IMG/VR virus record: IMGVR_UViG_3300042465_005260
Location: 1-38,021 of that record
Strand: one strand, 5' to 3'
Origin: a virus
Length of the DNA: 38,021 nucleotides
Numbering within the stretch: position 1 is the stretch's first letter; each line of letters starts with the position of its first letter. The notes below the pieces were generated by a model, which saw only the letters and a program-made list of their open reading frames with translations, made no database searches and was not told the origin of the DNA. Shown here piece by piece: positions 1 to 38,021 of the stretch. The position numbers and the translations under genes were made by a program.

Positions 1-127
1 CCTGCGCGGGCTTGGGCTTGGGCTTAGGCTTGGGTACGGCTGGCGCAGGCATCGGCATACGGGTTATTGGCTTACGGATGCCGGTGCGTTCGTCGCCAAA
101 ACCACCAAGAAAGTTGCCTTTAAGGCT
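1..127. repeat. terminal direct repeat, copy 1 (circular junction)
   Basis: These 127 bases are repeated exactly at 37895-38021. A perfect end-to-end repeat of exactly 127 bases is what a de Bruijn assembler run at k=127 leaves on a circular contig. It lies inside one open reading frame that continues across the junction, so it most likely marks circularity of the assembly (circularly permuted or circular DNA) rather than a T7-like terminal repeat, which is usually longer. Confidence 0.93.
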
Positions 128-247
128 GCGGGTTACGCTAGGGCCGTCAAGCATTTTAGAGACGCTAGCAGGCAAATCAATCTTGTAGTTGGCGGTGTTG
201 GGGAACTGACCGCGGTCTGATTTATATGCGACGCTACGTTTAGCCAT
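1..247 (-). CDS. hypothetical basic protein between terminase and portal genes (5' part; continues at 37894)
   Basis: The reading frame starts at the ATG at 247 and is open to base 1. On the circle it continues from 37894 to a stop at 37617, giving a protein of 174 residues. An AGTAGG stretch just before the ATG may serve as ribosome binding site. The N-terminal part begins MAKRSVAYKSDRGQFPNTAN and leads into a lysine-proline repeat (PKPKPKPK) encoded by the near-tandem sequence at about 5-40. The C-terminal half is rich in Ser, Thr, Ala and basic residues and looks disordered. It follows a run of small basic genes and directly precedes the portal gene, so a virion or packaging role is possible. 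I do not recognise a named family. Confidence 0.75.
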   Translation of the reverse strand, partial: MAKRSVAYKSDRGQFPNTANYKIDLPASVSKMLDGPSVTRSLKGNFLGGFGDERTGIRKPITRMPMPAPAVPKPKPKPKPAQ

Positions 248-248
248 C

Positions 249-389
249 CTACTTGCCCTTTTTGCCCTGCGCCTTGCGCTTCATCGCGTAGGCGATGGCC
301 ACAGACTGCTTCTGCGGCTTGCCTGCGGCCATTTCTGTCTTGATGTTCTTGCGGAAGGCGCCCTTGGAGGCTGATTTCACGAGCGGCAT
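249..389 (-). CDS. small basic phage protein, 46 aa
   Basis: The product begins MPLVKSASKGAFRKNIKTEM and ends in a lysine-rich tail. This short, strongly basic pattern (K-S-x-S-K..., N-I-x-x-E, G-K-P-x-K-Q-x-V-A-I-A) recurs in many tailed-phage genomes next to terminase and portal genes; its function is unknown. The frame is open further upstream to 488, but the ATG at 389 is preferred because the upstream gene stops at 391-393 immediately before it, as expected for coupled translation, and because the family normally starts with MPLV or MPLI. Its basic composition could allow DNA binding, but nothing shows this directly. Confidence 0.75.
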   Translation of the reverse strand: MPLVKSASKGAFRKNIKTEMAAGKPQKQSVAIAYAMKRKAQGKKGK

Positions 390-390
390 G

Positions 391-540
391 TCACTTTTTC
401 CGTGTTTTAGCCGATTTGCGGAAGTTGGCGGCGGTCGGAGCGCCTTTGGTGCCGGCTTTCCGCATCTTTTCGCCCGATCCGGCGGCAATACGGGCGCGTT
501 TGGCGTTGATATTGTCGTACAGACCGGGTTTTTTGGCCAT
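391..540 (-). CDS. small basic phage protein, 49 aa
   Basis: The product starts MAKKPGLYDNINAKRARIAA and continues with GSGEKMRKAGTKGAPTA, a pattern I recognise from many phage genomes as a short conserved protein of unknown function. An upstream in-frame ATG at 579 would add 13 residues unlike the family, so the ATG at 540 is chosen; a GGGGGT stretch upstream may act as a weak ribosome binding site. The start lies just after the stop of the 136-residue gene at 542. It belongs to the late leftward operon between terL and portal. The family association is firm; the role in the virion or in assembly is unknown. Confidence 0.8.
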   Translation of the reverse strand: MAKKPGLYDNINAKRARIAAGSGEKMRKAGTKGAPTAANFRKSAKTRKK

Positions 541-541
541 T

Positions 542-952
542 TTACTTAACCCCCATAAACTGGCGTAACTTCTTAACATATTCTATCTGCTCAGGGGTAG
601 CTTTTCCGGCTGATGGGTCGCCAGACAAAATTCGAGCCGCTAGTGTAGACCGTATATCGACGGGATTTGTAGAATATGAACCAAACACTTGTTCTTGTTC
701 AGGCGTAAGCGTAAAAGTTGGCGCGTCAAAATTTCGACGCATGTGTACCCGCGCGGCTTCGTTTACCATAACCGCTTGTTTTTCACTTTCGGATAGCGTG
801 CTGTAAGGGTTCAATATTATTTTGTCGTCTTCAGCAGCCATCCCAGCAACATGTGGGTTTTTACGAAAATATTCGTCTTCGCCAGGGTACAAAAACGACC
901 TGGTTCCTATTCCGTAAACACCTGTTGGCCAACCTTTTTCGCGCCCTGGCAT
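542..952 (-). CDS. conserved phage protein of unknown function, 136 aa
   Basis: This 136-residue soluble protein has no membrane segment. It contains a central acidic-aromatic part (GEDEYFRKNP, AAEDDKIILNPYS) and an alpha-helical C-terminal part ending EQIEYVKKLRQFMGVK. Proteins with a 'variant of HVAGMA...DDKIILNPYS' pattern occur in phage late regions, but I cannot name a function. The ATG at 952 directly follows the stop of the upstream gene (TGA at 954-956) and has a GGAAG motif eight bases upstream, which supports the start. It is cotranscribed leftward with terL. A structural or assembly role is inference from position only. Confidence 0.75.
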   Translation of the reverse strand: MPGREKGWPTGVYGIGTRSFLYPGEDEYFRKNPHVAGMAAEDDKIILNPYSTLSESEKQAVMVNEAARVHMRRNFDAPTFTLTPEQEQVFGSYSTNPVDIRSTLAARILSGDPSAGKATPEQIEYVKKLRQFMGVK

Positions 953-953
953 G

Positions 954-1211
954 TCAACACTTCCAGCGTTTCATGGAGGCTTTCGCCCGTTCCGCGTTCT
1001 TCGACTTGGCCACTACGCCGCCCATTCGGGCGCAGAAACTGGCCTTCCGGCCCTTGTCCGCAGCCGTCTTGGGCGAAGGCGCGGGCGGCTTCAGCTTGCT
1101 GCCCGTCGCCTTGTTGTACTTGGCGCGCCCCTTGGCCGTCAGCCCGGCACCCTTGCTGACGGGCAGCTTCTCACCGCGTCCTACCGACAAAGATACGCCT
1201 TTGCGCGCCAT
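954..1211 (-). CDS. DUF6321-like small basic protein, 85 aa
   Basis: The sequence carries KGVSLSVGRGEKLPVSKGAG, LTAKGRAKYNKATGSKLK and the C-terminal block ASFCARMGGVV...AKASMKRWKC. This three-block layout (GLTxKGRxKY, SFCARM, SLxRWxC) is typical of a small phage family I recall as DUF6321, whose function is unknown. The ATG at 1211 overlaps the terL stop codon (TGATG arrangement), so translation is probably coupled to terL. An in-frame ATG at 1226 would add five residues and cannot be excluded. The two conserved cysteines near the C terminus are present. Its constant position next to terminase hints at a packaging or capsid role, which is unproven. Confidence 0.8.
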   Translation of the reverse strand: MARKGVSLSVGRGEKLPVSKGAGLTAKGRAKYNKATGSKLKPPAPSPKTAADKGRKASFCARMGGVVAKSKNAERAKASMKRWKC

Positions 1212-2737
1212 CAGGAACCTAGCCAAGAGGTTGAAACACTTGATTGACCATAAGCCTTGCGCGGCGTTCTGTCAACGCGCTCGCCTCTGGAGGCCACGGG
1301 GAACGCGAACGTAACGGCTATCGCGTCCGCGGCGTCGGGGCTTGCGAGCCCACGGGCTTTCATCTCCTTCTTGCCTTCGAGGAAGATCGTGCCCTTGCTG
1401 TCCGGCTTCATCAGCGGCGAGATCAGGTCCGTCTTCAGCACCCGGTCGGGTGGGATCGACGCGGTCTTCAGCCATTCGCGCATGGCTCCCCACATCTCGG
1501 CCCGCTTGTTGCCGTACATGACCGGCTTGCTGCTCTTGGACCCAAAGTTCACCCCCTTGACCTTGTACCGCTGCTCCTTGAGCCGGTCCACGACCCCTGC
1601 GCCCAGCCCGCCCTCGTCGATCACCACCATCGTCGGCTGGAACTCCTCCATCGCCTCGATGACGCGGCCAACTACTTCCATGGTGTCGTCACCGCGGTAG
1701 CGCTTGATTGCCACGATGTCCCGGCCTTGCCGTACCGCGATAACTGTAGCGTCGGCACCGAAGCGTGCCGGGTCCACGCCGAGGACCACTGGAGCCGAGG
1801 CGTCCTTATAGCGGGGTCGTCCCATGGCGTCGTCGACGAGATGGATCGGGATGAACTGGTCATCTCCAGCCGAGGGAAACTCACCGTAGACCTCAACATG
1901 CGCCTGAACGCTGTCAGGCCCGTATTCGAGGATGATCTGCTCATAGACCGCCTTGTCCGTCCCTTCGACCGTGCGGGCGTCCACGGTCTTGTTGCGCCAG
2001 AAGTCCCGCTTGGCGTTGAACGCCTCGTAGAAGTAGCCCGTATTGCGGCGGGGGTTGGAGAACGCCATCCAGAAGCGGTTGGGCGTGTTCTCGGTGAAGA
2101 AGCCCGCAGCCACCTGCCAGATAGAATCCGGCACGCCCGAACTCTCGTCGAAAATCAGCAGCACGCCGTCGAAGTTGTGCACGCCCGCGTAGGCGTCCGG
2201 GTTCTCCTCCGACCACAATCGCCCCTCGACGCCCCAGTAGCGCGTGCCCTTCTTCAGGTCGCGCTCGACCAGCTCGGCCAGCCACTTGGCGGGCATGACG
2301 CGGGTAGCCGAGACCTCGAACCAATGGCTGTTCAATGCAAGCGCCAGCCACTTGGTAATTTCGGCCCAGGTGATCGACCGAAGCTGCGTCTCGGAGTTGG
2401 CCGACACGATGGTGCTGGACCCGATCCGAGTTGTCAGCATCCAGATCACCAGCCATGAGACGACGGCCGACTTGCCGATGCCGCGGCCAGAGCTGACCGC
2501 CATGCGGAACACGTCGAAGTCCACCTTGCCGTTGTTCTGCTTGATGTGCTCGGCCAGATCGCGCAGCACCTCGCGCTGCCACTTGCGCGGGCCAGAGAAG
2601 TGCTCCAGCGGCGTGCCGGGTTGCCCCCAGGGAAACAGCCACATCACGAACTTGAGCGGGTCGTCCTTGAGCGACGGTGCCCACAGGGACGCCATCAGGC
2701 TCTGCTCGTCTTCAGCACTGTAGCGAGTGGTCTGCAT
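1211..2737 (-). CDS. terL: terminase large subunit
   Basis: A 508-residue packaging motor that would couple ATP hydrolysis to DNA translocation into the procapsid and cut concatemers. The N-terminal ATPase shows a Walker A loop SGRGIGKS at residues 83-90 and a Walker B strand VLLIFDE at 192-198. The C-terminal RNase H-like nuclease domain shows acidic residues D322 (LGVDPARFGADA), D374-E375 (VVIDEGGLGAG) and D468/D471 (SPDAADA). Length is normal for the family. The ATG at 2737 overlaps the stop of the upstream gene (TAATG), and the stop overlaps the next ATG, so the gene sits in a tightly coupled string. TerS lies two genes upstream rather than directly adjacent. Confidence 0.97.
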   Translation of the reverse strand: MQTTRYSAEDEQSLMASLWAPSLKDDPLKFVMWLFPWGQPGTPLEHFSGPRKWQREVLRDLAEHIKQNNGKVDFDVFRMAVSSGRGIGKSAVVSWLVIWMLTTRIGSSTIVSANSETQLRSITWAEITKWLALALNSHWFEVSATRVMPAKWLAELVERDLKKGTRYWGVEGRLWSEENPDAYAGVHNFDGVLLIFDESSGVPDSIWQVAAGFFTENTPNRFWMAFSNPRRNTGYFYEAFNAKRDFWRNKTVDARTVEGTDKAVYEQIILEYGPDSVQAHVEVYGEFPSAGDDQFIPIHLVDDAMGRPRYKDASAPVVLGVDPARFGADATVIAVRQGRDIVAIKRYRGDDTMEVVGRVIEAMEEFQPTMVVIDEGGLGAGVVDRLKEQRYKVKGVNFGSKSSKPVMYGNKRAEMWGAMREWLKTASIPPDRVLKTDLISPLMKPDSKGTIFLEGKKEMKARGLASPDAADAIAVTFAFPVASRGERVDRTPRKAYGQSSVSTSWLGS

Positions 2738-3141
2738 TATTTGCGGCGGCTCATAAAGCCTGTAAACGCCGACATTGCATTGCGCGTGTTTGCGTTGCCG
2801 CCAGAAAAAACGCCGGACAACAGGTCAGCAAACGCATTTCCTTGCTGCGATGGCGCAGGTTCCTCGGGCGGCGACATGAACTGGTAGAACATCTTGCCCC
2901 GGCTGCCCAGCATGGACGGGCCCATTATGCGCAGCAGTTGTTCTATAGACTGCGCGCGGTCACCAAGGTCTTCGCGAAATTCTGGTCTCAAGGTCCAGCC
3001 GGAATAGTCAGAGAACATTGGCCGCGCGCGGCGTTGGTTTTGGCCAAAATCAAACCTTTGGCCTGCCGTGCCGGGGGCGCGCCCAAACAATCCCGTAACA
3101 AGATGTTTCTGCGCCGAAATGTCAGGTGATTTCGGAAACAT
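2737..3141 (-). CDS. hypothetical protein between terS and terL, 134 aa
   Basis: The product is 134 residues, mostly polar with Gly/Phe-rich patches, and ends in basic residues (GFMSRRK). Its N-terminal half carries PGTAGQRFDFGQNQRRARPM, and the middle is helical (GDRAQSIEQLLRIMGPSMLG). I do not recognise the family. A clear ribosome binding site, GGAGGT, lies six bases before the ATG at 3141, which fixes this start even though it overlaps the 3' end of terS by 20 bases. Being wedged between the two terminase genes suggests a packaging accessory or head protein, but this is only positional inference. Confidence 0.75.
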   Translation of the reverse strand: MFPKSPDISAQKHLVTGLFGRAPGTAGQRFDFGQNQRRARPMFSDYSGWTLRPEFREDLGDRAQSIEQLLRIMGPSMLGSRGKMFYQFMSPPEEPAPSQQGNAFADLLSGVFSGGNANTRNAMSAFTGFMSRRK

Positions 3142-3544
3142 GCGTTACCTCCGTTGCAACAAGGTCAATTACGCGCCGCTGCGCCTCTTCCAACGCCGCC
3201 GTGATGCTGATCTTCTGCTCGATGCTGACCTCGACCGCCTGCTTGGCCACCCACCCATGGGCGTAGCGCAGCATCTCGGTTGCCGCCTTGGCGTCCCCCG
3301 CCTCGGCAGCGGCGTACAGGGTGGTGGCCATGGCGCGCTCGCCCTCGGCGCGGCCTTTCTGTTCGGCGTACTCCGCGATGGGGTCCATCTGGCAGAGCTT
3401 GCGATACTCGGTCGGCGTCATGCCAGCGGCGAGTGCCAGGCTGTCGCCCTTGAGCCCCAGCTTGGCAGCCGCGTAGATCGCCTCCAGACGCGCCTCAGTG
3501 GCGGTCAGCGGACGCGGGTCATAGGGCAGCGACTGGAAGGTCAT
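3122..3544 (-). CDS. terS: terminase small subunit
   Basis: A 140-residue protein upstream of terL with an N-terminal helix-turn-helix-like region (TATEARLEAIYAAAKLGLKG followed by DSLALAAGMTPTEYRKLCQM, residues about 14-53) and a helical, Ala-rich oligomerisation-type middle. This is the usual plan of phage small terminase subunits, which recognise the packaging site and present DNA to TerL. The frame is open to 3757, but the upstream part is proline/basic junk overlapping a C-tract; the ATG at 3544 gives the normal family length. No Shine-Dalgarno motif precedes this ATG and a possible -10 box lies only six bases upstream, so the message may be leaderless. The repeat-rich region just upstream is a natural candidate for its binding site. 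Confidence 0.85.
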   Translation of the reverse strand: MTFQSLPYDPRPLTATEARLEAIYAAAKLGLKGDSLALAAGMTPTEYRKLCQMDPIAEYAEQKGRAEGERAMATTLYAAAEAGDAKAATEMLRYAHGWVAKQAVEVSIEQKISITAALEEAQRRVIDLVATEVTHVSEIT

Positions 3545-3550
3545 GACGTT

Positions 3551-3579
3551 AAGATAGCGCGGGTTGGCTGTTTGAGCAA
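3551..3579 (-). promoter_or_regulatory. possible late promoter for terS operon
   Basis: Read on the minus strand, TTGCTC (3574-3579) and TATCTT (3551-3556) are separated by 17 bases, matching a sigma70-like promoter at 3/6 and 4/6 positions. A second TTGACG at 3581-3586 has no -10 at proper distance. The predicted transcript start would fall at or next to the terS ATG. Evidence is motif only. Confidence 0.35.
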
Positions 3580-3669
3580 GCGTCAAGTATTTTGTTGTGA
3601 GCGTGGAGAAAAAATAAAAAGTTTTTGCGGTCCTTGGCCACGGCAACAGCAGCCGCGCTCGGCCCTGCA

Positions 3670-3687
3670 CCCCCCCCCCCTCCCCCC
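3670..3687. repeat. poly-C tract C11-T-C6
   Basis: Eleven C residues (3670-3680), one T, and six C residues (3682-3687). The opposite strand is a G-rich tract that might form a quadruplex or stall polymerase. Homopolymer length may be misassembled. Confidence 0.8.
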
Positions 3688-3724
3688 TGAGCACTCGCAG
3701 CAAAATGCTGCACTGCACCAATCT

Positions 3725-3770
3725 GCTAGCATGGTAGCAGGCTAGCCTAGCTAGCATGCTAACATGTTAG
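3725..3770. repeat. nested CTAG-containing palindromes
   Basis: Within 46 bases lie GCTAGCATG twice as a direct repeat (3725-3733, 3750-3758) and the perfect palindromes AGGCTAGCCT (3739-3748), AGCATGCT (3753-3760) and CTAACATGTTAG (3759-3770). CTAG, generally rare in bacterial DNA, occurs four times. This density suggests a protein-binding or cruciform site. Confidence 0.8.
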
Positions 3771-3828
3771 TTGCTGGCATCGATGCCTGGCGGCCGATTG
3801 CCGTGGACCTTTTGCCCTAGCGTAACTT

Positions 3829-4140
3829 ATGGGCAATATGGGCAATGGCACTAGGCATAGGTGACGTTGAGTAACTTATGGGCAATATGGGCAATCGTAC
3901 CTGGCAGGGGCTCGAGGCAGGGGCTCGAGGCAGGGGCTCGAGGCGCCGGTGGCGCGGCGATGGGCATTATGGGCAATATGGGCAATGGACTTTTGCATCG
4001 TACTCCTGAATCGCTGCACTGCAACATAAAGACTTCCTTATGTAGTACAATTGAAAATCCATATGTTCAGAAGTAAAGTAAACCCATATTGCCCATAAGC
4101 CGATGGCATAAGGCTTTTGGGCCCGCTCTCCAATGCCCAT
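3829..4140. repeat. iteron-like array of ATGGGCAAT units
   Basis: The 9-mer ATGGGCAAT occurs head-to-tail in pairs at 3829-3846, 3878-3895 and 3969-3986; the last pair is preceded by ATGGGCATT (3960-3968). Inverted copies lie at 4088-4096 (ATTGCCCAT) and 4132-4140 (AATGCCCAT). The first two pairs are part of a longer identical 24-base repeat (3823-3846, 3872-3895). Each pair, and the inverted copy at 4090-4098, begins with TTATGGGCA, which resembles the TTATNNNCA frame of a DnaA box. The array sits between the tandem genes 4247-5023 and terS. Confidence 0.88.
3905..3943. repeat. three perfect 13-bp tandem repeats
   Basis: The unit CAGGGGCTCGAGG occurs three times without gaps (3905-3917, 3918-3930, 3931-3943). 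Each contains the palindrome CTCGAG. The block lies between iteron pairs two and three. Confidence 0.95.
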
Positions 4141-4176
4141 GTCGTCACCCCACAAGCACCCCAACTAATGCCTAAT

Positions 4177-4205
4177 AAAAAACGGCGGCCGTTTGGCCGC
4201 CGTTT
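4177..4205 (-). terminator. Rho-independent terminator for the gene at 4247-5023
   Basis: A perfect 11-bp stem AAACGGCGGCC / GGCCGCCGTTT (4180-4190 with 4195-4205) encloses a 4-base loop. On the minus strand it is followed by a run of six T. It lies 42 bases beyond the stop at 4247 and isolates that gene from the repeat region and terS. Confidence 0.85.
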
Positions 4206-4246
4206 GCTTACTACGGCATATGCCGTAGCACAGCCATTTTCCCTCG

Positions 4247-5023
4247 TCAAGCGGCCGCGGCGAACCGCGCCTTTGTCGTACCATGCGCGGCGATCACGAT
4301 TGAAACGCGCGCGCGCGCCGACGTTCCACCGCAAGCGCGGCAATCGCTGCATGTGGTGCGCTTGCCAGCTTCCTCACTGGCAGGGCAAGCAATCTCACCT
4401 GCCATGATCGGCGCCGTCACGGCCGCGCGCACACGGAAAGTCCGCCAACCGCTCGAACGGGCCTCAACCGCCTGAGCTTCACTATCTACCGACGCCATAC
4501 ACAGCGCCGCAAACTGCGGGAACTCCCGCCACTGGTGAGTGTATCCGTTACGAGCGCGTACCAGCTGCGTAGCATGCTGCCAGACACGGAACGGCGCGGC
4601 GGCTGGATCTCCGTATGAACCAAGGCGGAAGATGCTATCGGCGAAAAGTTCCGGCAACAGCGCCACATCATAATCAGTATGCGGCCGCGCATAACGGCCG
4701 CGCACAAACGCGCCGTAAACACTTTCTACGCTACGGCCGATATTCACATAACAGCTACCATCATTTGTGGGCCTATGCGGGCAATGGCCACAGATTGAGA
4801 AATCATAACCAAGCCTAGCGGCATCAAGCGGCCGCATATCTTGGCGCAGGATGAAAGTTTGCACCATTGCGCCCGTTTTGGCATTGCCGGATTCCGAAAC
4901 AATCCGATTTGCAATGACCACAATCGGCGCGCCGTCGATAAGCGACGGGCCTTGGTACAGAATAACTCCGCAATAAGTATCGCGCTTCAAAGCGCGGATC
5001 ATGTCAGCTGCAGTCTTGATCAT
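4247..5023 (-). CDS. conserved cysteine-rich phage protein (DUF7227-like), 258 aa
   Basis: The protein has the conserved N-terminal run YQGPSLIDGAPIVVIANR, the block FSICGHCPHR...CYVNIG (about residues 75-96), RLGSYGDPAAAPFRVW, GYTHQWR, LCMASVDSEAQA, and the C-terminal cysteine block CPASEEAGKRTTCSDCRACGG. These blocks match a widespread phage and plasmid family that I recall as DUF7227; its function is not known. The two Cys/His clusters suggest metal binding, perhaps zinc or an Fe-S cluster. The last 25 residues past the cysteine block are Ala/Arg-rich and may be variable. A GAGGGG motif eight bases upstream supports the ATG at 5023. It is a single-gene leftward unit, driven from the divergent region at 5083-5107 and ended by the terminator at 4177-4205. 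Confidence 0.88.
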   Translation of the reverse strand: MIKTAADMIRALKRDTYCGVILYQGPSLIDGAPIVVIANRIVSESGNAKTGAMVQTFILRQDMRPLDAARLGYDFSICGHCPHRPTNDGSCYVNIGRSVESVYGAFVRGRYARPHTDYDVALLPELFADSIFRLGSYGDPAAAPFRVWQHATQLVRARNGYTHQWREFPQFAALCMASVDSEAQAVEARSSGWRTFRVRAAVTAPIMAGEIACPASEEAGKRTTCSDCRACGGTSARARVSIVIAAHGTTKARFAAAA

Positions 5024-5082
5024 TTTAGTTTCCCCTCGTTTAGTTTCCGCAATGCGTTGACAATCTCATATCCGCGTTATGG

Positions 5083-5107
5083 CGTCAACAAATATTTGTT
5101 GTTGACA
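5083..5107. promoter_or_regulatory. divergent promoter region with 16-bp palindromic operator
   Basis: The perfect palindrome CAACAAATATTTGTTG (5086-5101) is flanked by outward-facing -35-like boxes: TTGACA on the plus strand (5102-5107) and TTGACG on the minus strand (5083-5088). The leftward box faces the 258-residue gene and the rightward box faces the small early genes. Clear -10 boxes are not visible at ideal spacing (GATTGT leftward at 5060-5065 is weak). The geometry suggests one regulator controlling both directions. Confidence 0.55.
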
Positions 5108-5160
5108 TTGCGTGCATGCTTTGGCAGGATAAGCGCATTAACAGGAAAGGAAACGCCAAC

Positions 5161-5316
5161 ATGAAAGATTTCGTCCTAAACCGCGCGGTTTGGTTTTCAG
5201 CAATCAATACCGATAAGCTCGCCCACGTCGTCGCGCGCGATATGATCAAGCGCCGCAATAACGGCGATGCTGAAGGGTACGAGAACCTTATGCGAATTGT
5301 GCGCCGTTACGAATAG
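5161..5316 (+). CDS. small early protein of unknown function, 51 aa
   Basis: The product starts MKDFVLNRAVWFSAINTDKL and ends with basic and acidic residues (MRIVRRYE). It has no membrane segment or recognised motif. An in-frame upstream ATG at 5116 exists, but the ATG at 5161 has a purine-rich AGGAAAGGAAA ribosome binding site and avoids overlap with the promoter. It is the first gene of the rightward early unit behind the divergent promoter, a usual place for host-takeover proteins; that role is inference. A long GC-rich hairpin follows immediately after the stop. Confidence 0.65.
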   Translation: MKDFVLNRAVWFSAINTDKLAHVVARDMIKRRNNGDAEGYENLMRIVRRYE

Positions 5317-5319
5317 TGC

Positions 5320-5364
5320 GCGGTCTAGCAGGCGGCCGCCATGCGCGGCCGCTCACTAGACCGC
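5320..5364. repeat. GC-rich intergenic hairpin A
   Basis: Outer arms GCGGTCTAG (5320-5328) and CTAGACCGC (5356-5364) pair perfectly, and the two inner GCGGCCGC octamers (5332-5339, 5345-5352) can also pair. No T-run follows on the plus strand. Its plan resembles the hairpin at 5840-5885, including a shared GGC(C)GCTCACTAG-type right arm. Confidence 0.8.
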
Positions 5365-5389
5365 ACCACAAACAAAGGGAGGCACTCTA

Positions 5390-5632
5390 ATGACAAACGA
5401 GGAATATGCGGCGGCATGGGCGGCATTGTTAGCCGCCGGTGACAAGGAATTGCTCCGCCGTGAGTATATCGACCTAATCGGCTATGACCCGTTTGAGGAT
5501 GACCCGGTCATGACGGCCGACGACGTCAAGCAATTGCTGGCCAATTACAAGCGCGACGTCGCCATATACGACCGCGACGATGACGCCGGTTTCACTGGCG
5601 CGCAATCGCTTTCTGATTTTGTGGAGGGATGA
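5390..5632 (+). CDS. small acidic protein of unknown function, 80 aa
   Basis: An 80-residue, strongly acidic, soluble protein (MTNEEYAAAWAALLAAGDKE at the start, then YDPFEDDPVMTADDVKQ and YDRDDDAGF). A good ribosome binding site, AGGGAGG, precedes the ATG. It shows a helical N-terminal half and no recognised domain. Its stop lies three bases before the next gene's preferred ATG, so the two are probably translated together. Small acidic early phage proteins sometimes mimic DNA or bind host enzymes, but nothing here shows that. Confidence 0.7.
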   Translation: MTNEEYAAAWAALLAAGDKELLRREYIDLIGYDPFEDDPVMTADDVKQLLANYKRDVAIYDRDDDAGFTGAQSLSDFVEG

Positions 5633-5634
5633 CA

Positions 5635-5841
5635 ATGGAAAAGTTACTCGATATTCGCACCAGCTCCACCAGCCCGCGCTACTGGTACGCCTATGGCTAT
5701 AAGACGGCCGACGCGGCCGCCGCCGCGATAGACGACATGTACGCGGACGGCGAGATCTCGCCTTGCGACGCCCCGCGCGTCGCGCCCTACACCAGCACAA
5801 CGGGCGCTCGCCGCTATGGCGTGCAACTACTCGAACACTAG
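5635..5841 (+). CDS. small protein of unknown function, 68 aa
   Basis: The product starts MEKLLDIRTSSTSPRYWYAY and contains an Ala-rich helix (TADAAAAAIDDMY) and a C-terminal strand-like end. The ATG at 5635 is preferred over the one at 5629 because GGAGGG (5623-5628) is spaced six bases from it and directly abuts the other. It is coupled to the 80-residue gene upstream. The stop codon forms the base of the following hairpin (5840-5885). I see no known family. Confidence 0.68.
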   Translation: MEKLLDIRTSSTSPRYWYAYGYKTADAAAAAIDDMYADGEISPCDAPRVAPYTSTTGARRYGVQLLEH

Positions 5842-5885
5842 GCCCTAGACGGCCGCCGGTCACGTCCGGCGGCTCACTAGTGCCT
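5840..5885. repeat. GC-rich intergenic hairpin B
   Basis: Inner arms GCCGCCGG (5852-5859) and CCGGCGGC (5866-5873) pair perfectly; outer arms AGGCCCTAG (5840-5848) and CTAGTGCCT (5877-5885) pair with one mismatch. The layout and right arm mirror the hairpin at 5320-5364, so the two look like members of one small repeat family between early genes. Confidence 0.78.
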
Positions 5886-5914
5886 ATCAACCCTAAACAA
5901 GAGGAAACGACACT

Positions 5915-6481
5915 ATGCTAATCGCCACTGATCTACTCAAAGCCGCCCTGCTTTGCGCTTCGCAGGAAGAGAGCCGCTACTATCTCCGCGGCGTGCACCT
6001 GAGCACCACAGGGCACCTGGTGACCACTGACGGGCACAGGATGTTTGTCGCCCGGCTGACCGATCGCCCGGCTGCCGACGTCATCGTCCCGTACAGTGAC
6101 GTGCAAGCGGCGCTCAAGCTCGCAGGCGCTCGCGCGCAAGATATCGAAGTGACGGCCGACCGGATCGGCCAGATTGCCTACACGCCCGTTGACGGTACTT
6201 TTCCGGACTGGCGCCGCGTTGTGCCGACGGGCGAAGAATTGCCATCCGGCAAGCCGGACGACGCGCCTAACGCGGTTCATTTCAACCACGCCTACATTGG
6301 CGATTTGGCGAAGATGGGCAAACTGCTAGGCGGCACGTCCATGTTGCATCCTGTCAGCGCGAGCCATCCTTGCCTCGTGACGTTCGGCGACCGTGCCGAT
6401 TGTTTCGCCGTCATCATGCCGGTGCGCCGCAAGATTGACCGCAGCGCCGTCCTCACGCGCAACGTCGTCATGGCGGGCTGA
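5915..6481 (+). CDS. compact sliding-clamp (DnaN-like) protein, 188 aa
   Basis: Residues about 14-104 follow domain II of bacterial beta clamps: ASQEESRYYLRGVHLSTTGH, then TTDGHRMFVARL, VIVPYSDVQAAL and the signature DGTFPDWRRVVP. The rest (VHFNHAYIGDLAKM ... CFAVIMPVRR, residues 121-172) resembles the second half of clamp domain III, including the MPMRL-like end. A full bacterial clamp is about 366 residues with three domains; this protein lacks domain I and part of III. It would act as a processivity factor for the phage polymerase at 10867-12840 or replace or poison the host clamp. An AGAGGAAA motif upstream supports the ATG. The homology is clear by eye; ring stoichiometry is unknown. Confidence 0.83.
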   Translation: MLIATDLLKAALLCASQEESRYYLRGVHLSTTGHLVTTDGHRMFVARLTDRPAADVIVPYSDVQAALKLAGARAQDIEVTADRIGQIAYTPVDGTFPDWRRVVPTGEELPSGKPDDAPNAVHFNHAYIGDLAKMGKLLGGTSMLHPVSASHPCLVTFGDRADCFAVIMPVRRKIDRSAVLTRNVVMAG

Positions 6482-6491
6482 CAACTAACTA

Positions 6492-6521
6492 TTGACGGGC
6501 GGCACCTGCCGCCCGTATACT
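6492..6521 (+). promoter_or_regulatory. sigma70-like promoter with palindromic spacer
   Basis: TTGACG (6492-6497) and TATACT (6516-6521) are 18 bases apart, a good match to a sigma70 promoter. The spacer is almost entirely a perfect inverted repeat, ACGGGCGGCA / TGCCGCCCGT (6495-6504, 6507-6516). It would transcribe the genes from 6555 on. The hairpin could be an operator or a terminator for the clamp gene; the absence of a T-run favours an operator. Confidence 0.6.
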
Positions 6522-6554
6522 TTCCGCGCAATGTCAACACTAAGGGAAACTGCT

Positions 6555-6650
6555 ATGTCCGATACACTTTACCTTGCCGCGCAGCTCGCCAAAGTCGCGC
6601 TTGTGTGCGCCGCGGCTTACGCATTCACCTACTTCATGCTTGCGATATAG
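6555..6650 (+). CDS. 31-aa single-pass membrane microprotein
   Basis: An ATG at 6555 preceded by AAGGGAAA opens a 31-residue frame starting MSDTLYLAAQLAKVALVCAA and ending YFMLAI. Apart from the first five residues and one lysine it is hydrophobic, so it should form one transmembrane helix. The stop at 6648-6650 is fused to the next ribosome binding site (TAGGAGG), the usual layout of a coupled pair, and it is the first gene behind the promoter at 6492-6521. It may be an early membrane-active peptide, for example for superinfection exclusion; this is inference. Confidence 0.55.
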   Translation: MSDTLYLAAQLAKVALVCAAAYAFTYFMLAI

Positions 6651-6661
6651 GAGGAAAACAA

Positions 6662-6973
6662 ATGTCTTTCGTTTATGTGCCCGTGACCATTGGGGTCTAT
6701 CGCGGCGACGTCCACCTGACCGATTTCGACTGCGAAGCCCGCGTTGACTATAAGCTGCCAGACGGTCCGTCTGGCGTGCTCGATTGGGACGTCACAGCGT
6801 TTCATTTCTCAAGCACCACAAACGGCCGCGTGGTCTATACCGAAATCGGCCGCACAGATCCGCTCTGGAAGGATTTATACGACCATTGCGACCGCGAATG
6901 GATCCACGATCAAGCGCGCGAAGCCCTTGCGGCCGACGGTGTCTGCAACCTTTATCTGGATGAAAACGCATGA
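6662..6973 (+). CDS. hypothetical protein, 103 aa
   Basis: The product starts MSFVYVPVTIGVYRGDVHLT and alternates strands and loops, with an acidic C-terminal half (DHCDREWIHDQAREALAADG). It is soluble and not recognised. GGAGG at the end of the upstream microprotein gene lies about seven bases before the ATG at 6662, fixing the start over an in-frame upstream ATG at 6605. Its TGA overlaps the next ATG (ATGA), so translation is coupled onward. Confidence 0.75.
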   Translation: MSFVYVPVTIGVYRGDVHLTDFDCEARVDYKLPDGPSGVLDWDVTAFHFSSTTNGRVVYTEIGRTDPLWKDLYDHCDREWIHDQAREALAADGVCNLYLDENA

Positions 6974-7263
6974 CACATGACTTCACTTATCTCAACCAGC
7001 TCCCCATCACGGACCTGCTCGACCGTGCGCACCGCGACAACTGGACCGGCCCGGAGGCGCACATGATCCGCGCGCTGGCGGAACGGCTCGAAGAGCACCT
7101 CGACGCTGTCGCGGATTACGACGCCGTCAATGACGCCCTCATGGACGCAAACCAGCGCGCGGAAGCTCTTGCAGAAGAGGTTTCCGAATTGGAGCGCGCC
7201 CGCAACGAATGGCAATCCATCGCTGAAGCGCTGAACGGCCGTGTGAAGGAACTGACCTATTGA
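6970..7263 (+). CDS. coiled-coil protein of unknown function, 97 aa
   Basis: A 97-residue, acidic, almost fully helical protein. From about residue 30 onward heptad-like spacing of Leu, Ala and Val (RALAERLEEHLDAVADY, then AEALAEEVSELERARNEWQS) indicates a coiled coil and probable oligomer. It starts at an ATG overlapping the previous stop and ends where the next TTG start overlaps its TGA. Many phages encode such small coiled-coil proteins in early regions with no known role. Confidence 0.75.
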   Translation: MTHDFTYLNQLPITDLLDRAHRDNWTGPEAHMIRALAERLEEHLDAVADYDAVNDALMDANQRAEALAEEVSELERARNEWQSIAEALNGRVKELTY

Positions 7264-7469
7264 CCCCGGATTTCGCTTATTGGGCGGCCCATTGCGCCGC
7301 GTTTGACGACGCGACGTTTTTGCGCTTCCTCGCGGACGTGGAGGCCCGCCGCAACCGCTACGACGCGGCCCTGGCGGCCGCGCAAGCGGAAGCGGAACGG
7401 CGCAACCTCATAAAAGAAAAGGCCCCCGTCACCGGGGGCCAGTCAACAACAGGGAGGAAACATCCATGA
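7260..7469 (+). CDS. hypothetical protein with TTG start, 69 aa
   Basis: A 69-residue frame opens at TTG (7260-7262), overlapping the upstream TGA, with AAGGA about ten bases before. The body (MTPDFAYWAAHCAAFDDATF, then an Ala/Arg-rich helix) looks like a real protein, whereas the tail after residue 51 is translated from a terminator-like hairpin. The stop overlaps the ATG of the DnaA-like gene (ATGA). The close packing supports it; the rare start and hairpin-coded tail lower confidence. Confidence 0.55.
   Translation: MTPDFAYWAAHCAAFDDATFLRFLADVEARRNRYDAALAAAQAEAERRNLIKEKAPVTGGQSTTGRKHP
7411..7440 (-). terminator. Rho-independent terminator on the minus strand
   Basis: GGCCCCCG (7421-7428) and CGGGGGCC (7433-7440) form a perfect 8-bp stem with loop TCAC. 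On the minus strand it is followed by a T-rich run (TTTTCTTTTA). It would stop the leftward replication transcript that ends with the primase-helicase at 7983, after crossing the convergent DnaA-like gene. On the plus strand the hairpin lies inside the end of the 69-residue ORF, just before the ribosome binding site of the next gene. Confidence 0.7.
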
Positions 7470-7933
7470 CGTATCACGACGTGCCACTGGACGCAATAGA
7501 GATCGAACGGCGCTTGCGGGCGTACCTTGACGACCTGGTACAGCTCGCGGGCGGCCCCGTGACGGTCTGGCGCGCAGCCCGCATGGCCATGGAGCACCTG
7601 CGGCGAGTGGCCGACGCACCCGACGACGAGCCCGTGACGCTGCCGACGACGCATCCCGAGCGGATCGTGCAGGCCGTGGCGGCCGCGCACGGGCTCACAG
7701 CCGACGACCTGCGCGGCCCGCTACGGACGCGCGACGTCAGCGCGGTGCGGCACCATGCGGTCTGGGAACTGCGCCTGCGGCGGCCCGACCTGCCGCTGGA
7801 CAAGATCGCGGCTTGGCTCAACAGGCGCGACCATGCGACGATGATCCACAGCCTGAAGACGTTCCGCAAACTGCGCGCGAGTGGCCAATACGACGAAGAG
7901 CGCGCCCTTGTGGAGCGCGCCCTGTCATGTTGA
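7466..7933 (+). CDS. stand-alone DnaA domain IV-like DNA-binding protein
   Basis: Residues about 64-137 follow the C-terminal DNA-binding domain of the replication initiator DnaA: a helix with VQAVAAAHGLTADDLRG, then TRDVSAVRHHAVWELRLR, LDKIAAWLNRRDHATMIHSL. The signature RDHATMIH corresponds to the DnaA RDHSTVLHA motif that contacts DnaA boxes, and 'D..AVRHHAVWEL' matches the preceding helix. There is no AAA+ ATPase domain; the first 60 residues are a different helical segment. A GGAGG ribosome binding site precedes the ATG. It would bind DnaA-box-like DNA, either to start phage replication or to regulate transcription. The TTATGGGCA units at 3827-4098 are candidate targets. The domain call is strong; the target is inference. 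Confidence 0.87.
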   Translation: MTYHDVPLDAIEIERRLRAYLDDLVQLAGGPVTVWRAARMAMEHLRRVADAPDDEPVTLPTTHPERIVQAVAAAHGLTADDLRGPLRTRDVSAVRHHAVWELRLRRPDLPLDKIAAWLNRRDHATMIHSLKTFRKLRASGQYDEERALVERALSC

Positions 7934-7986
7934 TGCTGGTCGCCCTTGTGCTGGCGGCCCTTGTGGCCGCCTGGCTCGACCTCTAA
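7933..7986 (+). CDS. possible 17-aa membrane microprotein
   Basis: An ATG overlapping the stop of the DnaA-like gene (TGATG) opens a 17-residue frame, MLVALVLAALVAAWLDL, which is a single hydrophobic helix. An ATG at 7927 would add two residues. It ends overlapping the primase-helicase stop by four bases, exactly filling the convergent gap. The coupling and composition are suggestive, but at this length chance is possible. Confidence 0.33.
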   Translation: MLVALVLAALVAAWLDL

Positions 7987-10289
7987 CCCTTCACCACTGT
8001 AAGGCCCGGACCTGCGGCGTGCTCGACCATGCGCCGCAGGTCGCTCTTTGAGTAGGTGCGCACCATGTCCTCGCGCGCCCAGATGTTTTTCTTGGTCTGA
8101 TACTCGGCCGACTTGACGGCGCCAAGGTCGATCCATCCCGCTTCCTTGAGGCCATGCAGCAGCGCCGCCTGGGGCACCTTGACGCCGCCGGGCGCGCCTT
8201 GCTGGAGCTGGTTGCAGATCTTGTGGAACGGGGAGGCGATGACGCCCGCGGCGAACTCGGGCGACGGCTTGTGCACCTGCTCGATGACGTAACTCTCCGC
8301 CATGCTGCGGCCCGTCTCGATGAGGCGCGTCCGGTAGTCCGTCCACGGCGGCATGGCCGCAGGGTTGAACGCCGACACGTCGCGGTCGAGCAGCCACCGG
8401 CCCACGGCCTGGAGCCCACCCTGCTTCTTGTACCACGCCCACAGCGCCACCGCATCGGCCTTCTCCATGCGCGGCGCGTGTGACCACAGGCAGAACCAGC
8501 GGCGGTCCTGCGTCGGCAGCGACAGCGGCACGGGGTCGTTGGTGAACGCCAGCACGAACAGGCGGTTGACCATGTCATAAGGGTGCAAGCCCTTGCGCTC
8601 GATGGTCAGCGTGTCGGGCGGCGCCGCGATGATCGGCTTCAGTTTGTTGGACAGCGAGCGGCGCTGGGCGGCTTCCGGTTCCTTGAGCTCGTTCAGGATC
8701 AGGATCTCGCTCTCCAGAGCGTAGCCCCAGCGCGAGTTGATGCCGTCAGCGTCCACCAGCCCGCGGTTGCGCAGGTCCGGCCCGCACACGGACCAAATGA
8801 AGGGAAACCAGAACGTGTCCTTGCCGCAGCCTTCGTCGCCGCCATGCAGCACCGCGTGATTGATCTTCACCTCCGGGTGCTGAAGCTTGAACGCCATGAC
8901 GTCGAAGACGTGCTCGCGCTCGACTTGGTCGGGGATCAACAGCTCGGCATGGGCCAGCCATGGCGTGACGTCGCCCGGCGCGACGCCGGACAGGTCCGGC
9001 CGCGCGTTGATCCAGCGGTTGCCGTAGACCTCGCTGTCCTTGGCAACAAGAACGCTCTCGCCCGCGGCGTAGGTCAGTCCGCGTAGCACACGCGCGCCCG
9101 CGCCCTGGCGGTTCTCGTCGTAGCAGACGGACGCCTCGACCTTGCGTTGCGTGTGAATGGACTTGCAATCGACGTGTCTAAACACCGCGTTGAACGCGCC
9201 GCGCGTCATCTCCCGCCGGTCGATCATGTCGAAATAGGCGTCGTCCTCGACGATGTACGCGAAGCGGCTGAACCACTCGCGCTTGGTCAGGCGGCCCAGC
9301 TCCTTGCGGTCAACCTCGGCGATGACCTCGGCCGCCGCGTCAGGGAACGCCTCGGTCGGCTGGATCGTCGCGGCCACCATGGCCATGCGTTCGGCCACCA
9401 GCTCCTCGCGGAAGCCCGCCTGCACCGTCGGCCCGCCCTGCTCGGCCACCCATGCAAGGAAGGCGTTGCTGTCGAGGTGCTCGCAGTGGGAGTGGTAGCA
9501 GCAGAACGCCCGGTTGACGGGCGAGTATCGGCCCTCGATCTGGCCGTCCGTATGCGCGGCATGGTTCGGGCAGACGACGCCGCACCAGCCCTCGCGGTTA
9601 ACCTGGGAGAGCACGAGCCCCTGCTCGGAGAGCCACTTGAGCACGCTGTCGCTGCCGGTGTCGCGCAGGCGGATGACCTGCGGCCCGGCGCTGTCGGCGG
9701 GCGCTGGCGTGACGTCCAGCCCCTCGCAGATGGCGGCGAGCGTGTACTCGCGCTCCGGGTGGAACTCGACCAACCGCGCCGGGAACAGGTCACGCCCCGG
9801 CTTGAGGTTGGGCGAGCCCGGCAGACGGCAGTTGCGCACCGCGTTGGTGGCGCCGGGGTCGGTATAGCCTGCGGCCGCAATGGCGGTGATGGCCGCGACA
9901 AACTCAGCCTTGGTCGGCTGCTCCTTGAAGGCGTAGCCCCACTGGCAGTTGCCGGGCGACGTCTCGATGATCCACGTCGGAGGCACGGGCGGCACCTTGG
10001 ACTTGGTGCCGATGTCGTCCAGCATCATGAACAGGACGAACTCGCAGTTGGCCGCCGAGGCCGACGGCTTGCCGTCGAAGCGGTCAATGATGAACGAGCC
10101 CGTGTTGATGAACCAGCTCTCGCCGTCCCTGCGCGCCCGTGACGGCAGGAAGGCGGGCCATGTGAACTTGAGGGTGCCGTCACGGTGCGTAACCTGCTGC
10201 CCGTCGTACATGACGGGCTTCTGGCGCACGATCAGGGCTGTTTCGCCGTCCGGCGCAAGGCCGGTTAGGTATTCTAGAAGGTCTGACAT
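7983..10289 (-). CDS. primase-helicase (RepB-like primase plus DUF5906-type NTPase)
   Basis: A 768-residue replication protein. The N-terminal part (about 60-190) resembles RepB-type primases: FMMLDDIG at 88-94 with paired aspartates, TWIIETSPGNCQWGYAFKEQ and NAVRNCRLPGSPNLKPGR. A Cys/His cluster (C236, C240, H243, C263, C264, H266, C269) looks like a primase zinc ribbon. The C-terminal NTPase has Walker A GGDEGCGKD (483-491), a Walker B-like strand EILILNELKE (528-537) and LFVLAFTNDPVPL, typical of the D5/DUF5906 superfamily-3 helicase group. It would unwind DNA and prime synthesis for the phage polymerase. The ATG at 10289 has GAGGAAACA before it; the frame is open further upstream but without support. 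It ends the leftward replication operon. Confidence 0.9.
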   Translation of the reverse strand: MSDLLEYLTGLAPDGETALIVRQKPVMYDGQQVTHRDGTLKFTWPAFLPSRARRDGESWFINTGSFIIDRFDGKPSASAANCEFVLFMMLDDIGTKSKVPPVPPTWIIETSPGNCQWGYAFKEQPTKAEFVAAITAIAAAGYTDPGATNAVRNCRLPGSPNLKPGRDLFPARLVEFHPEREYTLAAICEGLDVTPAPADSAGPQVIRLRDTGSDSVLKWLSEQGLVLSQVNREGWCGVVCPNHAAHTDGQIEGRYSPVNRAFCCYHSHCEHLDSNAFLAWVAEQGGPTVQAGFREELVAERMAMVAATIQPTEAFPDAAAEVIAEVDRKELGRLTKREWFSRFAYIVEDDAYFDMIDRREMTRGAFNAVFRHVDCKSIHTQRKVEASVCYDENRQGAGARVLRGLTYAAGESVLVAKDSEVYGNRWINARPDLSGVAPGDVTPWLAHAELLIPDQVEREHVFDVMAFKLQHPEVKINHAVLHGGDEGCGKDTFWFPFIWSVCGPDLRNRGLVDADGINSRWGYALESEILILNELKEPEAAQRRSLSNKLKPIIAAPPDTLTIERKGLHPYDMVNRLFVLAFTNDPVPLSLPTQDRRWFCLWSHAPRMEKADAVALWAWYKKQGGLQAVGRWLLDRDVSAFNPAAMPPWTDYRTRLIETGRSMAESYVIEQVHKPSPEFAAGVIASPFHKICNQLQQGAPGGVKVPQAALLHGLKEAGWIDLGAVKSAEYQTKKNIWAREDMVRTYSKSDLRRMVEHAAGPGLTVVKG

Positions 10290-10309
10290 TGTTTCCTCGT
10301 TCTTATGGG

Positions 10310-10501
10310 TCAGTCGTCGTTTTTGAGCGGCAGTACAGAGTACCTTGTTGGCTCGTGGGTAACAAAATCCCACGATATTGTGCGGCTGCTGGCGGGCCAG
10401 GCATTCAAGGCCGCCGCAATCGCCCCGCCTACGTCGCCAATCGCGGCGTACCCACTCGCGGCTTCGATTGCTTCGTCGGGTATCTGGTCACGTTTGATCA
10501 C
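10310..10501 (-). CDS. hypothetical protein, GTG start, 63 aa
   Basis: A 63-residue frame opens at GTG (10501), three bases after the stop of the upstream gene, with GAGGTGA as ribosome binding site made from that stop. The product starts MIKRDQIPDEAIEAASGYAA and contains an Ala-rich helix (DVGGAIAAALNAWP). It fills the space between the secreted peptidase-like gene and the primase-helicase. The motif 'IPDEAVEAAARA' is seen in many small phage proteins of unknown function. Confidence 0.65.
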   Translation of the reverse strand: MIKRDQIPDEAIEAASGYAAIGDVGGAIAAALNAWPASSRTISWDFVTHEPTRYSVLPLKNDD

Positions 10502-10504
10502 TGG

Positions 10505-10858
10505 TCACCTCAAGGTTCTGAAAGCAATGGCGTTGTTGACCGATCTCACCCGCGACCGCACGCGGTTGCCGTCATTGCCGGATTTAACCACCCAGCCCTT
10601 GGCCGTCCTGCCGACGATCACGCCGACGTGATTGCGCCAGACGACAATGGCACCGATCCGCGCCCGCGTCGGGCGGCCAACCTTGGCCCAGTTCCGCGCG
10701 CGCCACAGATCCTTGCGGTGCGGCATCCCGAAATAGTGTGCCAGATAGCAGCCGCACCAGCGTGATGGGCAGCCCCTCGGCTGGCCGGGCTCGCGGGCCT
10801 CAACGCTGGCGGTGGAGATTAGCAGCGCGGCCAGAGCCGCAAGTAGCGCATTCTTCAT
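10505..10858 (-). CDS. secreted NlpC/P60- or CHAP-like cysteine peptidase
   Basis: The 117-residue product has a clear signal peptide (MKNALLAALAALLISTASVE ending in an A at 21, then REPGQ). The mature part has the layout of small phage cysteine peptidases acting on peptidoglycan: Cys in CPSRWCGCY (C35), NLAR-like RARNWAKVGRP, then IGAIVVWRNHVGVIVG with H77, and KSGNDGNRVR with N95-D96. It likely cleaves cell-wall peptides in the periplasm. GAGG six bases upstream favours the ATG at 10858 over a GTG at 10870. It lies within the replication operon, directly after the polymerase, and is separate from the lysis cassette, which has its own M15 endolysin. Confidence 0.75.
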   Translation of the reverse strand: MKNALLAALAALLISTASVEAREPGQPRGCPSRWCGCYLAHYFGMPHRKDLWRARNWAKVGRPTRARIGAIVVWRNHVGVIVGRTAKGWVVKSGNDGNRVRSRVRSVNNAIAFRTLR

Positions 10859-10866
10859 GGGTCGCC

Positions 10867-12840
10867 TCACTTGCCGTACCGTTGCATCACCTTGCCGCTG
10901 GCACCCAAAGGAAGCCCTTCAGCCCAAGCGGGAGGGGTAACCATAACAGCCTGCATCGCGGCTGCCAATTCTTCTGATTTTTCTGTATCAACCTCGGCTA
11001 CAATTTCGTCGTGGACGTGCAGCACGACCTCGACGCCCGCGGCGTCCAGACCGCGCAGCGCCTCGCGCAGGATGTCGTTGGCGGTGGCCTGCACGATGTT
11101 CTCGCAGGCGAGCCCGCGCCAGAGCCGCGCCCGTGGCCACTCCTTGGCGTCCGCCGCAGGCTTCCACGACGCCTTGGCGTAGGACACGCCGTCCTCCTCG
11201 AACCGCGCGTAGGGGTAGCACAGCACGCGGCCCGACGGCAGCGCGTACCAGAGGTGATCGCCCTGCTTCATGTACTGGACGCGGCCTGCCTTGAACACCT
11301 CGCCGGGGTTGCGGATGGCGCGGGTATACGCCTGCTCCAGATCCGACCAGAACGGCACGGCCCACGGGTTGGCGCGGCGCCACAGATCGACCGTGCGCCT
11401 TGCCTCGCTCTCGGGCATGTGGACGCCGTAGACGCGGCCCATGGCACTGAACGCACCCACGCCGCCGCCGAACCCGCAGGCCAGCACGGCCACCTTGCCA
11501 AGCTGCCGCTGCTCGTCAGTGACGGCCGCCTCCTCGACGTTGAACATGCGCGAGGCGACGGCGACGTAGATGTCGCGGCCCTCGCGGAACACGTCCAGCG
11601 TCTCCTCGCCGTCCATCGACAGCCACGGCGTGACGCGGGCCTCGATCTGGGCGTAGTCGAACACGGCAAAGGACTTGCCCTCGGCCGGGATCAGCGCCGG
11701 GCGCAGCATCGACTTCAGCACGTCGGTGACGCGCTTGCCAAACTCGGGCACGATCTGATGCCCGCGCACGAGTGCCTGGCGGGCTAGTTCAGGATCTCGG
11801 GCACATTTTCGTGGGAAGTTGTGTACCTGTAATCCGTAGCTTGATGCTCGGCCCGTAGCGCTTCCGCCAGCGAATACAAACGCACCCCGGACGCGACTGT
11901 CGAGATCATCTGAGAGCGATGCAGCTCGCTCAAACTTCGCCACGGACGATGCCCAGAGATCGTCCGCGCACTGCACCACCTCAAGGACTTCCGGGGGTAC
12001 TTCATCAGGGTTCTCCATCGCCAACAGGTTGGACCGCACGGTCTTGTCGATGCTAGCCTTTTGTTCGCCGTCCTTCCAGACCATCATCATGGCCCGCGCC
12101 TGCGGCCCAACGCGCTCCAGCACCCACTCGCGCATACGGGGGCTGCGCACGCTGGTGAGCCCCGTGATCTCGCGGAAGATCGTCTCGATCTCCTCCTGCT
12201 CGGCGGCGGCATACTTGACGGCTGCCTGCGCCAGCGGGCGGTCGAGGCGCACGCCGCGGTCGTTGATGCGCTCGTTGACGTGGTAGTCGAGCAGCTCCTC
12301 GTCGGTCAGCCCGCGCATGGCCTTGGAGAACGCCCGCATGGCGCGCACGTCCTGCTCGCAGTACTCGATCATCTCCTGCATCAACCCGGCGTCCTCGCGG
12401 AACGTGCCGTTGGCCTGCGGGATGGACAGCGCACGCACCAGAGCCGCACCGCGGTGATCCTTGCGCATCCCTGCGCCCGCGAAGCGGCCCACGTCCTCCA
12501 GGCTGCCCGGCGCGCAGTTGGCACGGGCCTGTGCCGCGGTGCAGTAGAACTGCGTCAGCGCAGGCTCGGGCACGCCATGGTCGGGACAGATGACGTACCA
12601 GAAGATCAGCCGCTCGAAAGCGGCGTTATGGGCGCGGATCTGTGCACCAGAAAGAATTGCCGCTGAAACTTTCTGTGGAAAGGACTGGTCGGGCGTCCAC
12701 GTCTGCACGTCCTCGTCGTCGAAGGCGTAGGACATGCAGAGCACTTGTGTGGAGATGTCTTGCGCGTAGTTGTACACGCCCCGGCTCGGCAGGTCGCAGC
12801 GCGAGCGGGTCTCGAAGTCAATCCAGAGTGTTGTCTTCAT
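10867..12840 (-). CDS. family A DNA polymerase with 3'-5' exonuclease domain
   Basis: A 657-residue phage DNA polymerase I. The N-terminal DEDD exonuclease shows WIDFETRS (D8, E10), HNAAFERLIF (71-80) and YCEQDVRAM (D164). The polymerase domain shows motif A AVFDYAQIEAR (D395), the motif B region QLGKVAVLACGFGGGVGAF (447-464, catalytic Lys at 449) and motif C LHVHDEIVAE (H610-D611-E612). There is no 5' nuclease domain. It would replicate the phage genome with the clamp-like protein (5915-6481) and primase-helicase. The ATG at 12840 follows a GAGGTG motif; an upstream in-frame ATG at 12867 lies deeper in the neighbouring gene. It overlaps the PAPS-reductase-like gene by 23 bases. Confidence 0.96.
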   Translation of the reverse strand: MKTTLWIDFETRSRCDLPSRGVYNYAQDISTQVLCMSYAFDDEDVQTWTPDQSFPQKVSAAILSGAQIRAHNAAFERLIFWYVICPDHGVPEPALTQFYCTAAQARANCAPGSLEDVGRFAGAGMRKDHRGAALVRALSIPQANGTFREDAGLMQEMIEYCEQDVRAMRAFSKAMRGLTDEELLDYHVNERINDRGVRLDRPLAQAAVKYAAAEQEEIETIFREITGLTSVRSPRMREWVLERVGPQARAMMMVWKDGEQKASIDKTVRSNLLAMENPDEVPPEVLEVVQCADDLWASSVAKFERAASLSDDLDSRVRGAFVFAGGSATGRASSYGLQVHNFPRKCARDPELARQALVRGHQIVPEFGKRVTDVLKSMLRPALIPAEGKSFAVFDYAQIEARVTPWLSMDGEETLDVFREGRDIYVAVASRMFNVEEAAVTDEQRQLGKVAVLACGFGGGVGAFSAMGRVYGVHMPESEARRTVDLWRRANPWAVPFWSDLEQAYTRAIRNPGEVFKAGRVQYMKQGDHLWYALPSGRVLCYPYARFEEDGVSYAKASWKPAADAKEWPRARLWRGLACENIVQATANDILREALRGLDAAGVEVVLHVHDEIVAEVDTEKSEELAAAMQAVMVTPPAWAEGLPLGASGKVMQRYGK

Positions 12841-13735
12841 CGGAGAACACCTCGCAGCTTTCTTCACAACCGGCGCCTACATCAAAATCGGGGTCGAACA
12901 CGGCGGCCTCATCATGCGCCGGAACAAACGTGTCTTTCTTGCGTTCATATTCCGCAAACAAATCCGCCACACTCATGTTGCCGCGGAAAAATGTGCGGTG
13001 GTAATCCGGCCCTATCGGGCGTTCACGGGTTGCAGGGTCTTTAAGAAACTCCGGGCCAACCTTGCCATATTGCGCCTCCATCTGGCGCGGAAAATCGTAG
13101 TGTTCCGGGTGTTCTGCGATGATGGTCAGATGCTTGCGCAGCGACTTTTTCCAACACCACTTGCAGTTGCCCTGATAGCCCTTGAGTTCAAGCCGAAATG
13201 GTTGCGCGGTCCACCAACTATTGATCTTGGGTTTGGTCATCGGGTGTTCTTTAAGAAGCGGGTAGACGATGCGGCGCTGCTGTGCGGCGGCCGACATCCG
13301 ATCCGCCTCATCGGCGCGGATACCAATGGCCAAGTCGTAAGACCCATTGGCCCAACCGACAGCCCGCGCGTATGCCTCAATGGGCTTCTGTTTCAGGTTA
13401 CGGGTGCAGTCTTTGAATTTCTGATTAGGAATGCCATACTTGCGGATTGCGTCTTCAAACGGTGCGCCGTTCCGCGCGGCGGTGTCAAAAGTCACGACTT
13501 TGTAGCCTGGCGAGCGGCGTTCGCCGTGGTATTGTACCGCTTCTATCCATACGGTTCCGAAACCAAAATGCTCGTCACAGCGCCGCACAAACTCTAGCGT
13601 CTGCTCATTTTCTTGCCCTGTATTTGCGAAGACAGCCAGAACGTCGTCGTAACGATCACGCCAGTTCTGAAGTATCCACCAAGTCATGTAGGCGGATGTT
13701 TCACCGCCCGAAAAGCTGATAAGCAATCGGTTCAT
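12818..13735 (-). CDS. PAPS reductase-like PP-loop enzyme, 305 aa
   Basis: The N terminus MNRLLISFSGGETSAYMTWW contains the SGGxTSA PP-loop of N-type ATP pyrophosphatases (adenine nucleotide alpha hydrolases). Further blocks are VFANTGQENEQTLEFV (about 35-50), DCTRNLKQKPIEAY, IGIRADEADRM, YPLLKEHPMTK and the cysteine motif GNCKWCWKKS. This is the phage 'PAPS reductase/sulfotransferase' type, related in fold to CysH and DndC. The substrate is unknown; sulfur transfer to nucleic acid or a nucleotide modification is possible. An AGAGGAAA site precedes the ATG. It sits in the replication operon just before the polymerase, which favours a nucleic-acid role over assimilatory sulfur metabolism. Confidence 0.87.
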   Translation of the reverse strand: MNRLLISFSGGETSAYMTWWILQNWRDRYDDVLAVFANTGQENEQTLEFVRRCDEHFGFGTVWIEAVQYHGERRSPGYKVVTFDTAARNGAPFEDAIRKYGIPNQKFKDCTRNLKQKPIEAYARAVGWANGSYDLAIGIRADEADRMSAAAQQRRIVYPLLKEHPMTKPKINSWWTAQPFRLELKGYQGNCKWCWKKSLRKHLTIIAEHPEHYDFPRQMEAQYGKVGPEFLKDPATRERPIGPDYHRTFFRGNMSVADLFAEYERKKDTFVPAHDEAAVFDPDFDVGAGCEESCEVFSDEDNTLD

Positions 13736-13760
13736 CGTTTCCTCTTGTGCTGAAGTGGTC

Positions 13761-13790
13761 GGGGCGCGGCCTCGGCAGAAACCGCGCCCC
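13761..13790 (-). terminator. GC-rich stem-loop between operon genes
   Basis: GGGGCGCGG (13761-13769) and CCGCGCCCC (13782-13790) form a perfect 9-bp stem with a 12-base loop, just after the stop of the gene at 13798. No T-run follows on the minus strand, so it may act as an attenuator or mRNA end protector rather than a full terminator. Confidence 0.5.
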
Positions 13791-13797
13791 TCGCCCG

Positions 13798-14436
13798 TTA
13801 CGCGCTGCGACGGCGGCGGGTGGGGGCATCCACCGGCGCTTCGCTTGCGGGCTTCTCTTCGGCCTGACCATCAAGGCTCAGCCAATTCACGACCTCGAAC
13901 ACGGGCGTAAAGATGCGCCCGTAGGACTTGTGGGTGTAGTGGTCCTTCTTCAGCTTCACCGCGGGCACCGGCTTGGCCTGATCGGCCTCGACCTGCGCCG
14001 CAATGTCAAGGGCCAGCTTCTGCACGGCACGCTTGCCGCCGACGCTGGTCACGCTGTAGCGCACCTCAAGTCCCTCGTCCTCGCCGGACATGCACTTGAG
14101 GCTCATGCCGACCTGAAGCTCCCAGCCGCGCTTGGCCTGCGGCGGCGCGGGGTCCAGTTCGGGCAGCGGCTCGTTGACCGGCACCATCTTCTCGGCCAGC
14201 ACCTCGCCATCGCCCCAGGCGATGTAGCCGTGCACGAACGAGAACGGGTTGACGGCCCAGGTGCTGCCCTCCTCGACCTCGGTCTGGTCAGCGCCGAACA
14301 CCCAGTGTCCGGTCTTGTCCATCTTAAGGATCGCAACGCCGTCGGAACCGCCGACGCTCGCATCAAGCGAGCGCAGCGCCTGCGACAGGTTCTGGACGGA
14401 GGGAAGATTGGCCTTAGAAAACACGATAGCGTTCAT
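13798..14436 (-). CDS. conserved phage replication-module protein, 212 aa
   Basis: The product starts MNAIVFSKANLPSVQNLSQA and has conserved-looking blocks AILKMDKTGHWVFGADQTEV, WAVNPFSFVHGYIAWGDGEV, LQVGMSLKCMSGEDEG and a basic C-terminal tail (PTRRRRSA). I have seen this type in phage replication regions next to a DUF2800 nuclease and a PolA-type polymerase, where other phages carry the ssDNA-binding DUF2815 protein. A role as an ssDNA-binding or recombination partner is therefore plausible from position but not shown by motifs. AAAGGACAATAAG before the ATG at 14436 sets the start; the longer open frame to 14538 overlaps the nuclease gene. Confidence 0.82.
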   Translation of the reverse strand: MNAIVFSKANLPSVQNLSQALRSLDASVGGSDGVAILKMDKTGHWVFGADQTEVEEGSTWAVNPFSFVHGYIAWGDGEVLAEKMVPVNEPLPELDPAPPQAKRGWELQVGMSLKCMSGEDEGLEVRYSVTSVGGKRAVQKLALDIAAQVEADQAKPVPAVKLKKDHYTHKSYGRIFTPVFEVVNWLSLDGQAEEKPASEAPVDAPTRRRRSA

Positions 14437-14449
14437 CTTATTGTCCTTT

Positions 14450-15574
14450 CTAGACAAGTTTACCAAGGGCAGCAGCAAGATGCTTGCCGACCTGCAACGA
14501 CGCCGGGCGCGGATCATCCGCGGGTGCCAGCGTGTCACCCGATGAGACGGCGGTGATGAGTCCTTCCGGCATGGCGAGCTTGTGCTTCTTCAGCACCTTC
14601 TCGACCTGCGCCGGGCTCTTCAGCTCCGTCAATTCCTCAGCACTACAGCCTGCTTCGGCAAGGGCTGTCAATGCCGTCTGTTCGTTCACCCACTGGCGCA
14701 TCGCCCGCTTGGGCACCAGCTTCCAGCCGGGCAGCTCGACACCCGCCTCCAGCAGTTCGACGGCCATTTCGCGGGCGTCCCTGATCCAGCCTTCCAGCAG
14801 GTCGATGCTGGCCAAGGCTTCCGAAAGCCGGAAGATGTTGACGCCCTTGATGTTCTCGCGCTTGGCGCGCTCGACGGCGCCGTTGACCAGCGGGCAGATC
14901 GACTTGGCAGCGCACCAGCGGCAGTGGTCGCCGGTCGCCAACGGCGCGTCTGGCCGCTGCGCGGTCTTGACGGCCATGATCAGCTCGGCCTCGAAGCGGC
15001 GCACCCGGTCGAGGTCCGTCACCCAGCGCCGCACATGCGGCGGCTGCACGATGATCACCTCGACCGTCTCGACGCCCTCGAAGGCCCAGCGTGTCGCCTC
15101 GGTGCGAAGTGCGGCAGCCGTGTAGAAGAGCGCCTGCGGGTTCTCTTCAGCCTCGACAGGCACGCCATCGCCAAACTTCCAGTCCAGCAGAATGCCGCGA
15201 TTGCCAATCCGGCCAACAAGATCGGCGGAACCAAAAACACCAGGGAGAGCGTCCCCAAAGCCCACCACCTGCTCGACCGCGTATTCCAACTGTCCATCTG
15301 GGTCGATCTCATCCAGCACCGCCAGTGCGGGCAGCAGCTTGCGCTCCAGCCGGTCCTCCGTCAACTCGATGCCGTTGTACATCAGCCCAAGAAACTCTTC
15401 GGGCCTCTTGGTCGTCTCCAGAATAGTGGCGATGACGTTGTGCAGCAGCGTGCCCTCGTCGGCGTAGCTGCTGGACGGCTTGGGTGGCACCTGCTGCACA
15501 AGCGCGACGCTGCCGGGGCACGCGATGACGCGCTTGGCGGTCGAGCCACCGACGATGTTAGAATGTTGGGCCAT
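14450..15574 (-). CDS. DUF2800-type RecB-like nuclease with Fe-S cysteines
   Basis: A 374-residue protein of the PD-(D/E)XK superfamily. Visible features are C19 near the N terminus (VIACPGSVAL), ADEGTLLHNVIA (helix with His 45), the catalytic strand GSADLVGR (D118) and ILLDWKFG (D131, K133), and a C-terminal cluster HCRWCAAKSICPL (C218, C221, C227). The four cysteines match the Fe-S arrangement of AddB/Cas4-like nucleases. It would process DNA ends during replication or recombination. It is the first gene of the leftward replication operon, with a promoter-like region directly upstream at 15601-15629, and the ATG at 15574 follows an AGGAGA site. Confidence 0.9.
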   Translation of the reverse strand: MAQHSNIVGGSTAKRVIACPGSVALVQQVPPKPSSSYADEGTLLHNVIATILETTKRPEEFLGLMYNGIELTEDRLERKLLPALAVLDEIDPDGQLEYAVEQVVGFGDALPGVFGSADLVGRIGNRGILLDWKFGDGVPVEAEENPQALFYTAAALRTEATRWAFEGVETVEVIIVQPPHVRRWVTDLDRVRRFEAELIMAVKTAQRPDAPLATGDHCRWCAAKSICPLVNGAVERAKRENIKGVNIFRLSEALASIDLLEGWIRDAREMAVELLEAGVELPGWKLVPKRAMRQWVNEQTALTALAEAGCSAEELTELKSPAQVEKVLKKHKLAMPEGLITAVSSGDTLAPADDPRPASLQVGKHLAAALGKLV

Positions 15575-15600
15575 ACTGTCGTCTCCTGTTGTTTCGTCAG

Positions 15601-15646
15601 TCGTTACAGATTTCTTGTTGACCTGTCAAGCATTGTTTGTTAGAGG
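15601..15646. promoter_or_regulatory. divergent promoters with overlapping -35 elements
   Basis: TTGACC (plus, 15618-15623) and TTGACA (minus, 15624-15629) abut, forming TTGACCTGTCAA. Leftward, TAACGA lies 17 bases away (15601-15606); rightward, TAGAGG lies 17 bases away (15641-15646). Both -10 boxes are weak. The region separates the replication operon from the VRR-NUC/methyltransferase operon. TTGTTGAC (15616-15622) echoes the sequence at the 5083-5107 operator. Confidence 0.55.
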
Positions 15647-15652
15647 ATGGTC

Positions 15653-15967
15653 ATGGTACGCGAAAGTGAGATTGAACAGTATTTCGTCTGGACAGTGCAA
15701 CGCATGGGCGGGACGGCCTACAAGTTCAAGTCGCCCAACCACCGCGGCGTGGCCGACCGCATCGCCTGTCTGCCGGACGGGTCCGTCCACTTCGTTGAGC
15801 TGAAGGCACCCGGCGGGCGGCTGGCCCCGCTCCAGAAGCTGTTCGCGGCCCGCATGCGGGCGCTCGGGCAAAACTACACGGTATTATGGTCCAAGACGGA
15901 GATCGACGCATGGCGGCATACTATAACGAGTTCGACCCCTACGCAGCCCAATGGCTGCGCAACCTGA
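15653..15967 (+). CDS. VRR-NUC domain nuclease, 104 aa
   Basis: This short protein consists of a single VRR-NUC fold: E7 near the N terminus, QRMGGTAYKFKSPNHRGVAD (16-35, with catalytic-type D35), VHFVELKAPGGRLAPLQ (45-61, with E49-x-K51 and Q61). It is a stand-alone PD-(D/E)XK endonuclease common in phages and often linked to SNF2-like helicases, as here (17186-18523); it may act on branched DNA. GAGGA six bases upstream favours the ATG at 15653 over 15647. Its 3' end overlaps the methyltransferase start by 58 bases. Confidence 0.9.
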   Translation: MVRESEIEQYFVWTVQRMGGTAYKFKSPNHRGVADRIACLPDGSVHFVELKAPGGRLAPLQKLFAARMRALGQNYTVLWSKTEIDAWRHTITSSTPTQPNGCAT

Positions 15968-17202
15968 TCGACAGTAAACTGATAGCGGAAGGTGATGTAG
16001 ATGACAGATCAATTCGGGACGTGGCTCCGGGCGACCTCAAGGGTTACACGCAATGCCACTTCTTCGCCGGTATCGGTGTCTGGTCCTACGCCCTCCGTCT
16101 TGCAGGATGGCCCGACGACCGCTCCGTCTGGACCGGCTCTTGCCCCTGCCAGCCCTTCAGCGCCGCCGGAAAAGGGGCAGGATTTGCCGATGAGCGCCAC
16201 CTCTGGCCCGAGTTCCACCGGCTCATCAGCGAGTGCCGTCCTCCAGTCGTCTTTGGAGAGCAGGTTGCGAGTAAGGACGGCCTCGGCTGGCTCGACACTG
16301 TACAGTCTGACATGGAAGCATCGGGCTACGCCCTTGGGGCGGCAGATCTGTGCGCTGCGGGCGTCGGCGCCCCGCACATCCGCCAGCGTCTCTGGTTTGT
16401 TGGAGAAAGGCTGGACGACACCGCAGGCGCACGACACGACGGGGCGCTCGCTCGGGCAGAAGGAGAAGCACGGGACGAAGCACGGCTGCGCCTGTCTGGT
16501 GAGGGACGCGGATCTGGCGGGCTGGCAGACACCCAAGGTCAGCGATACGTCCAGCGAGAAGTGGGCCACGAAGGTCGCACGGAACGCGCGGCTGGTAGCA
16601 GCCGGAAAGACGAAGGGTTGCGGCAGTCCGGCGCTTCCAGCGCAAGCGGAGATGGCGGGCTGGCCGACACCTCGCTCGACGGACGGCGACAAGGGATCGA
16701 GAACGGCGGAAGGCTGCGAAGCGGAGATCGCGCGGAAGGGTCGGCTGGACGATCTGCCATCGACAGCGACCTATTTGGCGGGCTGGGTCACCACCACCAC
16801 CAGGGACTGGAAGGACAGCGGCGCGGATATCAAGCCGAGGGAGGACGGCTCGGAGCGGTTCGACCAGTTGCCGAGGCAGGCCAATCTGGCGGGTTGGCCG
16901 ACGACGACGACGACGGACGCAGCGCGCGGCAATGGAACGATCAGGCCACACGATACGGGCATTCCCCTGCCGCAACGGGTCACGATGATCGACAGGGATC
17001 GCCCAGCCCGACTAACGGTCACTGGCGAAATGCTGATTGGCTCCACTGCCGGGATGGAAAGTGGCGGCCAGTTGAACCCGGCACATTCCCGCTGGCTCAT
17101 GGGGCTCCCGCCCGCGTGGGACGCCTGCGCGCCTACGGCAATGCCATCGTCCCGCAAGCAGCGGCAGAAGTGATAGGAGCCTACCTTGACGCTCGCCCTT
17201 AG
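15910..17202 (+). CDS. C5 cytosine DNA methyltransferase
   Basis: A 430-residue enzyme that would transfer a methyl group from S-adenosylmethionine to cytosine C5, probably to protect phage DNA from restriction. Motif I is [12 protein letters not shown] (51-62), motif [11 protein letters not shown] with catalytic C80, motif VI VVFGEQV (E117), motif [13 protein letters not shown] (155-163) and motif [11 protein letters not shown] near the C terminus (410-415). The middle third, where the target-recognition region lies, is low in complexity with repeated GGLADT-like blocks and shares its DNA with the gene at 16001-17173 in another frame. GGAG about eight bases upstream supports the ATG. The target sequence cannot be deduced. 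Confidence 0.95.
16001..17173 (+). CDS. overlapping-frame protein with AGWxTPxxxD repeats, 390 aa
   Basis: Entirely inside the methyltransferase gene, this second frame runs 390 codons without a stop. It starts at an ATG behind GGAAGGTGATGTAG, a usable ribosome binding site. The product has a Ser/Pro/Thr-rich N terminus, then LESRLR and [20 protein letters not shown] (98-117), five GW-x-T blocks (GWTTPQAHD 137, GWQTPKVSD 174, GWPTPRSTD 220, GWVTTTTRD 261, GWPTTTTTD 298), and the end [21 protein letters not shown] recognise these blocks from many phage proteins of unknown function that accompany C5 methyltransferases. The repeats are the +1 reading of the LADT blocks in the methyltransferase. 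It is therefore probably a real, dual-coded gene. Confidence 0.68.
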
Positions 17203-18523
17203 ACCCTACCAGAACGACGCCGTGACGTTCCTGTACGAGCGTGACCGCGCCATGATCCTGGCCCCGGTGGGCGCGGGCAAGACCGCCATCACGCTCACCG
17301 CCATGCAAGAGTTCATGGTCAACGGCGTGGTCAAGCGGTGGCTGGTCGTCGCCCCCAAGCGGGTCTGCACCGACGTGTGGCCGGTCGAGGCCCCCAAGTG
17401 GGCACCGGACCTGACCATCGCCGTGGCGGTCGGCAACGCCGCCAAGCGCCGCGCCGCCTTCGCCTCAGACGCCGCGGTGGTCGTGGTCAACTACGACGTT
17501 CTCGACGTCGTGGGCGAGGACTTCGCGCGGTTTGACGGCATCGTGTTCGACGAACTGACCCGGCTCAAGAACCCGTCCGGCAAGCGGTTCAAGGCACTGC
17601 ACAAGCACCTAGGGCGCTTCAACGTGCGGATCGGCCTCACCGGGTCGTTCACGTCGAACGGGCTGGAGGATGTGTTCGGGCAGTGCTTCGTGATCGACCA
17701 GACGCTGTTGGGCCGCACCAAGGGGGCGTTCCTGCAGCAGTACTTCGTCTGCATGAACCGGGACTTTGGCGAGTGGACGCCGCGCCGCGGTGCGCTGGAG
17801 CAGGTGATGACCCGCATCCGCCCGGCGACGTTCGTGCTGGAGCCCGGCGTCTACAAGGACAAGCTGCCGCCGTGCCATGTCGTTGAGATGCGCTGCGACA
17901 TGCCCGACCGCGAGCCATACGAGAAGATGAAACGCGAGTTTGTCTGGCAGGACATCACCGCCCTGTCGGCCGCTGCCGTCACAACCAAGCTCCAGCAGAT
18001 GGCCAGCGGCTGGGTGTACGACAGTGTCTCAACGGCGTCAGAGACCGCGGGCCAGTTCAAGGTCACCAAGGCGGCTCACTGGTTCTCGACGCACCGCTTC
18101 GACCTGCTGGACGAGGTGCTGGAGGGCAACCAGCGGGCCAATACGCTGATCGTTTACAACTTCATCGAGGAGTTGGCGGAACTGAAGCGCCGCTATCCTG
18201 GGCGGCTGTGGACGCTGGACGACGGCGCCGACGTGATCGAGCGCTGGAACGCGGGCAAGATCCCGCTGCTGGCGGTCCACCCCAAGTCGGCGGGCCACGG
18301 CCTCAACCTGCAACATGGCGGCCACCACCTGGTGTTCCTGTCGCTGCCGTGGTCGCTGGAACTTTACGAGCAGGTCGTCGGCCGTCTGCACCGCAGCGGG
18401 CAGGAGCGCGACGTGTGGGTCTACGTCCTGCTGACGAACAAGACCATCGACGAGCGCATCTGGGCGGCCCTTGCCGACAAGCGCGCCATATCGGACATTG
18501 CACTGGAGGAGTTGAAGGGATGA
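17186..18523 (+). CDS. SNF2-like superfamily 2 helicase
   Basis: A 445-residue DNA-dependent ATPase of the compact phage SNF2 type. Motif I is APVGAGKT (26-33), motif II is a DE pair in IVFDELTRLK (122-123), motif III LTGSF (151-155), motif V SAGHGLNLQ (368-376) and motif VI QVVGRLHRSGQ (396-406). Such helicases often pair with VRR-NUC nucleases, as found two genes upstream, suggesting joint DNA processing. The start is TTG at 17186 with AGGAG six bases upstream; the next Met would remove the Q-like N-terminal region RPYQ. It overlaps the methyltransferase by 17 bases and the next gene by ATGA. Confidence 0.95.
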   Translation: MTLALRPYQNDAVTFLYERDRAMILAPVGAGKTAITLTAMQEFMVNGVVKRWLVVAPKRVCTDVWPVEAPKWAPDLTIAVAVGNAAKRRAAFASDAAVVVVNYDVLDVVGEDFARFDGIVFDELTRLKNPSGKRFKALHKHLGRFNVRIGLTGSFTSNGLEDVFGQCFVIDQTLLGRTKGAFLQQYFVCMNRDFGEWTPRRGALEQVMTRIRPATFVLEPGVYKDKLPPCHVVEMRCDMPDREPYEKMKREFVWQDITALSAAAVTTKLQQMASGWVYDSVSTASETAGQFKVTKAAHWFSTHRFDLLDEVLEGNQRANTLIVYNFIEELAELKRRYPGRLWTLDDGADVIERWNAGKIPLLAVHPKSAGHGLNLQHGGHHLVFLSLPWSLELYEQVVGRLHRSGQERDVWVYVLLTNKTIDERIWAALADKRAISDIALEELKG

Positions 18524-18720
18524 GTTGGAATTGGCACGATTTGAACGTGGTTCTGGCGATGCGTGACGAGCACCAGGTCAAGGCCATGCTGGACGAGGAG
18601 GTCGAGGTCCACAAGCGCCCGACCTACGCGGTGCGCATCCACCAGCGCTACACGACGCTGCGCGCGGTACGCGAACGCAAGGAAATTCTTGCCGCACTCT
18701 CAGGAGACAAGCATGAGTGA
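18520..18720 (+). CDS. small conserved protein, 66 aa
   Basis: The ATG overlaps the helicase stop (ATGA) after GAAGGGA, and the frame ends 66 codons later, overlapping the next ATG. The product starts MSWNWHDLNVVLAMRDEHQV and continues KAMLDEEVEVHKRPTYAVRI, ending in basic residues. It is soluble and helical. Its close coupling to the SNF2-like helicase suggests a functional link; I do not know a family name. The frame is open much further upstream inside the helicase, which is a shadow. Confidence 0.75.
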   Translation: MSWNWHDLNVVLAMRDEHQVKAMLDEEVEVHKRPTYAVRIHQRYTTLRAVRERKEILAALSGDKHE

Positions 18721-18997
18721 TATTGTGAAGAGGCTGCGGGAGGGATGTGGATGCAACTACCCGGAAACAACCTGTATGGCCGAGAGCGAATGCCGGGATG
18801 CATTTGAAGCCGCCGACACCATCACCCGCCTCACCGCAGAGGTGGAGAGGAGGGACGCGGCGTTGCGTGAGTGCGAGGCGGAATTGAATGCCTACTACCG
18901 AATGGAATATCCGAGCGACCACCCATACAGCCAGAAGAAATTGGCGCAGGCAATGGCGTCAAACCCAGCCACCGTTGCACTGAAGGAGAAGCCATGA
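18713..18997 (+). CDS. coiled-coil phage protein of the 'DIVKRLR' type, 94 aa
   Basis: The product starts MSDIVKRLREGCGCNYPETT and then shows a helix AADTITRLTAEVERRDAALR. Phage genomes carry many such accessory proteins with an N-terminal DIVxRLR, a variable cysteine-containing middle, a DAADxIxRLxAEVERL helix and a variable tail; their roles are unknown. An AGGAG site lies inside the end of the upstream gene. Four cysteines occur in residues 12-27 (CGC..C..C pattern), which could bind metal. It overlaps both neighbours by a few bases. Confidence 0.8.
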   Translation: MSDIVKRLREGCGCNYPETTCMAESECRDAFEAADTITRLTAEVERRDAALRECEAELNAYYRMEYPSDHPYSQKKLAQAMASNPATVALKEKP

Positions 18998-19377
18998 CTG
19001 ACATCATAGACGAACGCGAGAAAACCCACGGCGATTATTATCAAGTGTCTATGATGGCACAGGAACTGAAGGACGCCATGCGCCGCGGCAAGAACTGGAG
19101 GACGCTTGACGACACCCAGCGCGAGACGCTGGAGATGATCGCCAGCAAGATTGGTCGCATCTTGTCGGGCAATCCGCACGAGGTCGATCACTGGCGGGAC
19201 ATCGCTGGCTACGCCACGCTGATCGAGCGGTGGCTTACCTCTTGCACCGCTTCCGATGATGATCCCACTCGCCGCCACGGCGGATGCAATCCCGCCACGC
19301 CTGCTCCTGTTCGGGAGGCATCCGTTTGGCCAATAACGCCAGAAGAAGAGGAAGAACGGGCCGTACAGCAGCCGTGA
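18994..19377 (+). CDS. DUF6378-like phage protein with extended tail, 127 aa
   Basis: Residues 1-80 carry MTDIIDEREKTHGDYYQVSM, QRETLEMIASKIGRILSGNP and DHWRDIAGYATLIERWL, the pattern of a phage family I recall as DUF6378, related in look to small all-alpha nucleotide-binding proteins; function unknown. The family usually ends soon after the last helix. Here the frame runs about 45 residues further (Pro/Glu-rich, ending EEEERAVQQP) antisense to the convergent gene at 19235-19477. The ATG overlaps the upstream stop (ATGA) and has AAGGAG before it. The tail may be non-conserved. Confidence 0.82.
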   Translation: MTDIIDEREKTHGDYYQVSMMAQELKDAMRRGKNWRTLDDTQRETLEMIASKIGRILSGNPHEVDHWRDIAGYATLIERWLTSCTASDDDPTRRHGGCNPATPAPVREASVWPITPEEEEERAVQQP

Positions 19378-19477
19378 CCAGGCCGATCCAGAAGGACGGC
19401 CGTTGGGCAACGAGAAAGCCGCCCGCGCCAATGCCGATGAACAGCACGACGATGGCGGCAATCTCGATCCAGTTCAC
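19235..19477 (-). CDS. small membrane protein at the end of the lysis cassette, 80 aa
   Basis: The product has two hydrophobic stretches (IEIAAIVVLFIGIGAGGFLV at 4-23 and a helix at about 30-50 with AAVRPVLPLLLALLAKRM) and then a basic, Trp/Cys-containing tail (WRDCIRRGGEWDHHRKRCKR). It could be a holin-like or spanin-associated protein. Its ATG overlaps the stop of the holin-like gene upstream, placing it last in the late operon. Its 3' half is antisense to the end of the DUF6378-like gene over 143 bp. Function is inferred from position and membrane character. Confidence 0.72.
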   Translation of the reverse strand: MNWIEIAAIVVLFIGIGAGGFLVAQRPSFWIGLVTAAVRPVLPLLLALLAKRMPPEQEQAWRDCIRRGGEWDHHRKRCKR

Positions 19478-19635
19478 TTCTTGGCCCAGATAGACCAGCC
19501 AGCGGCGAAAATGACGCCGAGCGCACCGATGATCTCGTTCATGGCGGTGGCGTCAATAACTCCGGTTCCGACAACGTAACCGCCACCAGCCGCAAGAATG
19601 GCGCGCACTACGCCCCAAACCATTTCCTTCGTCAT
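19474..19635 (-). CDS. putative holin, 53 aa
   Basis: The protein starts MTKEMVWGVVRAILAAGGGY and has two membrane-compatible stretches separated by a short acidic turn (about 6-25 and 33-50, ending GWSIWAKK). Small size, two hydrophobic helices, a charged C terminus and a position directly next to the endolysin are the usual marks of a phage holin, which opens the inner membrane at lysis. The ATG at 19635 overlaps the endolysin stop; the longer frame to 19725 lies inside the endolysin gene. No holin family could be confirmed by eye. Confidence 0.72.
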   Translation of the reverse strand: MTKEMVWGVVRAILAAGGGYVVGTGVIDATAMNEIIGALGVIFAAGWSIWAKK

Positions 19636-20057
19636 GTCTTCGCTCCTGTCTTGGTGCCGGGATACTGGACCCACGGCAGTTGAAAATGTGGCCCATCTTT
19701 GAAACTTGTCCACGCCCCGCCCCACTCCAGCAGCACACCTTCCTTCTTGGCTGCCGCCTTCATGCGCTTGGCCAGCTTGTCGTAGGTCGGCCAGTCCCAG
19801 CGCACCGCGCCCTTGATCGTGCAGGCCAGATCGACGGCGTGTGAGTAGCCGTTGGCGGCAGGGATGTGGCGCGAGCGCAGCGTCTTGCTGGCGCCCTTGG
19901 CCTTGAGGATCTTCTGCTCCTCCAGCGTGCGCACGCCGCAGGTGACGACGAAGCCCGTGTCGGCCTCGGCCCAGTCTTCAGCGCAGCGCAGCACGACGCG
20001 CACCAGGTCGGGATGGACGCCCTTGAGCTTGGCGAAGGACGCGCTGTTCAGCTTCAT
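19632..20057 (-). CDS. M15-family L,D-peptidase endolysin
   Basis: A 141-residue zinc peptidase of the VanY/L-alanyl-D-glutamate peptidase type that would cut peptidoglycan cross-bridges at lysis. The zinc-site motif is SRHIPAANGYSHAVDLA (62-78, ligands H64 and D76 with H73), an EWGG block lies at 111-114, and the last ligand is H124 in DGPHFQLP. VRTLEEQ (42-48) is the usual substrate-site helix start. There is no signal peptide, so export needs the holin. It overlaps the neighbours on both sides by four bases. Confidence 0.94.
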   Translation of the reverse strand: MKLNSASFAKLKGVHPDLVRVVLRCAEDWAEADTGFVVTCGVRTLEEQKILKAKGASKTLRSRHIPAANGYSHAVDLACTIKGAVRWDWPTYDKLAKRMKAAAKKEGVLLEWGGAWTSFKDGPHFQLPWVQYPGTKTGAKT

Positions 20058-20296
20058 TTGCGCAGCGCCTCCTCGATGCTGTCAAGCTTCTGCATGATCG
20101 CGCGGCTCGTCTCGCGGATCTCCTTGATCTCGCGGTCGTGGGCCAATGTAGCGGTTGCAGTCTGGGCCTGAAGCACCGCGATGGCCGTCTCATGCGCCTG
20201 CTGCTGGCGATAGATCACCCAGACAAACGCGGCCACTGGCGCGATGATCCATTGCATGATGGCACCGAGCACTTTGAATGTTTGATCGTCAAGCAC
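20054..20296 (-). CDS. membrane-anchored coiled-coil protein of lysis cassette, 80 aa
   Basis: The product has one transmembrane helix (IMQWIIAPVAAFVWVIY, about 13-29) followed by an extended charged helix (QQQAHETAIAVLQAQTATAT, then HDREIKEIRETSRAIMQKL) to the end. A single N-terminal anchor plus coiled coil next to holin and endolysin resembles an i-spanin, although this could also be a different class of holin or regulator. The ATG at 20296 follows the ejection-protein gene; its stop overlaps the endolysin ATG. Confidence 0.75.
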   Translation of the reverse strand: MLDDQTFKVLGAIMQWIIAPVAAFVWVIYRQQQAHETAIAVLQAQTATATLAHDREIKEIRETSRAIMQKLDSIEEALRK

Positions 20297-20302
20297 GGCA
20301 CG

Positions 20303-21985
20303 TCACCTCAACCTGTTGCCTTGCGCGTCATAGGAACGCCCGTAGGCGTCAGTGAGAAAAGCGTTCTGAGCCCCCAGCACGACCGGCGGAACGTAAGCTG
20401 CCGCGCGTCCAGCCGCGCGCCCTGCCTGTTGCACTGCGCTTGGCGGGGGACGACCAGCCAGCACGTTTTCGGCCACGTCGCTGGCGCGGCGCAAGGCCAT
20501 GCGATTGGCCATAGCGCGAGACGCCAGCGCGGCGCCGCCAACGCCAGCAATACCCGCCAGATAAGCAGGATTGGTGGACGCAGCCGCTGTTGTGGGGATG
20601 GCGTAACCCAGTATTTTCTCTATGTTTTTGCCCGGTGCTAGTTCACCAATAGTCCGCAACGTATTTTCGGTCAGAGAACCTTTTTGCAGGCTTTGCAGTA
20701 CATCACGTTCTTTTGTTGAGAACTTGCTCATCAATCGCTTGTCGGAAACGATAGGGGCAAGACGCTCCTGCAATTCGGTAATTGCGGGCTTTTTTCCGGG
20801 CCCAACATCTATCTTGGTTAGCACCTGCTCCAGAATTTCGCCTTTGCGCGCGTTCTTGTACTCCTGGCGCGCTTGCTTGACCAACTGAACCGCACGCTGC
20901 GGATCGCCCGATGACACTTGCGATACATCTAGATTTTCAAAAAAGTCGTCGAGCTTGTCTTGCACAATGCCTGCCATGCGGTTGGCTTGTGCACCAACCG
21001 CAGTAACCTTGCCCGTTTCCGCGCTGCGGCCAATCAGACCTAAATCACTGCGCAGTTTTTCTAACTCTTCAAACGACAGATCGCTGTTTGGCCGGTTGCG
21101 CAGATCACGAATGACACGCAGGATCGGCGCGCGGTCGCGTTGCGTGATGGCAGCGCCTTGGCGCTGCAAAGTCGTTTCAAGCTGGTTGGCAAGGTTGTCC
21201 GCAACATTAGGCAGGATGTATACGCCTTGCCGCTCCGCGCGCTTGTAGAACTGACTTGCCCGGTTACGGATGTCTTCGCCGGTCAGCAACGGACGTGGCG
21301 CGCGGCCACCCGCCAATGTACCACCGACGCCGCCAGCAAGAGACACCAGAAACAGCTTCAACGGGTCGGTTTCACCGCCTTCGACAGCGGCTTGTGTCAG
21401 ACCACCCGCACCCGCACCGCCAACCGCTTGTGCACGCGCGCCGCGGCCTAACTCGGTCATCACATTGCGCGTCGCCGTGCCAGCGCGCAGCGTCGGCGCA
21501 AGCACATTCAGCGCCTTGGCCGTTCCGCCAGCGCCTGTTGCAGCTTCCAGCCCGGCGCTAAACACGCGCTGTTGCGGCGTGACGGGCTCGCGCGTACCAG
21601 GCCCACCGGCCATCTCGTAGGTCTGTCGAATTGCTTCTGACGGCAGGGTCATGCGAGGCGCGCCAAACGGCGTAGCCGCCAGATTGTAAGCCCCTGTACC
21701 AATATCACCAAGACCAAGCGCCAGCACGCCCGCAGCGGCGCCAGGCGCAGCGCCTACGCCGCCCAACGGTGCGCCCACTGCGCCACCAGTAGCAGCGGCG
21801 AGGCCATAGGGCAACAACGCCCGCGTCGCTACGCCGAGCCACTGTTGAAGGCTATTGTCAGCTTCGGCAGCTTGCGGATTTTCGGCCAGCACTGCGGCGA
21901 GTGCGTCATCTTCGGTTGCGTCTTCCGGCAATCCGTCAACCGTGTAGGAAGACCCGTCTGGCAGCGTGACTGTAAACGAAGCCAT
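20303..21985 (-). CDS. large internal/ejection virion protein, 560 aa
   Basis: The protein starts with a small beta domain (MASFTVTLPDGSSYTVDGLP, then EDATEDDALAAVLAENP), followed by a Gly/Ala-rich hydrophobic stretch (about 58-110), a long helical region (about 245-440) and a Gly/Ala-rich C terminus. This layout is typical of the large protein ejected with DNA by P22- and T7-like podoviruses (compare P22 gp16, gp20, gp7), which forms a channel through the cell envelope. AGAGGAACTGAC precedes the ATG. It is last of three ejection-type genes before the lysis cassette. Assignment is by layout and position. Confidence 0.78.
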   Translation of the reverse strand: MASFTVTLPDGSSYTVDGLPEDATEDDALAAVLAENPQAAEADNSLQQWLGVATRALLPYGLAAATGGAVGAPLGGVGAAPGAAAGVLALGLGDIGTGAYNLAATPFGAPRMTLPSEAIRQTYEMAGGPGTREPVTPQQRVFSAGLEAATGAGGTAKALNVLAPTLRAGTATRNVMTELGRGARAQAVGGAGAGGLTQAAVEGGETDPLKLFLVSLAGGVGGTLAGGRAPRPLLTGEDIRNRASQFYKRAERQGVYILPNVADNLANQLETTLQRQGAAITQRDRAPILRVIRDLRNRPNSDLSFEELEKLRSDLGLIGRSAETGKVTAVGAQANRMAGIVQDKLDDFFENLDVSQVSSGDPQRAVQLVKQARQEYKNARKGEILEQVLTKIDVGPGKKPAITELQERLAPIVSDKRLMSKFSTKERDVLQSLQKGSLTENTLRTIGELAPGKNIEKILGYAIPTTAAASTNPAYLAGIAGVGGAALASRAMANRMALRRASDVAENVLAGRPPPSAVQQAGRAAGRAAAYVPPVVLGAQNAFLTDAYGRSYDAQGNRLR

Positions 21986-21986
21986 G

Positions 21987-23150
21987 TCAGTTCCTCTTGA
22001 CAGTTACACCCGGCGGCAGCGATGAACGGCCACCTGTAGCGGTTTCTTCTTCGATGCGCCGACGTCGCGCTTTCGTCTGTTCTACGATACCTGCGGACGG
22101 TGCGTCGCCGCGGTAACTGTACGTTTCATCAAAAGCAGACTGCACGTTACCCTGCGCTGTTTTAAGATCAATCAGATACTGACGCAAAGCCTCGCGAAAG
22201 TCGTCGTAATCTTGCGCCTGCGAGAACGCAGCAACGCTTTTTTCCAGTTTTGCGCCTTCTTGGTTGGACACGTTGCCGAGAGCACCGCCGGTAGGCGAAG
22301 CATCGCGCATTGCCTGCAAAGCGGAAAAACCTGCGCCGGACATGATCTTGTCGAGAAGCGCCTGCGCCCGCGTTGCATCCTTGAACACGTTGGGGGTGTA
22401 CGCCCCAAGATACCCCGTAATGGCTTTGAGCCCAACATCGTCAGTCAGCAGTTTTTCAACATCCTGAATGTCTTGGTCAAGGCTTGTAACTGAGCTTTGA
22501 AGGGCGCGCGTAGCCTGCGGGTAAGCTTGGTCCAACTTGAGTTTGACCTTGGGGTCGATACCGCCCGTTTCTTCTCTGGCAGCAGCCTCTTCCTCTTTGA
22601 TGGCGACTTCGCGTTCACGCAGCCCCGTTTGAGCTGCTTCGTATGCCGACATAGGCTTCGGCACCCCAACGCCCGCAGCCTCCCGCGCCGCATTGGCGCG
22701 CGACACTTCCAACTGCCCGCGCTGAATTTCGGCGTTGATACGTTGAATTTCCGTTGGGATGCGGTCAAGCAGCGTGCGCCCCGCGTCGCTGCCCGCAAGC
22801 GAGGCTTCCAGCGCCGACAGGCGCAGGTCATCGGACGGCATAACCATCAGCTTGTCGATCTGCCCTTTGACGCCCGGCTGGATTTCGGGCGGCAAGAGGT
22901 TGTACGCCGCCGTGATGGACTCCTTGGTGCCGCCGCCCTTGAACGCGGTGGCGTAGGCGGGCGCCAGCGCGTCCACCAGCGCCGCTTCTTGCTCCTTCTG
23001 AGCCGCTTGCGCCTGCGCGGCGCGCTGCTGCTCGATGGCGTAGATGTTCTCCATGCCCGCCGTGCGCGTCTGCATCATGGCGTTCACGTCCGGCAACTGC
23101 GGGGCTGCCATCTGGTTGCCAGAGAGGATGATGTTTGGATTAATAGCCAT
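21987..23150 (-). CDS. internal virion (ejection) protein, 387 aa
   Basis: The protein is mainly helical: a Gln/Ala-rich N-terminal coiled coil (about 30-60), a middle with paired helices, then ITGYLGAYTPNVFKDATRAQ and ALLDKIMSGAGFSALQAMRD, and a basic Ser/Gly tail. I recognise this C-terminal block from phage structural proteins located among ejection proteins; similar blocks are in P22-like and marine podoviruses. It would be packaged in the capsid and ejected with DNA. The next gene starts two bases after its stop. Specific role is inference. Confidence 0.78.
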   Translation of the reverse strand: MAINPNIILSGNQMAAPQLPDVNAMMQTRTAGMENIYAIEQQRAAQAQAAQKEQEAALVDALAPAYATAFKGGGTKESITAAYNLLPPEIQPGVKGQIDKLMVMPSDDLRLSALEASLAGSDAGRTLLDRIPTEIQRINAEIQRGQLEVSRANAAREAAGVGVPKPMSAYEAAQTGLREREVAIKEEEAAAREETGGIDPKVKLKLDQAYPQATRALQSSVTSLDQDIQDVEKLLTDDVGLKAITGYLGAYTPNVFKDATRAQALLDKIMSGAGFSALQAMRDASPTGGALGNVSNQEGAKLEKSVAAFSQAQDYDDFREALRQYLIDLKTAQGNVQSAFDETYSYRGDAPSAGIVEQTKARRRRIEEETATGGRSSLPPGVTVKRN

Positions 23151-23158
23151 GGGTCACC

Positions 23159-23878
23159 TCAGTAAACGCCGCCGATCATGGTTGGGTTCATAGGTGCATT
23201 AGCGGTCGATGTAGGCGTGATGGACCGAAGATAGTTTTGGTACGGCTGCGCGGCTTGGTACTGGCCGTAAGCGCCCGCTGCGTCTGAAGCCAATCCAGAA
23301 ATGTTGCCCAGCGTGTTGGTAAAAGCGTTGGCCTGGCCCATGATGCCAGCCGACCGAATATTGCCAAGCGCGGTCATGCCCTCACCGACGTTGGCCGCTT
23401 GTCCAGCCGCCGCTGCCTGCCCAATGCCCGTCAGATAACGATACGGGTCCATGCGCGTCTCGCGCTCAGTCAGATACCGCTGGAAAGCGTTCTGGTATTC
23501 CTGGCTGGCTGCATCCTGCCCGAACCGGGTGATGTCCTTGAGCGTTCCGCCTGACTGTAGCAGTCCTCGTGCCGACGCAGACCGCTCCAGAGCCTTGAGG
23601 CCCTCGGACATGCGGAACTGGTAGCCGGGATCGGCTTGGAACTGGTCCATGCCAAATGACTGATACGGCGCAAGGTTTTGGTACTGCGTCATGGCGTTTT
23701 TACCCGCCTCAACGTAAGGCCGCGCAAGTTCCATCTGCGCTTCAAGGGCTTGTTTCTGGGCTTTGGTCTGTGCCTTGGAGGCATCTTTGACCGCCTTGGC
23801 TTGCTTATTGCCGCTGATTATGGACGCACCTGCGCCGACAACCGCCGCCCCTGCAATTGCTGCTACTGGTCCCGGCAT
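23159..23878 (-). CDS. internal virion protein, P22 gp7-like, 239 aa
   Basis: The N terminus has a Gly/Ala-rich membrane-like helix (PVAAIAGAAVVGAGASII, 4-21) and a Lys/Gln/Ala helix, followed by the widely conserved block DPGYQFRMSEGLKALERSAS and GGTLKDITRFGQDAASQEYQ. The latter is typical of phage DNA-transfer proteins placed downstream of the tail genes. A Gly/Ala/Gln-rich C-terminal half follows. The ATG overlaps the upstream stop (TGATG). It probably forms part of the ejection conduit. Confidence 0.82.
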   Translation of the reverse strand: MPGPVAAIAGAAVVGAGASIISGNKQAKAVKDASKAQTKAQKQALEAQMELARPYVEAGKNAMTQYQNLAPYQSFGMDQFQADPGYQFRMSEGLKALERSASARGLLQSGGTLKDITRFGQDAASQEYQNAFQRYLTERETRMDPYRYLTGIGQAAAAGQAANVGEGMTALGNIRSAGIMGQANAFTNTLGNISGLASDAAGAYGQYQAAQPYQNYLRSITPTSTANAPMNPTMIGGVY

Positions 23879-24321
23879 CAGAAAAACTCCTTCAGATATT
23901 CGTGAAGCGTCTCGCCATAGAGGTGCATCACCGTCTTGGCCTGAGACATAGCAGTTGCGCGACCTTTCGTCAAAAGGACAACCAGCAGGACAAGGTCATA
24001 GTAGCCCGCCCGCCAGACGAACGACCGGGCGTCGGCCTTGTTTTCCCGCTCGGCGTCGTCGGACGCCTGCCACTTGAGCACCATCTGCGCCAGAGCTGCC
24101 TGCAAGGCCACGGCGTTGGCCAGAAAGAAGGGGTTGGCGGGCATGGTGACCAGCGAGGCCCAGATGACGCCGTTCAGATCATCACGGCTGACAGGGTCGC
24201 CGTCAGCCACGTCGTCCAGCATCTGGATCATGCGCCACACGTCCAGAAGCCACTCGACCGCTGCGGGAGGCAGATCAAGCGTTTGAAAGTGAACCGCCAG
24301 CGATTGCCCCGCAGCGTCCAT
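23878..24321 (-). CDS. conserved late-operon protein, 147 aa
   Basis: An all-helical protein with an acidic and hydrophobic pattern: LPPAAVEWLLDVWRMIQMLD, DVADGDPVSRDDLNGVIWAS, PANPFFLANAVALQAALAQM and DARSFVWRAGYYDLVLLVVL. I have seen this pattern in podovirus late operons between tail accessory and ejection genes, without known function. The ATG overlaps the upstream TAA, and its own TGA overlaps the next ATG, so it is tightly coupled. It may be an assembly chaperone or a virion protein. Confidence 0.82.
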   Translation of the reverse strand: MDAAGQSLAVHFQTLDLPPAAVEWLLDVWRMIQMLDDVADGDPVSRDDLNGVIWASLVTMPANPFFLANAVALQAALAQMVLKWQASDDAERENKADARSFVWRAGYYDLVLLVVLLTKGRATAMSQAKTVMHLYGETLHEYLKEFF

Positions 24322-24656
24322 TACGTCACCTCGCGGCCGGACACCCGGATGTTGATGGCGGACGCCGTTCCGGCAATGGTCGAGATGAACCCGCTAGGGG
24401 CCAACACATGCCCGACCAGTTCGGGAAAAGTGTATGTTTCGGACGGCTGCAATGTCTTGGTCTTGACGATCAAGTTGCTATCACTTGCCGATCCAGCCAC
24501 CGTCACCAGGTTGACGCTGATCGTCGCCGCGCTGGCCGAATAGTTGGTCGCTGTAAACTTGTCGATGATGGCCGTGACGCCCGACGCCGTGTACTGTGTG
24601 GTTTGGGTGTTTTCGGCTGTTTTGGCCGGAACAAGAACTTTAACCGTTACGGTCAT
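24321..24656 (-). CDS. small beta-sandwich virion protein, 111 aa
   Basis: The product is Thr/Ser/Ala/Val-rich and predicted mostly beta: MTVTVKVLVPAKTAENTQTT, then ISVNLVTVAGSASDSNLIVK and a C-terminal strand INIRVSGREVT. Such short beta proteins decorate phage tails or capsids. It lies between the ejection genes and the 273-residue structural protein, overlapping both by a few bases. The family is not known to me by name. Confidence 0.78.
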   Translation of the reverse strand: MTVTVKVLVPAKTAENTQTTQYTASGVTAIIDKFTATNYSASAATISVNLVTVAGSASDSNLIVKTKTLQPSETYTFPELVGHVLAPSGFISTIAGTASAINIRVSGREVT

Positions 24657-25474
24657 GTTGCACCTCTGGAACTGATGTTATCTGTAACCGTCAGAATAAT
24701 CGACGGAATGGCGGGATGAACAGCGGTCGCCGGATCGCTAAACAACGACGCGGCCGTATCAGACACTTCCCACATAAGCTCAAAATAATCGCCCGAGTTC
24801 AAGGACAGCAGGAAATTCCACGCCGCGACCAACTCGGTGTTGTTACCTTGAAGGCGCAACGTCGCGGCCGAGTTTGCCACGTCTGTTCCGTTTTTGCGCA
24901 GCCAAATCCAGACGTTATGCGCGCCGCCAGCGCTGTTGACCAATTGCGCGGAGAATTGAATGTTGTAAAGATTGATGGTGTCAACGTAAACGCGCGACGT
25001 AGGCGAACCAATATACACACCGTTGCTGATGTCTGTCGTGTTGAACGTCATGGCGTAAGCAGTGTTGATCACCGCGGCCGTCTGGTCGGTCGTGTCGTAG
25101 AACGAGCCATACCGCAGTCGAGGCAACTGCGGCGTGTAGGCGGGGGCTACTTCCAACGCCTGAATGCTGGATTGCAAATTGGTTGGGTCAAACGCTGCCT
25201 GCTGCGACGCTTCCAGCGCCTGCAACGCTGTGAGGATTGGCCCGAGATCGGACGGCAGGATGCCCGACGATGTCTGCGCTGCCGACAGAATAGCGTTAAG
25301 GTCTACTACTTCGGCAGGCGGACCTTTTTGAACATCCTCCAAAGACGTGGTGCTTTGGCCGGTCTGGTTGAACAGGCTGAGAAGAAACAGATACCACTCA
25401 CGCGCAATCAAGCCAGTTCGCGGATCGGTTAGCGGGACGCGCGGTGGGGTGATGTTGGTGATGATGTTAGGCAT
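24653..25474 (-). CDS. virion protein with C-terminal jelly-roll-like domain, 273 aa
   Basis: The N terminus (NITPPRVPLTDPRTGLIARE, WYLFLLSLFNQTG) is a segment often found at the start of phage tail-associated proteins. A helical spacer rich in Ala/Gln follows (about 60-115). The C-terminal 145 residues form a beta-rich domain with NSAGGAHNVWIWLRKNGTDV and SGDYFELMWEVSDTAA, a pattern like the TNF/C1q-type trimer heads found at the ends of some phage fibres. A role as a trimeric fibre or attachment protein is likely. Its ATG lies in the end of the gp10-like gene. Confidence 0.8.
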   Translation of the reverse strand: MPNIITNITPPRVPLTDPRTGLIAREWYLFLLSLFNQTGQSTTSLEDVQKGPPAEVVDLNAILSAAQTSSGILPSDLGPILTALQALEASQQAAFDPTNLQSSIQALEVAPAYTPQLPRLRYGSFYDTTDQTAAVINTAYAMTFNTTDISNGVYIGSPTSRVYVDTINLYNIQFSAQLVNSAGGAHNVWIWLRKNGTDVANSAATLRLQGNNTELVAAWNFLLSLNSGDYFELMWEVSDTAASLFSDPATAVHPAIPSIILTVTDNISSRGAT

Positions 25475-27098
25475 TGGTGCCGCTTATCTGCAACTCGGCA
25501 CCCATGATAGCCAATTTTACAGGGTCTGTACCAGACACCTCATAAACGCGGTCACGGATTTTCATGGTCATGCCAAGACGGCGCCAGATCGTGCGGTAGC
25601 CGTATTGGCCGATCTTGCCCATCGAGCGCCAGTGTTCGTTCGACCAAGTGTGGCCGCCGTCGTCTGACCACCGCAGCATGGCTTGCGGGTCGTAACCAGG
25701 TGCGGCCGGATAAGCCGTGGTTGCTAGATACATCGGCGGAACAAACGGAATTGGGTAGTCTGGCACATCAACTAAGGTTTCAAATCCGTCGTTAGCTTCC
25801 GTGGTAAGCGTCTCGCCGCTTTCCGTAACAAGATCGTTTTGTACGTATTCGGCCAGCAAAATATCGCCGTTTTCGGCGGTCAAATCTTCGGCGTCATAAG
25901 CAGGATACTGTTCCAGCCCGACGCCCGTTTCGCAATCCAACTGCAAGGTATGCTGCGCCGTGCGTCGCAACGTGTTTTCGCCGGTCGGCAGCGCCCGCCA
26001 CGACCGTAACCAACGCTGCGTTTCACCGTTATAGCTATATGTGTCTTGGTCAACAACGTAGATCCTGCCGTTTTCGTAGTCGCCCAGCAGGTTTTCGTTG
26101 TTGAAAAAAACCTGCGCCTGCCCGCGGTACTGCGTCCAATTATTATCCCAGCCCGCACGTTCGTGCCATGCGCCCGTTGCGGCGTCGTAAACCCACGTCT
26201 TTCCGGCAGACGGAAACACAAGCACATAGAACGAATGGCCATCTTGCTGGTAGGTGTAACCAATGGCATCCGACATCGAGCCATACTGTTGAATTTGCCA
26301 TTCAACGGCGTGCGTAGAGACGCGCTGGCCTTGGTAGCCGTTGGCTACATAAACGATACCTTGACCGCGAAAGTCTTTGCCCAGCCAGTAAACCTGGTTG
26401 TTCATCTTGGCAACGCTGTACCTTGCGGCGCAGCCAAGTTCGTTAAACGCACCTTGAATGCGGGCCAACGGAAAGTCCGACAACCCTGCGTTATACCAAA
26501 CTTCGGTTGTGTTGTTGCCAAACAACCATATCTCGCGGTGGTCCACGATCATGCTGACGATGTTGTCGGGGTCGCCTTCAGCACTGGCAAAATCCAACGG
26601 GTCAATGCTGGTGCCGTCCAACAGGGCGGTCACCCATAATTTCTGGCTGTTTGGCTGAATGAAAACGAAGTAGCTATCAATGTGACCGACGACTGAGGCG
26701 CCGGGAAAATCCGGGTCGGTGATCTGCTCAAAGACGCCTGTGGATGTGTTGTAGATGTAACCGTATGGATCAGCAGCAATAAATATTTGCGTGCCGTTGT
26801 CAGCCATAGATACCAAGTTGGAGCCCGCAACAACGCCCAGCTCCGTGACAACATAGCCAGATGTTACGCGATAAAACGTGTCGCCTGACACGACGTACAC
26901 ATTGTTTGCGTGTCCCCACAGCCCCCGGATTGGCCCAGACCCAACCGTCACCCGCAAAGTTAACCCTGGTACACGCTGAAGGAAAGCCGGTTGTTTGCCG
27001 CCTTCCGGCACAACTTCAGGAAACAGGTTTACCATGCGGCTATCCGCAGCGTTGACGCTGCGGGCCGTGTACGCTGAACCAAGGATTGGCGTCTGCAT
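25467..27098 (-). CDS. P22 gp10-like tail accessory (packaged DNA stabilisation) protein
   Basis: A 543-residue protein of the P22 gp10 type, which plugs the portal after packaging and forms the tail hub. It shows the characteristic start (GSAYTARSVNAADSRMVNLF, PEVVPEGGKQPAFLQRVPG), repeated beta-propeller-like blades (VYVVSGDTFYRV, QIFIAADPYGYIYN, EIWLFGNNTTEVWYNAG), and the C-terminal block MLRWSDDGGHTWSNEHWRSM plus YGYRTIWRRLG. An acidic insert at 403-437 carries near-repeats (DLTAENGDILLAE, DLVTESGETLTTE). It follows the fibre-like gene by three bases. Confidence 0.9.
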   Translation of the reverse strand: MQTPILGSAYTARSVNAADSRMVNLFPEVVPEGGKQPAFLQRVPGLTLRVTVGSGPIRGLWGHANNVYVVSGDTFYRVTSGYVVTELGVVAGSNLVSMADNGTQIFIAADPYGYIYNTSTGVFEQITDPDFPGASVVGHIDSYFVFIQPNSQKLWVTALLDGTSIDPLDFASAEGDPDNIVSMIVDHREIWLFGNNTTEVWYNAGLSDFPLARIQGAFNELGCAARYSVAKMNNQVYWLGKDFRGQGIVYVANGYQGQRVSTHAVEWQIQQYGSMSDAIGYTYQQDGHSFYVLVFPSAGKTWVYDAATGAWHERAGWDNNWTQYRGQAQVFFNNENLLGDYENGRIYVVDQDTYSYNGETQRWLRSWRALPTGENTLRRTAQHTLQLDCETGVGLEQYPAYDAEDLTAENGDILLAEYVQNDLVTESGETLTTEANDGFETLVDVPDYPIPFVPPMYLATTAYPAAPGYDPQAMLRWSDDGGHTWSNEHWRSMGKIGQYGYRTIWRRLGMTMKIRDRVYEVSGTDPVKLAIMGAELQISGTNA

Positions 27099-27101
27099 GG
27101 T

Positions 27102-27890
27102 TTAGGCCAGAACCGCGCCACGAAGCGCAATCGCCCACCAATCAGAACCCAAAAACTGTAGCGTGCAAGCGTCTCCCACAGCGTTAAACGTGATAGTTGT
27201 ACCGGCCCCAAGATTAGTCGGGGTTAGCACACCCGTATCGACGCCTGCGGCCTCTGCGACGTAAACAATGGTCTTGGTTTGTCCTTCGACGCCGTCCGCT
27301 AGGGTCAAGGCATTACCTGCGGCCGTCGAAGTGAACTTAGTGACGGGCTGAGTGATGTTAACCGCGCCGGGGCCAGAAAGCGTCTGCACGGCCCCAATCA
27401 CGGGTCCGTTAAAAGTCTGACTGCCCGTAAACGTCTGCGCTGCGTCTGTTCGCGCGATGCTGGCGCTGGTAGACGGAAACGTCATCGTGGTGCTGTCTGT
27501 GCCTGCCAGCGTAAGCGTATTGTTAACAGTTACAGTTTTGGCGTCTGCAATTGTCAACACAGCACTAGTAGCCGGTGCCGTAATAACAACGCGATTGATT
27601 GAGGTAACTGTTGCTACACCGAGCGTTGGCGTCACAAGCGTCGGCCCGGTAGACAAAACGACGTTTCCTACGCCCGTAGACGACGTAACGCCTGTGCCGC
27701 CGCGCGCAACACTGAGCGTCCCTGTCGTACCTGCGATAATCGGCAGCCCCGTAGAACTAGCTAAGGACGTAGAACTAAACAGTAACGCATTAGTCAATTT
27801 TTTGGTGGTGCCGCCTTGAACGATTGGAATTTCGTCGGCGCTTGTAGTACCCGAGGCGGCGGGAAGTTGGGAAATGGCAATAGTAGACAT
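27102..27890 (-). CDS. tail fibre/needle-like virion protein, 262 aa
   Basis: The protein begins MSTIAISQLPAASGTTSADE and IPIVQGGTTKKLT, a frequent N-terminal anchor of phage fibres. The central part (RGGTGVTSSTGVGNVVLSTG and following) is a low-complexity Thr/Ser/Val/Gly repeat typical of triple-stranded beta fibres. The end is a compact beta domain (about 175-262: ALTLADGVEGQTKTIVYVAE, ITFNAVGDACTLQFLGSDWW). It sits between gp4-like and gp10-like genes, where P22-type phages assemble the portal-tail extension, so a tail needle or side fibre is plausible. Confidence 0.82.
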   Translation of the reverse strand: MSTIAISQLPAASGTTSADEIPIVQGGTTKKLTNALLFSSTSLASSTGLPIIAGTTGTLSVARGGTGVTSSTGVGNVVLSTGPTLVTPTLGVATVTSINRVVITAPATSAVLTIADAKTVTVNNTLTLAGTDSTTMTFPSTSASIARTDAAQTFTGSQTFNGPVIGAVQTLSGPGAVNITQPVTKFTSTAAGNALTLADGVEGQTKTIVYVAEAAGVDTGVLTPTNLGAGTTITFNAVGDACTLQFLGSDWWAIALRGAVLA

Positions 27891-27942
27891 CAGGCTTGAC
27901 CTTCAATAAGGTTGGATATTAGGTGCGGTATTCTAAACATAC

Positions 27943-28653
27943 TTAGTAGTTTCCCGCGAAGATGTTGAACCGCTGGCGAGTTGCAACGATGCTGTAAGGC
28001 AGCGCCATGATGTCGTCAGGGTTGTTGATGCGCTTCAGGTTGCGCTTGGATGTCATGGCGATGCGTTGCACCTGCCGCGATGGCTCAACGCCAAACTCGG
28101 GGGCCAGTTCGCAGGCCAGATTGTAGCGAAAGCAGCGCAGGTAGCCGGGCGGAAAAGCCAGATCGGTCGCCAGATTAGCGGGTTGAGTCAGTTCTTCGAC
28201 CGAGACAACGTGGAACTCCAGCACCTTGGTCGGCACCGGGTAGACGTACATCTCAATGTCGGGAAAGGTCATGTTGACCCACAGCACCTGCGGGTAGGTC
28301 GAGGTGACCGTCTTGACCGCGATGCCGTTGTACTGCTGCTGGTTGATCAGCTTGAGGCCGTAGGAGATGCCGTTGGCCGGGTCGCGGAAATAGGTGCTGT
28401 CGTCGATGGCAATTGGCCGGTTGGCGACAATGTCGCCGGTCGGCCCAAACGTGCGCGACCGTTGCCCCGGCGGCCAAGTGACGACCTGATCCTGAGTAGA
28501 GAACACGGCAAGGCGCTCGGTGTTCCACGACTGGATCATCTGGTTCATGGCGGCGAGCGCGTCCTGCGCCGTCTCGGAAGACGGCGTTTCGCCTTCGGCC
28601 AACTGACCGATAAGCCGCAAGGAACCGTTGATGATGTCGCCAGCCGTCGTCAT
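27943..28653 (-). CDS. P22 gp4-like head-completion/tail adaptor protein
   Basis: A 236-residue protein with the family start TAGDIINGSLRLIGQLAEGE, ALAAMNQMIQSWNTERLAVF, then WPPGQRSRTFGPTGD and a C-terminal helix FPPGYLRCFRYNLACELAPE followed by basic residues. These are the marks of P22 gp4-like proteins, which bind the portal ring after packaging and carry the rest of the tail. AGGACGAATGAC precedes the ATG, and the upstream gene stops two bases away. The gene order coat, decoration proteins, gp4-like and gp10-like is that of P22-type phages. Confidence 0.88.
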   Translation of the reverse strand: MTTAGDIINGSLRLIGQLAEGETPSSETAQDALAAMNQMIQSWNTERLAVFSTQDQVVTWPPGQRSRTFGPTGDIVANRPIAIDDSTYFRDPANGISYGLKLINQQQYNGIAVKTVTSTYPQVLWVNMTFPDIEMYVYPVPTKVLEFHVVSVEELTQPANLATDLAFPPGYLRCFRYNLACELAPEFGVEPSRQVQRIAMTSKRNLKRINNPDDIMALPYSIVATRQRFNIFAGNY

Positions 28654-28654
28654 G

Positions 28655-28849
28655 TCATTCGTCCTGCGTTAGGCGGGGCCGCCCGCGGCGGCGCGGCTCA
28701 AGCATCACATTAGCCTCTTCCGGCGTATCATTCAACTGTTCGTCCGGGTCAAACCGCACCCAGCCGTGGCTTTCGTCATACTGCGCTTCCATCTCCATGG
28801 AAGCGATCTTCACGCCGTGCTTGGGGTGCATAAGGTAGATTACAGCCAT
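28655..28849 (-). CDS. small conserved protein following coat genes, 64 aa
   Basis: The product starts MAVIYLMHPKHGVKIASMEM, continues EAQYDESHGWVRFDPDE, and ends with a basic motif RRRGRPRLTQ resembling an AT-hook-like GRPR core. This layout recurs in podovirus genomes just downstream of the coat protein and upstream of gp4-like genes; function unknown. AGGATAAAC is the ribosome binding site. A stem-loop lies directly upstream (28870-28891). Confidence 0.82.
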   Translation of the reverse strand: MAVIYLMHPKHGVKIASMEMEAQYDESHGWVRFDPDEQLNDTPEEANVMLEPRRRGRPRLTQDE

Positions 28850-28869
28850 TGTTTATCCTCATGTAAAGA

Positions 28870-28891
28870 CGGGCGGTCCAAAGACCGCCCG
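28870..28891 (-). terminator. stem-loop attenuator after the 144-aa gene
   Basis: CGGGCGGTC (28870-28878) and GACCGCCCG (28883-28891) form a perfect 9-bp stem with a 4-base loop. On the minus strand it is followed by TCTTTACA, a weak T-run. It lies between two late genes and could reduce readthrough after the capsid genes. Confidence 0.65.
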
Positions 28892-28896
28892 CTAGG

Positions 28897-29331
28897 TTAC
28901 GAAGCCACCAGCGGAATGGAGAACCAATCCGTGGTGTCATAAGCGACAAAAAAGCAGGCCGTCTTGGCTGCCATGCTGAACGCAGTAGAGCCAGCGACGC
29001 CGTTGATCTGGGCGGAACCAGGAGCGTACACTTTCAGAATGGCGTTAGCCGTATCATCGTTCTTGATGGCAATAACGCGGCCAGCCGTAGGAGCCGGAAG
29101 GACGACGCCTTTGGTGGCGTCAGCAGCCGTGACCCAACTGAACGACGCTGTCAAAGCCGTTGCATCAGCGCGGGTAGAACCGGCTGCGGCGGGCTTGGCG
29201 ACGTTGAGGTTCAGAGAGGTCACGCTGGCGCTGTCAATCGTACCGCCCGAAATGGTGGCGCCGGTGATTGTCGTACCGGAAACCAGTTCAGGGTCGGAAT
29301 ACGCAACGCCAACAGGCTTAGTGTTGGGCAT
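28897..29331 (-). CDS. probable capsid decoration protein, 144 aa
   Basis: A Thr/Ala/Ser/Val-rich, cysteine-poor beta protein. It has a repetitive N-terminal part (TTITGATISGGTIDSASVTS) and a compact C-terminal domain: GVVLPAPTAGRVIAIKNDDT, then YAPGSAQINGVAGSTAF and TDWFSIPLVAS at the end. The plan 'A..G..IxIxN..... I......Wxx(I/L)' is shared with the C terminus of the fibre-like protein at 27102-27890 and the neighbouring 138-residue gene. Location two genes after the coat suggests a decoration or head-fibre protein. AGGAGAAC precedes the ATG. Confidence 0.78.
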   Translation of the reverse strand: MPNTKPVGVAYSDPELVSGTTITGATISGGTIDSASVTSLNLNVAKPAAAGSTRADATALTASFSWVTAADATKGVVLPAPTAGRVIAIKNDDTANAILKVYAPGSAQINGVAGSTAFSMAAKTACFFVAYDTTDWFSIPLVAS

Positions 29332-29353
29332 GTTGTTCTCCTTGATGAGTTAA

Positions 29354-29373
29354 GCCCCCGCCGAAGCGGGGGC
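29354..29373 (-). terminator. stem-loop with TTCG tetraloop after the 138-aa gene
   Basis: GCCCCCGC (29354-29361) and GCGGGGGC (29366-29373) pair perfectly; on the minus strand the loop reads TTCG, an extra-stable tetraloop. The following TTAACTC gives only a short T-run. It lies just downstream of the coat and 138-residue genes, suiting partial termination that keeps capsid messages abundant. Confidence 0.68.
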
Positions 29374-29380
29374 CTGTTGC

Positions 29381-29797
29381 TTACGAGATGGCGTAGAGTG
29401 CCCAAGAGTTGTCGCCCAGACGGCGAGCGCGGAAAGCGCGAACCGTACCGGCCGTGGCTGCAACGGTCATCAGACCCTGCGAACCGCTTGAACCAATCGT
29501 CCAGCCGGTGTTGGTCGTCACGGTGATGACGCCGGAGCCGGTGACATTGATAACGCGGAAGTCGAAGATCGTACCAACCTTGGAGTTGGTCAACAGCGCA
29601 TCAAGGTCCGCAGCGAGCGGCAGCGTGTACGCTGCCGTGGTCGACGGAGAACCGAGGATGATGCCGTTGGTGATCTGAGCAGCAGTCAGCGTCGCGCTGT
29701 CTACGGCAGTTGTGGGGGCCGCAGCAACGGAAACCTTAAGTTCGTTAAGGTTGCCGTCGTTGAACTGATAGCCGCCACCTACAGAAGGAAGTGCCAT
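29381..29797 (-). CDS. probable capsid decoration protein, 138 aa
   Basis: The product starts MALPSVGGGYQFNDGNLNEL and shows TLTAAQITNGIILGSPSTTA, YTLPLAADLDALL, VGTIFDFRVINVTGSGVITV and a final strand NSWALYAIS. It is beta-rich with many Thr/Ser/Ala. This pattern is common in podovirus genomes directly after the coat gene, consistent with a decoration protein expressed at high level. AGGAGATACTCAC is a strong ribosome binding site. It shares its overall plan with the 144-residue neighbour, suggesting divergence from one ancestor. Confidence 0.82.
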   Translation of the reverse strand: MALPSVGGGYQFNDGNLNELKVSVAAAPTTAVDSATLTAAQITNGIILGSPSTTAAYTLPLAADLDALLTNSKVGTIFDFRVINVTGSGVITVTTNTGWTIGSSGSQGLMTVAATAGTVRAFRARRLGDNSWALYAIS

Positions 29798-29821
29798 GTG
29801 AGTATCTCCTATCTTTACCTG

Positions 29822-31030
29822 TTAGCCCCAGATGCGCGTAGCCATCTGCGGACGGATGGTCGAGAAGCCATACAGCACGTCGATACGGCACGGCAGACGA
29901 TCATTGTTGATGTCGTACTGGCGCACGATACGCATCGAGATGCCGTTATGCACCTGGCGGGAAGCCATATCGACACCGCTCGGCATGATGAGGTCAGCCG
30001 TGGCGAACGAGATGGCGTCCTTGTGGTACACAAGGTTCTGCGGGTACTGGGTCGAAGCCGCGCCGACGAAGGTGACGGCCTTGCCGGTGATCGTCAAAGT
30101 ATTGACGGTCGCCAGAGCGTTGGACGGCGAGTAGAGCGCCGGGGAAACGCTGAGTGTGACAGCGCCGCCAGCAGACGAGGTAGCCGCAGCGGTCACGACG
30201 AACTGCTGAAGCGAACCCGTGCTTTCGCGGGTCTGCGGGTTGACGGAGAAGCAGTCAGCCACCGTGAACACGTCACCAACGGTGAAGGTCAGGGCGTTGC
30301 CAGCAGACGCGAGCGTGATGGTCGAAGCGCCTTCCGTAGCGTTGCCGTTGACCGTAGCACCCGTCGCCGCACGCGAACCAGTCGTATGCTGCTTGATGGA
30401 CTGCGACATATTGATCTCCTCGTAGCCGAGGACACCTTCACCCATCATGCCGTTCTTGAACTGGCGGGAGATCGTGTCAACGGGGTTGAAGAGACCCTTC
30501 ATGCCTTCGACCAGACCCGCGTTGGCCGCCGGGTTCACCGTGGCGTAGCGGTTCGGCATCATGGCAGCGTACTCGTTCAGCTTCTGTTGGGCCTGAAGCA
30601 GGACAAGCGAAGTGGACGGGGTCGTGCCGGGGGTGCCGACGGTCGAGAAGATCGACTTGTAGGAGTTGGCGACGTCAGCGTCGATGGAGGACGCAAGCTG
30701 CGAGATACGCGGCTTGAGCACACGATCAGCGAAGTCGTCGAGCTGCATGGTCAGTTCGGCCGACGTAAAGTTGACGCCAATGTGCTTCTGCGAAGCAACC
30801 GTCAAAGTCGTGAACTGCTCGTTGTCGTCCTGCACCTGAAGGGCAGCACCGTCGGTCACCAGCGCACGGTCGGGCAGACGGATGCGGAGGGTAGAACCGA
30901 TCTTGGCACCTTCGACGGCAAAGCTGTCGTCGTACTGACGGTTGACGTTGCGGGTGATCACCAGGTTGTTCTCAAGGATTTCGAGAGCCTTCCGGGTGAT
31001 CATGTCGATAGTAAGAATGCTGTTAGCCAT
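29822..31030 (-). CDS. major capsid (coat) protein, P22 coat family
   Basis: A 402-residue coat protein. The start MANSILTIDMITRKALEILE NNL, the segment VNRQYDDSFAVEGAKIGSTL, RIRLPDRALVTDGAALQVQD and TTLTVASQKHIGVNFTSAEL are typical of P22 gp5-like coat proteins (HK97 fold with an inserted domain). A region rich in Thr/Ala/Gly (about 215-330) corresponds to the inserted beta domain, and the C terminus (HNGISMRIVRQYDINNDRLP, CRIDVLYGFSTIRPQMA) is well conserved. AAGGAAAAG precedes the ATG. Upstream is the scaffold, downstream the decoration-type proteins, as usual. Confidence 0.95.
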   Translation of the reverse strand: MANSILTIDMITRKALEILENNLVITRNVNRQYDDSFAVEGAKIGSTLRIRLPDRALVTDGAALQVQDDNEQFTTLTVASQKHIGVNFTSAELTMQLDDFADRVLKPRISQLASSIDADVANSYKSIFSTVGTPGTTPSTSLVLLQAQQKLNEYAAMMPNRYATVNPAANAGLVEGMKGLFNPVDTISRQFKNGMMGEGVLGYEEINMSQSIKQHTTGSRAATGATVNGNATEGASTITLASAGNALTFTVGDVFTVADCFSVNPQTRESTGSLQQFVVTAAATSSAGGAVTLSVSPALYSPSNALATVNTLTITGKAVTFVGAASTQYPQNLVYHKDAISFATADLIMPSGVDMASRQVHNGISMRIVRQYDINNDRLPCRIDVLYGFSTIRPQMATRIWG

Positions 31031-31045
31031 TGTCTTTTCCTTGGC

Positions 31046-31822
31046 TTAACGTTTACGTTGTGCCTCGTACTTCTTCGTCTGGCGAAGCCGTTCCTGCTCG
31101 ATCCATTCCGACGTTGACATGCTCTTGATGGAGCGCGGGTCGGTGGTGTCGTAAGCAGGCGCACCAGAGGTGCGGGCCGTGACCGGAGCGATAGGAGCCG
31201 GGGCGGTTGTGGTCTTTTTGGCCGGTGGAGACGACGCCAGTCTGGCTTCGATCTTTCCGATTTCCCGTGCCTGCAAGAGCGGGCTGAGACGTGCAATCCG
31301 TTCGGCTTCCTTCGGGTTCGACCCCAAGTGATAGATCACATCGGGACCGATCTCGGAAGACTGAATGGTTTGCGCCATCGTTTCCGTGATTGGCAGCTTC
31401 GGGTTGTAGGCGACCTGTTCAAAGTCGTCGTACTTGCCGCGGGCTTCCTCTTCACGGTCCTGATAGGCTTCGAGCGTTGCCGTGCGTTCCGCCTCGGCTT
31501 CCCGCTGGGCCAGCATTTCTGCTGCTTTGCGTTCCGCCATGGCTTCTGCATAGACTTGCGCGTTGGCGTAGTCGTCGGGCCTCAGCGGTTCCGGCGGGGG
31601 TGCCAGGGGCTGGGCCGTCTGCTTCCGCGCTTGCTCGCGCTCCCATTTCCGTTGCTCTCTTGCGAGACGTTTGCCGACGATGGCGTCCAGTTCTTCCTGT
31701 GAGAAGGTCTTGGGCGCATCCGTAGGCGTCGGTTCCGGCGAAGAATTGTCTGTTTCGGGCTCAGGTGCCGCCGTGGGGGCCTGTTCCGGCGCGGGCGCAC
31801 CCGCTAGTTCGTTCTCGTTCAT
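31046..31822 (-). CDS. capsid scaffolding protein
   Basis: A 258-residue, highly charged, Glu/Ala/Pro-rich protein. The N terminus is disordered and acidic (APAPEQAPTAAPEPETDN), followed by FSQEELDAIVGKRLAREQRK, a typical scaffold helix, a long coiled region (about 95-130) and a basic C terminus (RLRQTKKYEAQRKR) that would bind coat protein. It sits immediately upstream of the coat gene and behind a good promoter (31869-31897). AAAGG before the ATG is the ribosome binding site. Confidence 0.92.
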   Translation of the reverse strand: MNENELAGAPAPEQAPTAAPEPETDNSSPEPTPTDAPKTFSQEELDAIVGKRLAREQRKWEREQARKQTAQPLAPPPEPLRPDDYANAQVYAEAMAERKAAEMLAQREAEAERTATLEAYQDREEEARGKYDDFEQVAYNPKLPITETMAQTIQSSEIGPDVIYHLGSNPKEAERIARLSPLLQAREIGKIEARLASSPPAKKTTTAPAPIAPVTARTSGAPAYDTTDPRSIKSMSTSEWIEQERLRQTKKYEAQRKR

Positions 31823-31868
31823 TCTTGTACCTTTCGGTTCCTGGTCAAACGGGCCAGTACGTTAGTCA

Positions 31869-31897
31869 ACTGTAACCTTACGTGGCACAGTTGTCAA
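31869..31897 (-). promoter_or_regulatory. sigma70-like promoter for scaffold and coat genes
   Basis: On the minus strand TTGACA (31892-31897) and TACAGT (31869-31874) are separated by exactly 17 bases: a perfect -35 and a 4/6 -10 box. The 86-bp gap between the tailspike stop and scaffold ATG is otherwise unused. It would give extra transcription of the high-demand capsid genes within the late operon. Confidence 0.65.
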
Positions 31898-31908
31898 AAC
31901 TTCTGTGT

Positions 31909-33930
31909 TTACGCTCTTGCTACAGCAAGCGTAAGCGACGGCGCAGGGCCTGCGTATGCTTCAACAGCCATAATGCGGGTGATAACAGGCACGGTCGGCG
32001 CCAAGCCGCTATAGCCCGTGCGCAACCGATAGTTTGTGCCGGACACAAAACGGCCTGTTGCAACTGCGGTTGCGTCGGCATTTTTAAAACGGCCGTTGAC
32101 CGCTGTAATTTCGGTAAGCGGGTTGGTGCTAACGCCGAGCATATTGGGAACTGTACTTGCGTCTACAGCGTCAACATCGACACGATACCGCACCACCAAT
32201 GTCACAATACAATCGTCGAAAGACGAAGGTAGCGTAAACTCCCACCACAAATTAGGCACCGCGCCAACAGGCGAGGTAAAGCGGTGGACCAGCATCGTGC
32301 CGTAGGCTTCCACGGCGTTAGAGGCGACGCCGCTAGCAATGCTAGGTACAAAAAACGCGCCTGCAGCCGTCAGCAAAGACCCGGCTGCGGCGTTCCACCG
32401 CCACAACAATGAACTGCCAGACGGGATAGAAACTTTATTGTTTGCACTGTCTTCGCTTATGCAATTCAAAAGAAGCCGACCGTACAGATTGTCCGGTATC
32501 GTAAACTGCAACTTGCAGTACAAATTGCGGACAGTCAGAAATCCGTAAGGACCTGCAAACGACGCAACATCTGCCGCAGAGGCTATATTATACGACACCC
32601 ATTCGTTGACGGTGACGACTGCTTCTGTTTGCTCAAAACGTATGGGTGTTGCGCCAGACACGATATTGTTTATGGTGACCTGAGCCGCTGTACTTGAGTA
32701 GAATTTGTTTGTGGGGTCAGCCAGAAAAATAGCCGTGTAAGTCGGTTCCGTAACGCTAAACTCGCACCAAAACGTTTCAATGTAGCTGTATGAATTGGTG
32801 CAGAAGGCCAATCCGGCCGTAACCGCAGCACGCGCGCCTTCAACAAGCATAATGCTTGCGTTAATTTGACGGGATGCGCGGAAATCCCAAATGTAAGGCT
32901 TGGGGCTGGTGGTGATAATACCGGCTTCCAAGTTCACATTGCTAATCGTTAGCAGCGTTTCGCCAAGATACGCGGCGCCAGCTGCGGGTTCAGAGGTAAG
33001 GCCGTAACAGCCGCCGACAGATATAAACGTAATGTCGCGCAGCGCGTTATTTTGCGTATAAGAGGTAACAGTTGGATCGCGGCCAATCGCATACCCGGTA
33101 AAGGTGTCGAACGTCAAACGCTCCAAAGACGTCCAAGAATATCGGCCCGCAAACTTAATGCCGCCTTGGTCGGCAACCGAATTTGTGCCCTTAAACTCAA
33201 TATCGGTAATCACCATACCAAACGGCGTAAAGCCAGTGGCGGACAAGATGATAGCGTAGTCTCCGACAGTAGTGCTGTCCAGATAGATGCGCGTACCACG
33301 ACCAGCGTCGCCGCGCCGGGCGCCAAACATGCGAATTGCGTACAATCTAACGATAAGAGGCGCAGTGATGCGGTAAGTGCCTTGCGGAAAAAATAGCGCC
33401 GCGCCGACCGACACGGCGTAGTTTATGGCGTCCTGAATACTTGCGCGGTCATCCGTCGCGCCGTCACCAGTCGCGCCGAAATCTTTTACACTGAGAATTT
33501 CCTGAAGCTTGTCATTGACCGTCTTGGCGACCGCGCCCGTCAAAAATCCGCTGGCGTTAGATTGCTTGAAACCGACGAGCGCATCGCCTTTGGCGTTGTT
33601 CGTGGTGTTGGCTAAGTCCTGCGCCAAATCGCTGGCGACGATTGACCCGCCGATATTGTCCCAGGTACGAATGACGACGTCTGTTGACGAGGTAACAACG
33701 TACTTATACAGAACGCCTTCCGTAGACCAAATCTGCTGCGGTGTGCGACCGGCAGCGTCCAGAATAACCGGGTTCGTGTTGGGGATGTTGCCTGCGTTGG
33801 ATGTGTAGGTAGTGAGAGGATATGATGTTCCCGCGGCGTAGGTGTAGATTTTGCCGCCCGACAACGGATCGCCATTGTCGTCAAAAAACTGCCACCCGGC
33901 GCCGCCAATGAAAGACAGATTTACGGCCAT
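31909..33930 (-). CDS. tailspike with pectate-lyase-like beta-helix, 673 aa
   Basis: The N-terminal head-binding domain (MAVNLSFIGGAGWQFFDDNG, then LSGGKIYTYAAGTSYPLTTY, ILDAAGRTPQQIW) is the type that attaches tailspikes to the P22-like tail. It is followed by the joint ILSVKDFGATGDGATDD (about 144-160) and ALFFPQGTYRIT, the start of a pectate-lyase-3 right-handed beta-helix running to about residue 530. A C-terminal beta domain follows. The spike would bind and possibly cleave surface polysaccharide of the host. Its place between portal and scaffold genes is unusual for the family. Local codon use is slightly more AT-rich than neighbours, in keeping with exchange of receptor-binding genes. 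Confidence 0.92.
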   Translation of the reverse strand: MAVNLSFIGGAGWQFFDDNGDPLSGGKIYTYAAGTSYPLTTYTSNAGNIPNTNPVILDAAGRTPQQIWSTEGVLYKYVVTSSTDVVIRTWDNIGGSIVASDLAQDLANTTNNAKGDALVGFKQSNASGFLTGAVAKTVNDKLQEILSVKDFGATGDGATDDRASIQDAINYAVSVGAALFFPQGTYRITAPLIVRLYAIRMFGARRGDAGRGTRIYLDSTTVGDYAIILSATGFTPFGMVITDIEFKGTNSVADQGGIKFAGRYSWTSLERLTFDTFTGYAIGRDPTVTSYTQNNALRDITFISVGGCYGLTSEPAAGAAYLGETLLTISNVNLEAGIITTSPKPYIWDFRASRQINASIMLVEGARAAVTAGLAFCTNSYSYIETFWCEFSVTEPTYTAIFLADPTNKFYSSTAAQVTINNIVSGATPIRFEQTEAVVTVNEWVSYNIASAADVASFAGPYGFLTVRNLYCKLQFTIPDNLYGRLLLNCISEDSANNKVSIPSGSSLLWRWNAAAGSLLTAAGAFFVPSIASGVASNAVEAYGTMLVHRFTSPVGAVPNLWWEFTLPSSFDDCIVTLVVRYRVDVDAVDASTVPNMLGVSTNPLTEITAVNGRFKNADATAVATGRFVSGTNYRLRTGYSGLAPTVPVITRIMAVEAYAGPAPSLTLAVARA

Positions 33931-34758
33931 TTAATATGCCCCTGTTTTGGCGTTAACGTAAGCCTCAGTAGAGGCGACCTGTGAAGCGCTAACTGTCGCG
34001 CCGCAAATAATAAGCGAATAAAGGCGCCCATTGAATGGAAGCGATGTACCGCCCCTTCGGCCAATGTAGAGCGGGTAGTTGCCGTAATTGCCGGAACCTT
34101 GATCAGTGGTGGAGGTTCCCGCCTGCGCGCCGTTATACCGAATAATGCAGGTGTCCGTAGAAATGTCGGCAAGACCGCTTAAGACGCAAGTGTCAGGGCT
34201 AGGCGCAGATGATTTTGTAGCGACAGCGCTGCCGCTGCTGCCGCGCGAAAGAAACCGATAGTTATTCGCGCTGGCGCTTGATGGGGCGTCTATGCGGAAC
34301 GTCCCTGCATTGGTTACTAATGAAGCACTTAATTCTACAAGTATTGCGCTCGCAGCGTCGCTTAGTTTTTGCAGCCCCGCAAATACTGACATGCTGTCGG
34401 TAGCGCTAAAGTCAATAGAACTTGAAACAAGACTGGTGTTTGTGCCGTTAAACGTAAGATAGTATTGCCCTGTAGTTTCTTGACCCAATACCGGAAGAGC
34501 GCCAGGTGTAGACTGACTGGCGTTGTTGTTGCGGCCAGACTTGTCGCGGATAAGCCCGACGGACTGCCCAACGGCCGTCACAGGAATTGTACCCGCCGCG
34601 TCTTGAAACATGGTGGAAAAGTCAGACGGGTCATACCATACGCCTTGCTCGCCTGCCGCAAACAACTGCGACGGGTCAAAAGGCGCGATACCAAATCCAG
34701 CTATAGACCCTAAACCGATTGGTACGCCGTTACGAATTGGTACGCCGAAAAAAGGCAT
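33931..34758 (-). CDS. lectin-like (LamG/concanavalin fold) virion protein, 275 aa
   Basis: The product starts MPFFGVPIRNGVPIGLGSIA and has GVWYDPSDFSTMFQDAAGTI, IRDKSGRNNNASQSTPGALP, YYLTFNGTNTSLVSSSIDF and near the end PLYIGRRGGTSLPFNGRLYS followed by LIICGATVSASQVASTEAYV. These are the classic blocks of phage LamG-like sandwich domains: 'WYDPSD..T..QD..G..PV...G..VG...D.SG...', then 'G...L.IG.....F.G.LY.L'. It would bind carbohydrate, as a receptor-binding or decoration protein. The tailspike ATG follows at 33930 directly after the stop. Confidence 0.86.
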   Translation of the reverse strand: MPFFGVPIRNGVPIGLGSIAGFGIAPFDPSQLFAAGEQGVWYDPSDFSTMFQDAAGTIPVTAVGQSVGLIRDKSGRNNNASQSTPGALPVLGQETTGQYYLTFNGTNTSLVSSSIDFSATDSMSVFAGLQKLSDAASAILVELSASLVTNAGTFRIDAPSSASANNYRFLSRGSSGSAVATKSSAPSPDTCVLSGLADISTDTCIIRYNGAQAGTSTTDQGSGNYGNYPLYIGRRGGTSLPFNGRLYSLIICGATVSASQVASTEAYVNAKTGAY

Positions 34759-34763
34759 CTACA

Positions 34764-35069
34764 TCACTGAATGTTGATCGGCTTGGCGTAAAGCGTGCCG
34801 CCGCTGCTGATCTGAATAACGCTGACCCGCCACGTTCCGCTGGTGGTCAGCGGCACCTTAAACGGAATGGGCGTGTTGGCCGGAATCGGCATACCGTTTG
34901 CGGTGGTTGCCGTCACGCCTTCGCCGACAATCACGTAAGCCGGGGTCGTACACCAGACCACCACGCCCTGCGGGCCTGCAGGCCACGCCGTCGTGCTGCC
35001 TGCGGTGCCGGTGTAAGACGCAGTATAGGCCGGGTAAGTTGCGTCGTTTGTAGGGTTCAGCAGTTCCAT
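34764..35069 (-). CDS. small beta-rich virion protein, 101 aa
   Basis: A Thr/Pro/Ala-rich protein: MELLNPTNDATYPAYTASYT, then WPAGPQGVVVWCTTPAYVIV and a C-terminal beta hairpin TSGTWRVSVIQISSGGTLYA. It resembles an immunoglobulin-like or jelly-roll fold, and similar short proteins are found next to portal genes in podoviruses. It probably belongs to the virion surface with the lectin-like protein and spike that follow. No family name can be given with certainty. Confidence 0.76.
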   Translation of the reverse strand: MELLNPTNDATYPAYTASYTGTAGSTTAWPAGPQGVVVWCTTPAYVIVGEGVTATTANGMPIPANTPIPFKVPLTTSGTWRVSVIQISSGGTLYAKPINIQ

Positions 35070-35080
35070 GTGTGCTATCC

Positions 35081-35446
35081 TTACGCGAGGAATTTTAGCT
35101 TGTAGATAGTTGTATAGTACAACCCAACGATTTCGTCGATGACGTTCTGGAGCGGCGTGCAGTCCTTGTCTACCACCTTATACCGAATTTCTTCGATTTC
35201 TGTCGCCTGCCGCTCAAGAAATTCCAGCACGTTGTTCGACTTGTCGGCCGACATCAGCATGACCGGCCCGATCAGGCCGTACTTGCCCTGGTACATCTCC
35301 GCGAACTTGTCCGCAAGATCGATGATCTCGTCGTAGAACCCGCCGAGTGCCTGGTGCTTGGCAAACGACCGCGTGTTAAGGTGCGCCGAGTGCGTTACGT
35401 CGCGCGCAAGGAACAACATACCTAGAAACTTGTCGCAGTTGCTCAT
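35081..35446 (-). CDS. ferritin-like small helical protein (DUF5856-like), 121 aa
   Basis: An all-helical protein starting MSNCDKFLGMLFLARDVTHS and AHLNTRSFAKHQALGGFYDE, followed by IIDLADKFAEMYQGKYG. The phrase 'F...R..TH..HL.T.S...H.AL..FYD.I.DL.D...E..QG' is that of a phage family I recall as DUF5856, which resembles Dps/ferritin-like bundles. The role is unknown; it often lies in structural gene clusters. The ATG overlaps the portal stop. Confidence 0.85.
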   Translation of the reverse strand: MSNCDKFLGMLFLARDVTHSAHLNTRSFAKHQALGGFYDEIIDLADKFAEMYQGKYGLIGPVMLMSADKSNNVLEFLERQATEIEEIRYKVVDKDCTPLQNVIDEIVGLYYTTIYKLKFLA

Positions 35447-37617
35447 ACGGGGGCTCCTTGAGGCGGCATGGCAGGAGGTGCTTCCTGCGGCATTTCAGGC
35501 GGCAGCGGCATCTGACGTTCGGACGGCTGCGGCATCGTCGGGCGTCCGTTCGAGATGTCGCCCGTCTCGATGGCCGCCGCAATGGTGCCCATGACGATGT
35601 CCTGTATCTGGTCAGGCGTCATGGCGTTCTGGACCGCCGAGATGCGCTTGGTTTCGGCGTCATACGCCTTGATCTGCAACTCCTGCGCTTCCATCGAGTT
35701 CTGGATGTTCTCGACCACACCCATGGTCTGGTTGAGCTGCTGGGTCAGCGCCTCGATCATCTGCTCGGCAGACTGGAGTTCCGGCGACTTGTCGTCCTCG
35801 GCCAGCACCTTCGGGTCGATGATCTTCTTGAAGCGGGCTGCCATCTCCTGCGCACCCGGCCAGTCCATGTTCTTGATGAACAGGTCGCCCGCCACCTGCC
35901 ACAACTGCGGGCTGGTCTGGAGGATGTTGGCCATGGCCTCGACGGCCTCCTGGCGCTTGGTCAGGTAGCTCGGGCCCGTGGTGATGACGACGTCGTAGGT
36001 GCCAACCGTCGGGTTGTAGATCTTCTCAATGACGTTGCCAGCAGCGTCCATGATCGGCTTGACCGGCTCAGGCTGTTGCGGATTGATCTTGGCCATGCCG
36101 ACCTCGCCGTCCACGCCGACAATGCGCGCAACGCGCTCGGTGTCGTATATCTTGGGGATCATGTCCACAAGCTGGCGGGTGATGTGGCGGATGGCGCGGC
36201 CGAGGTTGTCAACGTAGTGGTATGTGCCCGTGTCGCCCTCCTGCACGCGCGCGAGGATGGCCTTGCCAGAGCGTTCGTTGCCCTGCTGGCCGAGGCTGGC
36301 GTTGTACTGGCCGGTCGTGGACTTGATGTCCTCTGCGGCGCCCATCTTGGCCTGAATGAGGCCCGTCTGCGCCATTGGCGGCTGAGAACGCTGCGGGAGA
36401 GGCAGGACATTTCCCGCGCCGTCGGTCACATCCGGGTTCACTTCGAGGTACGGCCAGTTGGTCGTGTTGGCCGTCTTCCACTGCATCTCGTAGCCTTCAA
36501 ACTGGCCGCCATAGGCAACGAAGGGTGCCTTGGGCGCCAAGGCCAGCATCTCGGCCTCCTGGCTGGTCCAGTAGTTGTACATGCGCTGCGCGTCCTTGGC
36601 GTTGCGCACCAGCCCGGAGACGTACAGGCGTCCGTCTACCTCAAACTCGTTGCCGACGACCCGCACGACCGGAATATACTTGCCGATCCACTCGCGCTCG
36701 TCCAGCACCTCGTAGCCGTTGGTCTTGACCCACATGACCTTGCGGCGGTCAACGGTGCGGGTGCGCACCGGCTGGCCAAACATGGCCTTGAGCTGCCCAT
36801 CCTGCGGCGTACCGTTGAAGGCCGTCACGTTGCCGGGGTAAAGGTTGAGCTTGGCCTTCTCATGGTCGATGTAGAAGTATTCCGCGATACGGACGGTATT
36901 CTGGCTGATCCACTGGCTCAGTGACTGGTCGCCAATGCCCTGCGCCATGATGGACGTGATGGGCGCGGCGTCGGGAAACATCCGCTCAAACTCTTCCTTG
37001 AGCAGGTCTTCCGTGATGAAGCACCACTTGGCGTCAGACCCGCATGGGTCTTGGATCGTCGGGTCCATATAGACGCTGAACGAGTTGCGGATGCGGCCGA
37101 TGCGCAGATCCTGATCAAAACTGTCTTCTCGTGCATATTCTGTCAGGATGCGGATGTAGCCCTCGCCGTAAGTCACCTGGTTGTCGCAGGCGGTGTCGTA
37201 GGCCACGTCGGCGTCCGACATGTACTCGATGTGCCGAATGATGCCGTCAAACACCTCGGCCACTGCCACGTCAGCGTTGTCGTCAGCCGGAATCACCTTG
37301 CCGCTGGGCCTGTTCTGCCGCTGCTGGTTGGTGACCTGCCGGACGTGCTGCGGCAGCTTGTTGATGGTCAGGCAGGGGCGCGCGTTGATCGTCTGGCCCT
37401 GCACGGACCCGCGGGTCGCCAGCACGTCGGCTGGCCACTGCCACTGGTTGTCGGGCGAGCCCGCCATGAAGCGCAGGTCGTCCAGTTCGTCCTCGCGGCT
37501 CTCACCCAAGGCAGAAATGGCCATGGTAAAGCGCGACCGCATGGTCGAGAGCATGTCGCTCTTGTCCGTACCGCCGTTGGCGACCTTGGCCGCGCCTTTG
37601 ATGCCATCGTCTGCCAC
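35443..37617 (-). CDS. portal protein, P22 gp1-like
   Basis: A 724-residue portal, the dodecameric DNA gate at one capsid vertex. Typical P22-portal blocks are LDDLRFMAGSPDNQWQWPAD, RPCLTINKLPQHVRQVTNQQ, VTYGEGYIRILTEYA and FSVYMDPTIQDPCGSDAKWC. The C-terminal part (about 600-724) has a coiled, Gln-rich helix (MIEALTQQLNQTMGVVENIQ) and a Pro/Met tail, like the P22 barrel region. The start is GTG at 37617, which overlaps the stop of the upstream gene (TAGTG) and has AGAGGAA before it. The gene continues the late operon that crosses the circular junction. Confidence 0.93.
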   Translation of the reverse strand: MADDGIKGAAKVANGGTDKSDMLSTMRSRFTMAISALGESREDELDDLRFMAGSPDNQWQWPADVLATRGSVQGQTINARPCLTINKLPQHVRQVTNQQRQNRPSGKVIPADDNADVAVAEVFDGIIRHIEYMSDADVAYDTACDNQVTYGEGYIRILTEYAREDSFDQDLRIGRIRNSFSVYMDPTIQDPCGSDAKWCFITEDLLKEEFERMFPDAAPITSIMAQGIGDQSLSQWISQNTVRIAEYFYIDHEKAKLNLYPGNVTAFNGTPQDGQLKAMFGQPVRTRTVDRRKVMWVKTNGYEVLDEREWIGKYIPVVRVVGNEFEVDGRLYVSGLVRNAKDAQRMYNYWTSQEAEMLALAPKAPFVAYGGQFEGYEMQWKTANTTNWPYLEVNPDVTDGAGNVLPLPQRSQPPMAQTGLIQAKMGAAEDIKSTTGQYNASLGQQGNERSGKAILARVQEGDTGTYHYVDNLGRAIRHITRQLVDMIPKIYDTERVARIVGVDGEVGMAKINPQQPEPVKPIMDAAGNVIEKIYNPTVGTYDVVITTGPSYLTKRQEAVEAMANILQTSPQLWQVAGDLFIKNMDWPGAQEMAARFKKIIDPKVLAEDDKSPELQSAEQMIEALTQQLNQTMGVVENIQNSMEAQELQIKAYDAETKRISAVQNAMTPDQIQDIVMGTIAAAIETGDISNGRPTMPQPSERQMPLPPEMPQEAPPAMPPQGAPV

Positions 37618-38021
37618 TATTTCCTCTTGCCAGATGCGCTGGAAACGTTACGGCCGCTGCTGTCCTTGCGAGGGCCTGCCACGCCGCCCTTGTTAAAGGC
37701 GTTCTGAGACGTGCGCTGCGAAGCTGACATGCGGGTCTTGCCCGCAACGCCCGCCTTGGTAGCCGTTGAGCCAGTGCGCGTACCAGTCGTAAAGCCCGTT
37801 GTGTCACCTGTTGCGCGGTTGACCGCCATGCGGGCGGGAGCTGCGGCCTTCGCGCTGACAGGCGTAGTGCGCTCAGAAACGGTCGTGCGGATAACCTGCG
37901 CGGGCTTGGGCTTGGGCTTAGGCTTGGGTACGGCTGGCGCAGGCATCGGCATACGGGTTATTGGCTTACGGATGCCGGTGCGTTCGTCGCCAAAACCACC
38001 AAGAAAGTTGCCTTTAAGGCT
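37617..38021 (-). CDS. hypothetical basic protein before portal (3' part; 5' end at 247 on the circle)
   Basis: This frame is open to the end of the window. Bases 37895-38021 duplicate 1-127, so the true gene runs from 247 through 1 and then 37894 to 37617. Inside it a Met at 37952 (MPMPAPAVPKPKPKPKPAQV) would start a 111-residue fragment, but the upstream part (see 1-247) continues the same frame to a proper start. The C-terminal region is Thr/Ala/Arg/Lys-rich (TGDTTGFTTGTRTGSTATKA) and ends SSASGKRK. The stop overlaps the portal GTG. Low-complexity basic composition suggests a disordered, perhaps DNA-contacting, virion or assembly protein. Confidence 0.75.
   Translation of the reverse strand, partial: SLKGNFLGGFGDERTGIRKPITRMPMPAPAVPKPKPKPKPAQVIRTTVSERTTPVSAKAAAPARMAVNRATGDTTGFTTGTRTGSTATKAGVAGKTRMSASQRTSQNAFNKGGVAGPRKDSSGRNVSSASGKRK
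37895..38021. repeat. terminal direct repeat, copy 2 (circular junction)
   Basis: Identical to bases 1-127 and in the same orientation. Trimming one copy gives a 37,894-bp circular sequence in which the gene across the junction is intact. Confidence 0.93.

Follow-up and report, generated by a model that had tools for sequence, protein, structure and literature searches.

The repeat array upstream of terS in the phage genome studied here is very probably the phage's iteron replication origin, bound by the C-terminal wing of its primase-helicase, although we infer binding, melting and origin activity. The array is made of 9-bp units, keeps its place and layout in related phages, and its unit changes together with three residues of the primase-helicase wing.

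The stretch of DNA analysed (hereafter the window) is a complete IMG/VR virus record of 38,021 bases. Its head genes are like those of phage P22, and the array sits between gene blocks of opposite orientation. A direct terminal repeat of 127 bp was found (1-127 = 37895-38021); because this length is a common assembler k-mer, the repeat suggests a genome that is circular by assembly rather than fixed-ended, and it was treated as having no fixed ends. No close nucleotide relatives of window 3500-4300 were found among deposited phages, the bacterial genomes searched for a prophage or host of this phage yielded none, and an RNA family search gave no match. Elsewhere in the window, a protein encoded at 5915-6481 resembles the central domain of the DNA polymerase sliding clamp (PF02767), and an additional ORF (2737-3141) lies between terS and terL, whereas most relatives have terL immediately after terS. 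The features on which the analysis draws are the following.

3122-3544, minus strand: terS (small terminase), the downstream neighbour of the array.
3590-3690, minus strand: G-rich and poly(A/T) block that adjoins terS on its upstream side and is conserved among relatives.
3828-3845, minus (terS) strand: iteron pair TTGCCCATA-TTGCCCATA.
3877-3894, minus strand: iteron pair TTGCCCATA-TTGCCCATA.
3959-3985, minus strand: iteron pair (3968-3985) with an adjoining degenerate third unit (3959-3967).
4018-4097, no strand: the genome's A+T-richest 80 bp (67.5%), a candidate unwinding element between forward and inverted iterons.
4080-4097, plus strand: inverted iteron TTGCCCATA (4089-4097) with its degenerate partner AAACCCATA (4080-4088).
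4132-4141, plus strand: outlying degenerate inverted unit ATGCCCATG.
7466-7933, plus strand: stand-alone DnaA domain-IV protein (PF08299).
7983-10373, minus strand: primase-helicase, the proposed initiator, with a RepB_primase-like N-terminus, a DUF5906 helicase domain and a C-terminal winged helix.
8004-8321, minus strand: C-terminal winged-helix domain (residues 685-790, AlphaFold2 model), proposed to bind the iterons.
8097-8114, minus strand: wing loop codons 754-759, which include K754, A756 and Q759, the three residues found to vary with the iteron sequence.

The original prediction described three head-to-tail pairs, an extra copy and two inverted copies, and all of these repeats are present. 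Exact ATGGGCAAT occurs on the plus strand at 3829, 3838, 3878, 3887, 3969 and 3978 and on the minus strand at 4088-4096, making seven exact copies, all within 3829-4096, when simple arithmetic gives about 0.3 by chance in 38 kb. The one-mismatch form ATGGGCATT is found at 3960-3968 (plus) and 4132-4140 (minus). With up to one mismatch allowed, the window holds 14 copies, compared to a mean of 7.2 in 100 dinucleotide shuffles, none of which reached 14. Such density is confined to the array: the rest of the 38-kb genome has no exact ATGGGCAAT, and the genome maximum for any 9-mer per 320 bp, which is seven, is reached at the array only. Read on the minus (terS) strand, in a register set by comparison with relatives, the unit is TTGCCCATA with a head-to-tail spacing of 9 bp, and the inverted copy at 4089-4097 is paired with the degenerate AAACCCATA at 4080-4088. 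A switch of GC skew, proposed as a check on origin function, is absent at the array, an observation that carries little weight in a small mosaic phage. Within the array, window 3903-3944 also contains GGCAGGGGCTCGA in three perfect tandem copies; a relative with 97% identical TerL (L012) has another repeat, GATCGCCCGGCTGCC, at this place.

Relatives were gathered by a TerL search and four further primase-helicase searches, followed by automatic unit detection, in which unit extraction was heuristic and the register was chosen by consensus. A usable flank was available at 291 loci and a unit was obtained at 245, so that no clear unit emerged from about 16% of the arrays whose flank was usable; filtering left a non-redundant set of 159 phages with both a unit and a primase-helicase. 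The array is conserved in position, upstream of terS, while the sequence of its unit differs: TerL relatives (78-97% identity) carry there paired 9-mers with 9-bp spacing and a unit of their own in each lineage (TTGTCCACA, TGACCCAAA, TGACTCACA, TTGCCTACA and others). The syntax is shared as well, the 9-mers being head-to-tail, mostly paired and on both strands. Neighbours on the same strand are spaced by 9 bp in 480 cases, against 23 cases for the runner-up value, and arrays hold 9.5 copies on average. Placed in one register, the units read T-[TG]-[AG]-[TC]-N-N-A-N-A with few exceptions. In 14 relatives' records (up to 39 kb), every unit pair falls in a single locus of about 600 bp or less. 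Three relatives have a small ORF upstream of terS that separates the inverted part of a reduced array from its terS-proximal part (MPALRTLLEIDDAT... in L014 and L020, and the similar MPAYHDSFDMPK... in L017).

The layout is two-sided. In the window, the A+T-rich segment 4018-4097 is flanked by inverted units at 4080-4141 and forward units at 3828-3985, and in 125 of the 159 arrays an A+T-rich 80 bp separates units that are predominantly inverted from units that are predominantly forward. In PICI origins, too, an AT-rich region lies between two sets of iterons, an arrangement that, according to PMC6092414, was known from no other bacterial replicon. The A/T stretch at 3605-3625, previously put forward as the unwinding element, turns out instead to be part of the separate conserved block adjoining terS.

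Near the array, two encoded proteins are common to most relatives, namely TerS and the primase-helicase. The latter, 796 residues long with an extra C-terminal region beyond its DUF5906 helicase domain, was found in 38 of the 50 records of relatives, a set with many fragments. By eye, a motif in its C-terminus tracks the unit across clades. For each alignment column, residue differences were compared with unit differences over all phage pairs, with overall divergence removed. In the 159 phages, residues 756, 759 and 754 came top of the 751 columns (partial r of 0.52, 0.51 and 0.47, respectively), the next reaching 0.36. When the best column of each protein was taken in the 141 phages with all three, the primase-helicase gave 0.55, TerL 0.27 and TerS 0.25.

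All 89 phages with Arg756 have C at position 8 of the unit. Of the 70 phages with another residue, 69 lack C8; only the distant MW202483 has it. On a tree of the protein core, from which the C-terminus was left out (316 branches), Arg756 changes on nine branches and C8 on ten, and all nine are shared. Chance would produce this with a probability of about 1e-16 if branches were exchangeable; given that they are not strictly so, this figure is a strong indication and not an exact probability.

Close pairs of relatives illustrate the same point. L413 and L415 have TerL, TerS and primase core sequences that are 100%, 99% and 97% identical, but their wing residues differ: L413 combines wing motif CGRLKSREFDTKKH with unit TTGTCCACA, and L415 wing motif CGRLASADFKSKKH with unit TTGTCAAAT. 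Similarly, L308 (unit TTGTCCACA) and L302 (unit TGACCCAAA) are 98% identical in the primase core and 100% in the stretch just before the wing, but only 54% in the wing segment. In both pairs, the DNA from primase to array is widely different.

Unit predictions written beforehand for three phages fitted for L069, fitted at the ACA end for L068, and were mixed, partly fitting, for L055. Among 64 further phages with a unit, all 63 with Arg756 have C8 and the single Gly phage has A8; this test is weak, notably for the non-Arg side, because nearly all carry Arg and six or seven units are ambiguous in register. The residue triad gave the exact unit in 22 of 58 held-out contigs and a unit off by one base in 23 more (hand count); six of the others were ambiguous in register and seven wrong. 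The covariation shows a functional link; causal direction and origin activity lie beyond its reach.

AlphaFold2 modelled residues 685-790 as a winged helix (pLDDT 86), with residues 754, 756 and 759 (local 70, 72 and 75) in the loop between wing strands 63-69 and 78-83. The PDB fold matches of the isolated domain were winged helices, though weak ones (best Z 6.4, with Foldseek E never <= 0.001), and the 167-residue C-terminus likewise matched many winged helices, each of them weakly. Neither P4 alpha nor SaPI Rep domains were among the fold matches listed, and a PDB sequence search with the C-terminal profile gave chance lysozyme matches only. Taking the model together with the covariation, the tip of the primase-helicase that bears residues 754, 756 and 759 appears to read the repeats. 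Precedents exist for both elements, since the C-terminal domains of SaPI Rep and Cch2 recognise iteron origins (PMC7581432) and the beta-wing of TcpK reads 9-nt tandem repeats (PMC6137059).

The covariation would look alike if the array were an operator, at which primase-helicase binding regulated the flanking early and late transcription units and not the start of replication, and the position between oppositely oriented gene blocks would suit such a role. We nevertheless regard this as very improbable: the A+T-richest segment of the genome lies between inverted iteron clusters, which is the layout of PICI origins, and the presumed binder carries primase and helicase domains.

Some phages' TerS proteins bind repeats, and in the relatives examined the array adjoins terS on its upstream side. 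It might then be a pac site read by the adjacent TerS, with the concatemer nicked there, a role that the original prediction also allowed. However, TerS residues do not follow the unit (partial r at most 0.25), as is evident from L413 and L415, whose arrays differ despite near-identical TerS. Moreover, a better pac candidate lies between array and terS, in the form of the sequence-conserved G-rich block. This block, G-rich and poly(A/T) in composition (3590-3690), is separate from the array, is kept whatever the relatives' iteron type, and is a candidate pac site or terS control element. Packaging by TerS at the array itself is very improbable.

It is also very improbable that the units are DnaA boxes for host DnaA or for the phage's DnaA domain-IV protein (7466-7933). 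The phage does encode this PF08299 protein, the generic unit T-[TG]-[AG]-[TC]-N-N-A-N-A is similar to TTATNCACA, and exact TTATCCACA units occur in some relatives. The window, however, has no exact TTATNCACA and only 12 sites with one mismatch (13.2 by chance), and its unit, turned to the orientation of a DnaA box, reads TTGCCCATA instead of TTATGGGCA. Of the 50 records of relatives, 9 gave a match to the domain-IV protein, most of them from the window's own clade, and there was no match in five near-complete records that bear arrays (G011, G016, G017, G032 and G047). In addition, the units vary far more than DnaA boxes do, and in step with the primase-helicase wing. It should be noted that a similar DnaA domain-IV gene is annotated in MW202483 (L219 7083-7379), and that in L037, L425 and their relatives the units equal the host DnaA box TTATCCACA, so that host DnaA might bind there too.

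Finally, a neutral or selfish tandem repeat, of the kind that the adjacent GGCAGGGGCTCGA x3 might bring to mind, can be dismissed, since place and syntax are conserved in >150 phages and the unit covaries, at the level of residues, with one protein, the primase-helicase.

We thus return to the array as an iteron origin read by the primase-helicase. The C-terminal winged helix would bind each 9-bp TTGCCCATA, chiefly via the wing, in which residues 754, 756 and 759 would determine the preferred bases. Protein copies bound at the two kinds of iteron cluster, inverted and forward, would load helicases at both flanks of 4018-4097; this A+T-rich segment would melt and replication would be primed there, as proposed for SaPI/PICI Rep helicases. 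In the course of evolution the iterons change along with the wing, giving lineages with different initiator-origin specificities. What stands of the original prediction, on indirect grounds, is an iteron-type replication origin; a part for DnaA, packaging by TerS and unwinding at 3605-3625 are not supported.

On balance, we lean towards the view that a large phage family uses a PICI-type origin with a three-residue wing code, and that at least nine joint switches have produced mutually incompatible origin types, perhaps driven by competing phages, satellites or origin-targeting defences. An origin and its initiator would thereby be assigned to a widespread environmental phage group, apparently with a wing-centred reading of which TcpK is a rare example. 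About 160 natural initiator-iteron pairs make a small recognition code readable, and testable by swapping few residues, and the repeated joint switching turns the reason why phages change origin specificity (incompatibility, parasites or defence) into a testable question. In the open literature searched, there was no report of C-terminal iteron recognition or of iteron/initiator covariation for this phage group.

PMC6092414 also cites satellite phage P4. Its alpha protein is a primase-helicase fusion with a C-terminal origin-binding domain that acts on short iterons at ori/crr. The fusion and the short iterons are common to P4 and our phage, but P4 has two separate sites (ori/crr) and the phage one array, and the phage C-terminal profile has no detectable sequence similarity to any solved structure.

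The array is best explained, by analogy, as working like a SaPI/PICI origin. In those islands, two sets of short iterons likewise flank an AT-rich segment (PMC6092414, PMC7581432), the initiator has primase, helicase and C-terminal DNA-binding domains (to which, in the phage, the DUF5906 helicase domain and the putatively iteron-binding winged helix would correspond), and the origin likewise lies on the 3' side of the initiator gene. However, the PICI origin is immediately 3' of rep, whereas the phage primase-helicase ends at 7983 and the origin (3828-4141) is about 3.8 kb off, with genes on the other strand in between; since it is not directly 3' of rep, we did not file the array as a member of the SaPI/PICI origins. 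Moreover, SaPIs and PICIs are islands, while this is a phage with P22-like head genes and an origin adjoining terS.

For the wing, the closest parallel is TcpK at the TcpK boxes of pCW3 oriT (PMC6137059), a winged helix that reads 9-nt tandem repeats through its beta-wing, the mode proposed here. TcpK is an unrelated protein that serves a transfer origin with a three-base spacer between boxes, and wing reading in the phage is deduced from covariation only. Both halves of the scheme are already known from other systems, namely iteron recognition by the C-terminal domain of such helicases (PMC7581432) and initiator residues that covary with iterons, as seen in geminiviruses (PMC2974675). In the latter, rolling-circle plant viruses whose Rep has no homology to the phage primase-helicase, a few residues of the Rep iteron-related domain change with the iterons and give incompatible replication specificities.
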